A stretch of 64,000 bases of DNA from Kovacikia minuta CCNUW1 (lineage in GTDB: Bacteria > Cyanobacteriota > Cyanobacteriia > Leptolyngbyales > Leptolyngbyaceae). The stretch lies in NCBI RefSeq assembly GCF_020091585.1, contig NZ_CP083582.1:7078536-7142535 (forward strand), in the 5' to 3' direction. The notes beneath the pieces are model-generated. The model searched no databases. It was not told the origin of the DNA and saw nothing but the letters and a program-made list of their open reading frames with translations. How positions within the stretch are numbered: the first letter of the stretch is position 1; each line of letters starts with the position of its first letter. Shown here piece after piece: positions 1 to 64,000 of this stretch. Position numbers and translations under genes: made by a program.

Positions 1-2
1 AA

Positions 3-851
3 GCACTTTTGCAGCCGCTGAAACATCAGGGTGTGATCGAAATTCTGGTTTTGAGTGGGGAAGTGCATCCCCAAAGTTCGCGCCGAGCAGACTGGTTTTG
101 GCGGATCTACAACCTGTGCGAACTTGCGCTATCGCTAGGATTTTTGCCCCATACAAACGTTGGGCCGCTGAGCTTTTCAGAAATGAAGCAACTGAAAGCG
201 GTCAATGTTTCGATGGGGCTAATGCTAGAGCAAATTACACCAGAATTGCTGAGAACCGTTCACCGCCATGCTCCCAGTAAGGTGCCAGAACTACGCTTAC
301 AGCAGTTGGAGTGGGCGGGAGAGTTGGAGATTCCTTTTACGACTGGGTTGTTGTTAGGGATTGGTGAAACGCAGGCTGAACGAAGGGAAACATTGACTGC
401 GATCGCCCAAATTCATCAACGCTGGGGGCACATTCAAGAAGTGATTTTGCAACCCTATAGCCCTGGACAAAGGGAACTGTGGGGTAAAGCAGCCTTCCAT
501 CCCCAGGATTTGGTTGAACTGGTTGCCGCTGCCCGCCAAATTTTACCCAACGAGATTACGTTACAAATTCCACCCAACCTGATTCAAGAACCTCAATACT
601 TGCTCGCCTGTCTAGAAGCAGGAGCAAGGGATCTGGGTGGCATTGGTCCCCGTGATGAGGTGAATCCTGATTACCCCCATCCGATCGACGCTGAACTGGC
701 ACAAACGCTCCTGGCAGCAGATTGGTTGCTCATCCCCCGTTTGCCCATTTACCCCAAATATGACTCCAGGTTGCCGCCACCTCTGCAAACAGCCGTGCAA
801 AAATGGCGGGCAAAGTTATCGCAACTCGACCGAATTGTAACTAAAAGATAA
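3..851 (+). CDS. cofG: CofG, 7,8-didemethyl-8-hydroxy-5-deazariboflavin synthase subunit (5' truncated by window edge)
   Basis: This is the C-terminal part of a radical SAM enzyme; the frame is open to the left edge, so the true start and the CxxxCxxC iron-sulfur motif lie outside the window. The visible part has CofG-like blocks such as HTNVGPLS, GLLLGIGET and LQPYSPG, and a C-terminal region with GGIGPRDEVNPDYPHP. CofG works with CofH to make the F0 chromophore from a ribityl-aminouracil and tyrosine; in cyanobacteria F0 serves as photolyase antenna or F420 precursor. The TTG at position 9 is not a start. Family assignment is from recognised motifs and is fairly secure. Confidence 0.85.
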   Translation, partial: ALLQPLKHQGVIEILVLSGEVHPQSSRRADWFWRIYNLCELALSLGFLPHTNVGPLSFSEMKQLKAVNVSMGLMLEQITPELLRTVHRHAPSKVPELRLQQLEWAGELEIPFTTGLLLGIGETQAERRETLTAIAQIHQRWGHIQEVILQPYSPGQRELWGKAAFHPQDLVELVAAARQILPNEITLQIPPNLIQEPQYLLACLEAGARDLGGIGPRDEVNPDYPHPIDAELAQTLLAADWLLIPRLPIYPKYDSRLPPPLQTAVQKWRAKLSQLDRIVTKR

Positions 852-1000
852 GCGGCAGGAATCAAAATCCAAAACTCAGAAGGTTCGCCTATTCCTGATT
901 CTGGCTCCTGGCTCCTATTTTTTCATCATTAAATGGGGAATCGATCGGGAGACTGGCTCCATGATAGGCTGACCAAGAAGATTTGATTGATTCCGACCCA

Positions 1001-1516
1001 ATGCGCAGGATTGTTCTTTTTATTGCTTCCAGTCTGGATGGGTACATTGCCCGCCCGTCAGGAGAGGTTGATTGGCTATTCACGGATCAGGACTATGGCT
1101 ACACCGATTTTCTCGCTGAAGTCGATACGGTTTTAATGGGACGCAAGACCTATGAGCAAGTTTTGACCTTTGGCGAATTCCCCTATCAGGAAAAGCAATG
1201 CTTCGTCTTTTCACAAAATCCTGATTTTGATGCGTCCCCCCATGCCAAAACGGTTGGTACTGATGTCAAGGATTTTGTTCAAGGATTACGCCAGTCCGAA
1301 GGGAAAACCATCTGGTTGGTGGGCGGCGCAGCACTGATTCATCCGTTTATTGCCCATCGCCTTCTGGATGAGATTATTCTGTTTGTCCACCCTATTCTAC
1401 TGGGTGGTGGAATTCCATTGTTCGCTGGCGAAACTCCTACCCAGGCTTTGAAACTGGTTGGGCACCACTCCTATGACTCAGGTCTTTTACGAATTATTTA
1501 TCAGGCGAAGTCTTAA
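1001..1516 (+). CDS. Dihydrofolate reductase-like (RibD C-terminal domain) protein
   Basis: A 171-residue single-domain protein starting at the ATG at 1001, where conserved sequence (RRIVLFIASSLDGYIA) begins; a TTG 18 bases upstream is possible but adds nothing conserved. The N-terminal strand with SLDGYIA, the central VLMGRKTYEQ and the LVGGAALI block followed by LLGGG are typical of the RibD_C/DHFR-like superfamily (YyaP/YwjB type). These proteins probably bind NADPH, but the substrate of the stand-alone members is unknown. It stands alone in its orientation after cofG with about 150 bp between them. A true folate reductase role is not supported. Confidence 0.8.
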   Translation: MRRIVLFIASSLDGYIARPSGEVDWLFTDQDYGYTDFLAEVDTVLMGRKTYEQVLTFGEFPYQEKQCFVFSQNPDFDASPHAKTVGTDVKDFVQGLRQSEGKTIWLVGGAALIHPFIAHRLLDEIILFVHPILLGGGIPLFAGETPTQALKLVGHHSYDSGLLRIIYQAKS

Positions 1517-1630
1517 ATTAGTTGAGAGAGGCAGCGGACAGAAGGCAGAGGAGTGCAGGCTAAAGGTTAAATATTTAAGGCTGAAAAATAAATTCTAAGA
1601 CAATCTTTGTATAAATCTGCCCAGATTAAG

Positions 1631-2092
1631 TTATTGGGACTGTTGAGATGGGGATGTAGAAGGCTGGGGAGCAGGTCTAGGGCTTTGTAGAGTCGCAAAG
1701 GCGAGGAACCAACCGATAACAATACCCACCCCCCCAAAACGAACAATCTGCCAGAAGGGTTCTTGCAAGCTCCGCCAGGAAAACAGACGACTTTCCAGGT
1801 TTAGTTCCAGTTCATCAAGGCGATTTTGCAGGGCTTTCAACTCTGTTCTGAGTTCTGGGGCAGGCGATCGCTGGAGCTGCTGTTTAACCTGTGCCGTGCG
1901 TTCCTGAAGTTGTCCCTGAATTTGTTGATCTCGTTGAATCTGGGTATAGCGCTCTTTAAGGGCGTGGAGCGATCGCTCTACCTCTTCCATTTCCTGCTCA
2001 AGCGTCAGTTCTTCAGGCATTTCCGGGCTGGCATCTTGCCTGGTTGCCCGTCTAGAATCAGCGGATTGAAATGGTTCCTGAGGAGAGTTCAT
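1631..2092 (-). CDS. Coiled-coil protein with C-terminal membrane helix, unknown function
   Basis: I do not recognise a named family. From the ATG at 2092 it encodes 153 residues: an acidic N-terminus, a long Glu/Gln/Arg/Leu-rich region (about residues 28-105) with coiled-coil character, one hydrophobic segment (around FGGVGIVIGWFLAFATL) and a Pro/Ser/Gln-rich tail. This suggests a membrane-anchored coiled coil with most of the chain on one side. An upstream in-frame start at 2170 would overlap the divergent gene at 2145, so the 2092 start is preferred; the two genes then diverge with a short shared promoter region of about 50 bp. Confidence 0.6.
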   Translation of the reverse strand: MNSPQEPFQSADSRRATRQDASPEMPEELTLEQEMEEVERSLHALKERYTQIQRDQQIQGQLQERTAQVKQQLQRSPAPELRTELKALQNRLDELELNLESRLFSWRSLQEPFWQIVRFGGVGIVIGWFLAFATLQSPRPAPQPSTSPSQQSQ

Positions 2093-2144
2093 GGGACGTA
2101 GTAGAGTAAGAGTGGTGGCACTTTCAAGCATAATGCCCATTCCT

Positions 2145-2468
2145 ATGGCAAATCCTTCCATTTCAACCAACAGTTCCGCGCAGACTTCCGACCAGGCTGC
2201 AATTCTGCGCCAGTTTGCGGCTGAAGAACTTGCTCAGGCGTTATTAGAAAAGCTGGCGATTTCTGATGGAGACTGGCATCGCCTCAAATCTAATCGGCGA
2301 GCGCGTGCCGGTGAGCAAGTCGCTGCCGCTCTCGTTTTTTTGCTTAAAAACCAGTCCGATGAGGCACTTCCCCGGCTACAACAGGCGATCGGCTGGCTCG
2401 ATCGGTCTATCTCTGCCCCACCCTGTCCGACGCATGGCGACCAGGGCAAAATCCAGCATAAACACTGA
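2145..2468 (+). CDS. Small helical protein, probably the DUF6439 cyanobacterial family
   Basis: About 107 residues from the ATG at 2145 (ATG at 2133 is an alternative start). The middle part, with AEELAQALLEKLAI, SDGDWHRLKSNRRARAGEQ and AALVFLLKNQSDEALPRLQQAIGWLDRSI, looks like a compact helical domain found in cyanobacteria that I associate with DUF6439, from memory only. There is no signal peptide, membrane segment or catalytic motif. The Lys/His-rich C-terminus is probably unstructured. It is divergently oriented from the coiled-coil gene at 1631-2092. Function unknown. Confidence 0.55.
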   Translation: MANPSISTNSSAQTSDQAAILRQFAAEELAQALLEKLAISDGDWHRLKSNRRARAGEQVAAALVFLLKNQSDEALPRLQQAIGWLDRSISAPPCPTHGDQGKIQHKH

Positions 2469-2476
2469 ATTTGTAA

Positions 2477-2689
2477 CGAAGCTTAAAGGGAACAGTAGAT
2501 AGGACACCCGAATTTAAGCAAAGTTATGAGTTGTCCAAAATGCTGTGCGAATCAGTTGTCAGTAATGGGATTCAATGGCAATTCCTGAAACTTAAACAGC
2601 AGACCGTCAGCATTGATCTATCGGTTTATCCGTTACCACCCGTTGAGCAAATTCTCAGCTTCTTTGTCTGGATGCTGCCAGAAGGATAA
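2477..2689 (+). pseudogene. C-terminal remnant of the hypothetical nuclease-like family also encoded at 14836-15453
   Basis: The frame 2477-2689 has no good start codon before an ATG at 2540 and encodes a piece with ESVVSNGIQWQFLKLKQQ, VSIDLSVYPLPPVEQIL and a stop. This lines up with the C-terminal 45 residues of the protein at 14836-15453 (GSVTTGSLWRFIKLENQ, VTIDLTEYSVPPIDKIL). Only that C-terminal part is present, so it is most simply a decayed fragment. It lies convergent with smpB with only 2 bp between the ends. A functional short peptide from the ATG at 2540 cannot be excluded. Confidence 0.6.
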
Positions 2690-2691
2690 TC

Positions 2692-3159
2692 TTAACGATT
2701 TTTTAATGCCCGCTGCATATTGCGTTGATCCTCCCGCTTGCGCACGTCTTCTCGCTTGTCGTGCAACTTTTTACCTCTAACAAGAGCAATATCGACCTTA
2801 ACCCAGCCCCGTTTCATGTACATTTTGAGGGGCACCAGGGTCAAGCCCTGCTGTTCTACCTTACCCGTTAGCTTACGGATCTCATCTTTATGCAGCAGCA
2901 ATTTACGGGTGCGGCGGGGGTCATGGTTAAACATCTGATTCGTCGTCTGATGAGGCGAAATTTGCACATTTAGCAACATTGCTTCGCCATTCCGAATCAA
3001 AGCGAACCCATCCCTCAGGTTAACCTTTCCCGCTCGGATGGATTTAACTTCTGTGCCTTTCAGCTCGATACCCGCCTCGTAAGTTTCTAGAATTTCGTAA
3101 AGGTAACGAGCCTGACGGTTGTCACTAATAATTTTGTATCTTTCGTTTGTTTCTGCCAT
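2692..3159 (-). CDS. smpB: SmpB, SsrA (tmRNA)-binding protein
   Basis: A 155-residue full-length SmpB. It binds tmRNA and brings it to stalled ribosomes for trans-translation. Visible family blocks are the N-terminal ARYLYEILETYEAGIELKGTEVKSIR-type strand region (key part GIELKGTEVKS), the KVNLRDGFA block, and the basic C-terminal tail KLHDKREDVRKRE that enters the decoding centre. The ATG at 3159 precedes MAETNERYKIISDNR, a normal N-terminus. The tmRNA gene itself is not seen nearby. Confidence 0.96.
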   Translation of the reverse strand: MAETNERYKIISDNRQARYLYEILETYEAGIELKGTEVKSIRAGKVNLRDGFALIRNGEAMLLNVQISPHQTTNQMFNHDPRRTRKLLLHKDEIRKLTGKVEQQGLTLVPLKMYMKRGWVKVDIALVRGKKLHDKREDVRKREDQRNMQRALKNR

Positions 3160-3405
3160 GCTCCAACTCTAGCGTTTTACTCCGATCGATGGTCATCAAG
3201 GCTTTTGAATCAAATTTGGTCAGGAAAAGGGCAGAAGGAAAGAGGACTACTGAGACACCTTCTGCCTTCTACCCTAGAACCTTGAACACCTGACCCCTTC
3301 TACGTAACGTCAAGGAAACAAATATTTGACCTCGCCCGTCATGAAAGGTTGTTGAACTCAGGGCATTCTAGATTTGTACCTTGCATCTCTCCTCCATCCT
3401 TTACC

Positions 3406-4254
3406 ATGTTGAACCGATTCTCCAGGCTTTCTCGCCGTTCCCGTGGCTGGATCTATCCTTTGATTTCCCTTGCTGTGGCTCTGGGTCTTTGGCTGGGGCA
3501 ACCCGTTGTTGCCCGCGCAATTTCCTGGGGAGATCTGATTTTACAAGGGATTCAGGTTATTCAGCTTTCGAATGTGTCTGACCAGCAGGAAGTACAGCTT
3601 GGTCGGCAAATTAACAATGAACTCGTTCGCAGACAAATTCGGCTCTACCGAGATCCCAGGCTCCAGCAGTATGTCAACCAGATTGGTCAACGGCTTGCCG
3701 CAAATAGCAGTCGTCCCAATATTCCCTATACCTTTCAAGTCGTGGATGATTCTAGCGTTAATGCGTTTGCCACGATGGGTGGATTTGTCTATGTCAATAA
3801 GGGCTTGTTGAAGTTGGCGGATAATGAAGCGCAACTTACCAGTGTCATGGGGCACGAGATTGGGCATGTGGCAGGTCAGCATGCGTTGAAGCAAATGAAG
3901 GAAGCGGCGATCGCCCAGGGGGTTGCTTCTCTTGCCGGAGTCAACCGCAACGTGCTGGTTAACATTGGGGTTGACCTGGCGCTAAAACGCCCGAACAGCC
4001 GCAATGACGAGTTTGAAGCAGACAAGATGGGGTTGCAAACCCTGGGACGATCGGGCTATGCCCAGTCGGCAATGGTTGCTTTTATGACCAAGCTCTTGAA
4101 AAACTCTTCGGCTGTCCCCACCTTCTTGAGTTCTCACCCAGCAACCTCCGATCGGGTTGCCCGATTGAAACAAGCCATTGATCCTAACCGGGCGAATGTC
4201 GGTGATGGATTAGATAACGCCGCTTATCGGGCAAGGATTCAGGGAATCTCTTAA
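3406..4254 (+). CDS. M48-family zinc metalloprotease (BepA/YfgC-like), exported
   Basis: 282 residues from the ATG at 3406. An upstream in-frame TTG at 3349 adds residues before the obvious signal sequence, so 3406 is preferred. A basic N-terminus is followed by a hydrophobic stretch ending in PVVARA, a likely signal peptide or anchor. The zinc site is HEIGH (His at about residue 150), with a third ligand Glu in NDEFEADKMG (about residue 204), both intact. M48 proteases of this type act in the periplasm on misfolded outer-membrane proteins. It lies alone between smpB (opposite strand) and the M20 hydrolase gene 130 bp downstream. Confidence 0.9.
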   Translation: MLNRFSRLSRRSRGWIYPLISLAVALGLWLGQPVVARAISWGDLILQGIQVIQLSNVSDQQEVQLGRQINNELVRRQIRLYRDPRLQQYVNQIGQRLAANSSRPNIPYTFQVVDDSSVNAFATMGGFVYVNKGLLKLADNEAQLTSVMGHEIGHVAGQHALKQMKEAAIAQGVASLAGVNRNVLVNIGVDLALKRPNSRNDEFEADKMGLQTLGRSGYAQSAMVAFMTKLLKNSSAVPTFLSSHPATSDRVARLKQAIDPNRANVGDGLDNAAYRARIQGIS

Positions 4255-4385
4255 GAGAATAGAATTCAGGAGCTAGAAGCCAGAATGGCTGCTTTTTTCT
4301 AGCTCCTGGCTCCTGACGCCTACCTTTTCCTGGCATCCTGTCTTAACAATCCGTATCATGGGGTAAAACCCGATACATTTGATTC

Positions 4386-5588
4386 ATGTTGACCCGAATT
4401 AAAGATATTGCAGCCAATTTGGCTCCCCGCCTGGTTGAGATCCGTCGCCATTTGCACAGCCACCCTGAGTTGAGTGGACAGGAGTTTCAAACAGCAGCTT
4501 ATGTCGCAGGGGTGCTGTCTTCCTGTGGCTTGCGGGTCAAGGAAGGAATTGGCAAGGTGGGGGTGGTGGGGGAACTGGAAGGGCAGGGAAATGATCCCCG
4601 ACTATTGGCAATTCGGACGGACATGGATGCACTCCCGATCGTAGAGCGAACGGGCTTAGAGTTTGCCTCTCGCCAGGAGGGGGTGATGCATGCCTGTGGT
4701 CATGATGTCCACACAACGGTGGGGTTGGGCACCGCAATGGTACTTGCCCAGTTGGGGCATCCCCTGGCGGGAACTATCCGGTTCCTGTTTCAGCCCGCGG
4801 AGGAAATTGCTCAGGGCGCAGCCTGGATGGTGCAGGACGGGGCAATGGAAAATGTGACGGGGATTTTTTCACTGCATGTGTTTCCGTCCATCTCAGCGGG
4901 GGTGGTGGGGATTCGGTATGGAGCGCTGACAGCCGCCGCCGATGACCTGGAAATTACGATTATTGGTGAGTCGGGGCATGGTGCTCGCCCCCACGAGGCG
5001 ATCGATGCAATTTGGATTGCCTCTCAGATCATTACAACTTTGCAACAGGCAATTAGTCGAACCCAAAACCCCCTGCGTCCAGTTGTCTTAACCATCGGAC
5101 AAATTAGCGGTGGACGGGCACCGAATGTCATTGCGGATCAGGTGCGACTGTTGGGAACCGTGCGATCGCTCCATCCAGAGACCAGTGAGGCACTTCCCGA
5201 TTGGATTGAGCAAATTGTTGCCAACGTCTGCCGCTCCTACGGTGCCCGCTATGAACTGAAGTATCGGCGGGGCACTCCTTCCGTCCAAAATGATGGGATT
5301 ATGACCCAATTGCTGGAGTCTGCGGCAGGAGAAGCCTGGGGTAACCGGGGGGTACAAATCATCCATGAACCCTCTCTAGGGGCAGAGGACTTTTCGGTTT
5401 ATCTACAATATGCTCCTGGTAGTATGTTTCGGCTTGGTGTTGGGTTTAAGGATCGGCACAACTATCCTCTACACCACCCCCAATTTGAGGTGGATGAGTC
5501 GGCAATCATCACGGGTGTTGTCACCCTGGCATACGCAGCCTATAAGTACTGGCAGCAAACACCTTCAGGCATGAAAGATAGGGAGTAG
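4386..5588 (+). CDS. M20-family amidohydrolase (N-acyl amino acid / hippurate-type hydrolase)
   Basis: A 400-residue cytosolic metallopeptidase. Metal-binding blocks are visible: RTDMDALPI, MHACGHDVHT and FQPAEEIAQGA, plus the C-terminal DRHNYPLHHPQFEVDE with its His ligand. The insertion-domain segment GESGHGARPHEAIDA and the HEPSLGAEDFSVYL block are also typical. Members cleave N-acyl or N-carbamoyl amino acids; the exact substrate cannot be read from sequence. The small gene at 5602 follows after 13 bp and may be co-transcribed. Confidence 0.9.
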   Translation: MLTRIKDIAANLAPRLVEIRRHLHSHPELSGQEFQTAAYVAGVLSSCGLRVKEGIGKVGVVGELEGQGNDPRLLAIRTDMDALPIVERTGLEFASRQEGVMHACGHDVHTTVGLGTAMVLAQLGHPLAGTIRFLFQPAEEIAQGAAWMVQDGAMENVTGIFSLHVFPSISAGVVGIRYGALTAAADDLEITIIGESGHGARPHEAIDAIWIASQIITTLQQAISRTQNPLRPVVLTIGQISGGRAPNVIADQVRLLGTVRSLHPETSEALPDWIEQIVANVCRSYGARYELKYRRGTPSVQNDGIMTQLLESAAGEAWGNRGVQIIHEPSLGAEDFSVYLQYAPGSMFRLGVGFKDRHNYPLHHPQFEVDESAIITGVVTLAYAAYKYWQQTPSGMKDRE

Positions 5589-5601
5589 GGAAGAGGAAAT
5601 T

Positions 5602-5856
5602 ATGGCGGCAAAGAAACCACTCAAAGGATTAGAACTCGTCGATTGTGCAAAGGCGAATGCAGCACAGGGAGCTGAAACCGCGGCGCATCTCTGTGGCTAT
5701 GGGGAAGATCTGGATACATTCAGGGGTTCCCTCAAACAGGCTTGTCAGGATATTGGGGTTGAGTTTCATGAACTGAGCGATTTAATTACCTACCAACAAT
5801 CCATGATTCAGGAACCGGGGATCGAGATTGCTCCAGATACTCCTAACGAACTTTAA
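5602..5856 (+). CDS. Conserved small hypothetical protein (84 aa)
   Basis: A soluble 84-residue protein with no recognised domain. It has two cysteines in LELVDCAKANAAQGAETAAHLCGYG and one in LKQACQDIG, plus an acidic C-terminus. A purine-rich GAGGAAATT precedes the ATG. It follows the M20 hydrolase by 13 bp on the same strand, suggesting one transcript. Nothing identifies a reaction; it resembles small cyanobacterial proteins of unknown function. Confidence 0.7.
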   Translation: MAAKKPLKGLELVDCAKANAAQGAETAAHLCGYGEDLDTFRGSLKQACQDIGVEFHELSDLITYQQSMIQEPGIEIAPDTPNEL

Positions 5857-5918
5857 CTCTTCCCTTAACAATTTCTTTACCCATTTCGTTTAGGGTAAAG
5901 GATGTTGTTTGCTTCCTA

Positions 5919-6737
5919 TTGCCTAAGTTGAACTGCCGCAATCTAAAATTCAGAATTCGAGACCCTGGGTTATCCCCTTTTCTATTGATTGCCAGTCTTC
6001 TGACCCTGACTGCCTGTGGGAAAACGTTGGATAGCGAGAACATTGCCCAAAGGATTCAGCAAGACGTGATCCGTCAGGGAGGGATTTCTCTTAAAACAGT
6101 TACCTGTCCTGGGAAAATTGAACCGGAATCAGGAGAACGTTTTGAGTGTATTGGGGAAATCGACACGGGCTATACCTTTACAATTCCGGTGAAACAGCAG
6201 GACGATCAGGGACGAGTTACCTGGGATGTTCCGAATGCAAAGGGGTTGCTGAATGTCGCAAAGTTTGAAACAACGCTTCAGGAAGCTGTACAGGCTGAGA
6301 TCGGCTCCCGCCCTATCATTCGTTGTGGGGATGGCTTTAAACCGATCAAACCGGGGCAGATTTTTGAATGCAAGCTTGAGGTGAAGGAAAAGGTGGGAGA
6401 TCCCAAGGGTTCTAAAGTTGCCGGAGATGCCAGAAAACCCGCCCCATCAAACACACCCCAACGAAGAACGGGCAAGAACCTGAAACCCGAAACGATCGTA
6501 GTCTCCGTGGGTGCCGATGGAAATGTCAGTTGGCAACGGGTGCTGCCAGGTGCGGTGAGCGAACTTTCGCCTAAGCCTGCCGAAAAATCCACCAGGTCTG
6601 CAAACCGGGAAGTTCCATCGACCCAATCTTCGGTTAAACCTGCTTCAAAACCGGCTGCCAACCCTGAACCTCCGGCTCAGAAAAGCGCGGAGGATTTTTT
6701 GAACCAACCGGGTGCTTCCGATCAATTTGAGGATTAG
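5919..6737 (+). CDS. Lipoprotein with DUF4333-like repeats, unusual TTG start
   Basis: A lipoprotein-type signal (LLIASLLTLTAC, lipobox LTAC) is followed by two similar domains, each with a paired-cysteine pattern (VTCPGKIEPESGERFECIGEI and IIRCGDGFKPIKPGQIFECKLEV share the order C...G...FEC). That is the DUF4333 pattern. The C-terminal 80 residues are Pro/Ser/Lys-rich and probably disordered. No ATG opens the frame ahead of the signal peptide; TTG at 5919 or 5928 must be used, or the start has been altered. The residues before the signal peptide (NLKFRIRD) look like translated intergenic repeat. Its 3' end overlaps the convergent gene by 4 bp. Confidence 0.75.
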   Translation: MPKLNCRNLKFRIRDPGLSPFLLIASLLTLTACGKTLDSENIAQRIQQDVIRQGGISLKTVTCPGKIEPESGERFECIGEIDTGYTFTIPVKQQDDQGRVTWDVPNAKGLLNVAKFETTLQEAVQAEIGSRPIIRCGDGFKPIKPGQIFECKLEVKEKVGDPKGSKVAGDARKPAPSNTPQRRTGKNLKPETIVVSVGADGNVSWQRVLPGAVSELSPKPAEKSTRSANREVPSTQSSVKPASKPAANPEPPAQKSAEDFLNQPGASDQFED

Positions 6738-8908
6738 AGGTTCTGGAGTTCCGCCGGGGAGTATGCTGGAATTTTTTCTAATCCTGCATTCATCTCAGGG
6801 TAAATATATTCCTGAGATAACCGTATCCGATAATTTACTTTTTGGAACAGCACATCATATTCTTCCGGTGTTAGTGGTGGAATAATTGACAGTTCTGGAC
6901 CTTCGTTAACCAGATCAATTCCTTCATTTAGAAGCGCAGAAAATACCAGGGTATAAAGGGCTTCTTCTAAGGTTAATTCACCCTCTAATGGAAAGTTTCC
7001 CTGGCTAATCAGAAGTGTGGTGTGTTTACGATCGGGATGCTGAGAAACCGCTTTAAAGACTTCTACCATTGCGCTATGAAGTGCTTCCTCGGACTCGCTC
7101 CAGTCTGGACAAAGCAGCAAATTGTTACCTCTAAGATTAAACTTTTCTAATAGGGAATCGATCGGTGAAGCGCTAGGCTTAACTGCTTTGAGAATTACTT
7201 TGACTTGAATTACATCATCAATAATTTCTGCCTCATGCTCCAGGTTAACAATGCTGAAGGCACCCTTAAATCCGTAGCTTTGGCATAGTTCCAGGTAGGC
7301 GGGAAATTCAACGCTGTAGTATTTGAATGAATTAATATTCCAGAAGCTAATGTGGGTTGGGTCTTGAAAAGCCCCTCGACCATCGGTAGAAGGGACACGA
7401 ATATCAACTAATGCGTTGGGTTTGCAGATCCGCCAAATTTCATTCATGGTGTGAATGCGATCGTGGAGATGCTCAACGGTATCGTAGGCTCTGACAATAT
7501 CAGCACTATTGTCAGGAAATGGAAACCGTTGATTCAGATCGGCAACAACATCCACGCCAGGGGCATCGGTCACATCGACTCCAATAAATCCTTCTTGCTT
7601 ATGGGTGCCGCAACCCAGATCGATATACATGGATTCCCTAAAAGTTAATGGGGTTTGAATTTTAGAAATTACAAAAGCGACCAGTTGATCATAACTACAG
7701 CGCTGAATTATATCGTGATGAAGTTGTTTGGCAACCTCCAGACGTTCATTTTCATAGGTCAGATAATATGCAATCTTTTCGTTCAACTCTTCGATCGATC
7801 GATAGGAAATTTCCTGGTCAACTGAGGTAATCTTTTTTAGATCTGCCTTCCAATCCGTCAAAATAAAGCCACCCACTGCCCCCGTATCAACAACTCGATT
7901 AACAACTGCGTGGTCAAATTGAATGCCAGTTATGTTGAGATTAATTTTGGAACTGGCATAGAGGTTGCAAGTTGCCGCGTAGTTACTCGTTGGTGGGTGG
8001 TAAATAATATTTTTTTGATCGATGATTTGCCTGGGGAGAAGCCCTTCTAAATAACTGGGATCTCCCCCAATCACATTAACTGAAAAGATTGGATCAATCC
8101 GTTTAATTAAATCACCACGAAACCCCAAGGAAAGGCGGCTTGCGATGAATTGATAGTTTGAACGTTTCCTGATTGATTGCAGATTGGTATCAGTCTCCGG
8201 TTGGGACTGGGCATAGGCAGTTGCAGATGGCTCAATTTCTCGATCGAGCGAAACCAACCGTGACCAATAATCAGCCGCAATTCGATGAAAGAAAGGCAGA
8301 TGACTATAGGAGTTGGCAACCGCATCGATTCCGGGCAAAACATGGCCCACAAACGAGAGATCAAATGTGTAAGTCTCTGGTAGAGGGATTTTTTCGAATT
8401 CAGAGCCATGAAAGATGGAGTGGACGAGATCGAAGCCCATACTCCTTAAATCAATCACGTTATTGGATTCAATGCAAAAATGAATACTCCGATGTTTGAC
8501 CCGTTGCCAACCTTCCAGTAGATGCTTTCCCGTCTCAATTTCATGGTTGGCAAAACTACTCCAAATATTATCGTGGTGAATAAAAACCAAAAATGATTGA
8601 AATAACTCAAAAACAAACTGGTTAGAAGGCTCCAGGAAAAACTGCACCAATGAGGAATTGTCAAAAATGAAGAGGGTGTCAATTTCTTCAGATTGGGCAA
8701 GTTCTAACAACGTCTCCAACGCGTGATTGAAATTTGCATATTCACTGGGATTGAAATAGATGACTGAATTGCCGCGCCGCTCTAGCGCGCTGCGATAACC
8801 AGCTGTTATTCTTTGGTAAATGGGAGTAGGAGAACTCTCAATCAGAAATTTACCTGGAAACCCGGCCTGAGCAGTTGTCATAGAGTTTTTTCTAGTAGCT
8901 TGGCTCAT
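6734..8908 (-). CDS. Fusion protein: CgeB-like glycosyltransferase, SAM methyltransferase and C-terminal glycosyltransferase-associated domain
   Basis: 724 residues in three parts. Residues 15-405 look like a CgeB/DUF3880-type glycosyltransferase (FVGHVLPGIDAV; a C-terminal Rossmann half with SKINLNITG and GAVGGFILTDW). Residues about 425-590 are a class I methyltransferase with the SAM-binding MYIDLGCGTHKQEGFIGVDV motif, VADLNQRFPFPDNSAD and the AYDTVEHLHD block. Residues 600-724 resemble a segment often attached to SPINDLY-type or tetratricopeptide glycosyltransferases (LLLCPDWSESEEALHSAM). It probably modifies surface glycans or glycoproteins. The ATG at 8908 is used; ATG nine codons later is an alternative. 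Confidence 0.75.
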   Translation of the reverse strand: MSQATRKNSMTTAQAGFPGKFLIESSPTPIYQRITAGYRSALERRGNSVIYFNPSEYANFNHALETLLELAQSEEIDTLFIFDNSSLVQFFLEPSNQFVFELFQSFLVFIHHDNIWSSFANHEIETGKHLLEGWQRVKHRSIHFCIESNNVIDLRSMGFDLVHSIFHGSEFEKIPLPETYTFDLSFVGHVLPGIDAVANSYSHLPFFHRIAADYWSRLVSLDREIEPSATAYAQSQPETDTNLQSIRKRSNYQFIASRLSLGFRGDLIKRIDPIFSVNVIGGDPSYLEGLLPRQIIDQKNIIYHPPTSNYAATCNLYASSKINLNITGIQFDHAVVNRVVDTGAVGGFILTDWKADLKKITSVDQEISYRSIEELNEKIAYYLTYENERLEVAKQLHHDIIQRCSYDQLVAFVISKIQTPLTFRESMYIDLGCGTHKQEGFIGVDVTDAPGVDVVADLNQRFPFPDNSADIVRAYDTVEHLHDRIHTMNEIWRICKPNALVDIRVPSTDGRGAFQDPTHISFWNINSFKYYSVEFPAYLELCQSYGFKGAFSIVNLEHEAEIIDDVIQVKVILKAVKPSASPIDSLLEKFNLRGNNLLLCPDWSESEEALHSAMVEVFKAVSQHPDRKHTTLLISQGNFPLEGELTLEEALYTLVFSALLNEGIDLVNEGPELSIIPPLTPEEYDVLFQKVNYRIRLSQEYIYPEMNAGLEKIPAYSPAELQNL

Positions 8909-9166
8909 TGGGGAAACCGTTTGAGACGTAGGATTGGCAATAAATTAAAGACCGAATGAACCAGATAGTTGACAGATTCAAGCCGAAATCAATCATCTGC
9001 TTCATTAATTTTTGTGCTGCGGGATGGGTTCTTTCCCAGAAGATTGCAGTCACGCTTAACTGCGTGGGATCTCTTGTAATCAACACTTTCAGACACAGAT
9101 TCCATTCAAAATCCTGTTACCGATAGTTGGCAAACCCCTGGCTGAGTTAGTGGGAAACGGCAAACT

Positions 9167-9209
9167 GTATACAGCGATACAATTCGGCATTTCGGCATAG
9201 CCCTAATAT
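9167..9209 (+). promoter_or_regulatory. NtcA-activated promoter of urtA
   Basis: A perfect NtcA box GTA-N8-TAC lies at 9167-9180 and is followed 23 bases later by a -10 element TAATAT at 9204-9209. NtcA-dependent class II promoters have GTAN8TAC, then about 22-24 bases, then TAN3T, so both sequence and spacing fit. The urtA start codon is 63 bp downstream of the -10. Nitrogen limitation is therefore expected to induce the urt operon. The rest of the 8909-9272 gap shows no coding potential. Confidence 0.85.
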
Positions 9210-9272
9210 CTCAGAGTTATTACCGAGTATCTGTGTACTCTCGGCTCAATTTAGTTGGGAGCGTTTAACTCC

Positions 9273-10592
9273 ATGTCAAACAAGTTTCGTCGGCGTGAAT
9301 TTATTATTTTAGGGTCTGCTGCTGCTGGCACCACCCTACTGAAAGCATGTTCTAGCTCCACTCCTACGGCAAGCACCAGCGCGTCGCCAGAGGCGTCTGC
9401 CTCTCCAGCATCATCTGCGGCTGGCGGTACGATCAAAGTTGGGATTTTGCACTCCCTCAGCGGCACGATGGCAATTAGTGAGAAAAGTGTCGTAGATGCA
9501 GAAGAACTGGCGATCGAAGAAATCAACAAAGCAGGTGGGGTGCTTGGCAAGCAAATCGAAGCTGTGAAAGAAGATGGTGCTTCTGATTGGCCGACATTTA
9601 ACGAAAAAGCTAAGAAATTAATCGATCAAGATAAGGTTGCCACTATTTTTGGCTGCTGGACTTCTGCCAGTCGGAAAGCGGTTAAGGATACCTTTGAATC
9701 GAAGAATCACATGCTCTGGTATCCAGTGCAGTACGAAGGGCAGGAGTGTTCTAAGAACATCTTCTACACTGGGGCAGCTCCTAACCAGCAAATTGAACCT
9801 TCGGTGGACTGGCTGCTGGAGAAGTACAAGGGCAAGCCTTTCTTCCTGGTCGGGTCTGACTACGTTTTCCCACGCACAGCAAACACCATTATCAAAGCTC
9901 AACTGGCAGCGAAGGGTGGCAAGGTTGTGGGAGAAGACTACATTCCCCTGGGCGGTACGGAAGTAACCCCTATTATTTCTAAAATCAAAGCAGCAATGCC
10001 CAACGGTGGGGTGATTTACAACACCCTGAACGGGGACAGCAATGTGGCGTTCTTCAAGCAATTGCAAGGGGCAGGCATGGGGCCAGATAAGTACCCCTCC
10101 ATGTCGGTCAGTATTGCCGAAGAAGAAGTGAAAGCGATCGGCGTGGAATACCTCAAGGGTCACTTTGCAGCCTGGAACTACTTCCAAACCGTTGATACGC
10201 CTGAGAGCAAGAAATTTGTTGAGGCGTTTAAAGCAAAATATGGCGACGATCGGGTCGTCAACGACCCAATGGAAGCCGCTTACATTGCTGTTTATCTGTG
10301 GAAGCAAGCCGTTGAGAAAGCAACCACCGCGGACGATTTGGAAAAAGTCAGGGTTTCAGCTTTGGGACAAAGCTTTGCCGCCCCTGAAGGCAAGGTGACG
10401 ATGGAAAATAACCATCACATCTCTAAGTGGGTACGGATTGGTGAAGTTGCTGACGATGGGTTGTTTAAGATCGTCTACTCTTCAACCGCAGCGGTGAAAC
10501 CAATTCCCTGGAACCAGTTCGTTGCCGACACCAAAGGCTATTCCTGCGACTGGTCTGATCCGAAGAAGGGCGGCAAGTTCAAGATGACCTAG
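9273..10592 (+). CDS. urtA: UrtA, urea ABC transporter substrate-binding lipoprotein
   Basis: 439 residues from the ATG at 9273 (an in-frame TTG at 9255 adds six unlikely residues). The N-terminus carries RRREF followed by a hydrophobic stretch and lipobox LLKAC (Cys at residue 26), so it may be a Tat-exported lipoprotein. The mature part begins after a Ser/Ala/Thr linker with [17 protein letters not shown] and contains [23 protein letters not shown] and [15 protein letters not shown], all typical of UrtA in the type-4 branched-chain-like binding-protein family. It captures urea in the periplasm for UrtBC/UrtDE. The NtcA promoter lies directly upstream. Confidence 0.96.
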
Positions 10593-10736
10593 AGGCGAGG
10601 AGTGAGGGGTGAGGAGTGAGGAGACTGAAGGGTGGAGGGGTGAGGAGATAAATTTTCATCCTTTATCCTTTATCCTTTATCCTTCCTCTCACACCTCACA
10701 CCTCACACCTCACACCTCACTCAAAGGGAGAAACTC
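10593..10736. repeat. Heptamer-repeat spacer between urtA and urtB
   Basis: The 144-bp gap holds several tandem heptamers: GAGGAGT/GAGGGGT units right after the urtA stop, CTTTATC units near 10664-10683 and CACACCT units near 10690-10716. The GAGGTGTG-type and CACACCT-type arrays are near-complementary, so the transcript could fold into a long stem. Such an attenuator-like structure could lower urtBCDE relative to urtA, but that is inference. The urtB Shine-Dalgarno (AAAGGGAG) follows immediately. Confidence 0.8.
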
Positions 10737-11892
10737 TTGCTATCAGGACTTCTGGAATCTCTATTTGGTGGATTGAGTATTGGCTCAGTGTTACTGTTGG
10801 CAGCCTTGGGATTGGCGATCGTGTTTGGGCTGATGGGCGTAATCAATATGGCTCACGGTGAGCTAATGATGATGGGCGCGTACACAACCTTCGTGATCCA
10901 AAATGCACTCAAAAAAACTGCCCTATCTGAGGTTTATATTTTTGTTGCACTGATTGCCGCTTTTCTGGTGACAGCCTTACTGGGCATCATTCTGGAACGG
11001 GGCGTTGTCCGTTATCTGTATGGCAGACCTCTAGAAACCCTGCTGGCAACCTGGGGCGTTAGCCTAATCCTGCAACAGTTTGTTCGCAGTGTGAGCTGGC
11101 AGTTTGTCACTGGATTAGGGATTTTCTGTCTGTTGTTCTTTGGGGCACTCTGGTTCTTGGCACGGCGTCCGGATTTTGAACGCATCCGAAGTTGGGCGAT
11201 CGGAATTATGCTGGTGCTATCATCCGCAATCGCGATCGTCGCCTCAAACATCCTGGGAGGCATGTACAAGCTGAAGTTTACCAAGCCGTGGTTTGGAACT
11301 CAGGGGGTAGATGTGACCGCTCCCAAGTGGCTGCGGGGTGGTTTACCAATTGGAGATTCCCAGCTTCCCTACACGCGACTTTTCATCATTGTGCTGACGA
11401 TCGCCTGTGTGGCAGGGATCTACTGGTTTCTCAACAAAACCCCCTGGGGGTTGCGCATCCGGGCAGTGACTCAAAATCGAAGTATGAGTGCCTGTCTGGG
11501 AATTCCGACTAAAACGGTAGACGCCTTAACATTTGCGATCGGGTCCGGGTTAGCTGGAATTGCCGGTTGTGCAGTCGCTCTTCTCGGTTCAGTCAGTCCC
11601 AATACTGGACAGGCTTGACATCGTAGACACATTTATGGTCGTCGTTGTGGGTGGCGTGGGTAAACTGGTTGGCAGCATTGTAGCGGCGATGGCAATTGGA
11701 ACTGTTCAGTATGTGATTAGTTCCAATGCACTCGGTCCTTTGGTTTCTTTCAGCCCGTTCTTAAAAGACTTCTTTGACTTCTTTGCTACAGCTAGCATGG
11801 CAAAAGTCATGGTATTTGCTTTAATTATTGTCTTCCTCCAGTTCCGACCTGCTGGCTTGTTCCCGCAGAAGGGACGCACGGTGGATGCGTAG
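10737..11892 (+). pseudogene. urtB: UrtB, urea ABC transporter permease, interrupted by a one-base insertion
   Basis: Translation from the TTG at 10737 (GGGAG six bases before it) gives a typical UrtB: SGLLESLFGGLSIGSVLL, VINMAHGELMMMGAYTT, and hydrophobic helices down to GSVSPNTGQ. A TGA at 11616-11618 then ends the frame. The rest, beginning IVDTFMVVVVGGVGKLVGS and ending FRPAGLFPQKGRTVDA, lies in the next frame to 11892. Removing the G at 11617 restores GQAYIVDTFM, which matches the usual family sequence. Corrected, the protein has 385 residues and normal length. It is either a sequencing error or a broken permease; an intact UrtC, D and E downstream argue for an error. Confidence 0.9.
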
Positions 11893-11901
11893 GGGGTTCT
11901 C

Positions 11902-13122
11902 ATGACTGTAGAAACTGTGGAAGCGGCGGCTGAGATTTTACCCAGTTCTGATTCCCGTAAGAAAAAGCGATCGCTCCTCTACGAAATCGGTGTCGTAGCA
12001 GTGATCGCCCTGTTGCTCTTACTTGTCATTCCGCCCATCCTGACGGGCATGGGGCAGGGAGTTCGGATCAACCAGTTAGGGCGATTTCTGGCGTTGGCGA
12101 TCGTAGCATTGGGAATTGATTTAATTTGGGGCTACACCGGGTTGTTGAGCCTGGGGCACGGTGTCTTTTTTGCCCTCGGTGGCTATGCCTTCGCGATGTA
12201 TTTGCAGTTCCAGGGGCTTCCGGATGGGCAAATCCCTGACTTTTTTAACCTCTACGGGGTTGAAAAGTTGCCCTGGTTCTGGGAGCCATTTCGCTCCTTT
12301 CCCTTTACCGTAATTGCGGTTTTTGCGGTTCCTACGATCGTAGCGGCGGTGCTTGGCTATCTGGTGTTCCGCAATCGGATTCGGGGGGTTTACTTCTCTA
12401 TCCTGACTCAGGCAGCGTTAATTGTCTTTTTCAACTTTTTTAACGGTCAGCAGAAGTTAATCAACGGCACCAACGGACTCAAAACAGATACCTCAACAAT
12501 TTTTGGGGTACAAGCGAGCGATCCAAAAGTGCAAACGGTGTTCTACGCCCTGAGCGTGTTGTTCCTGGTGGGGGGTTACGCCCTTTGCCGCTGGCTCACA
12601 AGTGGACGATTTGGGCGGATGTTGGTCGCGATCCGAGATGATGAACCCCGGGTTCGTTTTTCTGGCTATAACCCGACTGGCTTCAAAGTTTTTGTGTTTG
12701 CAATTTCCGCAGCTTTAGCCGGAGTCGCAGGCGCACTCTACACCGTTCAGTCCGGGATCATCACTCCGAAGGCAATGGATATTGCCTTTTCAATTGAAAT
12801 GGTGATCTGGGTTGCAGTGGGCGGTCGGGCAACCCTGGTCGGTGCGATTCTGGGCGCGTTGATTGTTAATTTTGCCAAAACGCTTCTAAGTGAACAGTTT
12901 CCAGCGTTCTGGCTGTTTTTCCAGGGAGCGTTATTCTTGATTGTAGTCACGGTTCTACCCAGTGGCATTCTGGGTTGGTTCCGCACTGACAGCATGAATT
13001 TCGTGCGATCGCTCACCCGTCGTCCTAAATTGGTTGAAACCTACCCCAGCCTTGAAGAAGATCCGGAAGTGCAATATGAGCGGAAAAATCTTGGAGATCG
13101 AGAATCTGACGGTGAGCTTTGA
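11902..13122 (+). CDS. urtC: UrtC, urea ABC transporter permease
   Basis: 406 residues with about ten hydrophobic segments, the second inner-membrane permease of the urea importer. Recognisable blocks are INQLGRFLALAIVALGIDLIWGYTGLLSLGHG and, in the C-terminal half, GRMLVAIRDDEPRVRFSGYNP, which contacts the ATPase, and MVIWVAVGGRATLVGA. The ATG at 11902 follows GGGGTT nine bases after the urtB end. Its last 47 bp overlap the start of urtD, which indicates translational coupling. Confidence 0.95.
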   Translation: MTVETVEAAAEILPSSDSRKKKRSLLYEIGVVAVIALLLLLVIPPILTGMGQGVRINQLGRFLALAIVALGIDLIWGYTGLLSLGHGVFFALGGYAFAMYLQFQGLPDGQIPDFFNLYGVEKLPWFWEPFRSFPFTVIAVFAVPTIVAAVLGYLVFRNRIRGVYFSILTQAALIVFFNFFNGQQKLINGTNGLKTDTSTIFGVQASDPKVQTVFYALSVLFLVGGYALCRWLTSGRFGRMLVAIRDDEPRVRFSGYNPTGFKVFVFAISAALAGVAGALYTVQSGIITPKAMDIAFSIEMVIWVAVGGRATLVGAILGALIVNFAKTLLSEQFPAFWLFFQGALFLIVVTVLPSGILGWFRTDSMNFVRSLTRRPKLVETYPSLEEDPEVQYERKNLGDRESDGEL

Positions 13123-13840
13123 TGGCTTTAAAGCCATCAAGGATCTCAATTTCAGCCTGGATGAGGGCGAATTGAGAGTCGTGATTGGACCGAATGGAGC
13201 TGGAAAGACAACCTTCATGGATGTCATTACGGGCAAAACAAAACCAACGGAGGGGCGAGTATTCTTCAAAGGCAAAAATCTTCGCCCTTACTCTGAATAC
13301 GAAATTGCCCGATTGGGGATTGGACGCAAGTTTCAAACCCCACGGGTTTACCTGAAGCTGACTCCCCGTGAGAATCTTGAGCTTTCCTGCGCTCGCCAAA
13401 AAAATGTGTTTGCTTCTCTGCAAGGGCGCGTTTCAACCTCCGAGCGGCGCACAGTGTATGGATTATTGGAAACGATCGGTTTAACTGCCAAAGCAGATAT
13501 TCCCGCAGAACTTCTCTCCCACGGCGAAAAGCAACGTCTGGAAATTGGCATGCTGGTTGCCCAATCCCCCGATTTGCTGCTGGTGGATGAACCCGTTGCT
13601 GGACTCACCGATGAGGAAACCGAGAAGGTCGGAGATCTTTTGCTGGCTCTAGCAGAAAGCCACTCCATCATGGTCATCGAACACGACATGGAGTTCGTTC
13701 GCCAGATTGCCCGCAAAGTCACCGTTCTGCATCAGGGTTCCGTTCTCTGTGAAGGCACAATGGACGAAGTTCAAAACGATCCCCGCGTGATTGAAGTCTA
13801 CCTGGGTACGCAGGATGAGGACGAAGCCCACGCAGCTTAA
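13076..13840 (+). CDS. urtD: UrtD, urea ABC transporter ATP-binding protein
   Basis: 254 residues from the ATG at 13076, inside the urtC coding end. Walker A is GPNGAGKTT, the signature is LSHGEKQRLEIGM, Walker B is DLLLVDEPVAGL, and the switch His is in VIEHDMEFVRQIA. The order and sequence fit UrtD (LivG-like). In-frame codons upstream to 13034 are not preceded by a good start and do not match the family. It pairs with UrtE to drive urea uptake. Confidence 0.95.
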   Translation: MSGKILEIENLTVSFDGFKAIKDLNFSLDEGELRVVIGPNGAGKTTFMDVITGKTKPTEGRVFFKGKNLRPYSEYEIARLGIGRKFQTPRVYLKLTPRENLELSCARQKNVFASLQGRVSTSERRTVYGLLETIGLTAKADIPAELLSHGEKQRLEIGMLVAQSPDLLLVDEPVAGLTDEETEKVGDLLLALAESHSIMVIEHDMEFVRQIARKVTVLHQGSVLCEGTMDEVQNDPRVIEVYLGTQDEDEAHAA

Positions 13841-13985
13841 AGAGTTTTAAGTTATGAGTTTTAAGTTTTAAGTTAAGAATTAAGCGCTGAGAGCCTAACA
13901 GCGGAATTCATAGCTCAAAACCCAAACGATTTTGAACTCAGAACTCAGAACTCATAACTCATAACTCTCCCCTAATACCTGACCC
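13841..13985. repeat. Heptamer-repeat spacer between urtD and urtE
   Basis: The gap contains AGTTTTA/AGTTATG-type heptamers on its left side and AACTCAG and AACTCAT tandem heptamers on its right side (about 13933-13967). The two sides are partly complementary, so a long imperfect hairpin is possible in the mRNA. Similar sequence is found at 24640-24700, 33418-33520, 51140-51170 and 52160-52230. It is dispersed repeat DNA with no coding potential. Confidence 0.8.
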
Positions 13986-14009
13986 CTATCACCTATCACC
14001 AAACCTCCC

Positions 14010-14768
14010 ATGAGCCAAACCAACGGAGCTGTTGCCGTCGAAACTCCAGGCACCGATTCCCAACCAATGCTAGAAATTAGCAATTTGAATGTCTACTACG
14101 GTGAGAGCCATATTTTACGGAATGTAGACCTGGGCGTAGCAGCAGGCAAGATGATTTGCCTGATTGGGCGTAACGGGGTAGGTAAGACGACCTTGCTAAA
14201 GACCATCATGGGTTTGTTAGCGCCGCGCACCGGAATCATTCAGCTGGCGGGAAAACCAATTAACGGCAAGACTCCCGATCAACGTGCCCGGCTTGGAATT
14301 GGCTATGTTCCCCAGGGGCGGGATGTCATTCCCCGTTTAACGGTAAGAGAGAATTTGCTGCTAGGGCTGGAAGCCCGTCCGGGCGGAATTTCGAAGTATA
14401 AAGAGATTCCTGAGGAGATTTTTGAGCTGTTCCCCATCTTGAAAACATTTCTGCCTCGCATGGGTGGTGACTTGAGCGGTGGACAGCAGCAGCAGTTGGC
14501 GATCGCCCGTGCCCTCATGGGTCGCCCCCGTTTGCTGGTTCTGGACGAACCCACTGAAGGGATTCAACCCTCCATCATTTTGGAAATTGAAGCGGCGGTG
14601 CAAAAAATCGTGCGTGAAACTGGCATCTCGGTGCTGCTGGTTGAACAACACCTGCATTTTGTCCGAAAAGCCGATTGGTATTACGCGATGCAGAAAGGGG
14701 GTATTGTTGCCCAGGGTCCGACGAAGGAATTAAGTAACGAGGTGATTCAACGCTTCCTGGCAGTTTAG
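14010..14768 (+). CDS. urtE: UrtE, urea ABC transporter ATP-binding protein
   Basis: 252 residues; the second ATPase of the urea importer (LivF-like). After a variable 20-residue N-terminus come LEISNLNVYYGESHILR, Walker A GRNGVGKTT, YVPQGRDVIPRLTVREN, signature LSGGQQQQLAIARAL, Walker B LLVLDEPTEGI and the switch His in LLVEQHLHFV. The family core begins at MLEISNLN (14067), so a later start is also possible. It closes the urt gene set, separated from urtD by the heptamer spacer. Confidence 0.95.
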   Translation: MSQTNGAVAVETPGTDSQPMLEISNLNVYYGESHILRNVDLGVAAGKMICLIGRNGVGKTTLLKTIMGLLAPRTGIIQLAGKPINGKTPDQRARLGIGYVPQGRDVIPRLTVRENLLLGLEARPGGISKYKEIPEEIFELFPILKTFLPRMGGDLSGGQQQQLAIARALMGRPRLLVLDEPTEGIQPSIILEIEAAVQKIVRETGISVLLVEQHLHFVRKADWYYAMQKGGIVAQGPTKELSNEVIQRFLAV

Positions 14769-14835
14769 GGACTTTCAAATTAGTGGTATGACAGGAGTAG
14801 GAAACCTCCTGATCATTTATTTATGTTCCCATGCT

Positions 14836-15453
14836 ATGGCTTACAGCGATTTCACCCTCCGAAAAGTTTCACAAGATTTCCATCTCACTCTGATGCAAGG
14901 AGCGTTTTTACCCAAAACTCAACCGATTACCCCCAGCCCCTATCTCACCCAGTTTCTCGAGACAAGTCTGCCTTTAGCGATCGCCCTCGGCACTGAGAAA
15001 GCTCGATCGGGAATGCTGATCTGTCCCATCCTCATCGAAGTCAGAGAGCTATTAAATCAACAAGTTAGCTTGTTTTCCGGCACAGACTTCACGGTTGATC
15101 CAAGTTTGGGTCTGAGTGGAATTTGCGATTTTGTGATTAGCCGCTCTCCCGAACAAATTTTGATTGAAGCACCCGTTGCAGTCATCGTCGAAGCCAAAAA
15201 AGATGATTTAAATGCGGGTCTGGGTCAATGTATTGCTGAGATGGTAGCAGCCCAAAAGTTTAACCAGCAACAAAACAATTCAATTGGCGTAATTTATGGA
15301 TCAGTGACAACGGGAAGCCTTTGGAGATTCATCAAATTAGAGAATCAAATGGTCACGATTGATCTAACTGAGTATTCTGTTCCCCCAATTGACAAAATTC
15401 TTGGAATCTTGACTGGTCTTGTTTCTGATAACGTTGCAGCCGCTTTGGCTTAA
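14836..15453 (+). CDS. Hypothetical protein with a PD-(D/E)XK-nuclease-like core
   Basis: 205 residues from the ATG at 14836 (MAYSDFTLRK); the in-frame ATG at 14788 adds an unlikely leader. The segment LSGICDFVISRSPEQ followed by VAVIVEAKKDD has the spacing of a D...ExK nuclease-fold active site, and the C-terminal half (GVIYGSVTTGSLWRFIKLE) is typical of a common cyanobacterial family of unknown role. Whether it cuts nucleic acid is not known. It sits between urtE and ureD on the same strand, 67 bp after urtE. A fragment of a relative is at 2477-2689. Confidence 0.65.
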   Translation: MAYSDFTLRKVSQDFHLTLMQGAFLPKTQPITPSPYLTQFLETSLPLAIALGTEKARSGMLICPILIEVRELLNQQVSLFSGTDFTVDPSLGLSGICDFVISRSPEQILIEAPVAVIVEAKKDDLNAGLGQCIAEMVAAQKFNQQQNNSIGVIYGSVTTGSLWRFIKLENQMVTIDLTEYSVPPIDKILGILTGLVSDNVAAALA

Positions 15454-15507
15454 TTTAGAAAATTATTAGTTCCCCACATTTAGAAAATATAATTAGTCCA
15501 AAAAGTT

Positions 15508-16365
15508 GTGTACCAAGTTGATGCTTCTCAACGATCAGCCTTTAACAGCAATTGGCAGGGTATCTTGCAGTTATCTTACGTCCACGATGGTGAGATGACC
15601 CAGGTGGCCCATTGTCGATCGCAAGCCCCACTCAAGCTCCAACGCCCTTTTTACCCGGAAGGTCCAGGGGTTTGTCATAGCGTCATTTTGCACACAGCGG
15701 GAGGCGTGGTGGGGAGCGATCGGCTCTCCCTGAATCTCCAACTTCAACCCCAATCCCACGCCCTCATCACAACGGCAGCGGCTAATCGGATTTATCGCAC
15801 CAATGGGCAGGAAGCCCGTCAAAATGTGCAGGTGAGCGTTTCAGCAGGGGCATGTCTGGAGTGGTTACCCCAGGAAACGATCGTCTTCGACCAGGCAGTT
15901 TATCGTCAGGATATGCGGGTAGAACTGGCTCCCGATGCCACCTGGTTAGGGTGGGAAATCAACCGCTTTGGACGCACCGCAAGCAGCGAAAAATTTGTTC
16001 AGGGGAACTGGCGCTCACACACCGAAATTTGGCAGGGCGATCGCCCCTTGTGGATCGATCGACAATGGCTTCCTGGCAGTGAAGAAACCTTCCACAGTCC
16101 CCACGGATTAGCCAGTTACCCAGTTGTTGGCAGCTTTGCTTACGTTGGCAAATCGGTTGAGCCAGCGTTGGTAGAGAAAGTACGAACCCTATGGGCAGGT
16201 CATTCTGGTGAGATTGGTGTGACACGCCTCCCAACAGGATTGCTCTGTCGCTATCGAGGTCACTCGACAGCAGAAGTGCGCCACTGGTTTACAGAAATTT
16301 GGCACCTGATCCGCTTATCATTTTTGGGGCGACCTGTCTGTGTACCAAGAGTGTGGGGAGTGTAA
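15508..16365 (+). CDS. ureD: UreD, urease accessory protein
   Basis: 285 residues from a GTG start at 15508. It has UreD/UreH blocks: FYPEGPGVCHSVILHTAGGVVGSDRLSL, ITTAAANRIYRTNGQEA (key motif AANRIYR), LEWLPQETIVFDQA and the C-terminal R-rich end. UreD with UreF and UreG forms the chaperone that loads nickel and CO2 into apo-urease. It heads the urease gene group, six bp before ureA, so the two are coupled. No NtcA box is visible in its short upstream gap. Confidence 0.93.
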   Translation: MYQVDASQRSAFNSNWQGILQLSYVHDGEMTQVAHCRSQAPLKLQRPFYPEGPGVCHSVILHTAGGVVGSDRLSLNLQLQPQSHALITTAAANRIYRTNGQEARQNVQVSVSAGACLEWLPQETIVFDQAVYRQDMRVELAPDATWLGWEINRFGRTASSEKFVQGNWRSHTEIWQGDRPLWIDRQWLPGSEETFHSPHGLASYPVVGSFAYVGKSVEPALVEKVRTLWAGHSGEIGVTRLPTGLLCRYRGHSTAEVRHWFTEIWHLIRLSFLGRPVCVPRVWGV

Positions 16366-16371
16366 TTCACA

Positions 16372-16674
16372 ATGCAATTGACACCGCAGGAAAAAGACAA
16401 ATTGCTGATTTTTACCGCTGCTCTACTAGCAGAACGGCGCAAAGCACGGGGCGTAAAGCTCAACTACCCAGAGGCGATCGCTTATATCACCGCTGCCATT
16501 TTGGAGGGCGCAAGGGATGGGCGCACCGTCTCTGACCTGATGAGCTATGGCACCACATTGCTATCACGGGATGAGGTCATGGAAGGCATACCTGAAATGA
16601 TCCACGAAGTTCAGGTAGAAGCGACCTTCCCAGACGGCACAAAACTCGTCACCGTCCACCATCCCATCCGTTAG
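16372..16674 (+). CDS. ureA: UreA, urease gamma subunit
   Basis: A full-length 100-residue gamma subunit. [37 protein letters not shown]-type sequence (key motif [13 protein letters not shown]), [16 protein letters not shown] and the C-terminal [14 protein letters not shown] are all conserved. It packs with UreB and UreC in the urease trimer. It is followed by a DJ-1/PfpI gene rather than directly by ureB. Confidence 0.97.
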
Positions 16675-16727
16675 GTTTTTAAGGGGTAAATTAGGACTCC
16701 ATCAACTACTCACTGCTCAACTGACCG

Positions 16728-17303
16728 ATGAAGGTTGCATTTGTCATTTACAACCACATGACTGCGCTTGATTGGATTGGAGTTTATGATCCAATTACGC
16801 GCTTGAAGTCGATGGGTTTTATGCCTGAGTTGGAGTGGGAGATTTGTGCCTTTTCTGAAGCAGTCAGCGATCATCATGGTTTGAGATTTAGCCCCACTCA
16901 CATTGGGCGATCGCTGGAGGAATTCGACCTTCTGATCGTTCCTGGTGGCATTACAGCATTAGTCTATCAATTGACAAAAGACCGCGATTTTATTGAATGG
17001 TTGAAAACAGCAAATCCCTGCCCCTTAAAAGCATCCGTTTGTACAGGTTCACTTTTATTAGGAGCGGCAGGTTTCCTATCAGGTAAACAAGCGACAACCC
17101 ATCCCAACGCCTTCAATCAGTTGAAAGAATTTTGTACTGTCATCACCGATCAGCGCATCGTGGATGCAGGCGATGTGATTACATCCAGGGGCGTTACAGC
17201 TTCCATTGATCTAGGACTCTATCTTTGTAAGAAATTAGCAGGGTCAGAAGAAAAAGAAAAAATCCGTCAACAAATGGATTATCCCTACCGTGCGTCAATC
17301 TAA
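16728..17303 (+). CDS. DJ-1/PfpI-family protein (isonitrile-hydratase-like) inside the urease operon
   Basis: 191 residues with the DJ-1/PfpI fold: [20 protein letters not shown] at the N-terminus, [11 protein letters not shown], and the nucleophile elbow [14 protein letters not shown] with Cys at about residue 105, followed by [11 protein letters not shown]. The pattern is closest to the InhA/isonitrile hydratase and ThiJ-like branch. It lies 53 bp after ureA and 11 bp before ureB on the same strand, so it is almost certainly co-transcribed with them. A link to urea or cyanide/isonitrile nitrogen use is only inference. Confidence 0.88.
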
Positions 17304-17314
17304 AAGGAGTACCC

Positions 17315-17659
17315 ATGATTCCAGGCGAAATGTTTATAGAAGAGGGCGAGATTGAACTAAACGCAGGACGCGAAACAGCAACTCTGAAGGTGGCAAATAC
17401 GGGCGATCGCCCGATTCAGATTGGCTCCCACTTCCACTTTTACGAGGTAAATTCTGCCCTGGAGTTCGATCGGGAAAAAGCACGCGGAATGCGCCTCAAT
17501 ATCCCCGCAGGAACTGCCGTCCGGTTTGAACCCGGAGACGAGAAAGAAGTGACGATCGTTGCCCTGGCTGGTAGTCGAGAAGTCTACGGACTCAATAACA
17601 AAATTGACGGTTCATTAGACGGCAAAAACAAAAAAGAAAAAGGGAAAAAGAAAAAATAA
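17315..17659 (+). CDS. ureB: UreB, urease beta subunit with Lys-rich tail
   Basis: 114 residues. [38 protein letters not shown] and [20 protein letters not shown] are the normal beta-subunit core. The last 12 residues are almost only Lys, Gly, Asn and Glu ([11 protein letters not shown] end), longer and more basic than usual. AAAGGAG lies just before the ATG. ureC does not follow; the next gene is on the opposite strand. Confidence 0.96.
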
Positions 17660-17803
17660 GTTTTTTCCTTCTGCCCTTTGCCCTCTGCCTCCTGCCTTCC
17701 GTCAGCAGATAGGATAGAAGTATTCAGCGTGGAGAGCGATCGCCATGCTCATCGCAGCTAACCCCATCATCCTTAACTCGACGATTGAAGCGATCGCACT
17801 TCC

Positions 17804-18637
17804 TCAACCGAAAAGCCCAATGCTTCCGGCCACCTGTTCTACCGTCAGCCCCATTGCTAAAAGGCGCGGCACCGCTTCTGTACGTTCCTGCTCTGCCCGT
17901 TCTCGTGCTTGTTCGGCTTCTGTGCGTTCCTGTTCTGCCCGTTCTCGTGCTTGTTCGGCTTCTGTGCGTTCCTGTTCTGCCCGTTCCCGCGCCAGGTCTA
18001 GTTCCCGATAGTTCAAAAGCTTCGTATCCGTTTGGGGATCATAGAACCGTAGTTCCAGTGGTAAGGGAGCCAGACCCTGAACGGGAGAAGCCTGTACCGT
18101 CGGGGTTTGCAGAATCAGATCTAACCCCAGGGTTTGACTATGAATAAAAGGAGTTCCATCCTTCCGGTGTTCCAGCGGCAGGGATTGATACCGTCCTTCC
18201 GTCAGGCGAGCACCCTTCAGTTGCGGGTTCAGATAATCACGGGTGGGATCATACTGAAAATATTCCTGAATGCCTAACTCTGCATACAATTTAGGCTTTT
18301 CTACTTCGTCTTGCTTGCGCGTACTTAATGATGTGATCTCCAAAACAAACGACGGCAATTTTCCACCTTCCTGCCAGGCTTTGTAGCTGCGTCGTTTGCG
18401 TTTGCTGACTCCAAAAGTGACAAATACATCAGGCGAGATGGACTTTTTCGGATCGCCCTCCCGGTAGTAAATGAATAGATTGCCTGAAACATAAACGTTT
18501 TTGCGACCCTGAAAGAAGATCTCCAGCGTTTCCACACAGTAAATTAGGTAATCGCGGGTGGGGTCGCTTTCAGTCATCGGCTGACCATCTGATTCGGGGT
18601 AGAAAACAGGAGCCGTCCCTTGTGTGGTTTCTGTCAT
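17804..18637 (-). CDS. Uma2-family putative endonuclease with tandem charged C-terminal repeats
   Basis: 277 residues. The core has the Uma2 pattern: SPDVFVTFGV (acidic residue), LPSFVLEITSLSTRKQDEVEKP (Glu, then downstream Lys), LYAELGIQEYFQYDP. This is a PD-(D/E)XK-type fold common in many copies in cyanobacteria; function unproven. Residues about 213-255 are three near-identical 14-residue repeats (RTEAEQARERAEQE) giving a charged helix. The C-terminus has AMGLTVEQVA. It sits antisense between ureB and the 18745 gene, breaking the urease operon. Confidence 0.85.
   Translation of the reverse strand: MTETTQGTAPVFYPESDGQPMTESDPTRDYLIYCVETLEIFFQGRKNVYVSGNLFIYYREGDPKKSISPDVFVTFGVSKRKRRSYKAWQEGGKLPSFVLEITSLSTRKQDEVEKPKLYAELGIQEYFQYDPTRDYLNPQLKGARLTEGRYQSLPLEHRKDGTPFIHSQTLGLDLILQTPTVQASPVQGLAPLPLELRFYDPQTDTKLLNYRELDLARERAEQERTEAEQARERAEQERTEAEQARERAEQERTEAVPRLLAMGLTVEQVAGSIGLFG
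17875..18000. repeat. Three tandem 42-bp units inside the Uma2 gene
   Basis: Units start at 17875, 17917 and 17959 and differ by only a few bases. Each codes 14 residues of the charged helical tail, so copy-number changes keep the frame. Confidence 0.9.
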
Positions 18638-18744
18638 CGGGGTTACCCAACGGAGTGAAACATACCTCTAAACTACTGTAGCTCCAATCCACCGATTCCC
18701 GGTAAGATAACGTATCAATGCTAACCCCTAGCATACTCTAAACT

Positions 18745-19632
18745 ATGTTGCTATCAGCAGTAGAGAGCGATCGCTTCCTCTCCCTCTACAAATCCATCCT
18801 GCTTTATGTCAATCAACAGCTCAAATTATTTCCCAAAGTGAAAACGATTTCAGATTTGGAAAACAGGGAATTTCAAAATTTGTATCAGCTGCGCGAAAAG
18901 CTGTACGAACAACCGACTTTATTTGATGACTTTATTCAAAATCAGCTTTCAAATACCAGAGATATTGAAACCGTTCAAGATTGGAGAAACAAGTATATCC
19001 GAGGTAGATTTTATTTATTTCGTTTGCTCAAGAAACATGCCATTTTCCTCTCTACTGATGAACCTTCAAAAGCCTATGGAGTGATTGCGATAACCACTCC
19101 CTTTGAAGAGATGTCAATCTCCAGTTCTTTACCAACGCTGGTAGAAACTGTCCTCCTTCCGTTGGAACAGAAAATCGTTGCTGATGGGTTCATTAAAGGA
19201 GGAAACCTCATGTTCGGTTCGGGGATAAGAAAAAGCATTAATACATCTTACGAAGAAGCGAAAGCACGGTTTGGCATTATTACCTCCCTGAACACCCCAA
19301 TCCAGGAAACGGAAAGTGCAGATGCAGCCAAGCTGAGAGCTTACTTGAAGAATCAACACAATCGTGAAGAATACTGGTACGAGATTCAGGAAATAAAAGA
19401 AAAGAGCCCAGAATTAAAGCGCATTTATGCTGAGGAAATGGGAAAAGCTTATGGCAAAATTCACAGCAAGCGATGGAGAGAAATTGGCTTAAAAGATATC
19501 TGGGTTGCCCAATTTGAAGAAATGCCGATCGCCACTGGCAAAACCAAAGCAGCGGTAGAAAAGGTGGTCAAAGAAATTCTACCCAGTTCTCAACAGGAAT
19601 TTGTTTATATCTTTCAACTTAAGGGGAAATAG
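18745..19632 (+). CDS. Unknown 295-residue protein between ureB and ureC
   Basis: I do not recognise a characterised family. The protein is soluble, rich in Lys, Glu and aromatic residues, with no signal peptide or membrane segment. It has a helical N-terminal half (residues 1-100), a mixed middle ([39 protein letters not shown]) and a very charged helical C-terminal part. The stop codon (19630-19632) is one base before the ureC ATG at 19634, so it is probably translated together with ureC. Its base use resembles its neighbours. Transfer or an accessory role in urease expression are both possible. Confidence 0.65.
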
Positions 19633-19633
19633 C

Positions 19634-21343
19634 ATGAGTTATCGCATGAATCGCCACGCCTATGCGGAAACCTTTGGTCCAACAGCGGGCGATCGCGTCC
19701 GCCTTGCCGACACTGATCTGATTATCGAAGTCGAGCAGGACTACACCACCTACGGCGACGAGGTAAAGTTTGGCGGCGGTAAGGTGATTCGAGAAGGCAT
19801 GGGTCAGTCCCCGATTACGAATCAAGCGGGGGCAGTTGATGCGGTGATCACCAACGCTCTGATTCTGGATTGGTGGGGCATCGTCAAAGCCGACATCGGC
19901 ATCAAAGACGGCAAAATCGCGGCGATCGGCAAAGCTGGAAATCCCCATATTCAGGACAATGTGACCATTATCATTGGTCCTGGTACGGAGGCGATCGCAG
20001 GCGAAGGCATGATCCTCACCGCAGGTGGGATTGATACCCATATTCACTTCATCTGTCCCCAGCAAATCGAAGTCGCGATCGCCGCTGGCATTACCACCAT
20101 GATTGGCGGCGGCACCGGACCTGCCGCAGGTACCAACGCCACTACCTGTACTCCCGGTCCGTGGAATATTTACCGTATGTTGCAGGCTGCCGAAGCCTTC
20201 CCAATGAATCTCGGTTTTTTGGGTAAGGGCAACAGCGCCAAACCTGATGCGTTAGAAGAACAGGTGGAAGCAGGCGTAATGGGATTAAAGCTCCACGAAG
20301 ACTGGGGTACGACTCCCGCCGCGATCGACACCTGCCTCAGCGTTGCCGATGAATACGATGTCCAGGTTGCCATCCATACCGATACTTTGAACGAAGCCGG
20401 ATTCGTGGAAGACACGATCGCCGCCTTCAAAAACCGGGTTATCCACACCTACCACACTGAAGGCGCAGGCGGTGGTCACGCTCCCGATATCATCAAAGTT
20501 TGCGGAGAAGCGAACGTATTGCCTTCCTCCACCAACCCCACCCGCCCCTACACGGTTAATACCCTGGATGAACACCTGGACATGCTGATGGTTTGCCATC
20601 ACCTTGATCCGGGAATTGCCGAAGACGTTGCTTTTGCCGAATCTCGCATTCGTCGGGAAACGATCGCGGCTGAAGACATCTTGCATGACCTGGGCGCATT
20701 CAGCATGCTGTCCTCCGACTCACAGGCAATGGGGCGAATTGGGGAAGTGATTATCCGCACCTGGCAAACCGGACACAAGATGAAGGTGCAACGGGGAGCC
20801 TTATCCGAAGACTCCACCCGGAATGACAATTTCCGTGCCAAACGCTACGTTGCCAAGTACACAATCAATCCCGCCATTACCCACGGCATCGCCGAATACG
20901 TGGGTTCTGTAGAAGTGGGCAAACTGGCAGATCTGTGCCTCTGGCGACCCGCCATGTTTGGAGTCAAACCGGAACTTGTCATTAAGGGAGGTATGATTGC
21001 TTGGGCACAGATGGGCGATGCCAACGCCAGCATTCCCACCCCGCAACCGATTTACATGCGTCCGATGTTCGCCAGTTTTGGCGGTGCGATCGCCCCCACC
21101 TGCCTCACCTTTGTCTCTAAATCTGCCCTTAAAAAAGGGGTTCCCGACCAATTAGGTTTGCAAAAAAAAGCGGTCGCTGTTTCTGGCATCCGCCAGCTCA
21201 CCAAAAAACACATGAAGTTAAACGATGCCACGCCCCATATGGAAGTAGACCCCGAAACCTACGAAGTCCGCGCCGATGGACAACTCCTCACCTGCGAACC
21301 CGCCACCGTCTTGCCAATGGCACAGCGGTACTTCCTGTTCTAA
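19634..21343 (+). CDS. ureC: UreC, urease alpha (catalytic) subunit
   Basis: 569 residues from the ATG at 19634. Nickel and catalytic elements are intact: DTHIHFICP, the carbamylated Lys in GLKLHEDWG (about K219), [28 protein letters not shown] and the active-site flap MVCHHLDP (Cys about 321). The length is normal. It hydrolyses urea to ammonia and carbamate in the cytosol with UreA and UreB. Maturation genes ureE, ureF and ureG are not in this window and must be elsewhere for activity. Confidence 0.98.
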
Positions 21344-21378
21344 AAAAACTCACTCTCGAAATTGGTTTAGAAATTTGG

Positions 21379-21407
21379 TTGACACTACGCATTAAAATGA
21401 GTATATT
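21379..21407 (+). promoter_or_regulatory. Sigma70-type promoter of the toxin-antitoxin operon
   Basis: TTGACA at 21379-21384, then exactly 17 bases, then TATATT at 21402-21407. The pair is very close to consensus and points at the gene starting at 21486, which has a GGGGAGA ribosome site. Confidence 0.75.
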
Positions 21408-21485
21408 CATTATGGGCCGGTATAGGTTGACTAGAGTAGTATTTTAGTTCTAAAATCTCCTTAGAAACCTTTCTGGGGAGATTTT

Positions 21486-21830
21486 ATGGAAGAAGTCCAA
21501 ATTGAAGTTCGGATTTACGTTACAGCGTCTGGTAAGCAGCCTTTTCTGGAGTGGTTAGATTCACTGCGAGACTGCAAAGCTGCTGCCAAAATTAAAGCTA
21601 GACTCAGACGAGTAGAGTTAGGAAATTTAGGAGATTGGAAGCAGCTTGAGGAATCAAGTGTTTGTGAATTTAGAATAGGCGGGCGAGCTGGTTATCGCAT
21701 TTATTTTGGACGGGATGAAGAAGTGGTAGTCCTGCTTCTAGGTGGAGATAAAGATACCCAAACGCGAGATATTATCAAAGCTGAACAGTACTGGGCAGAC
21801 TATGAACAACGTAAAAGTTCCGGCGAGTAA
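21486..21830 (+). CDS. RelE/ParE-superfamily toxin (HigB-like, Gp49-type)
   Basis: 114 residues. The pattern EVRIYVTASGKQPFLEWLDSL, AAKIKARLRRVELGNLGDWK, CEFRIGGRAGYRIYFGRD and VVLLLGGDKDTQTRDIIKA is that of addiction-module killer proteins that act as ribosome-dependent or free mRNA interferases. It has a strong promoter and ribosome site and overlaps the antitoxin gene by 29 bp, the toxin-first order of higBA-type modules. Confidence 0.88.
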   Translation: MEEVQIEVRIYVTASGKQPFLEWLDSLRDCKAAAKIKARLRRVELGNLGDWKQLEESSVCEFRIGGRAGYRIYFGRDEEVVVLLLGGDKDTQTRDIIKAEQYWADYEQRKSSGE

Positions 21831-22128
21831 TAGTTATCGAGATTATCTGCTTAAATCTCTGCAAGATCTAGAAGCTGCTGCTGCTTATATTGAAGCAATT
21901 CTGGAGGAAAAAGATCCAGAACCAGAACTCTTAAAGGCAGCATTACTTGATGTAGCTGAAGCGCTCGGTAAAAGTCATATTTCCGATGGAAAATCTCAAT
22001 TTCGCTACAAGACACTTGATGAGATTTTGGCTCAAACCGGGAGTAACGCAATTTATGGTTTAGTTAGTTGGCTAAATGATTTGGGATTAAAGCTGACTGT
22101 GACTGTTGCAGACTATAAGCAAGAATAG
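21802..22128 (+). CDS. Antitoxin of the HigA-like addiction-module type
   Basis: 108 residues from the ATG at 21802, which lies inside the end of the toxin gene. SYRDYLLKSLQDLEAAAAYIEAILEEKDPE and LLKAALLDVAEALGKSHI match the antidote family found next to RelE-like killer proteins; the middle, where an HTH is usual, is less typical (SDGKSQFRYKTLDEI), then ends LNDLGLKLTVTV. Thus DNA binding is not certain. It neutralises the toxin encoded just upstream. It abuts the next gene directly (TAG then ATG). Confidence 0.8.
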   Translation: MNNVKVPASNSYRDYLLKSLQDLEAAAAYIEAILEEKDPEPELLKAALLDVAEALGKSHISDGKSQFRYKTLDEILAQTGSNAIYGLVSWLNDLGLKLTVTVADYKQE

Positions 22129-22341
22129 ATGAAGTTTCATTACAGCATTTTGATTCAGTGGTCAGATGAGGATCAAAAGTACGTTGTCAGCTTGCCTGAG
22201 TTTGGTCCCTACGCTCACACTCATGGTGATACCTACGACGAAGCTGTTAAGAATGCTCAAGAAGTTCTCGAACTTTTAATCAAAACCTACGAAGAGCAAG
22301 GTAAACCTCTGCCTCAACCAGCAACCCTTCAATTGGTTTGA
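22129..22341 (+). CDS. HicB-family protein without a HicA partner
   Basis: 70 residues beginning immediately after the antitoxin stop. MKFHYSILIQWSDEDQKYVVSLPEFG, a Tyr/His loop and YDEAVKNAQEVLELLIKTYEEQGKPLPQP are the HicB N-terminal fold (RNase H-like). No C-terminal DNA-binding part is present, and no hicA is seen on either side. It may be an orphan antitoxin or a third member of the operon. Confidence 0.85.
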   Translation: MKFHYSILIQWSDEDQKYVVSLPEFGPYAHTHGDTYDEAVKNAQEVLELLIKTYEEQGKPLPQPATLQLV

Positions 22342-22342
22342 G

Positions 22343-22423
22343 ATTCAACACAATCGCTAATTTGTTCTGGCTGATTTTATAGGTTTCCAGTGTCTGCTTG
22401 AGGGCTTTACCTGCTCTTCCCAT
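22343..22423 (-). pseudogene. Truncated paralogue of the XRE regulator at 22448-22678
   Basis: Reading leftward from the ATG at 22423 gives MGRAGKALKQTLETYKISQ and then NKLAIVLN, which matches the first 27 residues of the neighbouring regulator (MGKAGQALRQVLELYDISQ). Similarity stops where the HicB-like gene ends at 22341. It is therefore a partial duplication, cut at the junction with the toxin-antitoxin operon. Confidence 0.8.
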
Positions 22424-22447
22424 GCCCAGTTGCAGTAAAAGGCATTT

Positions 22448-22678
22448 CTAATTTTCCTCGTCTCCCAAATACAGCTCAACAAATTTCTTGGCTGCTTCAG
22501 GGTTAATTTGCTGGAGTGCTTGCTTTAATTCAACGACTACTTGAGCCGCTGGATCTCTTAATTCGTGTACCCATCGGTTCACACTTGCTCGATCGACCCC
22601 CATTGTTACAGCCAGTTGATTTTGACTGATATCGTAAAGTTCTAGCACTTGCCTGAGTGCTTGACCTGCTTTTCCCAT
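22448..22678 (-). CDS. XRE-family HTH transcriptional regulator
   Basis: 76 residues from the ATG at 22678; a TTG at 22732 would add 18 residues but overlaps the operator. The helix-turn-helix is YDISQNQLAVTMGVDRASVN followed by RWVHELRDPAAQVVVEL, the lambda-Cro-like pattern, and the C-terminal acidic helix may dimerise. It is probably autoregulated through the large inverted repeat at 22714-22766. Similar small regulators are common in cyanobacterial accessory regions. Confidence 0.88.
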   Translation of the reverse strand: MGKAGQALRQVLELYDISQNQLAVTMGVDRASVNRWVHELRDPAAQVVVELKQALQQINPEAAKKFVELYLGDEEN

Positions 22679-22713
22679 ACTCCTCTTGCACCGTAAGCAA
22701 ATCTCTGTCAATT

Positions 22714-22766
22714 GTTGCCAATATGTCAACACTCAATTAAGATGAGGATGTTGACATATTGACAAC
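22714..22766. promoter_or_regulatory. Large inverted repeat, probable operator of the XRE gene
   Basis: Two 12-base arms are perfectly inverted (AATATGTCAACA at 22720-22731 and its complement at 22749-22760), and the arms extend to 18 bases with one mismatch (from 22714 and to 22766). The spacer is 17 bases. It stands 36 bp upstream of the XRE start codon, so dimeric binding by that regulator is the simplest reading. Confidence 0.75.
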
Positions 22767-22961
22767 ATCAACTATTAAAATTCGCTGATCTCCCCTCAAA
22801 GGTTTCTAGTTGTTAGCAGCCGCTGTATTGCTTTTGCGGCTTGAGTTCTGTCTTTACTAGTTCCTTTAGGTAAAGGCGAATTCAAAGTTTGTGGGACACA
22901 TAAATTATGACTTACAGCGATCGCCCTCAAGCGATGGGCTGTTATTCGCCTGCTTCCAAAT

Positions 22962-23096
22962 ATGCAGCGGATGACGATCGCCCGGTTCGTAAAAGAATTA
23001 GATGCCAATGGCTATGCTCATGTTCTCAGACGTGCGGAACCAAAGGCAAAATTGATTGTTGTGTTTGATCCAGAAGACTTAGCAAAGAGGGATTGA
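22962..23096 (+). CDS. Short ORF resembling a small conserved cyanobacterial protein
   Basis: 44 residues from the ATG at 22962, with TIARFVKELDANGYAHVLRR and KAKLIVVFDPEDLA. The reading frame is open further upstream (VIRLLPNMQR before the TIARF block), which resembles short cyanobacterial proteins with the order RLLPxMQR...IARF...DADGH...VVFD, recalled from memory. No ATG starts the longer version, so it may be a truncated copy. Function unknown. Confidence 0.4.
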   Translation: MQRMTIARFVKELDANGYAHVLRRAEPKAKLIVVFDPEDLAKRD

Positions 23097-23118
23097 GCGA
23101 TCGCCACGTGTTTCGAGT

Positions 23119-23160
23119 GTAAGGTTCAATACAAAATCCTCTCGCATCGCCTCTTATGAT
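23119..23160 (+). promoter_or_regulatory. NtcA-activated promoter of the formamidase gene
   Basis: GTA-N8-TAC at 23119-23132, then 22 bases, then TATGAT at 23155-23160. Both box and spacing fit the class II NtcA promoter. The formamidase ATG is 58 bp downstream. It mirrors the arrangement before urtA. Confidence 0.85.
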
Positions 23161-23217
23161 GCGCCTGAGTTAAGCAGAACTTGTGAATTTTGCCTGTCAA
23201 GCAACGAGGAAGCTGCC

Positions 23218-24423
23218 ATGCCCAAGACGCTTTTCAAAGTGGATTTGACCAAACCAATGGATCAACAGGAAATGCCCGGTCATAACCGCTGGCATCCCGA
23301 TATTCCAGCCGTAGTTTCGGTTAATCCAGGGGATGTGTTCCGGATCGAATGCAAAGATTGGACGGATGGACAGATCAAAGACAACGATGATCCCAGTGAT
23401 GTCAGAGATGTAGATCTAACCGTTGTCCATGTTCTAAGTGGTCCGATCTGGGTCAATGGGGCTGAACCCGGAGATATTTTGGTCGTCGATTTGCTCGATA
23501 TTGGTGCCCTGCAAGGTGATGAGTGGGGCTTTACAGGAATTTTTGACAAAAAGAATGGGGGCGGCTTCCTTACCGATCATTTCCCCGATGCGGCAAAGGC
23601 AATTTGGGACTTTCAAGGAATTTACACCGCTTCCCGCCACATTCCAGGCGTTAAGTTTGCTGGAATTATTCACCCAGGCTTAATCGGCTGCGCCCCCTCC
23701 CATGAACTCCTGGCAAAGCGGAACAAGCGGGAAGCGGAGTTGGTTGCTACGGCTCCCGATTTGCGAACCTACGGTGCCGGTCTATCCGGTGACCAGCCAG
23801 TTTTAGCCGCCCTGCCAAATCCCACCAATGCCATTTTGGGTAAACTACCCGCCTCAGACTATACACGGGTGGCAGCGGAGGCAGCCCGCACGGTTCCTCC
23901 ACGCGAACATGGTGGCAACTGTGACATTAAGAATTTATCTAAGGGAACACGGATTTACTTTCCGGTCTACGTGGAAGGTGCCAAGCTGTCGATGGGCGAC
24001 ATTCACTTTTCCCAGGGGGATGGTGAAATCTCTTTCTGTGGCGCGATCGAAATGTCGGGCTACATCGATTTGCACGTGGACATCATCAAAGGTGGGATGG
24101 AAAAGTACAGCATGGTGAATCCCATCTTTAAGCCTGGCCCAGTGGAACCACGCTATTCAGCATATCTGGTGTTTGAGGGCATTTCAGTGGATGAGTTCAC
24201 GGGCAAGCAGTATTACATGGATGTCCATATTGCTTACCGACGCGCCTGTCTAAACGCGATCGAGTACCTCAAGAAATTTGGCTATACAGGGGAGCAAGCT
24301 TATTTGTTACTCAGTTGTGCCCCGATCGAAGGCAGAGTCAGCGGCATCGTAGACATCCCCAACGCCTGTTGTACTCTGGCAATCCCAACCGAAATTTTCG
24401 ATAAAAATATCTTGCCTGTTTAG
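23218..24423 (+). CDS. fmdA: Formamidase (acetamidase/formamidase family)
   Basis: 401 residues. The sequence opens MPKTLFKVDLTKPMDQQEMPGHNRWHPDIP and contains VSGPIWVNGAEPGDILVVD-like, FAGIIHPGLIGCAPS and REHGGNCDIKNLSKGTR, the family's conserved blocks including the Glu/His/Cys-containing centre. It hydrolyses formamide to formate and ammonia in the cytosol. GAGGAAG precedes the ATG. With the NtcA promoter and nearby urea genes it belongs to the nitrogen-scavenging set. Confidence 0.95.
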   Translation: MPKTLFKVDLTKPMDQQEMPGHNRWHPDIPAVVSVNPGDVFRIECKDWTDGQIKDNDDPSDVRDVDLTVVHVLSGPIWVNGAEPGDILVVDLLDIGALQGDEWGFTGIFDKKNGGGFLTDHFPDAAKAIWDFQGIYTASRHIPGVKFAGIIHPGLIGCAPSHELLAKRNKREAELVATAPDLRTYGAGLSGDQPVLAALPNPTNAILGKLPASDYTRVAAEAARTVPPREHGGNCDIKNLSKGTRIYFPVYVEGAKLSMGDIHFSQGDGEISFCGAIEMSGYIDLHVDIIKGGMEKYSMVNPIFKPGPVEPRYSAYLVFEGISVDEFTGKQYYMDVHIAYRRACLNAIEYLKKFGYTGEQAYLLLSCAPIEGRVSGIVDIPNACCTLAIPTEIFDKNILPV

Positions 24424-24436
24424 ATAAGAGTTTAGA

Positions 24437-24529
24437 ACTTACGCAGAAACCAGGTTTCTGAACGAAATCCGTCATTTAACCGTTTAGATTCTGTTTAGAA
24501 ACCCGGTTTCTTTCAAACTGTGCGTAAGT
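24437..24529. repeat. 93-bp palindromic element with ACTTACGCA ends
   Basis: Its termini are inverted copies (ACTTACGCA at 24437, TGCGTAAGT ending at 24529), each continuing toward an AGAAACC...GGTTTCT palindrome. It directly abuts copy 1 of the 106-bp element, with which it shares the internal AGAAACCCGGTTTCT motif. No coding potential. Confidence 0.75.
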
Positions 24530-24530
24530 C

Positions 24531-24636
24531 CTAGAACGCCGGTACAGAAACCGGGTTTTTTCTCTGAGATGCTCAAGTTTTGTTGAATATCCTCACCAGA
24601 AACCCGGTTTCTCGAAATACTGTACCGATGCTCTAG
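24531..24636 (+). repeat. 106-bp palindromic element, copy 1
   Basis: Begins CTAGAACGCCGGTACAGAAA and ends GTACCGATGCTCTAG. The two ends are imperfect inverted repeats with an AGAAACC(C)GGTTTCT palindrome near each. Other copies are at 26042-26146 (reverse) and 43208-43313. Both ends carry CTAG, which may be the insertion target. No protein is encoded; a MITE or a structured RNA repeat is likely. Confidence 0.85.
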
Positions 24637-24730
24637 AGTTATGAGTTATTACGAGTTAGACAATCCAACTCAAAGCTCAAAACTTAAAACTCATCACCTC
24701 AAGCAACCCATTTCACGAGGTTAGCCAATT

Positions 24731-24997
24731 ATGCCCCTGTACGAGTTTAAGTGTGACGATTGTGGTCTTTTTGAACAATGGCGGACCATGGCGGAGTCAG
24801 GTAATCCGGCAAGCTGTCCAGAGTGCCAAAAAGCTGCAAAACGGATCTTTTCTGCACCTGCTCTGTTGTCGGGTTCCCTACGGTTGAAACAAGAAAACCG
24901 TGAACCACAGCTTGTTCAACGGTCAGCCCCTAGAGAACCAGAACGTCCTAAGGTTAAAAGCCACACAGGTGGAAGACCCTGGATGATCAGCCATTAG
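24731..24997 (+). CDS. FmdB-family zinc-ribbon protein
   Basis: 88 residues. MPLYEFKCDDCG and ASCPECQ give a four-cysteine zinc ribbon (C8, C11, C29, C32), then KRIFSAP, the FmdB pattern. The C-terminal half is basic and Pro-rich. FmdB-type proteins are named for the formamidase regulator in Methylophilus; here it lies 300 bp after the formamidase, with repeats between, so a regulatory link is plausible but unproven. Confidence 0.88.
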   Translation: MPLYEFKCDDCGLFEQWRTMAESGNPASCPECQKAAKRIFSAPALLSGSLRLKQENREPQLVQRSAPREPERPKVKSHTGGRPWMISH

Positions 24998-25014
24998 GAA
25001 TCTATCCAAAAATC

Positions 25015-25066
25015 GTAGAAACGTTCCGCCGAAATATCGAGAGATGTTCCGGCGGAACGTTTCTAC
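25015..25066. repeat. Perfect 17-bp inverted repeat (GTAGAAACGTTCCGCCG)
   Basis: Left arm 25015-25031 and right arm 25050-25066 are exact complements around an 18-base loop. It lies between the FmdB gene and the ChaN-like gene and could end the former's transcript, though no T-run follows. The sequence looks like a dispersed palindromic repeat. Confidence 0.8.
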
Positions 25067-25120
25067 ATAGGTGAACATAGAGAGGAAGAGAAGTTGTCGG
25101 ATAGGTTCTAAGCACCGCTT

Positions 25121-26044
25121 ATGAAACGAATGGGCTGGATTCCTGGGTTATGTGCCACCTGGTTGTTGGGAATATTTTCGCTTTTGGCGCTACCGACCCA
25201 CGCTCAGGTTGATTGTTCTAATTTCGATCGCTTACAGGAACTCACCGCGACGATCGCCCATGCCCGATCGTCCCAACCCCTCCCACCCCAAACCGCCCTC
25301 CAGCAGCTTGCCCGCGCCAATGTTATCTATCTGGGAGAAACCCACGATCGTCCCGCAGACCATGCCGCCCAGCTCGCCATTATTGAAGCCCTGCATTGCC
25401 TCCGTCCCCAGTTGGCAATTGGGATGGAAATGTTTCAGCGTCCTTACCAATCGGTTCTGGATCGCTACCTATCAGGAAATCTGACCGAAACAGAACTGAA
25501 AGATTTGAGCCAGTATCAAAAGCGCTGGGGATTTGAGTGGGAATTTTACGCTCCAATTTTGCGCTTTGCGAAGCAGAATCGTCTGCCCGTTTTGGCACTA
25601 AATACCCCCACCGAAGTCACCCGGAAAGTTTCCCGCAGCGGGTTAGAAAGCCTGACTCTGGCAGAGCGGCGGTTTATTCCATCCCGTTCGGCGATCGTTT
25701 TAGAACCAGAATCCTACCGCCAACGCCTGCGCGAAATCTACACCGGAATCCACCACGGTAAGAGTAACAGTAGCCAGTTTGAGTACTTTTTTCAGGCGCA
25801 GGTGCTATGGGATGAAACAATGGCAGAGCGGATTGCCCAGATTCTCCAGCGCGACCCAGGAATTCTGGTTGTGGTTTTAGTTGGACAGGGGCATCTTGTT
25901 TATGGAAATGGTCTTCCTAGCCGTGTTGCCCGTCGATTGCTGCCCATGCAACCCAGCTTTAGCCAGGTTTCAGTGCTGCTAAACCCTCCCCAGGAAGTTC
26001 AGTCTGAAAAAGAAGTGGCAGATTACTTCTGGTTCTCTCCTTAG
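25121..26044 (+). CDS. ChaN-family exported protein (haem-binding-like)
   Basis: 307 residues with a signal peptide (GLCATWLLGIFSLLALPTHAQ). The core has NVIYLGETHDRPADHAAQL, IGMEMFQRPYQ, YQKRWGFEWEFYAPIL and VLVGQGHLVYGNGLP, characteristic of the ChaN/Tiki-like fold. Family members bind haem or act as metal-dependent hydrolases; the role in cyanobacteria is not established. Its TAG stop coincides with the edge of the 106-bp element copy 2, so the native C-terminus may have been altered slightly. Confidence 0.85.
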   Translation: MKRMGWIPGLCATWLLGIFSLLALPTHAQVDCSNFDRLQELTATIAHARSSQPLPPQTALQQLARANVIYLGETHDRPADHAAQLAIIEALHCLRPQLAIGMEMFQRPYQSVLDRYLSGNLTETELKDLSQYQKRWGFEWEFYAPILRFAKQNRLPVLALNTPTEVTRKVSRSGLESLTLAERRFIPSRSAIVLEPESYRQRLREIYTGIHHGKSNSSQFEYFFQAQVLWDETMAERIAQILQRDPGILVVVLVGQGHLVYGNGLPSRVARRLLPMQPSFSQVSVLLNPPQEVQSEKEVADYFWFSP

Positions 26045-26146
26045 AGCATCGGTACAATATTTCGAGAAACCGGGTTTCTGGTGAGGATATGCAACGAAAC
26101 TTGAACATCTCACAGAAGAAACCCGGTTTCTGTACCAGCCCTCTAG
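26042..26146 (-). repeat. 106-bp palindromic element, copy 2 (reverse orientation)
   Basis: Reverse complement of copy 3 with about six differences. Its left edge (TTAG) supplies the stop codon of the ChaN-like gene; its right edge is CTAG at 26143-26146. The gap from here to 26412 shows no convincing gene, only a T-rich hairpin-like stretch near 26150-26180. Confidence 0.85.
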
Positions 26147-26412
26147 GCGTGCTTTTTTTTGGAAGAGCGCTTTTTTCGAAAGTGTTGATTTATCTTGAGC
26201 CTCCCGTTGGAGGAGGGGTAGACGGTGGTTCATAGGCAGCCAAAACTGACCCAACTTGAGAGAAAGATAGGCTCAAAAGACAGGCAGCAAACACTGCAAT
26301 TTGGAGGCATTAGTTGGAAAATGAAGAACTGGACTCATAGGTTTTACTGCTCATTACTAGACGCCTTTATCGGATGACGGCACCCATCTAGCAAAGTTGC
26401 CAAAGCCAAAAT

Positions 26413-26925
26413 TTAGGTTGGGTTAAATGCCAGGTTTAGCACCGTTAACCACTCTGGTTTAACCTCCAGGCGTTGCTGTCCGATCGCCTTTGTATGGGTA
26501 ACTCCCTGCAATGCCCAATTGACTCGACTCAACATCTCCCGACTCGAAAAACTTTTGTCAGCAACCGTAAAACCGCCATTGTGAATGTCAATTTCTGGGC
26601 GAATCCTTACCAGGGCATTAACATAGGCACTCTACACCGTCAGGTTAAGGGTTGGGTACTTTCTCATTAAAGTCTTGAGAAATTGAATCCCCGTATCAGG
26701 GCGGGCAATTTCTCCCTCCGTTTCTGGAATTGAGAGATCCAAGATGACTAAATCAGGTTGGCAATGGGCAACTTTCTCCAGCGCAGTTTGGGCGGTTTTT
26801 GCTACAAAGATTTTTGCTTTTGGGAAATGCTGACGTAACACATCGATCGTGCCACCCAGAATGATTTCATGATCATCCACAACCAGGAGTTTTAGATTTT
26901 CTAGATGGGGCAAGTCCTGATTCAT
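26413..26925 (-). pseudogene. NarL/LuxR-type response regulator, receiver domain only, with internal amber stop
   Basis: From the ATG at 26925 a receiver domain is read: LKLLVVDDHEIILGGTIDVL, with the phospho-acceptor block DLVILDLSIPETEGE. A TAG at 26632-26634 interrupts after YPTLNLTV. The same frame continues with SAYVNALVRIRPEIDIHNG, FTVADKSFSSREMLSRV and LEVKPEWLTVLNLAFN, which is the expected linker of this family, then stops at 26413 before any HTH. A CAG-to-TAG change plus loss of the DNA-binding domain makes it inactive as a transcription factor. Confidence 0.85.
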
Positions 26926-27610
26926 ACTTATTTTTCCTCAGCTGATCTGAGTACTAAAGTTACTCGTTGAGTCATCTTAATAAGTGAAAATATACTCTTC
27001 TTTTTAATCCTTAATTCGATTATCCAAAAATAGACATTGAGCCTACTTGTGATGTAGAGCATCATTATAGACAAACTAGATTACAAATAAACTAGACAGC
27101 AAACAAAAAACACTTTGACCCTTGATTCGATGTTATTGTTTGGCATGTATTGGCAGGAAACTTCATGCCAATTTACAGAAAACTGCAATCTGGCAGGCTG
27201 CTAATAGCAACCCTATCAAAAACTGTAAACTTTCAACATCCAGCAATCCTACTTGAATCGTAGAAACATCTTGCTATCGCTAGCTACTAAAGACTCAGTT
27301 TCATTCGCAACTAATCTGAAACTACTATAGCGATCCTATTTTAATTGTGAGAAAGGATGCCGCTATAATCCTTTCTCACAACGCCTCTCCATCTCACAAC
27401 TGATTGATTGAGGACTCCATATATTTCTTGCAGTTTTCGGCAATTGCAGTGGCATATCTATGCAAAACATGGGTTCCAATTCTGCAAACAATATTGCACA
27501 AAGGGAGATTGCAAGATTAAGTTCAGTCTTCTATTCTGCTAGGCAGACAACCCGTTACCTGGTCAATAAAGCCCATTGACCCCATCGTTCTTTCTGCGGA
27601 GGTTTGCTGG
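26926..27610. other. 685-bp AT-rich gap between response-regulator remnant and LuxR gene, with a 14-bp stem-loop
   Basis: No ORF is credible. At 27345-27381 a perfect 14-base inverted repeat (TTGTGAGAAAGGAT and its complement) surrounds a 9-base loop containing CTATA. It may be an operator for the downstream regulator or a dispersed palindrome. The region otherwise looks like a long leader or promoter area. Confidence 0.6.
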
Positions 27611-28249
27611 ATGGAAAGCTCTACAAATGCCCTGAAAGTCTGGAAAAACCCTCATGAGCATCTTAAAAGTGTGTTATTACAAGGGGTTCTTGAAGGTTTG
27701 ATAGATGGTATTTTAGTCCTGACTGAACAAGGTGAATTGGTTCATGCCAATGGAAATGCCTACCAAATCCTTGAGCAACTTTCCCAAAATGAAATGCAGA
27801 CCCATCTGATTCATAAAGAGATGCGTCGGGTTTGTCAGGCTGTAATTGATAGTCTTGAGCTATTCCCTGATAAATCGATCATTGTGGAGTCTGAAGTGTT
27901 GATTGAAGCTTCAAAGGTTGTGCGGATTCGAGCCAGATGGTTCAGGTTAGAAACATTCAACCAACCTTTGGTTTTACTAGCCCTGGAGGATCAGCATCAA
28001 TCCAATCAAAGCCGTGCGATCGCAGAAGTTCAAAAATATCAATTGACACCTCGTGAAGCAGAAATTTGGCTACTGCGGCGAGCCAACTATACTTACCAGG
28101 AAATTGCAACTGAGCTGGTTATCTCTCTCAACACTGTAAAAAAGCATCTAAAGAATATCTACGACAAGTTCAAATTCCATGAGCCTGGGCAGTACTCCTA
28201 TCATCAGCTTGAATACAGCAGCCCCAAGCCTGTTGCGCGCGAGGCTTAA
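27611..28249 (+). CDS. LuxR-type regulator with N-terminal PAS-like sensor
   Basis: 212 residues. Residues 20-125 look PAS-like (LEGLIDGILVLTEQGELVHANGNAYQIL). Residues about 145-190 are a GerE/LuxR helix-turn-helix: LTPREAEIWLLRRANYTYQEIA followed by LVISLNTVKKHLKNIYDKF. GGAGG lies nine bases before the ATG. The long upstream gap and the decayed response regulator on the other side suggest that the pair once formed a divergent regulatory unit. Ligand and targets unknown. Confidence 0.85.
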   Translation: MESSTNALKVWKNPHEHLKSVLLQGVLEGLIDGILVLTEQGELVHANGNAYQILEQLSQNEMQTHLIHKEMRRVCQAVIDSLELFPDKSIIVESEVLIEASKVVRIRARWFRLETFNQPLVLLALEDQHQSNQSRAIAEVQKYQLTPREAEIWLLRRANYTYQEIATELVISLNTVKKHLKNIYDKFKFHEPGQYSYHQLEYSSPKPVAREA

Positions 28250-28264
28250 TTATTGAGCGGTCAA

Positions 28265-28285
28265 CCGTCAGCAAAAAGCTGACGG
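28265..28285 (+). terminator. Stem-loop after the LuxR-type gene
   Basis: CCGTCAGC-AAAAA-GCTGACGG: a perfect 8-bp stem with a 5-base loop, 15 bp after the stop codon. No T-run follows, so it is a possible but not classical terminator. Confidence 0.5.
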
Positions 28286-28357
28286 CCATAGCTGTTAGCG
28301 CTCCTACTCGAAGGCTTTCCCACAACTCCAATAGGAGCTTGTATCGTAAAACCTAAA

Positions 28358-28888
28358 CTACTCGCCTGCTGCCCGCTGGGGTAGTAAGTAAATGGCTCCT
28401 GACCCTAGGGTTAGGGCAACGGAAATCCAAAAAGCAATCAGGGAAGGAAGACGCCAGGCATCAGGCAAGGGGGCTATCAGGAGGGCGATCGCCCCAATTT
28501 GGCTAACCGTTTTTAACTTACCCCAAAGGTTTGCCCCAGAAATTTCGGAACTGCCCCGCAGACTGGGGTTAACCCGCCAACCAGCGATCGCCAATTCTCG
28601 CGCCAAAACCAGAAATACGCCCCAGGCAGGCACCTGCCCCAGCTCAATCAGAGAAAGCAGGGGAGCCAACACCAGGAACTTATCAACCAGCGGATCGAGA
28701 AATTTCCCCAATTCCGTCACCTGGTTTAGCCGACGGGCAAGGTAACCATCCAGCCAATCAGTCCCCGCTGCCACCAAAAACACACCTAAAACAACCCAGC
28801 GAACCTCCGGTGTTGGTGTTAGCAGCCCGTAAAGGATAAACGGTACAGCCAGCAAGCGGGATACGGTAATCCAGGTGGGTAGATTCAT
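28358..28888 (-). CDS. pgsA: PgsA, CDP-diacylglycerol-glycerol-3-phosphate 3-phosphatidyltransferase
   Basis: 176 residues with the CDP-alcohol phosphotransferase signature DG-x2-AR-x8-G-x3-D-x3-D, seen as DWLDGYLARRLNQVTELGKF followed by LDPLVDK. Several hydrophobic helices put it in the inner or thylakoid membrane. It makes phosphatidylglycerol phosphate, the step toward PG, an essential lipid of photosystems. MNLPTWITVSRLLAVPFI is a normal start. Confidence 0.94.
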   Translation of the reverse strand: MNLPTWITVSRLLAVPFILYGLLTPTPEVRWVVLGVFLVAAGTDWLDGYLARRLNQVTELGKFLDPLVDKFLVLAPLLSLIELGQVPAWGVFLVLARELAIAGWRVNPSLRGSSEISGANLWGKLKTVSQIGAIALLIAPLPDAWRLPSLIAFWISVALTLGSGAIYLLPQRAAGE

Positions 28889-29002
28889 CGAGACTTAAGA
28901 ACTTAAAAATTGAAAATTGGGGATTGGGAATGCTGATAATCTTACCCATCACCGATTACCCGTTACCCATTACTAGGGTACTGTAAACACTTCCATGTAT
29001 AT

Positions 29003-29033
29003 AAAAAAAAGGACAATCCCTGAGGACTGTCCT
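29003..29033 (-). terminator. Rho-independent terminator of the sugar transferase gene
   Basis: On the minus strand an AGGACA...TGTCCT stem (29010-29033) is followed by a run of eight T (29003-29010), about 30 bp after the stop codon. Confidence 0.8.
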
Positions 29034-29064
29034 CCCATATTGCAGGAGTAAAGATTAGGTCGTT

Positions 29065-29829
29065 TTAGCAGGCACCCTCTTTCTTGAACACAACTTGAAT
29101 GGTCTTCAGGAGCAAGTGCAAATCGTAGGCAACAGACCATTTTTGCTGATAGGCAAGGTCCATTTTTACAATCTGCTCAAAATCGGTAACTTCCGATCGA
29201 CCATTTGCCTGCCATTCTCCCGTAATGCCGGGTTTTACGTTCAACCGCTCCCAGTGATACCGCTTGTAACCTATGACCTCATTGACCGTAGGCGGGCGGG
29301 TACCAACCAAACTCATCTCGCCAACTAATACGTTCCAGAACTGTGGGAATTCATCTAAACTAGTGCGCCGTAGAAACTTGCCCACACGAGTAATACGGGG
29401 GTCGTTTCTGTTCTTGAAAATCCCCCCTTTTGCTTCGTTGTTGACCAGGTGTTGCAGCTTGTCAGCATTCATCACCATTGATCTAAATTTCCAGATACGG
29501 AAGGGTTTACCCTTAAGACCACAACGAACCTGACTGTAAAAAATCGGACCTGGATTATCAAACTGAACTGCGATCGCTACGGGAACTGCCACGACTGCCG
29601 TAATTGCTAAACCGACTAAGGCTCCTGCTATATCGATCAAACGCTTGGTCCGACTGGTAACAGAAGGGTGAAACTCCCGATCCTGTTGTTTAGTAGATGC
29701 CTGAATGGGTTCTTCAACAGCTCTATCAGGCGATAACGAAATAGAAGAATTCGTTGTTTCTGTACGCTTAACCAAAGTTGAATACAATGCGGAAGAAAGG
29801 TCAGGAGTCGTAATCACACGTGTAACCAA
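29065..29829 (-). CDS. Bacterial sugar transferase (polyprenyl-phosphate hexose-1-phosphate transferase)
   Basis: 254 residues. A 55-residue polar N-terminus leads to one hydrophobic segment (IAGALVGLAITAVVAVPVAIA) and the conserved catalytic domain: DNPGPIFYSQVRCGLKGKPF, IWKFRSMVMNADKLQ, FLRRTSLDEFPQFWNVL and MSLVGTRPPTVNE. This enzyme class starts exopolysaccharide repeat units on the lipid carrier. It stands alone with its own terminator; other polysaccharide genes are not adjacent. Confidence 0.92.
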   Translation of the reverse strand: MVTRVITTPDLSSALYSTLVKRTETTNSSISLSPDRAVEEPIQASTKQQDREFHPSVTSRTKRLIDIAGALVGLAITAVVAVPVAIAVQFDNPGPIFYSQVRCGLKGKPFRIWKFRSMVMNADKLQHLVNNEAKGGIFKNRNDPRITRVGKFLRRTSLDEFPQFWNVLVGEMSLVGTRPPTVNEVIGYKRYHWERLNVKPGITGEWQANGRSEVTDFEQIVKMDLAYQQKWSVAYDLHLLLKTIQVVFKKEGAC

Positions 29830-30288
29830 CTATCACTAAAAGTTTAGTTGCCTCCTCACTAAAATACGGAGGTTCTCCGATCCCTGACCATTGAAACAAA
29901 CCACATTCGCCTAATCTTTGAACTGCTTAGAGGTTTATAAAGTTTCAGTGTTTTTTCTTTTCTAGAAGTATCAATAAGCTGACAAACCCAGTGGAATTAC
30001 TTACATTCCGTATGAGTTCGTATGGCAACTACTCGGTACACGCTTGAGCCAATTCCGCTCCCTTCCCTGTTAGCCAAAAGCGTGGTTTTATGGGCATTTG
30101 AGCTTCGTTGATACGATCGCTAACCCAATTCAGCCGTTTCTAAGTTCCTAAAGAAAAGAAAATAAAGTTAAAGATTATTAAATGATTTGTTGCTTTTTTT
30201 TGTGTAACAGACGGATACTTTTTCTACGAGTTCCTGCCAGGGTATAGCTCAGATTTAGTCCGTGTTCCCTTTGCTACCTTTTTGACCT
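29830..30288. other. 459-bp intergenic region between divergent sugar transferase and HetZ-family genes
   Basis: AT-rich, no ORF. It must hold both promoters. I found no perfect NtcA box; near matches such as GTA-TGGCAAC-TAC around 30020 have a seven-base spacer. Confidence 0.5.
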
Positions 30289-31359
30289 ATGACCAACGCC
30301 TCTCGATCCATTGCAATTTCAGGTCAGTCCTCTACCAAACTTTCACCTCAGTTTGAGCAGGGTAACGCTCCTCATGCATTAGAAAAGTCCGCGCTCCATT
30401 CTCTGGCAGCTCTTTGGGCGCGCAAGTATATTATTTCTTTGACCACTCGTGATGAAGCTGAAAAGATAAGGCGAAACAAAAATTTGACCGAGGTTACTTC
30501 AAGGGAGGGACGGGAAAATACCGCTCAAACCCTGACCCAGAGCTTAACCTTGGCGAGTGCTCAGGCATGGTCTAAAACGGAAATGCTGTTATCTGATGAG
30601 GTAAAACGGCACGGAATTAATCCTGACTTGATTAATCCCTGGCAGATTGCAGAGGATTCTCATAGGTTGTTTCAAAGGGCTTTGGAAGCCTATTCTAATC
30701 GTCTTACCGCACGCCGTCTGTCTGTGATTGTGGGTACTGATTTTGGTCGGATGCGGCGGAAATACACCGCCCATGATCCGCGCACCCTGGGTTTCGTCAG
30801 CATGCAGTTCCATTACACGGGGATGATGTTGCTGGAGCAGCTTTCACCTCCTGAGAGGGCTTTGTTTGCTCCCTACGTCAAGGTTATGGATGACCACCTC
30901 TATATGCCTCTGCGGGATGCCTACGAGGCAGCCGCAAATTACGAACTGGATTCGCCGCTTTTGATTGCAGTTCAAAAGCTGTTGCCAATTAGTACCCGGA
31001 TTGCACATGCCGTGTGCAATCAAGTTTGCCGTTTACGTCCTGACTATGAAAGTTATAGTGGTCCCCTCGGTTCCACAGTGGTAAGAACTTCCAGCGTAAG
31101 AGATGTGGAAATGTTTCAGGTATATCTATGCCTGTGCGTTCTAGAAAATAGTATTCGCTCAGTCCAACAAGAACTATTTCCGCTCTGTGTCATGTTGTAT
31201 CCGAGATTGGGAGTACGGTGGGAACTCGTCCAGGAGATGTTGCGAATGATGGGCTGGGAGATGCACGATCGCCTTGCCCCCGATTATCTGTCAGTTTTCC
31301 TTCCCTACCTCAGAGCACTGACCGAAATGTTTGCGCTGGATGTATTTCAAACTGTTTAG
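30289..31359 (+). CDS. HetZ-family protein
   Basis: 356 residues, soluble. The central and C-terminal parts, with TDFGRMRRKYTAHDPRTLGFVSMQFHYTG-like blocks (key motif RRKYTAHDPR), RDVEMFQVYLCLCVLE and QELFPLCVMLYPRLGVRWELV, match my memory of HetZ and HetZ-related proteins. HetZ is a DNA-binding regulator of early heterocyst differentiation in Anabaena; relatives occur in non-heterocystous filamentous species, so the gene does not prove heterocyst formation. The ATG at 30289 is preceded by a weak ribosome site. Whether it is HetZ itself or a paralogue cannot be settled here. Confidence 0.75.
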   Translation: MTNASRSIAISGQSSTKLSPQFEQGNAPHALEKSALHSLAALWARKYIISLTTRDEAEKIRRNKNLTEVTSREGRENTAQTLTQSLTLASAQAWSKTEMLLSDEVKRHGINPDLINPWQIAEDSHRLFQRALEAYSNRLTARRLSVIVGTDFGRMRRKYTAHDPRTLGFVSMQFHYTGMMLLEQLSPPERALFAPYVKVMDDHLYMPLRDAYEAAANYELDSPLLIAVQKLLPISTRIAHAVCNQVCRLRPDYESYSGPLGSTVVRTSSVRDVEMFQVYLCLCVLENSIRSVQQELFPLCVMLYPRLGVRWELVQEMLRMMGWEMHDRLAPDYLSVFLPYLRALTEMFALDVFQTV

Positions 31360-31604
31360 GGGAGTAGAGATGAGCGCCCAGATTTGGGGAGCCATAGAAT
31401 AGAGAACCCCAGAATAGGGAGCCATCCAGGTCTCCATGCTCCATTCCTTATTTCCCGTTCCCCATCTCCGCTCTTTGGTAGTCCGATTTAGCAACGGATA
31501 GGGATTAAGCGCGCGCGGGTGGGAGGCTGAGAACGTGGACAGTTCGCACTCTCCCACTCTCTCACCCTCCTTCCCTTCAGGGCAGTATCCGCTCTTTTCC
31601 CAGG

Positions 31605-32447
31605 TTAATCCGTCAAAGATAGCGCCAGTTGATAAATCTGGCGACGGGGTAAGGAGGTTTGCTGTGCCAGCTGACGGCTGGCTTCAGAGCGCGAAAGTCC
31701 TTGTTTAAGCAGGGTTTGCAGTTCGGTCTTAAGTGCAGCTTCGGATGGAATGGGTTGGGTAAGTTCTGCTCCGGCAACAACCAGGGTAAATTCTCCTTGA
31801 GGTTCCCGATCGCGATAGTGGGCGATCGCTTGCCCAATCGTTCCCCGCCAAATTTCTTCGTGTAATTTGGTTAATTCCCGTGCCAGGACAACCTGGCGAT
31901 CTTCGCCCAGAATTGCCAGATCTTGCAAGGTTTGACGCAATCGATGGGGAGCTTCGTAAAAGATCAGCGTGCGGGACTCAGTTTTGAGGATTTCTAGATG
32001 GGAGCGCCGAAGTTGGGGTTTTGCGGGCAAGAATCCTTCAAACACGAAGCGATCGCTCCTCAAACCGGATGCGGTCAATCCAGCGATCACCGCACTGGGA
32101 CCAGGAATGGGCACCACTGAAATGCCCTCATCGGCGCAGGCTTTTACCAGTTCATAACCTGGGTCAGAAATTCCTGGCATGCCAGCATCCGTTACAAGGG
32201 CGATCGTCTTGCCCTTGTGCAGGCGTTCCAGCAATTCCGGTGTACGGGACTGGCGATTGTGATCGTGATAACTAATCTGCGGCGTAGCAACCTGAAAATG
32301 TTGCAGCAGTTTGCCTGTATGGCGTGTGTCTTCCGCTGCAATGAAATCAACTGTCTGTAAAATCCGTACTGCCCGGAAGGTCATATCTTCCAGGTTGCCA
32401 ATGGGTGTACCGACAATGTAAAGAGTTCCTGAATGGGGAGCGGGCAT
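31605..32447 (-). CDS. rsmI: RsmI, 16S rRNA (cytidine-1402-2'-O)-methyltransferase
   Basis: 280 residues. GTLYIVGTPIGNLEDMTFRA, AAEDTRHTGKLL, VTDAGMPGISDPGYELV and IFYEAPHRLRQTL are RsmI hallmarks. It methylates the 2'-OH of C1402 in the ribosomal decoding centre with SAM. The usual C-terminal domain ends RRQIYQLAL. Upstream on the other strand is the PfkB gene, with tandem heptamers between. Confidence 0.95.
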   Translation of the reverse strand: MPAPHSGTLYIVGTPIGNLEDMTFRAVRILQTVDFIAAEDTRHTGKLLQHFQVATPQISYHDHNRQSRTPELLERLHKGKTIALVTDAGMPGISDPGYELVKACADEGISVVPIPGPSAVIAGLTASGLRSDRFVFEGFLPAKPQLRRSHLEILKTESRTLIFYEAPHRLRQTLQDLAILGEDRQVVLARELTKLHEEIWRGTIGQAIAHYRDREPQGEFTLVVAGAELTQPIPSEAALKTELQTLLKQGLSRSEASRQLAQQTSLPRRQIYQLALSLTD

Positions 32448-32469
32448 AGGATATGGGGGAGGGGGGTAT

Positions 32470-32504
32470 GAATGATGAATGATGAGTGATGAATGATGAG
32501 TGAT
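32470..32504. repeat. Five tandem heptamers GA(A/G)TGAT
   Basis: Five consecutive seven-base units lie in the spacer between divergent rsmI and PfkB genes, of the STRR type seen in filamentous cyanobacteria. Confidence 0.9.
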
Positions 32505-32545
32505 GAGAGTGGACTGAAGGTTGAAAGCTAGGAGCTAAGTGCCGC

Positions 32546-33412
32546 ATGCTAGAGGGGAAACGGGGGTTGTTTGTCGGGTTAGTGACGCTGGATCTGGTCT
32601 ATCTTGTGGAGCATTTTCCTACCAGTAATCAAAAGATGGTGGCATCGGACTACACGGTTTCAGCGGGTGGGCCAGCAACGAATGCAGCAGTTGCTTTTAA
32701 CTATATGAACGGACAGGCAACAATTTTGGGGGTTCTGGGAAAGCATGCGATTACCCACCTGATTTTGACAGATTTGCAACGGATGGGAGTGGCGATCGCT
32801 GATCTCGCCCCAGACCATCTAGAATCTCCGGCTGTGTCTTCTATCATCGTGACTGAAGCCACGGGAGAACGGGCAGTTATCTCGATCAATGCCGTTAACC
32901 ATCAAGCAACTGAGGGTGCGATTCCTAAGGATTGCTTGCAGGATGTAGCAGTTGTCTTGGTGGATGGACATCAGATGGAAGCGGGGCAGGCGATCGCCCA
33001 ACAGGCAAAGTCCCAAGGGATTCCTGTTGTAATAGATGGTGGTAGCTGGAAACCAGGATTTGATGCTGTCCTCCAATTCGCGGATTACGCCATTTGTTCA
33101 GCCAATTTTCATCCTCCTGGTTGCAAGGGCATTGAGGATACAGTGGACTATCTGACTCATCTGGGTGTCTCCCATATCGCCATAACCTGCGGTGAACAAC
33201 CCATTCGGTACTGGCATCACAACCAGATGGGATGGATAGAAGTGCCACGGATTAAAGCCGTAGATACCTCAGGAGCGGGAGACATTTTTCATGGCACTTT
33301 TTGCTCCGCCATCCTACAGGAAGACTTTGTCGATGCCCTGTCCTCGGCAGCCCGTGTTGCGACCCGTTCCTGCCAGTTCTTTGGCACCCGTCGCTGGATG
33401 GATGAGCAGTAG
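32546..33412 (+). CDS. PfkB-family carbohydrate kinase
   Basis: 288 residues. GLFVGLVTLDLVYLVEHFP, the GGPATNAAVAFNYM substrate motif and the C-terminal DTSGAGDIFHGTF anion hole with catalytic Asp are intact. It phosphorylates a sugar or sugar derivative with ATP; ribokinase, fructokinase and related roles cannot be told apart. A CysQ-like phosphatase gene follows 147 bp later on the same strand, after AGTTTTAAG-type repeats. Confidence 0.9.
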   Translation: MLEGKRGLFVGLVTLDLVYLVEHFPTSNQKMVASDYTVSAGGPATNAAVAFNYMNGQATILGVLGKHAITHLILTDLQRMGVAIADLAPDHLESPAVSSIIVTEATGERAVISINAVNHQATEGAIPKDCLQDVAVVLVDGHQMEAGQAIAQQAKSQGIPVVIDGGSWKPGFDAVLQFADYAICSANFHPPGCKGIEDTVDYLTHLGVSHIAITCGEQPIRYWHHNQMGWIEVPRIKAVDTSGAGDIFHGTFCSAILQEDFVDALSSAARVATRSCQFFGTRRWMDEQ

Positions 33413-33559
33413 GAGAGTTTTAAGTTCTAAGTTTTGAGTGTTAAGCTACGTCGGTTTGCCGTTAATTTTGATCACACCCTTTCAGTCCAAAACTTAAAAT
33501 TTAGAACTTGAAACTTAAACCTCAGTCGTCAGCACTCAGAATTTTATGAGGAGGTTCGA

Positions 33560-34420
33560 TTGACAAATTTGCAGGATCAGGATTTGCAGGAGCTAGTAAC
33601 AATTGCCCGTTCGATCGGTTGGGGAACGGCGAGCATCCTTTTGGAAATGCAGCATACAGAGTTGGGCGTTGAGGATGCGGGTGATGGCCCTGTTACAAAG
33701 GCAGATAAGGCTGCCAATCGCTACATTTTGGACAACTTACAGGCTGCTTTAGGAACCGCAGAGTTTGGCTATCTGAGTGAGGAGAATTACAAAACCCAGA
33801 ACCATGAACGCTCATCCCAACCCTGGGTTTGGGTAATTGATCCCCTGGATGGAACCAAGGATTTCATTCAAGGAACGGGAGAGTTCTCAGTTCATATTGC
33901 CCTGTTGCATGTCGATCGTCCTGTTGTGTCGGTGGTTGTCTGTCCTGCGGCAGCAACGCTTTACTTTGCAACGCTTCACGGCGGCACGTTTGCCGAAAAA
34001 CAGGATGGCAGCATCAAGCCAGTCAAAGTTTCTCAGCGTCAGCGGCTCGAAGATTTAACCATTGTTGCCAGTCGCAGCCATCGGAATGAGCGTCTCAAGC
34101 AACTTTTGCAACGGTTTCCCTGCCAGAAGCAGCGATCGGTGGGGAGTGTCGGTGGAAAAATTGCCGCAATTCTGGAACAGACCGCAGAGGTCTATATTTC
34201 GCTGTCTGGTCAATCTGCCCCCAAGGATTGGGATCTGGCTGCACCAGAACTAATTTTGACCGAAGCAGGCGGTCAGTTCACCTATTTTGATGGCACGCTG
34301 CTTCAGTACAACCAGGCAGATGTCAGCAAGTGGGGAGGGTTGCTGGCTAGTAACGGTTCCTGCCACCAGGCACTCTGTACCGCAGCGGTAGAAATTTTGG
34401 CAGAGATTGACGCTCAGTAA
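33560..34420 (+). CDS. CysQ-like inositol monophosphatase-family phosphatase
   Basis: 286 residues from a TTG start at 33560 with a strong GAGGAGG site six bases before it, which decides the start. The metal-binding motif VIDPLDGTKDFIQGTGEFSV and the C-terminal KDWDLAAPELILTEAGG are typical of 3'(2'),5'-bisphosphate nucleotidase/CysQ proteins, which remove PAP from sulfate assimilation. Inositol monophosphatase activity is an alternative. Confidence 0.88.
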   Translation: MTNLQDQDLQELVTIARSIGWGTASILLEMQHTELGVEDAGDGPVTKADKAANRYILDNLQAALGTAEFGYLSEENYKTQNHERSSQPWVWVIDPLDGTKDFIQGTGEFSVHIALLHVDRPVVSVVVCPAAATLYFATLHGGTFAEKQDGSIKPVKVSQRQRLEDLTIVASRSHRNERLKQLLQRFPCQKQRSVGSVGGKIAAILEQTAEVYISLSGQSAPKDWDLAAPELILTEAGGQFTYFDGTLLQYNQADVSKWGGLLASNGSCHQALCTAAVEILAEIDAQ

Positions 34421-34616
34421 GGGATGCGCGTACCAATAGAATCCCAGGTTGAAGGAGTGGATGGGTGGATCAAGGGATGTTATTTCTCAGCGAGTCCCTA
34501 ATTTCCTATCAAGTTTCCCGTAGCATCTCTTAAGCCAAACAGTTGATAATGGGCAAATGTAGCCACTCAACTTCCCCCTGACACCTGACACCTGCTATAC
34601 CTGAGATTTTCAATAC

Positions 34617-34907
34617 ATGGAAGCCTTCGAGCCAAACCCACCAGATTGGACCCTTTCAGCCTTACATGCAAAAGAATTTTGCTGTCCCACCTGTCAAGCG
34701 ATTTCCAAAGCAGCTACCAAAGTTTGGATCAATCGCCGATCGCCCGTTTTCACTGAAGACCACCGTCGCAAGTGGCAGGAGTTTTACCACTGTCCATGCG
34801 GTTCTACCTGGTGGGCATGGAGTAGCGATCGTCCTCCTTCAGAACTCGCCAACCAGGAACGCGAAGTTCCCCCTCCAAGGGGCTGGTTTAATCCATTCGA
34901 GGAATAA
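34617..34907 (+). CDS. Small cysteine-rich conserved hypothetical protein
   Basis: 96 residues with KEFCCPTCQAISKAA and FYHCPCGSTWWAW, two CxxC/CxC pairs that probably bind zinc. This looks like a conserved cyanobacterial protein, Trp-rich, of unknown role. No signal peptide. It is convergent with rdgB. Confidence 0.65.
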   Translation: MEAFEPNPPDWTLSALHAKEFCCPTCQAISKAATKVWINRRSPVFTEDHRRKWQEFYHCPCGSTWWAWSSDRPPSELANQEREVPPPRGWFNPFEE

Positions 34908-34974
34908 AATAAAAGTTGAAGCATCGGAATCAAAAATGTCTTTTATTCTCTGTTTTCTAACTTTTACCTGAAAG

Positions 34975-35559
34975 TTATGGGTTAGTTTCTCTAAACGCCT
35001 TCAACTGGGGCAACAACACCGCAAACGCCCGCCCCCGATGGCTAATGGCATTTTTTAGTTCTGGGGGCATTTCGGCAAAAGTTTGGTTGTGCTCAGGCAC
35101 GTAAAAGATGGGGTCATACCCAAACCCCCCAGAGCCACGGGGTTCATGCAGGATCGTCCCAGGGCAGATGCCTTCTGCTTGCAGAATTATTTTTCCATTC
35201 GGTTGGGCAAGGGCAATTACACAAACAAAGCGGGCATGGCGATCGGGGTTACTGCCCAAGGCATTCAGCAATCGCTCGATCCGGTCTGCATTCGTTTTTC
35301 CGTAGCGGGCGGAGTAAACGCCTGGTGCGCCACCCAGGGCATCCACAGCCAAACCAGAGTCATCTGCGATCGCCCACTGTCCCGTTGCCAGCGCAATTTG
35401 GGATGCTTTCAGGCAGGCATTTTCGGCAAACGTTTCCCCCGTTTCTTCTATCTCCAATTCCTCTGGTTTGAGAACTAGCTCCCAATCCAGGCCGGTCAGA
35501 TAGGCTTGCATCTCCTTCAGTTTACCTGGGTTTCCTGTTGCCACTACCAGCACTGTCAT
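34975..35559 (-). CDS. rdgB: RdgB/HAM1, XTP/dITP diphosphatase
   Basis: 194 residues from the ATG at 35559, which overlaps the upstream gene's stop (ATGA, 4 bp). VLVVATGNPGKLKEM, AIADDSGLAVDALGGAPGVYSARYG and GFGYDPIFYVPEH are diagnostic. It removes deaminated purine nucleotides (ITP, XTP) from the pool. It is translationally coupled to the SGNH hydrolase gene. Confidence 0.95.
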   Translation of the reverse strand: MTVLVVATGNPGKLKEMQAYLTGLDWELVLKPEELEIEETGETFAENACLKASQIALATGQWAIADDSGLAVDALGGAPGVYSARYGKTNADRIERLLNALGSNPDRHARFVCVIALAQPNGKIILQAEGICPGTILHEPRGSGGFGYDPIFYVPEHNQTFAEMPPELKNAISHRGRAFAVLLPQLKAFRETNP

Positions 35560-36248
35560 CGCCAAACCCACTCCCTAAAGGGTTTCCATTGAAGCACATC
35601 CTCTAGCAATGCCTGATAACCAGACACATTGGGATGTAACCCATCCTGGCTTAATTGCGATCGACACCAGGTATCACCCCGTTCCAACCAGAGTGAAAAA
35701 ATATCCAGGTAGGGAATTTGCGCTGCCTGACAGGCTAACCGAGTTGCTTCCTTGTAGCGGTATTGATCGGCATGGTTGTAGTAGAGGCAATCCAGAAAAG
35801 GCATTTGAGCCTCATCAATGGGAACCATGCCAACAAAAAGAACCGGGCAAAGCCGTTGCGCTCGGTTCAGCAGATTTGCCATTTCAGTCTGGAATTCATC
35901 AAAATCTGTAAAGTTGCGCCCTTGCGGTCGCGACAGACGAGCAGAATCATTCACTCCGACCGATAGAATCATTAAATCCGGTAGGCGATTGCGAATTTCA
36001 CCCCGGTTACGGAATTCATCTTCTAGCCGTCGGGCAACTTGTTTAACGCTGTCCCCCCGCACTCCCAAATTGTAAAGAACTGGCCCAGGGCTGTGGGGTT
36101 CCATCCAACTTCGTCGCAGACGCTCTACCCAACCACCACCCACCGGATCACCATATCCGTAAATCAGACTGTCTCCCAGAGCGACAATCCGCAAAGATTG
36201 GCTGGTCAGCGTGGGACGAAAGCGCAAAAAAGCAGTAGCAGTTTGCAT
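35556..36248 (-). CDS. SGNH/GDSL-family hydrolase
   Basis: 230 residues. Block I is VALGDSLIYGYGDPVGGGWV with the catalytic Ser; the Gly/Asn block III is ILSVGVNDSAR; and the C-terminal DGLHPNVSGYQALL supplies Asp and His. No signal peptide is evident, so it is probably cytosolic. Esterase, lipase or lysophospholipase activity is possible. It is the first gene of a pair with rdgB. Confidence 0.9.
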   Translation of the reverse strand: MQTATAFLRFRPTLTSQSLRIVALGDSLIYGYGDPVGGGWVERLRRSWMEPHSPGPVLYNLGVRGDSVKQVARRLEDEFRNRGEIRNRLPDLMILSVGVNDSARLSRPQGRNFTDFDEFQTEMANLLNRAQRLCPVLFVGMVPIDEAQMPFLDCLYYNHADQYRYKEATRLACQAAQIPYLDIFSLWLERGDTWCRSQLSQDGLHPNVSGYQALLEDVLQWKPFREWVWR

Positions 36249-36448
36249 GGAGGATCAAAAGGGTTAATGAAATCAGAATGGTTGAATGGGGAAGGATTGA
36301 ATCTCCAACAGACTAAATTGGACTCTACCATTCTGTATAAAACTTTTCAAATCTTCATTATCGAAAAGCGATCGCTCCTGTCTACAGCGGAACCCCTAAA
36401 CTCTTGGTAGACTGGAGCTTAATGATCTTCAACACATCTCACTAAATT

Positions 36449-36685
36449 ATGGGTTCCATTCACAAACGTCCCGTATTCGATAGCACTCAGGTCATGCGTC
36501 GGGCTGACGATCTGATTGCGGCAGCCTCTAACCGCTACCGGATTACGGTTCAGGTGGCAAACCGGGCAAAACGGCGTCGATTTGAAGATTTTGAGAGCGT
36601 CGATGACCCCACCATGAAACCTGTAATGCGGGCAATCATCGAGATGTCGGATGAGTTGACCCAGCCAGAAATTATTGGTGAGTAA
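36449..36685 (+). CDS. rpoZ: RpoZ, RNA polymerase omega subunit
   Basis: 78 residues with the cyanobacterial omega pattern [39 protein letters not shown] and [18 protein letters not shown]. It helps assemble core RNA polymerase. The downstream gene overlaps or follows its end closely. Confidence 0.93.
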
Positions 36686-36695
36686 TCTCGACCGC

Positions 36696-37199
36696 ATGTT
36701 ACGAAACCGCTGGATTCAATTAGTGGGAATTGTCTTAATCGGTGTAATCAGCTTCAGCCTGAGTGGGGCGATCGAAGGACTACCGATCGCCCGTTTCCTT
36801 GCGCCCCAAGCTGCGGTCGCCCAACGGATCAATCCAGATAACGTTTGGAGAACCGTTTACCAGAACTTACCCGATTTGCCACTTGAGAATCAGTACATTA
36901 GAAAAGACACAGGCAAGGTTGACCCAGATAATACCCTCGTGGGTCGTTTCATTCGCTATCACGTCTACCTCAAGGGGCGTCCTCCCTTCTACCGTTTAGA
37001 TTGGAAGATGACGCTGGCAGATTATTTAGGCGTGAACGGGGTCATGGAAGAGTCTACCTACCCCAGCCACGATACCTTGCGGAAGAATCCGTTAGAGGGT
37101 GATATTGCTGCCATCGATCGCCTCAACCGGGCACAGCGCGATGCTCTGGTACAGGCTCTGGTAGATGCGTTCAGTCCTCAAAAAGAAGGTGGTCGGTGA
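36696..37199 (+). CDS. Conserved exported or membrane-anchored protein, unknown function
   Basis: 167 residues from the ATG at 36696 (a GTG at 36675 overlapping rpoZ is the alternative). An N-terminal hydrophobic segment (WIQLVGIVLIGVISFSLSGAI) is a signal or anchor. The mature part, with NVWRTVYQNLPDLPLENQYI, GRFIRYHVYLKGRPPFYRLD and DWKMTLADYLG, looks like a conserved cyanobacterial domain of unknown role. It probably shares a transcript with rpoZ. Confidence 0.75.
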   Translation: MLRNRWIQLVGIVLIGVISFSLSGAIEGLPIARFLAPQAAVAQRINPDNVWRTVYQNLPDLPLENQYIRKDTGKVDPDNTLVGRFIRYHVYLKGRPPFYRLDWKMTLADYLGVNGVMEESTYPSHDTLRKNPLEGDIAAIDRLNRAQRDALVQALVDAFSPQKEGGR

Positions 37200-37296
37200 T
37201 AGGGCAGGGATAAAGGTTGAAAGATAAAAGGTTGTCCCTCTCCGATCTCCCTTGTCTACTTCTTGTCCGTTCCTCCCTACTTCTGACTCTTCCCCA

Positions 37297-37662
37297 ATGA
37301 ATCGGATCATCAAAACTGGAACGGGCTGGCGTTTGGGTTGGGATGCCAGCGCTGAACAGTTTAAAGGCTTGGTGGGAGCGGATGAGTGGGCACTGGAACT
37401 GACAGAATCCGAGATGAATGACTTCTGCCGATTAGTGAACCAGTTGGCAGAGACGATCGTGCAGATCAGCAATGAATTAATGGATGAAGAGGCGATCGCC
37501 TGTGAAGTTGAAAGCGATTTGCTCTGGCTAGAAGCCGAAGGCTATCCTGATGCCTATCATCTTCATCTCATTTTGCTTACGGGACGAGGGGGGGAGGGGT
37601 TTTGGTCTGCGTCTGCGGTTCCTGAACTGATTCAAGCCATTCAGTTACTCCAGGGGTTCTGA
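37297..37662 (+). CDS. DUF1818-family protein
   Basis: 121 residues from the ATG at 37297. KTGTGWRLGWDASAEQFKGL, DEWALELTESEMNDFCRLVN and EVESDLLWLEAEGYPDAYHL are features I associate with DUF1818, a small soluble cyanobacterial family whose structure is known but whose function is not. Confidence 0.8.
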   Translation: MNRIIKTGTGWRLGWDASAEQFKGLVGADEWALELTESEMNDFCRLVNQLAETIVQISNELMDEEAIACEVESDLLWLEAEGYPDAYHLHLILLTGRGGEGFWSASAVPELIQAIQLLQGF

Positions 37663-37767
37663 ATAGTGAACCATAAATAGCAACCAGCAGGAAACAGATA
37701 ACCGGCACCTCTGCCCCATTCCTATCGCAAATCCCCTATCGCTCTGTGTTATATTTGTTAAGCGCAT

Positions 37768-37841
37768 CGGGGCGTAGCGCAGCTTGGTAGCGCACTACTT
37801 TGGGGTAGTAGGGGTCGTGGGTTCGAATCCCGCCGCTCCGA
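37768..37841 (+). tRNA. tRNA-Pro(GGG)
   Basis: A 74-base cloverleaf: acceptor CGGGGCG/CGCTCCG, D stem GCGC/GCGC, anticodon stem CTACT/AGTAG with loop TTGGGGT (anticodon GGG), T stem GTGGG/CCCGC with loop TTCGAAT, discriminator A. CCA is not encoded. Confidence 0.95.
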
Positions 37842-37846
37842 TGGCA

Positions 37847-37873
37847 CAAAACCCGCTCGTTGAGCGGGTTTTG
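37847..37873 (+). terminator. Terminator after tRNA-Pro
   Basis: CAAAACCCGCT-CGTTG-AGCGGGTTTTG stem-loop with the stem's own T-run and further Ts shortly after, five bases downstream of the tRNA. Confidence 0.85.
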
Positions 37874-38039
37874 TCATTTTAGGGGAAACTCGTTTTGGTG
37901 GTATATCCTTTGGTATGCGGGTTGTTTGCTCGCACTTGAGTAGGGAGCAGCGCTAAGCTAGAAAGCGAAGGCGTAAGTGTCCTGGAGCCACCTGAAGTGG
38001 CTTAGCATGGACAAACAGCACAAAACCCTTGGATGAGAC

Positions 38040-38279
38040 ATGGCAACGGCAAAAATTAGAAAGACACCTGGCATCTGCAACGGAGCCGCTTGCATCGGAC
38101 GGACGCAAATTCCCGTATGGCAATTGGTCGCCTTGCGCGCTCAAGGGTGTTCCGACGCCAATTTGCTCAGCGATTACCCGCAGTTAACCCGAGACGACTT
38201 GAAAGCAGTCTACACCTACTATGCTCAGAACACTGAAGAAATTGACGCGGCGATCGCAGCTGAGGCTTCAGAGAGCTAA
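38040..38279 (+). CDS. DUF433-family protein (possible antitoxin)
   Basis: 79 residues. KTPGICNGAACIGRTQIPVWQLVALRAQG (key motif CIGRTQIPVWQLV) and LLSDYPQLTRDDLKAVYTYYA form the DUF433 helix-turn-helix-like domain, often found as antitoxin to a PIN/DUF5615 toxin. No such toxin follows; the next sequence downstream is a truncated Uma2 fragment on the other strand. Confidence 0.85.
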   Translation: MATAKIRKTPGICNGAACIGRTQIPVWQLVALRAQGCSDANLLSDYPQLTRDDLKAVYTYYAQNTEEIDAAIAAEASES

Positions 38280-38394
38280 CACCTATGTGCTGCGCCAGCC
38301 TCAAGCCTGCACGGGCTTGAACTTTGTGACGACATATAGGGTTAGAGGTTGGGTGGGTGACTGAACCATGAGCGTTGGTCTGCTTTAAGCGAGA

Positions 38395-38496
38395 CCGAAC
38401 AAGCGAACCATCGATGAATTCGTAATGGTTATCCGTACCATCGTCATAAACGAGGTATTCCTCGAAGGTGAGACGTTGAACGGCGATGTTAACCAT
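38395..38496 (-). pseudogene. N-terminal fragment of a Uma2-family gene
   Basis: From the ATG at 38496: VQRLTFEEYLVYDDGTDNHYE then FIDGSLV, the standard opening of Uma2 proteins. Similarity is then lost; the frame stays open to 38167 but runs antisense through the DUF433 gene without any family feature. It is a truncated remnant. Confidence 0.75.
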
Positions 38497-38574
38497 AACG
38501 GGACAAGGGAAGGTAATTGCTTTTAGTTTAAGTGATGAAGGGTTAGAAGGTGGGAGGCGTATTTCCGCTGTGGA

Positions 38575-39429
38575 CTATTTGAGCACCATCTTCCCAATGA
38601 AGGTGCCTACAGCTTCAAATATGGTGTACCAAAATATGCCAACGCCTACATAGGGTCCATATTGCAAAAGGGGAGATCCTGATTGGCTAAGACGTTTTAG
38701 GGGAAAGTATTCTATCAACAACGGAACCAAGAAGGTGAGCGCATACGCTGTTGTTACCGCATTAGAAAGGTGAAGATTCTGTACTTTAGGGAATGGATTG
38801 TAGTACATGCCCAATACAATAGCAGTAACTTTTAATAGTTGATCCCAAAGGAATGAAGAGTAAAACATCTGGGGTAATTCAAACCGGAAATTTCTTTGTA
38901 AGGAATCTCCCTCAAAAGTTCGGCTCATCCCCAATAGAACGATCCACGAAATTGTTCCCATCGTTCCATCGATTTTGAGTCCGCATTTCTGTTGGAACAC
39001 TTTAACTGCTGCTTCAGTATCCTTCCCGAAATAGCCATTTTCATCTTTTATAGAACATTTGAATGGTCCTTCCCTCAGGGTTTTCTGTAAATCCGCAATC
39101 GCATCTACTATTTCCTGAGACGCACCTTTATTACTGTTACGTGAAAGTTTGGGATAGCACAAACAAATCCACGTTACTACACCAACCACACCATCGATAA
39201 AGAGGCCATTATCTTTCTGAAATTGTCGAACGGCGCTCTCAGTTTCTAGATCAAATCTTCCACTTAAATTTAATGAGTATCCCTTTGCCTTTAAGCGGCT
39301 TTGTAATTCATTGATACTTTTCTGAAATGATTGCGGAGTAACCCCTGGGTAAAGTACAGGTCGTAGATTAACCAGAGAGATCGGCAAACTTGGTTCACAC
39401 CTTCTTTGTCTGAATGGAAATTTATTCAT
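38575..39429 (-). CDS. Membrane protein with two peptidoglycan-binding-like domains
   Basis: 284 residues. Two PG_binding_1-type repeats: about residues 35-95 (SINELQSRLKAKGYSLNLSG, ESAVRQFQKDNGLFIDGVVG) and 105-170 (AIADLQKTL, EAAVKVFQQKCGLKIDGTMG). The C-terminal 90 residues contain about three hydrophobic helices. No enzymatic domain is seen. It could anchor to the cell wall or use the repeat as a generic binding module. It overlaps the preceding small gene by 8 bp, so the two form an operon. Confidence 0.8.
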   Translation of the reverse strand: MNKFPFRQRRCEPSLPISLVNLRPVLYPGVTPQSFQKSINELQSRLKAKGYSLNLSGRFDLETESAVRQFQKDNGLFIDGVVGVVTWICLCYPKLSRNSNKGASQEIVDAIADLQKTLREGPFKCSIKDENGYFGKDTEAAVKVFQQKCGLKIDGTMGTISWIVLLGMSRTFEGDSLQRNFRFELPQMFYSSFLWDQLLKVTAIVLGMYYNPFPKVQNLHLSNAVTTAYALTFLVPLLIEYFPLKRLSQSGSPLLQYGPYVGVGIFWYTIFEAVGTFIGKMVLK

Positions 39430-39721
39430 GAGGCATCTCCATTTGTATCAGGAGACAGTTGCCCTGACTAGCCATAATCATTACAGGCTGCCCATTCACC
39501 ACTTTTCCAAAGGGACAGTTTTCATAAGGTTTCCAGCGCCAAAGGGTACCGGCAAACCTGACATAAGGTGCAGAGCCTTCTTGTAATACCATCACTCCAG
39601 GAACTGGCTTTGTTAACATTTTGATTGGAGATTCAGAGAAAAAAGGATCGATCGAGGATAATTTCATAGACGATCTCCAGTTTTTTGACAACAGAAGCGG
39701 AAGATTGCGGAGGTTTATCAT
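39422..39721 (-). CDS. Small hypothetical protein upstream of the PG-binding membrane protein
   Basis: 99 residues, no recognised family. The C-terminal part (FAGTLWRWKPYENCPFGKVV, GQPVMIMASQGNCLLIQMEM) looks like a small beta domain. ATG at 39721 or 39667 may be the start. The 8-bp overlap with the next gene suggests translational coupling and shared function. Confidence 0.55.
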   Translation of the reverse strand: MINLRNLPLLLSKNWRSSMKLSSIDPFFSESPIKMLTKPVPGVMVLQEGSAPYVRFAGTLWRWKPYENCPFGKVVNGQPVMIMASQGNCLLIQMEMPHE

Positions 39722-40406
39722 TTCTCTTTCCTACGAATACAAACTGTGCTATTTGGGGAAACGGAATTAAAAAGTTTCTATTGCTCCACCTCTTATTTAT
39801 TTGCATCTTTTGTAATCTGCTTTTTAGAGAATTCTGATAAGAGGTCGCCAGGACTTACCAAATGAAATAGATAAAAATTGCAATCACATTCACAACCAGA
39901 AATCCAGGTTGAAAAGGAGATTCAAGAACTATTAACGGCCACTCTCGTTTTTGTCTCTATTGCCTCAGGAGAAAAAAGCTAATTCCAATTCCCCACCTGT
40001 TGGAGAAGCTGAAAATGAGATTCTTTGCCACATACCGCATTTTTCCCACCCATCCTTCTATATGAAGGAGAAAAATGCTACTAAACGCTTTGAGCAGCAC
40101 CACGCGGCTCAAGGCTTGCAGATGGATAATAAAATCCCTCACATAAAGTAGGCTGATAAACTTTTATCAGGTTTTCCAGAATAAATCAAGCAATCTGCCA
40201 GACTAAAGTGAGGGTTTTTAACCTGTCTTGCTTAAAGCAGTGCAATTATACTATTTGAAAAGCCCGCAAGTGAGTCATTTGGTTGCCGATTAGCCTGGTT
40301 CCTCGGTTGTTAAACCCTTAAATATGGGCATTTGCTTTGTAGATTCTTCATGCATATGCATTGAATATGGTGTGATACTAGGGAGCGTAGGTTTAGATGA
40401 ATATAA
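39722..40406. other. 685-bp intergenic region before the HTH/TIR-like/GAF gene
   Basis: No convincing gene. It includes a short palindrome CTGATAAA/TTTATCAG near 40152-40169 and a long-range pair of CCCTCAC (about 40135) and GTGAGGG (about 40209), which may form a structured leader. The gap holds promoters of both divergent transcripts. Confidence 0.5.
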
Positions 40407-43211
40407 ATGAGTCAGATTTCTCTGGAAGCTTTGAAGGGTCTAGTTGAAGAAGAAGGCGTGTCTGATGCTGAGTTGCCTATTTTAAGCCTGGTTGTAGAAG
40501 GAAAACCACCCGCTGAGATGAAAGCAATTTTAGGACTGCGTTCGGAAAATGCAGTTCAGAAGAAATTGGCTCCTATATACGCCAAATTCCGAATTGCAGG
40601 TGCTGGCCCCGGCAAGTTGGCTAAACTTCAAAAAATATTGCTAGATCGATTACAGTCTAGCCAAGGTAAAAGGAAGGTATTTATTGCCTGGGTGGGTCAG
40701 GTAGGAAAGCTCCAGGCGGATGGGATGAGAGACCTTTTCAAGCATCCCCAAATCGAGACGTTTATCTTAGATCAAGATATAAGCTTAAATTCGCTTTGGA
40801 TACAGGAGATTGAAGCGCTTCTAGAAAGCTTTGATTATGGGATCATTTGTTCTTCAAAGGAATCGAGTGAAAATCCGCCCGTTAATTTCGCCATCGGGTT
40901 TCTAGCTGGCAGGTTTCAAAAGCTGTGGATTGCCTATCCTCAGAGAGAAGAATTTTCCAAGTTCCTTTTTCGCTTTCCCGTCATAGACACAGGTAGTGAA
41001 GAATCTTTGGCAGACTTGCTACATCAGATAATTGGTGGAGAGGTTCAAGATTCAAAAGAGTGGGTACTTTTCAAAACCTCTAATCCAGTATGGAAAGAAA
41101 GACTACATCAAATAAATCAACAGCGATCAGATCAGATTAGACCTCAAGAGAGTGAATTCATAATAGATTTGGCTAAGAGAACACTTAGTCAGAATCCTCA
41201 CTTCCTCAGAAATACCACTTTCCAGAACCTGGTCATTAAATTTTTATCTGATGCAAGTACTTATGTTCAAAATCTAGGCGTAAATAGTTCTGTTTTTTCT
41301 ATCCCACTGGAATTATATCCACGCTATCTTACTGTCCTTCAGAAAGAGTTTAGAATTTGTGTTAAAGCTGTCGCGATCGTAGATAGCGTAGAACGTTTTT
41401 GGTCTAATGATGAAGGTGATGAAATTGGAGAAACGGCAAATAAAGAGAGCGAAAGATTATTTGTATTTAGAAGTGAGAAAGATTTTAATGCTAGTTTAAA
41501 TTTTCTCTTAATGCATGCTTCACACTACAAAGTGTTTGTGACAACCAGAAAAAACTATATTCCTTACGCGGAGGAGTATTCTCTTAGGGATAGACCAACA
41601 AAATGGAAAGAAGACTTTAGTCTGCCTACTAAAGAGTTTGCAATTATTGAAGACCCAGCAACCAAGCATCAATTAATTGCTTGGTACGACGAGGACAACA
41701 TTAAAGATAGAAGAAGCAGAAGGCTAGTTCATTTTTCTCCTGTAGCAGGCGAAATTTTTCAATACAAAGAGGTTCTTTCCAACTTTCTTGAACGAGCGAA
41801 ACAAAGTCAAGGAGTTTTCCAAATTAATGTAAAAGACAAATTGGGCTACCAAACTGTGCCTGAAGAAATTGAAATAATCCGGGAAGAACTGTTTCGGAAA
41901 ATTTCTCAAGAACCATCCAAGACACCAGGAGAGATCCTGCAAGACTTGCAACACCTTAGAAATGAATTGATGGTTTTGGAGAGTAAAGAAGAAGTAATTC
42001 AAAAAGCCCTTGAAGTAATTCTAAATAGATTAAGAGCACAAACTGCCTCAATCTTCTTATTTTCAAAAGATGGACGGCTACATCGTGTTGGCATAAAAGG
42101 CATAGACGTAAACCGAAAGCCGATAGAAAATACTGATTTCTTTGTTGAAAGTTATGCGCCAGGCGAAAGCTTTACAGGTAAAGCTATCCTTCCTGGGAAA
42201 GATGGTTTTGGGAAACCCTGGTGGACTAATAATTTGAGCGGTGAAGCTTCACTATTTGAAACTAGCAAGAGAGAGTATAAAAAAAGGCTCGGCACAATTA
42301 ACTCCGCAATTGCTGTTCCATTAAATGGGCAGAACAAGACATATGGGGTTTTAGAAGTAATTAATAAAATTGATCCAATCACTAAAAGAGCGCTTCCAAG
42401 CCACGGGTTCTTGCAGGATGAGGTTTATTGGCTGTCCGCTGTAAGTTCATCTGTCGCTTACACCCTTTCTAGTCTTCGGAGAAAGCGACAAAATAAATTA
42501 TTTGCTGATTTGAGCAAGTATTTATTAAGTAATAGCTTTGATCAAGAATCAGTATATAAAGAAGTTACCTGGCGTTTGATTTCCGAAGATACTTCTTTTA
42601 AGGTATGTATATTACGAATCAAAGATGAGACAGGTGCTTTGGAAGTGGTTGCCAAATCTCCTGGAGATGGTGATTCAATCACTTGGGAGAATAGGCGAGA
42701 TGATAAGAGGCATCCAGGAGATGGGCTGGTAGGACAAATACTTCAATCTGTAGACGAGAATAACCCAAGCTATGTAATCGTTCCAAAGATAGATGAGCAA
42801 ATAGATGAATTTAGAAATAAGGATTGGGTTTTGGCTAATCAATTCAAATCCTTCGGTTGCTTTCCATTAATGTATAAAAGCGAAGTCGTAGGATCAATTT
42901 CACTTTATACTGCCTACGAATATGATTTCCATCGTGGTTGTAAAGACTTTTTAAATAGAGTCGCATCTTTAGTTGCTGCTTTTGTGGGCAGAGTAAAGGA
43001 AGAAAAGCTTAAGGATAGGGTTAGAAAACTTCTTGATCAGCAGCTTGCTGCACTTCCCCCTGATCTTTCAAAGCTTAATCAAAATGAATTGCTCGAAAAG
43101 CTTTCCGTTTGTCAAGAGCAACAGGGCATGGTTCGACGGCAACTGGACCCTGCTGATCTTCAACCCAAATCGAATACTTATGCAACAAGCCAGAACGGAT
43201 ATCTAGACTAG
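40407..43211 (+). CDS. Large sensor protein: N-terminal HTH, TIR-like domain, unknown middle region and two GAF domains
   Basis: 934 residues, soluble. Residues 15-85 resemble a LuxR-like HTH module of cyanobacterial signalling proteins (ILSLVVEGKPPAEMKAILGL, GPGKLAKLQKILL). Residues 88-205 look TIR-like: KVFIAWVG, then FILDQDISLNSLWIQEIEAL, YGIICSSKESSENPPVNFAI and FRFPVIDTG. Where TIR NADases have the catalytic Glu, the sequence reads NFAIG, so catalysis is doubtful. The middle (205-490) is unassigned. GAF 1 (about 515-680) has LRAQTASIFLFSKDGRLHRV and GVLEVINK; GAF 2 (about 695-880) has GDGLVGQIL and GSISLYTAYEYDF. Inferred role: ligand-controlled signalling or stress/defence. Domain calls are by eye; the TIR call is the weakest. 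Confidence 0.6.
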   Translation: MSQISLEALKGLVEEEGVSDAELPILSLVVEGKPPAEMKAILGLRSENAVQKKLAPIYAKFRIAGAGPGKLAKLQKILLDRLQSSQGKRKVFIAWVGQVGKLQADGMRDLFKHPQIETFILDQDISLNSLWIQEIEALLESFDYGIICSSKESSENPPVNFAIGFLAGRFQKLWIAYPQREEFSKFLFRFPVIDTGSEESLADLLHQIIGGEVQDSKEWVLFKTSNPVWKERLHQINQQRSDQIRPQESEFIIDLAKRTLSQNPHFLRNTTFQNLVIKFLSDASTYVQNLGVNSSVFSIPLELYPRYLTVLQKEFRICVKAVAIVDSVERFWSNDEGDEIGETANKESERLFVFRSEKDFNASLNFLLMHASHYKVFVTTRKNYIPYAEEYSLRDRPTKWKEDFSLPTKEFAIIEDPATKHQLIAWYDEDNIKDRRSRRLVHFSPVAGEIFQYKEVLSNFLERAKQSQGVFQINVKDKLGYQTVPEEIEIIREELFRKISQEPSKTPGEILQDLQHLRNELMVLESKEEVIQKALEVILNRLRAQTASIFLFSKDGRLHRVGIKGIDVNRKPIENTDFFVESYAPGESFTGKAILPGKDGFGKPWWTNNLSGEASLFETSKREYKKRLGTINSAIAVPLNGQNKTYGVLEVINKIDPITKRALPSHGFLQDEVYWLSAVSSSVAYTLSSLRRKRQNKLFADLSKYLLSNSFDQESVYKEVTWRLISEDTSFKVCILRIKDETGALEVVAKSPGDGDSITWENRRDDKRHPGDGLVGQILQSVDENNPSYVIVPKIDEQIDEFRNKDWVLANQFKSFGCFPLMYKSEVVGSISLYTAYEYDFHRGCKDFLNRVASLVAAFVGRVKEEKLKDRVRKLLDQQLAALPPDLSKLNQNELLEKLSVCQEQQGMVRRQLDPADLQPKSNTYATSQNGYLD

Positions 43212-43313
43212 AACGCCGGTACAGAAACCGGGTTTCTTCTGTGAGATGCTCAAGTTTCGTTGCATATCCTCACCAGAAACCCGGTTTCTCGAAATACTGT
43301 ACCGATGCTCTAG
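43208..43313 (+). repeat. 106-bp palindromic element, copy 3
   Basis: Nearly identical to copy 1 (24531-24636). Its first four bases CTAG include the TAG stop codon (43209-43211) of the preceding gene. The right end is CTAG at 43310-43313. Confidence 0.85.
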
Positions 43314-43981
43314 TAGATGCGGACATGGATTTAGCAACCGTAGGGCGGGCAAGATGCCCGCGCAAGCTAGAAGCCTGCACTACACAAGGTAGGTGTATTG
43401 ATGCCAGGGTCTACCAGGTATCCCCAATATGGATTAGTTCCAACCCTCTTGCTTTGCCTTGAATTAAACTGATGCGGAGGAATTTCAAAAGGGAGACCAC
43501 AGCTCTTACCTGGATTTGTCTGCTGAGTTACTAAGACCCAACCCTGGATTACGATTAATCTCTCTGATATACCCCACAAAAGAGAGGAGCAGAACAATCA
43601 GGATTCCAACTTTTGCGATCGTCGCAAGGCCAAAAACCCTAGCTTTTGCAATCTTATTCATAGGACGCATCAGGAAACGATAGTGTCACTTTAAGGCCGA
43701 CCCATTCCCCATAAAAAATTAATTTTTATCCTTGCTCAAATCTTCAAAAATTTGACCGATTTTTTAATCCTAAACTTATGGCGTTGCTGAGTCCGGGGAT
43801 GAATTTGCCGGGGCAATCTCTACGTGGTTGCCCCAAATGCTGAAGGGGTAGGTACAGCAGGTACTACCCCTACAAGACAATCATCCTTCATTCAGCAATG
43901 CCGGAGACCTTTCCGTCAAGGGTTTTACAATCTGCAATTGAAAATATGCAATCTAAAATTGGATTATTTCCAGGCGTAGCG
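43314..43981. other. Intergenic region with no recognised gene
   Basis: About 670 bp without a convincing ORF. It contains repeat-like sequence, including the cloverleaf-shaped element at 43780-43902 described separately. Confidence 0.6.
43780..43902. repeat. 123-bp element with outer inverted ends and two internal hairpins
   Basis: Outer arms GGCGTTGCTGA (43780) and TCAGCAATGCC (ending 43902) pair with one mismatch. Inside lie two perfect 7-bp hairpins: GGGGCAA...TTGCCCC (43810-43834) and GGGGTAG...CTACCCC (43845-43870). The whole could fold into a three-stem structure. It is probably a dispersed MITE-like element; its ends resemble the CATTGCTGA sequence near 54148. Confidence 0.75.
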
Positions 43982-44377
43982 CTAGCGAGATTCGGTATCA
44001 ATCCACCAACGACTGAGTTTTGGTTGTTGTCCTTGCTGGTTGTCCACTGTAACGACGGACAACTTTCGACCGTTTGCATCTGCAAAGCTAAACCGACAGT
44101 AGCCCATCCCCGTGCCAGAACAGTCTTCTACTTCGTTATAGCCAAGTTGATCGATGAGGTAATCCATTGGGCTGAACCGTTCCCGATTGGGGGAAAGCTC
44201 AACTGCCTGCCATCCAGCCTCTAGCAAAATCTGCCGTGCCTGGTCGTAGGGCATTCCCTGGCGCAGTCTGGTGGGCACTTTCTGAGACAGGGCGATTCCT
44301 CCCAGCAGGCTTGTTCCAACTGTTAGCCCTGCGATCGCTGCCATCCATTTTTTCACCGTTGGGTTCTCCGCCTGCAT
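43982..44377 (-). CDS. Conserved secreted or anchored small protein
   Basis: 131 residues from the ATG at 44377 (GTG at 44380 overlaps the pheA stop). A hydrophobic N-terminal segment (KWMAAIAGLTVGTSLLGGIAL) suggests export. The mature part has LRQGMPYDQARQILLEAGWQ and a pair of cysteines (EDCSGTGMGYCRFSFAD) that could form a disulfide. Unknown function. It directly follows pheA and is probably co-transcribed. Confidence 0.7.
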   Translation of the reverse strand: MQAENPTVKKWMAAIAGLTVGTSLLGGIALSQKVPTRLRQGMPYDQARQILLEAGWQAVELSPNRERFSPMDYLIDQLGYNEVEDCSGTGMGYCRFSFADANGRKLSVVTVDNQQGQQPKLSRWWIDTESR

Positions 44378-44379
44378 CA

Positions 44380-45243
44380 CTACCCTAGTTCTACTCGATC
44401 ACTACCCTCAATTGGCAAGATGTTGTAGCTACCAAAAACTTTCAAAATGGCGGTTTCGTTGGTTAACGTTTCTAAAACCGCTTGCACGGAAGGATCGCCA
44501 GCATTTCCTTCTAAGTCCACGAAAAATAGATAATCGCCCAGCGATCGCTTAGTGGGACGAGATTCAATTCGGCTTAAATTAATGTTCTGACTAGCGAATA
44601 GTTGTAGGGATTTTACCAGGGCACCGGGGGCATCGTGAACAATAAAGGCCAGGGATGTGTGGTTTCCGCCCGGAGACGGGTGCAGGCTAAGGGCCCAAAA
44701 GCGGGTGCAGTTGTCGGGATAGTCATTAATTGGGCAGGCAAGAATCGGTAGGTTGTAAAGCTGGGCAGCCCGTGGGGAAGAAATTGCCCCCACCGCAGGG
44801 TCAGCTTGAAGATACGGCAGAGCGTCGGTCGTAGAGTTGGTTGGGATTAACTCACACTGCGGCAAGAATTCTTCTAACCAGCGCTGGCACTGTGCCAATG
44901 CCTGGGGATGGGAATAAACGGTGTGGATTGTATCAAGAGCGGTTGCTTGAGACAGTAGCGCATGTTCGATCGGCAGAACTAACTCTTGCTGAATTTTGAG
45001 ACTATCCAACTGCCATAGCGTATCCAGCGTGACGGTGACACTACCCTCAATTGAGTTTTCGACTGGAACAACTGCCAGATCTGCCTTCCCCTGCGCTACT
45101 GCTTGTAAGGTACGGGCAATACTGGGATAGGGACACAGTAAAGGGGATTGCCCTGTTTTTTGCTTTAACCAGGTTGCGTACTGGAGGGTGGCTGTTTCTG
45201 CATTCGTCCCTGATGGACCCAAGTGGGCGATCGATAAAGTCAT
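44380..45243 (-). CDS. pheA: PheA, prephenate dehydratase
   Basis: 287 residues from the ATG at 45243; in-frame codons to 45327 run into the insertion element and are not native. IAHLGPSGTNAETATLQYA, ADLAVVPVENSIEGSVTVTLD, the S/T-rich catalytic block IPTNSTTDALP and NCTRFWAL are typical. A C-terminal ACT domain (LAFIVHDAPGALVKSLQLFA, INLSRIESRPTKRSLGDYLF) gives phenylalanine feedback control. It converts prephenate to phenylpyruvate. An IS256-type element begins 24 bp upstream and separates it from its former promoter. Confidence 0.94.
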   Translation of the reverse strand: MTLSIAHLGPSGTNAETATLQYATWLKQKTGQSPLLCPYPSIARTLQAVAQGKADLAVVPVENSIEGSVTVTLDTLWQLDSLKIQQELVLPIEHALLSQATALDTIHTVYSHPQALAQCQRWLEEFLPQCELIPTNSTTDALPYLQADPAVGAISSPRAAQLYNLPILACPINDYPDNCTRFWALSLHPSPGGNHTSLAFIVHDAPGALVKSLQLFASQNINLSRIESRPTKRSLGDYLFFVDLEGNAGDPSVQAVLETLTNETAILKVFGSYNILPIEGSDRVELG

Positions 45244-45267
45244 GGAAGGATGGGAAGAGGAATTTTG

Positions 45268-46645
45268 GTTAGTGTCACGAATTTTTCGCCACGGTTTTAC
45301 GGTCATGTTTGGCATGATCACGCTCAATCACGAGGAAAAAGACAGTGAGGCAACTCGTTTCATGCGGGAATGCCCCAATTTCATCTGACTTGGTGCGAAA
45401 TTCTCGAAATAGCCGCTCCAAATGATTAGTGGTGCGAATATGCCGATGCAGGTTTGGTGCAAATTGATAGAAAGTCAGGGTCAACTCTAGATCGCGTTGA
45501 AAGACTTGGATGGCTTTGGGTTCTTGTGTTTCCCATTTGGTGATGAATTGCTCTAACCGTTGCCTTGCCTGCTCCAAAGTCTCTGCATTGTAGATTTGAT
45601 AAGCCTCAGAGGCAATTTCAAATCGACGCTGCCGTTTGGCATCTTCCCGCTTCAGGGGTTGTTCCTGCTCATCGGTTTTCGGCAAATCCTCATAACTCAA
45701 ATAGCGCTCAATCCCTCGGATTTTGTGCGTGATACAGCGTTGCTGTTGGGCCTGGGGCAAGGTCTTTTTCAACGCCTTGGGCAATCCCAAACTGCCATCA
45801 CTGACCACTAATTTCACCGCATCGGCTTGCAGTCCTCGGGCGATTAAATGCTCAAACAAGGCCTCCCACTCTGCTTCTCCTTCGTCGGAGGCAATCTCAT
45901 AATGCAGGATTTCATAAGACCCATCCTCCCAGACGGCTAGAACTGCCAAAATTACCCGTTCTTCGGCCTGCCGACTTTGTCGCAGATGTCCTGCCCGGTC
46001 TAGCTTAAACGCTTCTCGGGTATATTGAATCTCTACCCACACCCCATCGACGATTAATATCGCAGGGGTTTTGCCAATCGGGGCTAAGCGACGAGTGTCT
46101 AAGTGTTGCTGAATCTGGAGGGTGACTTGGTTCACAGCACTGCGGGAAAGCACATGTCCTATGAGAAAATATAGCGCCTCTTGCAAATCTCTCAACGACA
46201 GTCCCATCACATACAAACAACACAACCAGTTGAGCAGGTTGCCTAAGCCCCGTTGGTAACGTTGGAGAATCTGCCACTCTCGTTCTGGGTTGCGTTCTCG
46301 TAATTTCGGAACTCGCAAATCCTTCACCTGGCCATACTGGGTATCGAGTCTCCGTTGAAAATACCCGGAACGTCGAGGTCGATCGTCTCCCATTTTGGCT
46401 AGTTCTGCCTTGAGTTCCTCTTTCAGTGCGCTCTCCAAGGTGATTTTGACGGCACTGATGACGGCCTCTCTGAGGGCCTGTTCTAACGCCTCATCCAGTT
46501 CAGGTTGAAAACTGACGGCTTTGACTCGATGGATTTGTTGTTCTCGTTGGGCTATGGTCATGGGAAGCTCCCCTCTCGATGGAGTTCCTCTACTGTCACT
46601 GAATCTTTTTTCTCTGTCTAATGGCGAAAAATTCGTGACACTAAC
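45268..46645 (-). mobile_element. Complete IS256-family insertion sequence (1378 bp)
   Basis: Perfect 24-bp terminal inverted repeats lie at 45268-45291 and 46622-46645 (outer bases GTTAGTGTCACGAAT). They are flanked by a 7-bp direct repeat AATTTTG (45261-45267 and 46646-46652), the target duplication. One intact transposase gene fills the element, and its stop codon lies in the left repeat. Intact ends and duplication indicate a recent insertion. Confidence 0.95.
45275..46561 (-). CDS. IS256 (Mutator-type) transposase
   Basis: 428 residues, full length. DDE residues are visible in ILIVDGVWVEI (first Asp), LVVSDGSLGLPKALKK (second Asp) and TNHLERLFREFR (Glu), with the family's CITHKIRGIERYL and RSGYFQRRLDTQYGQ blocks. 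It encodes a cut-and-paste or copy-paste transposase acting on the ends at 45268 and 46645. The gene is intact and in the same direction as pheA. Confidence 0.97.
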   Translation of the reverse strand: MTIAQREQQIHRVKAVSFQPELDEALEQALREAVISAVKITLESALKEELKAELAKMGDDRPRRSGYFQRRLDTQYGQVKDLRVPKLRERNPEREWQILQRYQRGLGNLLNWLCCLYVMGLSLRDLQEALYFLIGHVLSRSAVNQVTLQIQQHLDTRRLAPIGKTPAILIVDGVWVEIQYTREAFKLDRAGHLRQSRQAEERVILAVLAVWEDGSYEILHYEIASDEGEAEWEALFEHLIARGLQADAVKLVVSDGSLGLPKALKKTLPQAQQQRCITHKIRGIERYLSYEDLPKTDEQEQPLKREDAKRQRRFEIASEAYQIYNAETLEQARQRLEQFITKWETQEPKAIQVFQRDLELTLTFYQFAPNLHRHIRTTNHLERLFREFRTKSDEIGAFPHETSCLTVFFLVIERDHAKHDRKTVAKNS

Positions 46646-46993
46646 AATTTTGAATTGAACCTGAGTGCTGAGTGTGGAGGAGTGAGCGCAGCCTTCTGCC
46701 TTCTGGCTTCTGCCTTCTGAAAAATGACGAACAATGACCGAATAATCTCAAACTCCCGATACTCCCCATCTCCACACCAACTGCCTATTCTGAATTGAAA
46801 TGCAAATACTTTACAAATAGATCAACTTAATTTTTTGTAATGCAAGGGTTTATGTCTCCGAACTCTGCAAAAATAGTCTGTCATGGGATCTCAGTATTTT
46901 TACTGCCAAAGATAGAGTCTAATCCCTTAATAATTGTTAAAATTATTTACATTGGTTCAAGATTAACCCTTTCTACCCGGTTGCTCCTAACAA
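46646..46993. other. 348-bp intergenic region: former pheA upstream region and DUF1997-gene promoter region
   Basis: Begins with the right target duplication of the insertion element. It holds TCTGCCT-type heptamers near 46695-46720 and AT-rich sequence before the gene at 46994. The native pheA promoter probably lies in its left part. Confidence 0.5.
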
Positions 46994-47581
46994 ATGGATA
47001 TTCGTTTTACGGCTTCTCAGTCGGTTGAGATGGCGGTTGCTAACCAACCTGTACCGATTCAGCACTACCTCCGGCAACCTCAACGCCTGATTCATTCCTT
47101 GGCGGCTTCTAGTCAAATTGAGCAGTTGGGGGATGAGTTATTTCGCTTGAAAATGCGTCCTTTAAGTTTTATGATGCTGAGCCTTCAGCCGACCGTTGAT
47201 CTACGAGTTTGGGCAGAGCCGGACGGCACTGTGAACCTGCGATCGGTGGGCTGTGAAATCCGGGGGATTCAATATATTAACCAACGTTTTGCCCTCAATC
47301 TGGTGGGACAATTACAGCCTTGCCAGGTGAATGGAACCACCCATCTCAAGGGAAGGGCAGATTTAGAAGTGAAGGTTGAACTCCCTCCAGCCCTGGTGTT
47401 AACCCCCAAACCCTTGTTGGAAACCACAGGCAACGGGCTGCTGAAAAGTGTTTTACTTACGATCAAGCAACGATTAATGCACCATTTGTTAGCCGATTAT
47501 CGGAAATGGGCAGACTCTGAGCGTGATGGTGGCATTGCAGGACAATCTGCGGTACTGTCACCCAACAGCCCGATCGCCTAG
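46994..47581 (+). CDS. DUF1997-family protein
   Basis: 195 residues, soluble. YLRQPQRLIHSLAASSQIEQL, FRLKMRPLSFMMLSLQPTVDLRV (key motif FMMLSLQPTVDL) and GNGLLKSVLLTIKQRLMHHL match DUF1997, a cyanobacterial and plastid family of unknown biochemical function with a lipid-binding-like appearance. Convergent with rnhB. Confidence 0.82.
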   Translation: MDIRFTASQSVEMAVANQPVPIQHYLRQPQRLIHSLAASSQIEQLGDELFRLKMRPLSFMMLSLQPTVDLRVWAEPDGTVNLRSVGCEIRGIQYINQRFALNLVGQLQPCQVNGTTHLKGRADLEVKVELPPALVLTPKPLLETTGNGLLKSVLLTIKQRLMHHLLADYRKWADSERDGGIAGQSAVLSPNSPIA

Positions 47582-47606
47582 GATCGTGGATAAATAATCC
47601 TCAATC

Positions 47607-48242
47607 TCAAATCCTCTGCTCTTGAATGCGGCAAGGGCTGAACGATCGGCGATGCAGGCGTGAAGGGCCAAATTGCTGAATTGCCTTTCTGTGGGAAGGG
47701 GTGCCGTATCCCTTGTTCGATGCCAAATTGAACTGGGGGTAGCGCATCGACAGGCGGGTAATCAACTCATCCCTCCAGACCTTGGCGATAATGCTGGCAG
47801 CAGCGATCGCCAATGATTTCTGATCCCCTTTGATCAGGGTTTGTTGTGGAAAGGGTAAACCAGGAATACGTTGATTGCCATCCACCAGACATAATTCGGG
47901 CTGAACCTTCAGCTTCAAAACTGCCCGCTTCATCGCCAACAGGGATGCTTGCAGGATATTGAGCCGATCGATTTCATAAACAGTCGCGTAGCCAATCTGG
48001 CAATCGACGGCAACGGTGCGAATTTGAACCGCCAGGGATTGTCGCTGCTCAGGCGATAGAAGTTTGCTATCGGTAACGCCAGCAGTCGTCAAGATCGGCA
48101 CTGCTACCGCTGGCAGAATGACGGCAGCAGCCACTACTGGACCAAACAAAGCACCCCGCCCGACTTCATCAATTCCTGCGATCGCTCCCTCAAAAGCACA
48201 ACAGTCGGTTAGGCCAGGAAGCGCTAACTGGTCGCCCACCAT
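47607..48242 (-). CDS. rnhB: RnhB, ribonuclease HII
   Basis: 211 residues. IAGIDEVGRGALFGPVVAAAV (first Asp and Glu), DSKLLSPEQR, CLVDGNQ and SIIAKVWRDELI are the conserved blocks with the DEDD metal site. It removes RNA from RNA-DNA hybrids and single ribonucleotides from DNA. It starts three bases after the rne stop, so the pair is co-translated. Confidence 0.95.
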   Translation of the reverse strand: MVGDQLALPGLTDCCAFEGAIAGIDEVGRGALFGPVVAAAVILPAVAVPILTTAGVTDSKLLSPEQRQSLAVQIRTVAVDCQIGYATVYEIDRLNILQASLLAMKRAVLKLKVQPELCLVDGNQRIPGLPFPQQTLIKGDQKSLAIAAASIIAKVWRDELITRLSMRYPQFNLASNKGYGTPSHRKAIQQFGPSRLHRRSFSPCRIQEQRI

Positions 48243-48244
48243 AC

Positions 48245-50467
48245 CTAATCTGCTGTGGCAGAAGAACGGCGACGACGGCGACGCACGATCGGGCTTCCAT
48301 CTGATTCTGCTTCAGCAGCATTCACCTCAGCAGCCTCAGCTTCAACCGTTTCTGGCAGTGCGGTAGCTACAGGGGTAGGTTGCTCGTTGGTTGCTCCACG
48401 AGCAGACTCACGCAAAATTGGCCCTGGAGTTTTAGCAGCAGCCCCATTTCCTTGAGGTAAAACATCCACTAAATCTAATCTAGGCGGAGCTGACTCCTGC
48501 TCCGAAGCAACAGGCGCAGGAGCCTCACCTGGTAACACAACCGAGATCACCGCCGACTTGGGATTTTTCACTTCCTGGTTTGTCAGAACCAGGGGAGAAA
48601 TTCCCATCCAGGCATAGACATCCTGTTCCTCAGGTGTCATCTCAACTGCCACAACTTCCGGGGGTTCCGTGGGTTTGTTCGACTCCCGCCTGGAGCGCCC
48701 ACGCCGTTCCTCTGGATAACCTGTTTCTGAAGCTTCCTGCCCTGCCCCCCCAACATCTTGAGTAGGAACAAAATCTCTAGCAGACGCCAAATCAGGGCTG
48801 GAGGCATCCCGCCCCCGCCCCCGTCCGCGCACTCGACCCCGTTCTCCTCGTCCAGAATAGGGTACCTCTTCTGTTGGCGTCAGCAAATCTACTTCCCCAC
48901 CGGCATCTGCTCTTGCAGGCAAGACCGGATAACCAGATTGCCCCGGTGCCCGACCATCATCCCCATTGCGACGGCGGCGGCGACGCCGATTTCCACCCAC
49001 TTCTTGATAACTGGGGTGGCTTATGCCCAAATCTGGCAGATCTCCTGGCTCATCCGGTTCTTCGCTGCGGTCTTCCCAGAAAAGGTCGGGTACACCAGGA
49101 ATATCCGGCAGTCCTTCGCGGCTGCTTTCGCGTCCCCGTCCGCGTCCCCGCAACTCTGGACCCCCAGTTCGGGATTCTCGCAAAGCGGTAGCAGCGGGAC
49201 GCTCGACCATTTCTCCCTCTTCCTCCTCGGTTTCGCCGGGAAGATGAACCAGATGTCCCAGGCCACCGCAGGTTGGGCAGGGACGACCAAAAATCTCGTA
49301 AATATTTTTGCCTTGACGTTTACGAGTTAATTCAACCAACCCCAATTCCGACAATTGGGCAATTTGAGGGCGGGCTTTATCGGCTCGAATGGCTTTGTTG
49401 AAATGCTCTAATACCTGCAACTGATCGCGCCGGGAATCCATATCAATGAAGTCGATGACGATCACACCGGCAATATTTCGCAGCCGAAGCTGACGGGCAA
49501 TTTCGGTGGCAGCTTCGCAGTTAGTCCAGAGAACGGTTTCACGCGCAGTGGCAGAACGGGTAAAGGAGCCAGAGTTAACGTCAATGACGGTTAAAGCTTC
49601 GGTGCGCTCGATGATGATGTAGCCGCCGGAAGGAAGATCAACCCTGGGTTTGAGGGCTTCCCGGATGGCAGCATTAATGCGGAAGTATTCCAGAACGGGA
49701 ATACGATCGCGGTGATGGTCAATCAACACCCCCAGAGGCAATTTACCGCCTCCCCAACTCATCAAATGTTGCTTGACCCGTTTCAAGCCCGTGTGAGAGT
49801 CCACCACAATCCGGTTGACATCCCCACTGTAAACATCCCGTAAAACCCGTTGGATAAAGTCATCATCCCGGTTCAAAAGTGCTGGAGCACGGGTAGAACT
49901 GGCTTCCTGCAAAACATTTTCCCATTGTTTTTGGAGGGTTTCCAGATCCTCAATGATAGCTTCTTCGGGCATTCCCTCCGCTTCAGTCCGAATCACAATC
50001 CCCATGCCTGCGGGTTTAATCAGGATTGCCAATGCTCGCAAGCGATTCCGTTCGTTTTCATTGCGAATCCGGCGAGAAAGATTGACCCCCTTCCCGTGGG
50101 GCATCAGCACCAGGTAACGCCCTGGTAAAGAAATGTTGCCCGTCAGTCGAGGGCCTTTGTTCCCGGTTGGCTCCTTCATCACCTGAACCAACACTTTCTG
50201 TTGAGGAACCAATAGCTCAGTGATGGAGCCTGCGGCACGGCGCAGCCTGAGGGGACCTAAATCAGTGACATGGATGAAGCCATTCCGCTCCGTATCCCCA
50301 ATATTGACAAATGCAGCGTCAATTCCAGGTAAAACGTTTTCAACAACTCCGAGATAAATATCACTGACCTGGTGGCTACCCGTAGCAACGATGAGTTCCT
50401 GGATTTGATCCTCTGAGAAGACAGCAGCGATTCGATGCTGCTCGGCGATGACAATTTGTTTTGACAT
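48245..50467 (-). CDS. rne: Rne, ribonuclease E/G
   Basis: 740 residues. The S1 domain (VLPGIDAAFVNIGDTERNGF), the 5'-sensor and DNase I-like catalytic core (ERTEALTVIDVNSGSFT, GVIVIDFIDMDS) and the Zn-link CPTCGG are intact. The C-terminal 330 residues are Gly/Arg/Glu/Pro-rich and disordered, with a central RRRRRRNGDDG block, and the protein ends RRRRRRSSATAD. The Arg-rich end is the cyanobacterial peptide that recruits PNPase, with this placement known from the family. It forms an operon with rnhB. Confidence 0.95.
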   Translation of the reverse strand: MSKQIVIAEQHRIAAVFSEDQIQELIVATGSHQVSDIYLGVVENVLPGIDAAFVNIGDTERNGFIHVTDLGPLRLRRAAGSITELLVPQQKVLVQVMKEPTGNKGPRLTGNISLPGRYLVLMPHGKGVNLSRRIRNENERNRLRALAILIKPAGMGIVIRTEAEGMPEEAIIEDLETLQKQWENVLQEASSTRAPALLNRDDDFIQRVLRDVYSGDVNRIVVDSHTGLKRVKQHLMSWGGGKLPLGVLIDHHRDRIPVLEYFRINAAIREALKPRVDLPSGGYIIIERTEALTVIDVNSGSFTRSATARETVLWTNCEAATEIARQLRLRNIAGVIVIDFIDMDSRRDQLQVLEHFNKAIRADKARPQIAQLSELGLVELTRKRQGKNIYEIFGRPCPTCGGLGHLVHLPGETEEEEGEMVERPAATALRESRTGGPELRGRGRGRESSREGLPDIPGVPDLFWEDRSEEPDEPGDLPDLGISHPSYQEVGGNRRRRRRRNGDDGRAPGQSGYPVLPARADAGGEVDLLTPTEEVPYSGRGERGRVRGRGRGRDASSPDLASARDFVPTQDVGGAGQEASETGYPEERRGRSRRESNKPTEPPEVVAVEMTPEEQDVYAWMGISPLVLTNQEVKNPKSAVISVVLPGEAPAPVASEQESAPPRLDLVDVLPQGNGAAAKTPGPILRESARGATNEQPTPVATALPETVEAEAAEVNAAEAESDGSPIVRRRRRRSSATAD

Positions 50468-50938
50468 TCAATTTCCTCAAAATTCGAGAGAGCGAAGGAG
50501 ATTGGTTATTAGTTCCTCTCGCTTATGCCCCTAGACGCAGGACTACGTTAGATGAAAGCTTTGAAGCTGTGCGAAATGTTAGTCGAAGCTGTTCCCACCC
50601 TTAAAGGTGAGGAAGTGCCTAACAGCCCCGCTCTGGTTGAATACGGTAATCAGCCACTGAACCAACAGTCAACCATATCGGCTAGATGCCCAACCCCGAT
50701 GGGGGACACCAGATTTTATCCAAAAATCCGAGAAGTCTGGCGGAGTAAGCTGTATCTAGTGCCAGCCGCTGGCTTGCTCAACGGAACCCCAAGATAGCAT
50801 TATCCCGCAACAGCTTCCATTGTGATGCATTATAGCGCGCGTAGATTTGTCTGCGACCAAAATTCAAGAATTGATGGCAAGAGAGGGGGAGGGGGGAGGC
50901 GCTGGAACCTGTAAAGTTTGAATGGTGAATGATGACTC
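50468..50938. other. 471-bp region: rne leader side and an unresolved coding fragment
   Basis: Cyanobacterial rne often has a long leader; this gap may hold it. On the plus strand, 50525-50797 reads MPLDAGLR, then TAG, then MKALKLCEMLVEAVPTLKGE and EEVPNSPALVEYGNQPL. It resembles the tail of an IS200/IS605-type TnpB in my memory, but I cannot confirm this. No intact gene is claimed. Confidence 0.4.
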
Positions 50939-51102
50939 TCAGGAACAGGAGGAGGGGGAGGGGGTTGCCAAAATCAATCGATCGCGATGCACTTTCACAA
51001 TCTGAAACTCCCGGTTCGCAACCTGCTCCAGCATGTAAATGACCTGATCGGGGCGGAGCAATGTACCGTCGTTACGGCAACTACCGATATAGCGGAGAGT
51101 GA

Positions 51103-51355
51103 TCTGGGGAGGGGGGAGGGGGAGGGGGGAGGGGGGGAAGGGTTTTGAGTTTTAAGTTTTAAGTTTTGAATTAAACTCGAGTGCTGAGGGCTGAGGGCTG
51201 AGGGCTGAGGGGAAGAATCTTGAATTTTGAATTTTGAATTCTGAATTGAATTCTCCGTATCCCTGTGTCCCCGTGTTCCCGCATCCTCTTGCCCTTCTGC
51301 CCTCTGCCCTCTGCCCTCTGCCTTCTCTTCTGGCTCCTGGTTCCCTGCAACCTGT
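51103..51355. repeat. Low-complexity insertion C in the radical SAM gene
   Basis: Contains GGGGGAG runs (51110-51140), GAGGGCT heptamers (51185-51210), TTGAATT heptamers (51218-51245) and GCCCTCT heptamers (51290-51325). It adds about 80 residues of repeat-derived peptide and a frame change. Confidence 0.85.
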
Positions 51356-52116
51356 TCATCCCTCACCACCTCTAACTCAAGCAACCGATCGCGCAAATTC
51401 ACGGTCTGTTTTTTGCCTGATTTAGTCGTTTGCTCTTGCCAGATGGCATCCTTGATTTTTACCGATTCAATCCATTGCTGCCACTGTTGAGTAGAGGGTG
51501 ACTCAGCTTCGTCTGTTGCCGATGTCTCTTGTGGTTCAAGGGTGATTGTGTACTCTGCCAGCTCCAGAAGTTGGGTAGCGGCGGGTGCGCTCACATCCAC
51601 AGGCTCCACACGGTAGATGGGAATGTCGGGCGGCAGTTGGGCTGCCAGTTTTGCCTGGAAGATTGCCCCATCCATTGGCTCGGTAAGTTCAAAGTCTACA
51701 ATTTCGCCACTGCTGGTGACACCGAGAGGCAGAGCATTGGCGGGAAAAATCCGGGGACCGGGATGAAATCCTCCGGTGAACGCGATCGGTAAGGCAGCAC
51801 GACGGATGGCTCGATCGAACAACCGGATTAAATCTAAGTGGCTGACCAACGCCATCTCTCCCTGTTTGCCCAGCCAGACCCGCAGCCGTTGTACCCGGTT
51901 CTGATTGGGGACAAAATGCCCCTCAAAATGGGGAATCGGCAGAGGAGAGACCACAATGTTGTGACCAAAGTCGGTGCCACACACCCCACAGTGAGAGCAA
52001 CCCTCAAAGGAACAATCGGGAACCGTTGCTGCCTCCAGGGCACGCTGCAAATCTTCTTTGAGCCACTGTTTCGTCAATGCCCGTATCGAGATGATCCCAG
52101 GGAAGGGGAGCGTCGT

Positions 52117-52236
52117 AGGAGGGATGGGGGATGAGGGATGGGGGAGGAAGCGGTGGGGAGTTTTGAGGTTTGAGTTCCAGGTTTTGAGTGGAATCACCTA
52201 ACTGAGAACTTAAAACTGAGAACTCAGAACTTTCAA
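52117..52236. repeat. Low-complexity insertion B in the radical SAM gene
   Basis: GGGATGG/GATGAGG units and AGTTTTGAG / AACTCAG-type repeats add about 35 residues (SSEFSVLSSQLGDSTQN and following) between two conserved blocks. Confidence 0.8.
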
Positions 52237-53477
52237 ACAGGTGACCTTCGCCGTTTTCGACCTGGCGATATTTCCAGGTCAAGCCAGTTTCGGCGATCGC
52301 CTGGGTCCAGGCAGCAAAGGCGCGATCGAGGCTTTCCCACCAGGAGTCCATACCGGCACCCAACTCCCAAGCGCGCCGAATGACAGCAGCAAGCCGCCGA
52401 TCGCCCCTGCCAACAAAATCCTCCATTGCAGAAATACGGACATCGGTAAAGTTGACCTTGAGTCCTCGAATGCGGCGGAATTCTTCCTTCAAAAGGGCTT
52501 GTTTGCGCTCAAATTCAACCGTTGAGACCGAGTGCCACTGAAAGGGAGTGTGGGGTTTGGGCGTGAAATTGGAGATGGTCAGGTTGAAATTGGGTCGTCT
52601 TCTGCCCCGGTTAGTACATTCCTGCTGCAACCAGCGCACAGTTTCAGCGATGCCGAGCACATCCCCATCTGTCTCACCGGGCAGCCCAATCATAAAGTAA
52701 AGCTTAATTTTGTCCCAGCCCTGCTCAAAGGCAGTTTTCACCCCGCGCAATAGTTCTTCGTTGGTCAGCCCCTTGTTGATGATGTCTCGCAACCGTTGGG
52801 TACCCGCTTCGGGGGCAAAGGTAATTCCTGTTTGACGGGTGCCCCCCAGGATGTGGGCAATATTTTCGTCAAACCGATCGACCCGCTGGCTGGGGAGGGA
52901 GAGGGAAATATTTTCGTCTTTGAGACGATTTTTAATTTCCATGCCTACAGCTGGCAGCGCCAGGTAATCGGAGCAACTGAGGGACAGCAGGGAAAATTCG
53001 TTGTAGCCTGTTGCCCGCATGCCCTGCTCGATCGCCCCAACCACCGCCTCCGGTTCCACATCTCTAGCGGGACGGGTCAGCATTCCCGGTTGGCAAAAGC
53101 GGCAGCCACGGGTGCAACCGCGCCGAATTTCGACCGTCAGGCGATCGTGAACGGTCTGCACATAGGGCACCAGACCAATTGAGTAAGCCCGGAATCGGAG
53201 TGGCAACTCGACGCAACACCCTGGGAGGAACATCGGGACGATTGGCATGCACCGAACCATCCGCCGTCATGGTGTAGAACTGAGGCACATAGACCCCTGG
53301 CACCTGCGCCAGATCCAGCAGCAGTTCTTCCCGGCTTAGTCCAGCGGCTTTGCCCTCCTCAAGCACCAACCCAATTTCGGGGAGCAGCTCCTCTCCATCC
53401 CCCAGGGCAATAAAGTCAAAGAAATCCGCATAGGGTTCGGGGTTGGAGGTGGCGGTTTGCCCGCCTGCAAAGATGAG

Positions 53478-53634
53478 AGGGTAGGGAGTAGGGAGTAGGG
53501 AGTGGAGAGTAGGGGAAGAGTTTTGAGTTTTGAAATGGGGTGTGGGGTGTGGGGTGTAGGGTGTGGAGTGTGGATTTTCTCCCCCATCTTCCTCATCCTC
53601 TGCCCTCTGCCTTCTGCCCTCTGCCTTTTGCCTT
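53478..53634. repeat. Low-complexity insertion A in the radical SAM gene
   Basis: GTAGGGA, GTGGGGT and CTCTGCC heptamers, in frame, place a stretch of about 50 residues (from QKAEGRRQRAEDEED to LLPTPYP) between PLTWQER and LIFAGGQTATSNPEP, which are adjacent in the normal family. Confidence 0.85.
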
Positions 53635-54035
53635 TCCTGCCAGGTCAGAGGAATTCCAGCAAGATCCAGCATTTCCAGGATATTGGTTGCACCCAGTTCG
53701 TAGCTAAGGCTGAAGCCGAGAATATCAAAATCGGTGAGGGGACGACGGGATTCGACAGCAAACAGCGGGGTTTGAGTGGCACGCAGTTTGGCAGCCAGAT
53801 CGGGCGCAGGCAGGTAGGCACGATCGCACAACTGTTGAGGTTGGGCATTCAGAATGTTGTAAAGAATAATATGACCCAGATTGGATGCACCCACTTCATA
53901 CACTTCCGGATAGGTCAGCACCCAACGAACCGTTGCACTATCCCACGCCCTATGGACTGCCCCCAATTCGTTACCTAAATAACGAGCGGGTCGCAAAATA
54001 TCAGAAGTCAATAATTCTGCAACTGCAACTGCCAC

Positions 54036-54373
54036 AATAAGCCCTCTCAAAGATTTGACCTGACCCCCATCCTTAGCACTGCTTAGTATAGCGAAACCAT
54101 TCCTCTTCCCCCTACTCCAAGCCCTACAAAAACCCCCTGAATCCTGGCATTGCTGACCACGGAATTCAGGAGGCTAAAGGGGAACTCCCCCGCATCGTTA
54201 TAAAATCTATCAATTCGTCTTTAAGTTAAGTAGGTGGGACTAATTAAATATAAAACTTGCGTAGGTTGGGTTGAGGCACGAAACCCAGCACCTGCATGGG
54301 TTACGCTACCGCTAACCCATCCTACGTTTGATTCCACCCAGCTACTTAGGAGAAAAACTAAAGACTGGGAGCG
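54036..54373. other. 338-bp intergenic region with palindromic repeat (54262-54327)
   Basis: No gene. At 54262-54327 CGTAGGTTGGGTT is answered by AACCCATCCTACG with two mismatches, around CACGAAACCCAG. This is a commonly seen dispersed cyanobacterial palindrome. Confidence 0.7.
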
Positions 54374-54709
54374 TTAGGCGATCGCAGCATGGAAAGCTGC
54401 ATGTCCCTCAAAGATCTCAAATACCCGGTCAAGCTGGGTCAATTCAAAAATCATCCGAACTGGATAAGAAATTGAACAGATGCTCAGGCGTTTATTCAAC
54501 CGTTGAGCCATACTTTGAGCGGAAACCAGCACCATTAAACCAGCACTATCAATAAACTCGACCTGCCCCAGGTCAATCAGTAAAGCGCCATTTTGATCGG
54601 ACAAAACAGCCTCGTTGAGCTGGTATTGAAACTTGGTTACATTTGCTGCATTGAGAGAACCAAGAGGCTTAAGCACTGTAGCTTGAGGACGGACGAGGAC
54701 GTTCTGCAT
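54374..54709 (-). CDS. STAS-domain protein (anti-sigma factor antagonist-like)
   Basis: 111 residues. LIDLGQVEFIDSAGLMVLVSA carries the phospho-acceptor Ser in DSAGL, and SLNAANVTKFQYQLNEAV and the final helices complete the STAS fold. It is likely controlled by a partner-switching kinase and phosphatase, which are not adjacent. The target may be an anti-sigma factor or another regulator. Confidence 0.88.
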   Translation of the reverse strand: MQNVLVRPQATVLKPLGSLNAANVTKFQYQLNEAVLSDQNGALLIDLGQVEFIDSAGLMVLVSAQSMAQRLNKRLSICSISYPVRMIFELTQLDRVFEIFEGHAAFHAAIA

Positions 54710-55067
54710 AGCTGACCTTAACTGAACTTTGGTAACTGAACTACGAATTAGGGAAGAATTTCATCTCAATGCACCCAACCATAACCGTAGTTTCCCGGCC
54801 ACGCCCACTCCAGGGTCGGTCAATTTGCGGAAACTTTATCTGCTCCCTGACCTTATATAAAGTTTTTGGTAAGTATTTTCACGCAGACCGTATAAGGATA
54901 TACCAGGATTTAAGCATTAGAAAGGAAGAAGCCACAGGAATGGAGAGGCAAACCATTGCCCATTCCCTCTCCCATGCTTGAACACTAAAAAGTAGTGCCG
55001 CTCCCGATTAACGGCAGCTACAACCGAACCCCCGACGGCTAATCGCTGATTCTGAGTCGCTGATTGA
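54710..55067. other. 358-bp intergenic region, nothing recognised
   Basis: No credible ORF. It lies between the STAS gene and tRNA-Leu and includes the STAS promoter on the minus strand. Confidence 0.5.
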
Positions 55068-55150
55068 TGGGGGCAGAGGGACTTGAACCCTCACGACCTT
55101 GCGGTCAACGGATTTTAAGTCCGTAGCGTCTACCATTCCGCCATGCCCCC
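55068..55150 (-). tRNA. tRNA-Leu(UAA), without intron
   Basis: Minus-strand 83-base class II tRNA: acceptor GGGGGCA/TGCCCCC, anticodon stem ACGGA/TCCGT with loop CTTAAAA (anticodon TAA), a long variable arm TTGACCGCAAGGTCGT and T loop TTCAAGT. The group I intron that many cyanobacteria have between U34 and A35 is absent. CCA is not encoded beyond the discriminator A. Confidence 0.93.
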
Positions 55151-55329
55151 GCTATTGGTCATCTTAAAGTATTGATGATGCCACTTGTTTATTCCAGCAC
55201 CAATTGGGGAACTTATGCAACGTTTCAGATATTTCTATGGATTATTGCCCCGTAATTACCGCATTCAGGACAGGCAAGCGATAGAATGACGGGAGTTGTC
55301 TTGCAGAGCTTGTTTGGGTTACAGGGTTT

Positions 55330-55549
55330 ATGGATATCACAGTTGCGCTCTCGTATCTGATTCTGGCTGGGGCTTTTCTCGTTGCAATTCCCGCTGCCCT
55401 ATATTTTTATCTACAGGCTCGCTGGTATGTTGGCCAGTTCTTTTGAGCGGGGCTTTATGTATTTTCTGGTATTTTTATTTTTCCCAGGGTTGCTGCTGCT
55501 GTCCCCTTTCCTTAACTTTCGTCCCAAACGCAGGCAAATTGAAAGCTAA
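55330..55549 (+). pseudogene. ndhL: NdhL, NAD(P)H-quinone oxidoreductase subunit L, with a one-base insertion
   Basis: From the ATG at 55330: ITVALSYLILAGAFLVAIPA and RWYVG, then a stop (TGA) after QFF. The rest of NdhL (SSFERGFMYFLVFLFFPG, ending RPKRRQIES at 55549) is in the next frame. Removing one C from 55434-55435 (GGCCAG to GGCAG) restores RWYVGSSFERGF, the expected sequence, and gives 72 residues. NdhL is a membrane subunit of the NDH-1 complex in thylakoids. The gene's usual neighbours (DUF3007, trpA) are present and intact, which favours a sequencing error. Confidence 0.88.
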
Positions 55550-55555
55550 ATAAAC

Positions 55556-55873
55556 ATGCGAAGGATTGATGTTATTGGGATTGGAGTTGGAATTTTTGCA
55601 GCGGGGGGGTTGGCGTATCTATTTTTCAAGCTGGTTGGGCTAGATACAATTTCTGCGGGCATCTGGTCTCAAACGCTTCTGGTGGGTGGGCTTGTGGGCT
55701 GGTTGATAACCTATGCTTTCCGGGCAGTGACCCATACGATGACGTACAATCAGCAACTCAAGGATTATGAGAATGCGGTTCTCCAGAAGCGGCTAGAGGA
55801 ACTGTCTCCCGAAGAACTGGCACGGATTCAAGCAGAAATTGAGCAAGAAAAGCAGGGAAAGGCTGAAGACTAG
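55556..55873 (+). CDS. DUF3007-family membrane protein
   Basis: 105 residues. Two hydrophobic helices (VIGIGVGIFAAGGLAYLFF and LLVGGLVGWLITYAF) precede a charged helix (YENAVLQKRLEELSPEELARI). This family is often encoded next to ndhL in cyanobacteria; a role near NDH-1 is inferred from that. It begins six bases after the ndhL stop. Confidence 0.85.
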   Translation: MRRIDVIGIGVGIFAAGGLAYLFFKLVGLDTISAGIWSQTLLVGGLVGWLITYAFRAVTHTMTYNQQLKDYENAVLQKRLEELSPEELARIQAEIEQEKQGKAED

Positions 55874-56055
55874 AGGCTAACAGAACTTACACAAAGTGAC
55901 TGGAAGTAAGTAGCTAGTGGGTAATGGGTTGAAAAGTGCAATTCATTACCCATTCATTATGCCCCGTTACCTCTGTAAGTCCTACCAGGTGATTTTTTTA
56001 ATCCTTTATCCCTTATCCTTTATCCTTACACCCCTTACCTGTTCTCTTTTCTGCC

Positions 56056-56856
56056 ATGACTTCTGTTTCCGAATGCTTCGAGTCCCTACGCAGTCGTGCC
56101 CAATGTGCGCTTGTCCCTTTCATCACAGCGGGTGATCCTGACCTGGAAACGACGGCAGCAGCCCTGCGGGTGCTTGACCAGAACGGAGCAGATTTGATTG
56201 AGTTGGGGGTGCCCTATTCAGACCCACTGGCGCATGGGCCTGTCATTCAAGCGGCAGCAACACGGGCACTAAAACGAGGAACCCGGCTAGATCAGGTGCT
56301 GGAAGTCGTGAGAGAGGTGAGTCCAACCCTGCGATCGCCGTTGATTTTGTTTACCTACTACAACCCAATTTTAAACCGGGGGATTGAGTCTTTTTTGCAG
56401 CAGGTTGCGGCAGCCGGAGTGCGGGGGTTGGTGGTGCCAGACTTGCCGCTAGAAGAAGCGGATAGCCTGTTGCGCCCAGCCGTTGATTGCGGGGTAGAAA
56501 TAACGCTGCTGATTGCTCCGACCAGCCCCAAGGAGCGGATTGCTGCGATCGCTCAGCAATCTCAGGGATTTATTTATCTGGTTAGCACAACGGGGGTGAC
56601 TGGCATGCGTGGGCAGGTTCAGTCCCGGGTGAAAGATTTATTAGTGGAATTACGGACAGTAACAGATAAGCCGATTGGAGTCGGGTTTGGGATTTCCCAA
56701 CCGGAGCATGCCCGCCAGGTGATGGAGTGGGGCGCAGACGCGGCAATTGTCGGTAGTGCGTTTGTCAAGCGGTTAGCGGAGGGAACGCCCCACCAGGGAT
56801 TGGGGGCGATCGCTGAATTTAGCCGAAGTTTGAAAGCAAACCTGATTGATCGCTAA
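56056..56856 (+). CDS. trpA: TrpA, tryptophan synthase alpha subunit
   Basis: 266 residues. [17 protein letters not shown], the catalytic Glu in [20 protein letters not shown], the YYNPILNRG block, [20 protein letters not shown] and [12 protein letters not shown] are all present. The usual GFPFSDP-type motif is [12 protein letters not shown] here, normal for cyanobacteria. It cleaves indole-glycerol phosphate to indole. Starts at the ATG at 56056 after a spacer with TTTATCC-type heptamers. Confidence 0.96.
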
Positions 56857-57397
56857 GACTTACAGCTGGTTTCATCTGGATTAGCCATACCCCACTTCCC
56901 AGGACTGTGGCTGACTGATCTGAAACTGATCTGAAACCGCTGTAGAAAAGCGTTGCAGCCCTACACAGCTGCCAACGCAAGTTGCTAGAGAAGCTGTGAT
57001 GCTTCAGGGTTCAATTTATGTGATAGTCTGCTTTTTTAGCTTGAGCAAGAAAAGTCTTCTAAAGCCGTTCCCATTGGCTTTCTAAAATCGGTATTCTTCT
57101 CTCAAACGGGGAAATAAATAGCAAGGATTTTGCAAAATCCTTAAAAAAATTTTCTAATTTCATCCGGATTCTGTAAAATCACTTAGAAGTTAAATTGCTT
57201 CCCAAAAGAAATCCATGTTTCCCCAAGGCTTAATTAAGCGTTAACGAAAGTCTCTTATTGGGAAGGGGGTGCAATGGGTTCCATGAGTCTAATGAGAATT
57301 TAGATGGTGCTGAGAAGTTTCTTCGTCTCATTTTGGGCGAGGGAAGTTCTTGCAAACTGACCGATGAAATGAGTTCTACACTCAGTTTTCCGAAGCA
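56857..57397. other. 541-bp intergenic region before the surface-protein cluster
   Basis: No gene. It must carry the promoter of the DUF11/beta-barrel/beta-helix genes. I see no palindrome or known operator strong enough to name. Confidence 0.5.
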
Positions 57398-58370
57398 ATG
57401 AATCATCCAAAAAAACCTTTGGTGTGGGGACGTTTTCGCATTCTAGTTGTTGGAGTTCTAACAGGATGGATTCTTTTTCTTGGACTTCCTATTGCTGCAC
57501 AACAAGTTATAACCATCCCTAATACCGCTACTGCTAACTTTAGAGATTCGGCAGGGAACCTTCGGACTGCCCAATCCAATCGAACTACTTTCACCGCTGC
57601 CATTAGTCAGGCAGGTCTAGAAATTGTTAAAACCGCCGATCGGGCTGCGGCTGAACCAGGTGACACGGTTGCCTACCGCCTGTTGGTCAGGAATACGGGT
57701 ACGGTTGCCCTGACCAATGTTCAGGTTACTGATACTTTGCCTCTGGGTTTGAAGTTTGTCAGGAACTCCCAACGGGGGTCTATTACCACGGCAAATAGCG
57801 TGGCTCAGGTCAACCTGGCAGCGCCGACAGTCAATGGGCAAACCATTAACTTTACCTACCCCAGGCTGGAACCCAACCCAAACTTTGACGATTATCTATG
57901 GTGTGCTGATTACCCCTGATGCCATTCGGGGTTCCGGTCGAAACATTGCGATCGCAAGCGGAGTAACGCCTGCGGGAACAACGGTCAGTAGCAGCAGTGC
58001 CAGTTTTGTGGTACAAATTCGTCCCGGCATTTTGTCCGATTGTGGCACCATCCTGGGACGGGTTTTTGTGGATAAGAACTTTGATGGTGAGCAGCAGCCA
58101 GGAGAACCAGGAGTTCCCAATTCTGTAATTTTCTTTGATGACGGAAATCGGGTCGTGACGGACGCCAATGGGTTGTTCTCCTTGCCCTACGCCCTACCAG
58201 GGATGCGCTCTGGGACGCTGGATCTAACCAGCCTACCGGGCTACAGTCTGGCACCAAACCTCTACCGGATTGAAGGAAATAGCCAATCGCGCCTGGTGAA
58301 ATTAGCTCCAGGAGGGATGGCACGAATGAACTTTGCAGTGACTCCGACTTTTAGGGAGGGGCAGAGATAG
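57398..58370 (+). pseudogene. Exported DUF11/SdrD-B-like repeat protein, with a one-base insertion
   Basis: A signal peptide (ILVVGVLTGWILFLGLPIAAQ) is followed by a DUF11 domain (LEIVKTADRAAAEPGDTVAY, RLLVRNTGTVALTNVQVTDT). After PRLEPN the frame ends in an early stop at 57919; the rest (QTLTIIYGVLITPDAIRGSG, GRVFVDKNFDGEQQPGEPGV, an SdrD B-like domain) is in the next frame to 58370. Removing one C from 57877-57879 joins them (LEPNQTLTIIYGV). The intact protein would have about 323 residues. The next gene starts one base after its end. Likely a periplasmic or surface component working with the barrel protein. Confidence 0.82.
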
Positions 58371-58371
58371 T

Positions 58372-61300
58372 ATGCGGACTTGTTCATTGATTCACTTGGC
58401 GTTGTTTTCATCCATGTTTGGGGCGATCGCCCTGAATGGGATTCCTGGCGTCAATGCTCTACCTAAACCCATTGTTCCTGGAAAATCCACTTCCGCTGTA
58501 GACCTCAAATTTCAGCCCCAGTCTGCTCCTAGTGGATCGGTGAGACGGGAGCCAGCAGCTCTCCCAACCACCCAGACAGCCCAGTCTAACCCGACTGAGA
58601 CCACGTCCCCTCCGGCAGAGACCACTCCTCCTCCGCCTGTCCCAGCCTCAGCCCCCCTAGCCCCATCAGAAGTCCGGATTCTGACGCCTCAAACGCAGAC
58701 GACCGGAGCGCAGGCAACCAATCTGGTGGTGCAATATGCTGCGGGAGCCAAGGTGCAGGTGACGGTTAACCAGCAGCCGTTGAACCCAGCAACAACAACT
58801 CAGGTGCAGCCTGATCCGGCAAACAACGTCGTCAATCAGGTCTGGTATAACATTCCACTGAAACCTGGGGCAAATGTTCTAACCGTGCAGGCAGAGGGAG
58901 GTAGCCCGACCAGTGTGACAGTGACGGTGCATGATACGGCTGCCAAAATTCTGTTTTTGCCGACCACCAATCCCCAAATCCCTGCGGATGGTCGATCGTC
59001 CGTCACGGTTGAAGGTCAGATTGTCGATGGTTTGGGTCAGCCTGTGCCTCAGGATGCGGTTGTGACGCTAACTGCCAGTGCTGGTAAATTTGTTGGGGCA
59101 GATTTTGATCGCGAGCGCCCTGGCTTCCAGGTTCTGGCGCGGGGTGGAAAGTTCACTGCCAAACTGCAATCCAATCTGGCTCCTCAAAAAGTGCGGATTC
59201 GGGCAGCCACAGATTTGCAGGAATTGCGCCAGGTAGAACTGGGGAAAGATAACCCTGTGCTGCCACCCATTCAAAAAAATAACAACGGTCAGTCCCTGTC
59301 CCAAAGCCTGGTGACACCCCCACCGTTAACGCCCATCAACTCGCCAGTCACCTCCGAACTGGATGCCTATACCCAGGTCGAGTTCACCACGAATCTACGC
59401 CCCTTCCTGGTTTCCGGGTCGGTGAGTTTTCGGCTAGGAGCCGGAGGAACAGACTTTTACGGCAGCTTTCGGGATTTTCTCAATCCCAACCAGATTGATG
59501 AAGATGTCCGGTTTGACTCGGCCATTAATGCGTTTGCCACGGGTCGAATTGGCGATTGGTTGCTGACGGCAGCGTTTAATAACCAGCGTCCGCTGAACCA
59601 AACCTGCGATGGTACCACGCGCCTGTTCCGGGATACCCAGTTCTGTGATCAGGTTTATCCGACGTTTGGGGACAGTTCCAGCACCGATTTTCTCACCCCG
59701 TCGATCGACAGTGTGTATGCCCGCATCGAACGGACTTCTCCGTTTGCAGGGGCAGGCACGGACTATTTCATGTGGGGCGACTATAGTTCCCCAGAGTTTG
59801 CCACCCCATCCCAGCTTTATACGGCAACCAACCGTCAACTGCACGGCTTCAAAGGCAACTTCAACCTGGGTAACTTGCAGATCACGGCAATGTACGGCAA
59901 CAATCTGCAAGGATTCCAGCGGGATGCGATCGCCCCCAACGGCACCAGTGGCTACTACTTCCTCTCCCGCCGCCTGGTGTTGGGAGGCAGTGAAATTGTC
60001 TATCTGGAAACTGAGGAGCTTGCCCGTCCGGGTACGGTCGTCTCGCGCAAACAACTCGTCCGTGGGCCTGATTACGAGATCGACTACGATCGTGGCTCCC
60101 TCCTGTTTCGGCGTCCCATTCAGCAGGTAGAGTTTGACCCCTTTGGGCGGACTCTGGTTTACCGGATTGTCATCACCTACCAGTACGATGGTACCAACTC
60201 AGGGGATACCAACCTCTACGCTGCCCGCTTACAGTACAACTTCTCGCGGGAATTCCAGCGGGAAAGCTGGCTGGCAGCAAGTTACCTGCTCCAGGACGAA
60301 AACGGTCGCCAGTTTGAACTATACGGTGCAGATGCCTACTTTCCGATCGGCAAGGATGCCCGCCTGATTGGGGAATTTGCCCGATCGAGCAATGACTCTT
60401 TCTTTCTGGGGAACGTCAGCGGCAATGCCTATCGGTTCGAACTGAACGGCAACCTGTTTGAGGGTGTGTTTGCCCGTGCCTACTATAATTCCGTGGACGA
60501 AAATTTTGCCAACAACGCCACGTTTAGCTTCAGCCCTGGACAAACCCGTTACGGTGCTGAGGTCGCGGCAAAAGTGGGGCGCACCACCCAATTGCAGTTC
60601 CAGGTTGACCACGAGGCAAACTTTGGCATCGCCTCCAGTACCCTCAATGCCTTTACAAACCTGTTTGACCCTCGCCCAGAACCCATTCCCGGCAGTCCCT
60701 TAGACAACAGCCTCACCACGATTCGGGCGGGCGTGCTGCAAAAAATCGGCGTGGCGGATTTGAGCCTGGAATGGGTGAATCGTTCCCGCGCAGATAGCGT
60801 TGCCGGTCGGCTTACGGCAGACAGTAACCAGATTGTCTCTCGCCTTACCTATCCAATTCTGAAAGATCTCGTCTTTCGCGCCCAGAGTGAGCAGAATATC
60901 GGTAGCGAAGATCCGCTCTATCCCAGTCGCAATACTGTCGGGCTAGACTGGCGACCCTATCCTGGGATGACGGTGCGGTTGGCCCAACAGTTCATCTCCT
61001 CGACTTCTCAGTTTCAAAACAACTCAATTACCACCTTAGACACGGTTTTTGACCAGAAGCTGGATGAGGATACCACCTTTACCGGACGCTACTCTATCCT
61101 CAATGGGGTGGGTGGGTTGACGAGTCAGACCGCCTTTGGGTTGAACCGCCGGATTGTGATTGCCCCCGGTTTACGTGCCACCCTGGCCTACGAACGGATT
61201 GCGGGTGATATCTTTGCCTACACCGGAGCCGGACAACAGTTTGCCCAGCCCTACGCCGTCGGTCAAAGTTCGGCTTCCCTGGGTGTAACTGAGGGGGATG

Positions 61301-62193
61301 CGTACTCGATCGGGCTGGATTACACGGATAATCCCAATTTCAAAGCCAGCGGACGATTTGAGTACCGCACCTCTGATCTGGGGAATAATCTGGTAATTTC
61401 AGTGGCAGCGGCGGGTAAACTTTCGCCGTCCCTGACTGCCCTTACCCGCTATCAGCAGGCGAACTACGCTAACCAGCTACTAACGGGAATTGCGGGTGAT
61501 TCGATCAGCTTCAAGTTGGGTTTGGCATACCGCAATCCCTTCAGTGATAAGTTCAATGCTCTGTTGAGCTATGAATTTCGCCAGAATCCGTTTACCACCC
61601 CAGACCTCCTCAGCTTTGGCACCGAAACCGGAGGCAGCAATCACCTGGTTGCAGTCGAAGCCATCTATGCTCCCAATTACCGTTGGGAATTCTACGGCAA
61701 ATTTGGTCTGAGAAGTAGCCGTTCCTACGTCGCCCAGGATTTGTTAGGCACCAACGCGATTACCCTGGGACAGCTGCGTGCCACTTATCGCCTTGGCTAC
61801 CGCTGGGATGTGGGTGGAGAAGTTCGCTGGATCAGTCAATCCCTGGTGGGGTATGACGAAGTTGGGTTTGCGGTAGAAGCGGGCTACTACCTCACCCCCA
61901 ATATTCGGGTGGGGCTGGGCTACAGCTTTGGAGAGGCAAAGGATCGCGACCTGGGCGATCGCTCCAAAGGCGGACCTTACCTGCTGTTTACCCTGAAGCT
62001 CAACGAACTGTTTGAAGGATTCGGCTTGCAGCGAGCTTTCCCAGAGAACGCTGCGCCCAAGGTTGCCCCCCCTCAACAGCAGGAATCCGTCCCTCGCTCC
62101 GTCGCTGTTGAAACCAATTCCCAGGCTCCTCCACCAACCGACTCTGCTTCCCCACCCGCAACCCAACCAACGTCTGGAGGACAGGGGCAATGA
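58372..62193 (+). CDS. Large outer-membrane beta-barrel protein with N-terminal Ig-like domains
   Basis: 1273 residues. A signal peptide (LIHLALFSSMFGAIALNGIP) precedes a Pro/Thr-rich linker (about 50-105), Ig-like domains (about 105-185, and 190-290 with invasin/Big-1 features such as PADGRSSVTVEGQIVDGLGQ). From about residue 345 to 1215 alternating aromatic/polar strands (RIGDWLLTAAFNNQ, DYEIDYDRGSLLFRRPIQQV, GGEVRWISQSLVGYDEVGFA) form a long barrel like TonB-dependent or PapC-size proteins. A Pro/Gln tail follows the last strand, so there is no C-terminal Phe. No TonB box is obvious. Probably a surface-export or receptor protein for its neighbours. Confidence 0.8.
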   Translation: MRTCSLIHLALFSSMFGAIALNGIPGVNALPKPIVPGKSTSAVDLKFQPQSAPSGSVRREPAALPTTQTAQSNPTETTSPPAETTPPPPVPASAPLAPSEVRILTPQTQTTGAQATNLVVQYAAGAKVQVTVNQQPLNPATTTQVQPDPANNVVNQVWYNIPLKPGANVLTVQAEGGSPTSVTVTVHDTAAKILFLPTTNPQIPADGRSSVTVEGQIVDGLGQPVPQDAVVTLTASAGKFVGADFDRERPGFQVLARGGKFTAKLQSNLAPQKVRIRAATDLQELRQVELGKDNPVLPPIQKNNNGQSLSQSLVTPPPLTPINSPVTSELDAYTQVEFTTNLRPFLVSGSVSFRLGAGGTDFYGSFRDFLNPNQIDEDVRFDSAINAFATGRIGDWLLTAAFNNQRPLNQTCDGTTRLFRDTQFCDQVYPTFGDSSSTDFLTPSIDSVYARIERTSPFAGAGTDYFMWGDYSSPEFATPSQLYTATNRQLHGFKGNFNLGNLQITAMYGNNLQGFQRDAIAPNGTSGYYFLSRRLVLGGSEIVYLETEELARPGTVVSRKQLVRGPDYEIDYDRGSLLFRRPIQQVEFDPFGRTLVYRIVITYQYDGTNSGDTNLYAARLQYNFSREFQRESWLAASYLLQDENGRQFELYGADAYFPIGKDARLIGEFARSSNDSFFLGNVSGNAYRFELNGNLFEGVFARAYYNSVDENFANNATFSFSPGQTRYGAEVAAKVGRTTQLQFQVDHEANFGIASSTLNAFTNLFDPRPEPIPGSPLDNSLTTIRAGVLQKIGVADLSLEWVNRSRADSVAGRLTADSNQIVSRLTYPILKDLVFRAQSEQNIGSEDPLYPSRNTVGLDWRPYPGMTVRLAQQFISSTSQFQNNSITTLDTVFDQKLDEDTTFTGRYSILNGVGGLTSQTAFGLNRRIVIAPGLRATLAYERIAGDIFAYTGAGQQFAQPYAVGQSSASLGVTEGDAYSIGLDYTDNPNFKASGRFEYRTSDLGNNLVISVAAAGKLSPSLTALTRYQQANYANQLLTGIAGDSISFKLGLAYRNPFSDKFNALLSYEFRQNPFTTPDLLSFGTETGGSNHLVAVEAIYAPNYRWEFYGKFGLRSSRSYVAQDLLGTNAITLGQLRATYRLGYRWDVGGEVRWISQSLVGYDEVGFAVEAGYYLTPNIRVGLGYSFGEAKDRDLGDRSKGGPYLLFTLKLNELFEGFGLQRAFPENAAPKVAPPQQQESVPRSVAVETNSQAPPPTDSASPPATQPTSGGQGQ

Positions 62194-64000
62194 AGAACTT
62201 GAGGAGTGAACGGCAAGTGAACGATAAGGATAAGGAGATGGGGAGATGGGGAGACGGGGAGATGGGGAGGCTGCCCCTTTGTATCTCTGCGGTTTCCTTT
62301 GCCCCTGTTCTCTTCACCGCTATTTCTGTAGTCACGATCACTTCTCCGCTGCTGGCAGCTCCCGAACCAGCGCCAGCGTTGCGGGTGATTGTCAACAGTA
62401 ACCAGGATGGACCAGCTCAGGCTGATGATGGACTGACCCTGCGAGAGGCGATCGAACTGACCAACGGCACCCTCCCTCTGGACAAACTATCGCCAACCGA
62501 ACGGGCACAGGTAGAACAATTAGGGTCAGGCTCCCCCTCCCGTATTGACTTCAACTTACCCGCAGACCAAACAACGATTCGTCTGGTCAATCAACTGCCC
62601 CCCCTGGAGCAACCGGGTCTAATCCTGGATGGGACCACGCAGTCAGGCTATGCTGCTGACCGCTCTGCCATCAATGAATTACCAATTCCAGTTCCCATTG
62701 TGGTAATTACCCCTGCCGAAGGAAAGGAAGTTTTGCGGGGCTTAACGATCACAGCCGACGGTGTGACTGTTCGGGGATTGAGCCTGTACGGGTTTACCTC
62801 CACCCAGGGGGAAAGCCGGAACGACTTTCTTCCCTTCCAGGGCTTCACCCTCAGTACCCCACCTGCGGATATCTTTATTAGCCATCGATTGCCCCCACCC
62901 GACATCAGCAAACAACAGCCACCGGCCAATTTCGCCCCGTTTTACCCCGACGATCGCCCACCTAAGGATGTGGTGATTGAAAACAACTGGCTGGGAACCC
63001 CTCCAACTGCGATCGGAGAAACGGGAACCCCTGCCACCCCGGAAAACCGTTCTGCCTTTGGGGTGTCTGTCTTTAACGGGGTTGGTACCTTAATTCGCCG
63101 TAACTGGATTGCCAATCATGACGGTAGCGCCATCATCACCTCGGTGCGGGCAGAAGGAATGAAAGTTTCTGAGAATGTGCTAACGGGTAACGGCGTTGCC
63201 GGAATGCCCGATGCCATTCGATTGGAGGGGGATATCAACCAGACCCAAATTACCGGAAATCTGGTTTGTGCCAACGATGGTAGTGGGGTTTACCTGTTCA
63301 AACCCCAGGGGGCGGCTCAGATTCAGAACAACAAAATCATTTATAACGGCAGACGACTCCGGCGGGCAGCCGTCTACCTGATGGGAAATAACCATCAGGT
63401 GACAGGGAACGAAATTCGTTACCAGGCAGGACCGGGAGTGGTGGTCGCCAGCTATCCCAAAAGTGACCAAAACCTGATCCAGTCCAATCTTTTTTCTAGT
63501 CTGGAAGGACTCAGTATTGATCTGGTGACGCAACAGTTTGCTACCTCCGCCACGGACTATACCGATTCGGGTCCCACAGGTGCAGGCGTGTATGAGTATC
63601 AGCGGGGAGATGGTCCCAATCCAGAGCGGGATTCTCCCAACCGCCGTAAGCAGACGGGCAATGCGGCGATTAATGCGCCCAAATTTGTCAGCCCAGAGTT
63701 TGTTGCTCTGGGTACAGGATCTACCGCTCCCGTTCAGATCTCTGGAATCGCCGACCCTGGTTCCGAGATTGAACTTTATCGTTCTACCCGATCAGAAGAG
63801 GGTTACGGTCCTCTGGCAGAAGTGTTAGGTACAGCAAAAACCGATGACCAGGGTAAATTTAACTTAACCGTAGAAAACATCAAACCAGGGGAGCAAGTTA
63901 GCGCGATCGCCACCGATCCCCAGTACGGCACCTCGGAACCAGCACGGAATGCCCTGATTCGATCGATCGAGTCAACCCCGTCTGCTGATTTAACACCTCA
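62190..64000 (+). CDS. Exported parallel beta-helix protein with C-terminal Ig-like domain (runs off window)
   Basis: The frame is open from the ATG at 62190 (ATGA overlap with the barrel gene) to the window end, over 600 codons. The first 24 codons come from GATGGGGA-type repeats; ATG at 62262 directly before a signal peptide (LCISAVSFAPVLFTAISVVTI) may be the real start. The mature part has AVDDGLTLREAI-like sequence (here ADDGLTLREAIELTNG), as in beta-helix surface proteins, then right-handed helix repeats (GLTITADGVTVRGLSLYG, NNWLGTPP, GNGVAGMPDAIRL, QITGNLVC). An Ig-like carbohydrate-type module follows (ISGIADPGSEIELYRS). The 3' end is beyond the window. Probably secreted or surface-displayed together with the barrel. 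Confidence 0.8.
   Translation, partial: MKNLRSERQVNDKDKEMGRWGDGEMGRLPLCISAVSFAPVLFTAISVVTITSPLLAAPEPAPALRVIVNSNQDGPAQADDGLTLREAIELTNGTLPLDKLSPTERAQVEQLGSGSPSRIDFNLPADQTTIRLVNQLPPLEQPGLILDGTTQSGYAADRSAINELPIPVPIVVITPAEGKEVLRGLTITADGVTVRGLSLYGFTSTQGESRNDFLPFQGFTLSTPPADIFISHRLPPPDISKQQPPANFAPFYPDDRPPKDVVIENNWLGTPPTAIGETGTPATPENRSAFGVSVFNGVGTLIRRNWIANHDGSAIITSVRAEGMKVSENVLTGNGVAGMPDAIRLEGDINQTQITGNLVCANDGSGVYLFKPQGAAQIQNNKIIYNGRRLRRAAVYLMGNNHQVTGNEIRYQAGPGVVVASYPKSDQNLIQSNLFSSLEGLSIDLVTQQFATSATDYTDSGPTGAGVYEYQRGDGPNPERDSPNRRKQTGNAAINAPKFVSPEFVALGTGSTAPVQISGIADPGSEIELYRSTRSEEGYGPLAEVLGTAKTDDQGKFNLTVENIKPGEQVSAIATDPQYGTSEPARNALIRSIESTPSADLTP

What the first reader, a model, noticed from the sequence alone, without database searches (positions are those of the whole stretch)
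40407..43211. Unusual HTH / TIR-like / GAF-GAF protein
A TIR-like fold between an HTH-like N-terminus and two GAF domains is not a combination I know as described. The expected catalytic Glu appears to be replaced (NFAIG), and the 280-residue middle is unassigned. It could be a ligand-gated signalling or anti-phage protein, or a sensor using a non-catalytic TIR.
Basis: inference. Interest (0 to 1): 0.65.

Follow-up and report, generated by a model that had tools for sequence, protein, structure and literature searches.

The report
Self-regulating dead-TIR sensor protein
A cyanobacterial protein joins a DNA-binding head, an immune-type TIR domain that has lost its catalytic residue and two sensor domains, and matching DNA boxes in front of its own gene suggest that it works as a gene switch rather than as an immune enzyme.

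Summary
The 934-aa ORF is real and intact. Its parts check out: an N-terminal HTH also found on other cyanobacterial signalling proteins, a TIR domain (res. 87-213), a conserved middle domain of no known family (253-467), and two GAF domains. The catalytic-Glu position is Ala162; 0 of 9 HTH-TIR-GAF proteins aligned keep Glu, while 2 of 2 TIR-methyltransferase fusions without HTH do. The TIR is under purifying selection, so it probably serves without NADase activity.

The new evidence is regulatory DNA. Relatives carry a repeated box, TAAAAGCCTCA(C/T)TT, upstream of the gene. A matrix trained only on other loci finds its three best hits in the whole 64-kb window 126-276 bp before this gene. The box is enriched in 15 of 16 HTH-bearing loci, in 0 of 2 HTH-less ones and upstream of 0 of 24 other genes with this HTH. 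Most likely it is an autoregulated one-component transcription regulator with a non-catalytic TIR, often head-to-head with a small membrane or envelope gene. Neighbours show no established defence system, only weak or candidate hits. DNA binding, ligand and role are inferred, not shown. It is a new variant built of known domains plus one unknown.

The parts
40407..43211 (+). HTH - non-catalytic TIR - unknown middle domain - GAF - GAF protein, 934 aa
   Evidence: ORF intact; full-length relatives 45-51 % identical in 8 other genomes
40407..40664 (+). HTH domain, res. 1-86 (recognition helix about res. 47-60, inferred)
   Evidence: AF2 helices, block pLDDT 64-86; same domain on other cyanobacterial proteins
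40665..41045 (+). TIR domain, res. 87-213
40890..40892 (+). codon of Ala162 at the catalytic-Glu position
   Evidence: A/L/T in 9 of 9 GAF types aligned; E in 2 of 2 MTase fusions and 1 of 5 HTH+separate-MTase rows
41163..41807 (+). conserved middle domain, res. 253-467, no known family
   Evidence: strong matches (E below 1e-90) in 4 of 386 phylum genomes, the window's own included
41982..42458 (+). GAF domain 1, res. 526-684
   Evidence: Pfam GAF_2/GAF
42513..42986 (+). GAF domain 2, about res. 703-860
   Evidence: second Pfam stretch, position not printed; weak phmmer match to 3e0y at 703-860, E 0.063; Pfam places it at 729-871 in the relative L018
40131..40158 (.). putative distal operator AAAATCCCTCACAT|AAAGTAGGCTGATA, an imperfect palindrome; the right arm is weak
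   Evidence: left half-site third best PWM hit of the window (12.3 bits); best palindrome score of the window, 9.0 bits, rank 1 of 191,919 placements, so the right arm alone scores below zero
40206..40219 (-). putative operator half-site AAAAACCCTCACTT
   Evidence: best PWM hit of the 64-kb window, 18.2 bits
40268..40281 (-). putative operator half-site CAAATGACTCACTT
   Evidence: second best PWM hit of the window, 12.3 bits
38575..39429 (-). divergent gene: two PG_binding_1 domains plus hydrophobic C-terminal part, 284 aa; possible partner or target
   Evidence: Pfam 5.2e-25; homologues head-to-head with family genes in G472 and G435
39422..39721 (-). 99-aa ORF overlapping the start of the PG_binding gene, between it and the boxes
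   Evidence: sequence; no convincing match in the 25 loci searched there (best E 0.057)

Best explanation
It is an autoregulated one-component transcription regulator. The N-terminal HTH binds an array of boxes (a palindrome, imperfect here, and further half-sites) in front of its own gene and so controls itself and, in most HTH-TIR-GAF relatives, a head-to-head small membrane or envelope gene. The two GAF domains are the ligand-sensing input. The TIR domain has lost its catalytic Glu and, with the unknown middle domain, acts as an assembly or signal-transmission module between GAF and HTH. Shown computationally: the domains, the loss of Glu, the conserved upstream boxes and their association with the HTH. 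Inferred: that this HTH binds the boxes, the sign of regulation (probably repression, as in the 9 other HTH-TIR-GAF loci one box begins 25-33 bp before the start codon), the GAF ligand and the role of the TIR.
For: Boxes found by aligning divergent intergenic regions of relatives. PWM of 28 sites, none from the window: the 3 top positions of the 64-kb window all fall 126-276 bp upstream of this gene; top-3 sum reached by 0 of 5000 dinucleotide shuffles; all top-3 hits there for 0 of 1000 column-permuted PWMs. Leave-group-out: 15 of 16 HTH-bearing loci significant, 0 of 2 HTH-less loci; 0 of 24 upstreams of other genes with this HTH at p < 0.05. Exact 13-mers: 14 of 19 in ten HTH-TIR-GAF genomes lie in this one intergenic region. 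Clear 28-bp palindrome (18-33 bits) in 7 of 10 HTH-TIR-GAF loci. Glu absent in 9 of 9 GAF types, yet TIR dN/dS 0.09-0.31 in the four pairs that could be computed. Cluster-42 divergent gene: strong matches in 4 of 217 genomes, all four beside the family gene.
Against: One HTH-bearing relative (L016) has no box (p 0.06 and 0.67). The palindrome is weak in the window and in two other loci (5.8-9.0 bits). The window lacks the start-proximal copy; its array lies further upstream. Column-permuted PWMs had their top hit in this stretch in 11 of 1000 trials, about twice what its length predicts. No sigma-70-like promoter was found in 39400-40500. The divergent gene in the window is 977 bp away with another ORF between. 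Pfam gives the window's HTH no hit. The middle domain could not be modelled. Nothing here tests binding.
Confidence: 0.6

Rival explanations
1. The HTH is a protein-protein adaptor, as N-terminal domains of STAND conflict proteins often are (recalled), and the boxes are bound by another regulator.
For: The same HTH heads other proteins whose upstreams lack the box (0 of 24).
Against: The box is enriched in 15 of 16 loci with the HTH and in neither locus without it, across two clades with different C-termini.
Confidence: 0.13
2. The TIR is a signalling scaffold or regulator of other TIR proteins in the cell, assembling with them; transcription is secondary.
For: TIR kept without Glu; the same genome holds 24 TIR_2 matches in 18 open frames by my count of the table, their catalytic state not determined.
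Against: None of the 24 lies within the window, and the operator evidence points to DNA.
Confidence: 0.1
3. An anti-phage NADase effector gated by GAF domains.
For: TIR resemblance to PADLOC TIR-TM; a PDC-S03 candidate ORF nearby.
Against: Catalytic Glu and the Trp before it replaced; 26 of 30 neighbours without a PADLOC match.
Confidence: 0.05
4. An ordinary environmental GAF-HTH regulator in which the TIR and middle domains are mere connectors.
For: GAF-GAF pairs occur alone or with a histidine-kinase-like C-terminus elsewhere (L020, by eye); the TIR has the highest dN of the five regions in 2 of 5 pairs, the window's pair among them.
Against: TIR and middle domain are under purifying selection and also occur together without GAF.
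Confidence: 0.2

Closest known systems
PADLOC model TIR-TM (PDLC03016) and bacterial TIR NADases such as AbTIR
   Same: TIR domain by profile and fold
   Different: catalytic Glu and Trp replaced; only profile positions 2-85 of 293 match here, though the fusion relative L017 matches 2-280; HTH and GAF added
Cyanobacterial HTH-headed STAND (NB-ARC) proteins
   Same: same N-terminal HTH; the PG_binding gene stands head-to-head with NB-ARC proteins of another type in many loci
   Different: no NTPase; TIR, middle domain and GAFs instead; own box
TIR-middle-methyltransferase proteins of Cylindrospermum and G029
   Same: TIR and middle domain
   Different: keep Glu, no HTH, no box; an 8xMP membrane gene directly downstream in Cylindrospermum (Pfam 2.4e-38) and a homologue as second gene upstream in G029
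CARF-HTH regulators such as Csa3 (recalled)
   Same: immune-type ligand-sensing domain coupled to an HTH
   Different: TIR and GAF instead of CARF; no CRISPR link seen

Membership tests
TIR domain | profile or sequence similarity to TIR | tested here: met
   marginal with PDB TIR chains; no TIR_2 hit for the window protein itself
TIR domain | TIR fold | tested here: met
   res. 87-213, Z 10.2 to TIR-STING 9lmq; B12-binding folds score up to 9.6, so fold alone does not decide; Foldseek alone had no E <= 0.001
TIR NADase | catalytic Glu | tested here: not met
   Ala162; 0 of 9 GAF-type rows have Glu
TIR NADase | NAD+ hydrolysis | not testable with these tools
   needs assay
Known anti-phage systems (Thoeris, CBASS, Pycsar) | partner defence genes next door | tested here: not met
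   PADLOC on 30 neighbours from ten loci: no component of these named; PDC-S03 in 2, weak partial Csa3/CARF and PDC-M51A matches in 2; not every neighbour was scanned
PADLOC TIR-TM | whole-profile match | tested here: not met
   only res. 90-171 match, profile 2-85 of 293
GAF domain | Pfam GAF above cut-off | tested here: met
cyclic-nucleotide GAF (NKFDE, recalled) | NK...F-x3-DE motif | tested here: inconclusive
   read by eye: INK...FLQDE in GAF1, one residue short
LuxR/GerE HTH | Pfam GerE above cut-off | tested here: not met
   no hit for the window; 0.0039 in L016, 0.11 in L018, both below cut-off
One-component autoregulator | conserved operator-like boxes upstream of its own gene | tested here: met
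   palindrome weak here
One-component autoregulator | HTH binds the boxes and changes transcription | not testable with these tools
   needs EMSA and promoter fusions
HTH-STAND protein | NB-ARC/NACHT NTPase | tested here: not met

The most novel reading that the evidence does not exclude
A transcription factor that reads TIR-made second messengers: the dead TIR keeps the nucleotide pocket, binds NAD-derived signals made by active TIR proteins of the same cell, and with the GAF pair switches the HTH on its own divergent promoter, tying TIR immunity to gene expression.
Probability: 0.1. Interest if true: 0.85.

Novelty: new variant of a known kind. Interest (0 to 1): 0.6.

Why it matters
It gives a testable case of a bacterial TIR domain kept under selection after loss of its enzyme residue and moved into transcription control, with the likely DNA sites named to the base. 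It also shows that a pool of swappable modules (HTH, TIR, middle domain, GAF pair, methyltransferase, small divergent partner) is shared between STAND-like proteins and this regulator family, and it leaves one conserved domain of unknown fold to solve.

Tried and rejected
Middle domain as PLD-like: suspected by eye from the order of strands and helices; hhalign with two other TIR proteins gave 0.1-0.2 % probability, PDB and Pfam searches nothing usable, and both AlphaFold2 models were poor there. Not claimed.

Foldseek on the 510-residue model had no match at E <= 0.001; only the second look by VIA-align was informative, and only for the TIR. HTH and middle domain are barely tested by it.

Relatives in plasmids, phages and viral contigs: short TIR matches only (6 and 2 records) and none.

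Regulon elsewhere: in the window's own genome the pattern MAAAWNMCTCACWT, shaped on the three window sites, has 9 matches, 3 of them here and 6 single ones that I did not follow.

A regular-expression search for catalytic Glu in other TIR proteins of the genome was too crude to use. Literature searches with loose terms were uninformative.

Rows dropped before counts: G557 (L080) left out of the Glu table as its contig ends inside the gene; G435 (L088) left out as its HTH-TIR gene is split; the hits G477, G518, G520, G525 and G527 left out of the family alignment; one locus under two ids (L050/L078, L052/L075, L053/L076, L016/L051, L018/L091) counted once.

Full report
What is there. The ORF at 40407-43211 (+) encodes 934 residues without interruption. 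Pfam sees GAF domains only; PADLOC adds a TIR match, TIR-TM, E 1.4e-6 at residues 90-171. A 16-row alignment of relatives and AlphaFold2 give the anatomy: HTH 1-86, TIR 87-213, a helical linker, a conserved middle domain about 253-467, GAF 526-684 and GAF about 703-860. For the TIR, the structural second look is led by TIR-STING chains (Z 10.2, rmsd 3.4, 121 aligned), but B12-binding domains of similar topology follow at up to 9.6, so sequence decides: hhalign of the TIR alignment with a TIR protein of a related genome gives 98.8 %, and HMMER aligns it, marginally, with three TIR chains of the PDB, E 0.0063-0.024.

The catalytic residue. In the HMMER alignments the Glu of the AbTIR motif DWTNYE falls in the column that holds Ala162 here, and its Trp in that of Pro158 (that this Glu is the catalytic one is recalled). 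Across the 16 rows the column is A, L or T in 9 of 9 HTH-TIR-GAF proteins, A in 4 of 5 HTH-TIR proteins with a separate methyltransferase gene, and E in the fifth (L016) and in 2 of 2 TIR-methyltransferase fusions that lack the HTH. A tree of the TIR-middle region holds the HTH-TIR-GAF proteins together (100/99) and puts the Glu-bearing L016 beside them, on a long branch of unsure place, and the fusions beside the other methyltransferase-linked rows; two separate losses are the simplest reading. Of five pairs counted for dN/dS, four gave a value for the TIR, 0.09-0.31; the window's pair was saturated there (a simple count method, and two pairs share one sequence). In 2 of the 5 pairs, the window's included, the TIR has the highest dN of the five regions. 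The domain is kept, though not the most conserved, and not as this enzyme.

Relatives. In 39 genomes near the window, itself included, 10 have some match, five of them to the HTH alone. In 386 genomes of the phylum 36 match, 27 of them only within residues 1-193, mostly the HTH. Nine such HTH proteins were read by eye and look NB-ARC-like; one was scanned and has NACHT and NB-ARC. With the TIR-middle alignment 19 of 217 genomes of the family of G201 match. Full-length HTH-TIR-GAF proteins 45-51 % identical to the window's are in 8 other genomes (G201, G504, G549, G444, G448, G467, G479, G480), and a ninth, G557, is cut by its contig end. The middle domain is rare: strong matches in 4 of 386 phylum genomes, marginal ones in 2. 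GAF pairs 31-41 % identical occur without HTH and TIR.

Sister forms. In G018 (Myxacorys), G472, G478, G479 and G575 the HTH-TIR-middle part is a separate 483-524 aa protein followed by a methyltransferase gene; G435 has the same order with the first gene split. In G029 and Cylindrospermum TIR, middle and methyltransferase are fused and the HTH is missing. In Cylindrospermum the next gene encodes an 8xMP membrane protein (2.4e-38); a homologue is the second gene upstream in G029.

The head-to-head gene. Nine of the ten HTH-TIR-GAF loci have, on the opposite strand just upstream, a short protein of one of two families: cluster 42 in G467, G479, G480 and G557, cluster 4 in G201, G504, G549, G444 and G448; 7 of these 9 proteins have a segment above a hydropathy threshold. 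Among 217 genomes cluster 42 has strong matches in those four only, plus one partial match. The window has instead a two-PG_binding protein with a hydrophobic C-terminus at 38575-39429, whose homologues stand head-to-head with the family gene in G472 and G435. That gene is not specific: 48 of 217 genomes hold it. Of 20 other places fetched (18 of the 51 listed, 2 of the 5), 17 have on the other strand a protein of the NB-ARC-TPR type (Pfam run on 2 of the 17, the rest judged by N-terminus), one has an HTH-WD40 protein with small ORFs between, and two have neither. Cluster 4 too occurs elsewhere: 20 of 217 genomes. Of the 15 without the family pairing 14 were fetched; in 12 it lies opposite an 842-875 aa protein with an HTH-like N-terminus judged by eye, mostly with a small gene between; of these, two were scanned, one with NACHT and one without any Pfam domain. 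So the small divergent genes seem to be general partners of such proteins.

The boxes. Aligning the divergent regions showed TAAAAGCCTCA(C/T)TT in up to four places per region. In the 9 other HTH-TIR-GAF loci one copy begins 25-33 bp before the start codon. A matrix from 28 sites of other loci, applied to the window, puts its best three of all positions at 40206-40219 (-), 40268-40281 (-) and 40131-40144 (+), 18.2, 12.3 and 12.3 bits, the next being 10.4 (inside the gene itself) and 9.7; 1 of 5000 dinucleotide shuffles of the 350 bp upstream reached the top score and none the top-three sum. With column-permuted matrices the top hit fell in this stretch in 11 of 1000, about twice what its length predicts, and all top three in 0 of 1000. 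Simple consensus searches of the window with two mismatches are not by themselves striking: 4 matches, 2.55 expected, for AAAAGCCTCACTT, and 8 matches, 2.85 expected, for the window's own variant. Two half-sites head to head form a clear 28-bp palindrome (18-33 bits) in 7 of 10 HTH-TIR-GAF loci; in the window, G480 and G557 it is weak (9.0, 7.5, 5.8). Even so the best placement in the window, rank 1 of 191,919, is at 40131-40158, and the best of the locus lies upstream of the gene at rank 1 in 8 and rank 2 in 1 of the 9 others.

Tests of the link between box and HTH. Leaving out each locus and its nearest kin, 15 of 16 HTH-bearing loci pass (top hit p 0.0033-0.0133; top three p 0.0033, the floor of 300 Markov resamples), L016 fails (0.06, 0.67), and both HTH-less fusions fail (top hit 0.21 and 0.93). 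The kin groups were coarse: some related loci stayed in the training set of others. The motif was picked by looking at several of these loci, so the tests on those are partly circular; the window's sites are in no training set, and the methyltransferase-linked loci were not used to find the motif. Upstream of 24 other genes with this HTH (a 25th had too little sequence; several of the 24 are near kin) the lowest p is 0.065. Exact AAAAGCCTCAYTT occurs 26 times in 14 genomes: 14 of 19 in the ten HTH-TIR-GAF genomes lie in this intergenic region, 0 of 7 in the four others, methyltransferase types, do; the backward control pattern occurs 8 times. The window's genome has none of the exact form; its own looser form occurs 9 times, 3 here. 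The window's array has the same order and similar spacing (distal to proximal site 137 bp; about 90-175 in 8 of the other 9, G480 differing) but lies about 110 bp further from the start codon, without the start-proximal copy.

Neighbours and defence. Thirty neighbours from the ten loci were scanned against PADLOC. Twenty-six have no match at 0.001. Two match the candidate family PDC-S03: a G549 neighbour (3.3e-11) and the 109-aa window ORF 38167-38496 (2.5e-12). A 1141-aa G557 neighbour has partial Csa3/CARF-type matches (best 2.5e-6) and a G448 neighbour a weak PDC-M51A one (0.00023). No established system was seen beside the gene.

Interpretation. The boxes go with the HTH, they are local, and the TIR is catalytically dead by sequence. 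The simplest account is a one-component regulator that binds its own divergent promoter, senses through GAF and perhaps TIR, and controls itself and a small membrane or envelope partner. In the window the partner is distant and a 99-aa ORF lies between, so its control is the weakest step. No sigma-70-like promoter was found there. Whether this serves phage defence, stress or something else is open.

Print. Searches of the held library for the combination found nothing: (search listings). I saw passages, not whole texts, of PMC7159879 and PMC8195603; the passages seen name TIR, GAF or HTH among modules of prokaryotic conflict systems, not this architecture. Subscription papers and preprints are mostly not held, so absence is not shown.

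Noticed in passing
L151 (G515:C1:1094000-1104000), about 6875-6982: A 36-residue remnant of the cluster-4 partner gene (92 % identical) lies beside the same flanking gene as in G201 and G504, without the family gene between them: probably a deleted or empty site.
   Followed up: partly
L053 10007-10570 and L017 9285-9914: 8xMP octameric membrane protein gene (L053; homologue in L017) near TIR-methyltransferase fusions that keep the catalytic Glu; these could be a two-part defence system.
   Followed up: partly
G000:C1:175003-176658, C1:1490912-1492573, C3:35776-37404: Three open frames of 1052-1113 aa in the window's genome with three TIR_2 matches each.
   Followed up: no
window 45275-46561: Transposase-like ORF (by eye, mutator/IS256 type) overlapping the start of the prephenate-dehydratase-like ORF 44380-45327.
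   Followed up: no
L088 (G435:C27), 6568-8018: The HTH-TIR-middle gene is split by a frameshift or stop.
   Followed up: no
G575:C49:35634-35667: Two exact boxes AAAAGCCTCACTT 21 bp apart, away from the family gene.
   Followed up: no
L090 7159-7980: TIR protein with an effector-associated domain 8 (Pfam EAD8 4.8e-6).
   Followed up: no
window 38167-38496: 109-aa ORF matching PADLOC candidate family PDC-S03 (2.5e-12, profile 16-98 of 207), by eye a truncated Uma2-type protein, beside the PG_binding gene.
   Followed up: partly
L080 1210-4635: 1141-aa protein, the fourth ORF upstream of the G557 family gene, with partial Csa3/CARF-type PADLOC matches.
   Followed up: no
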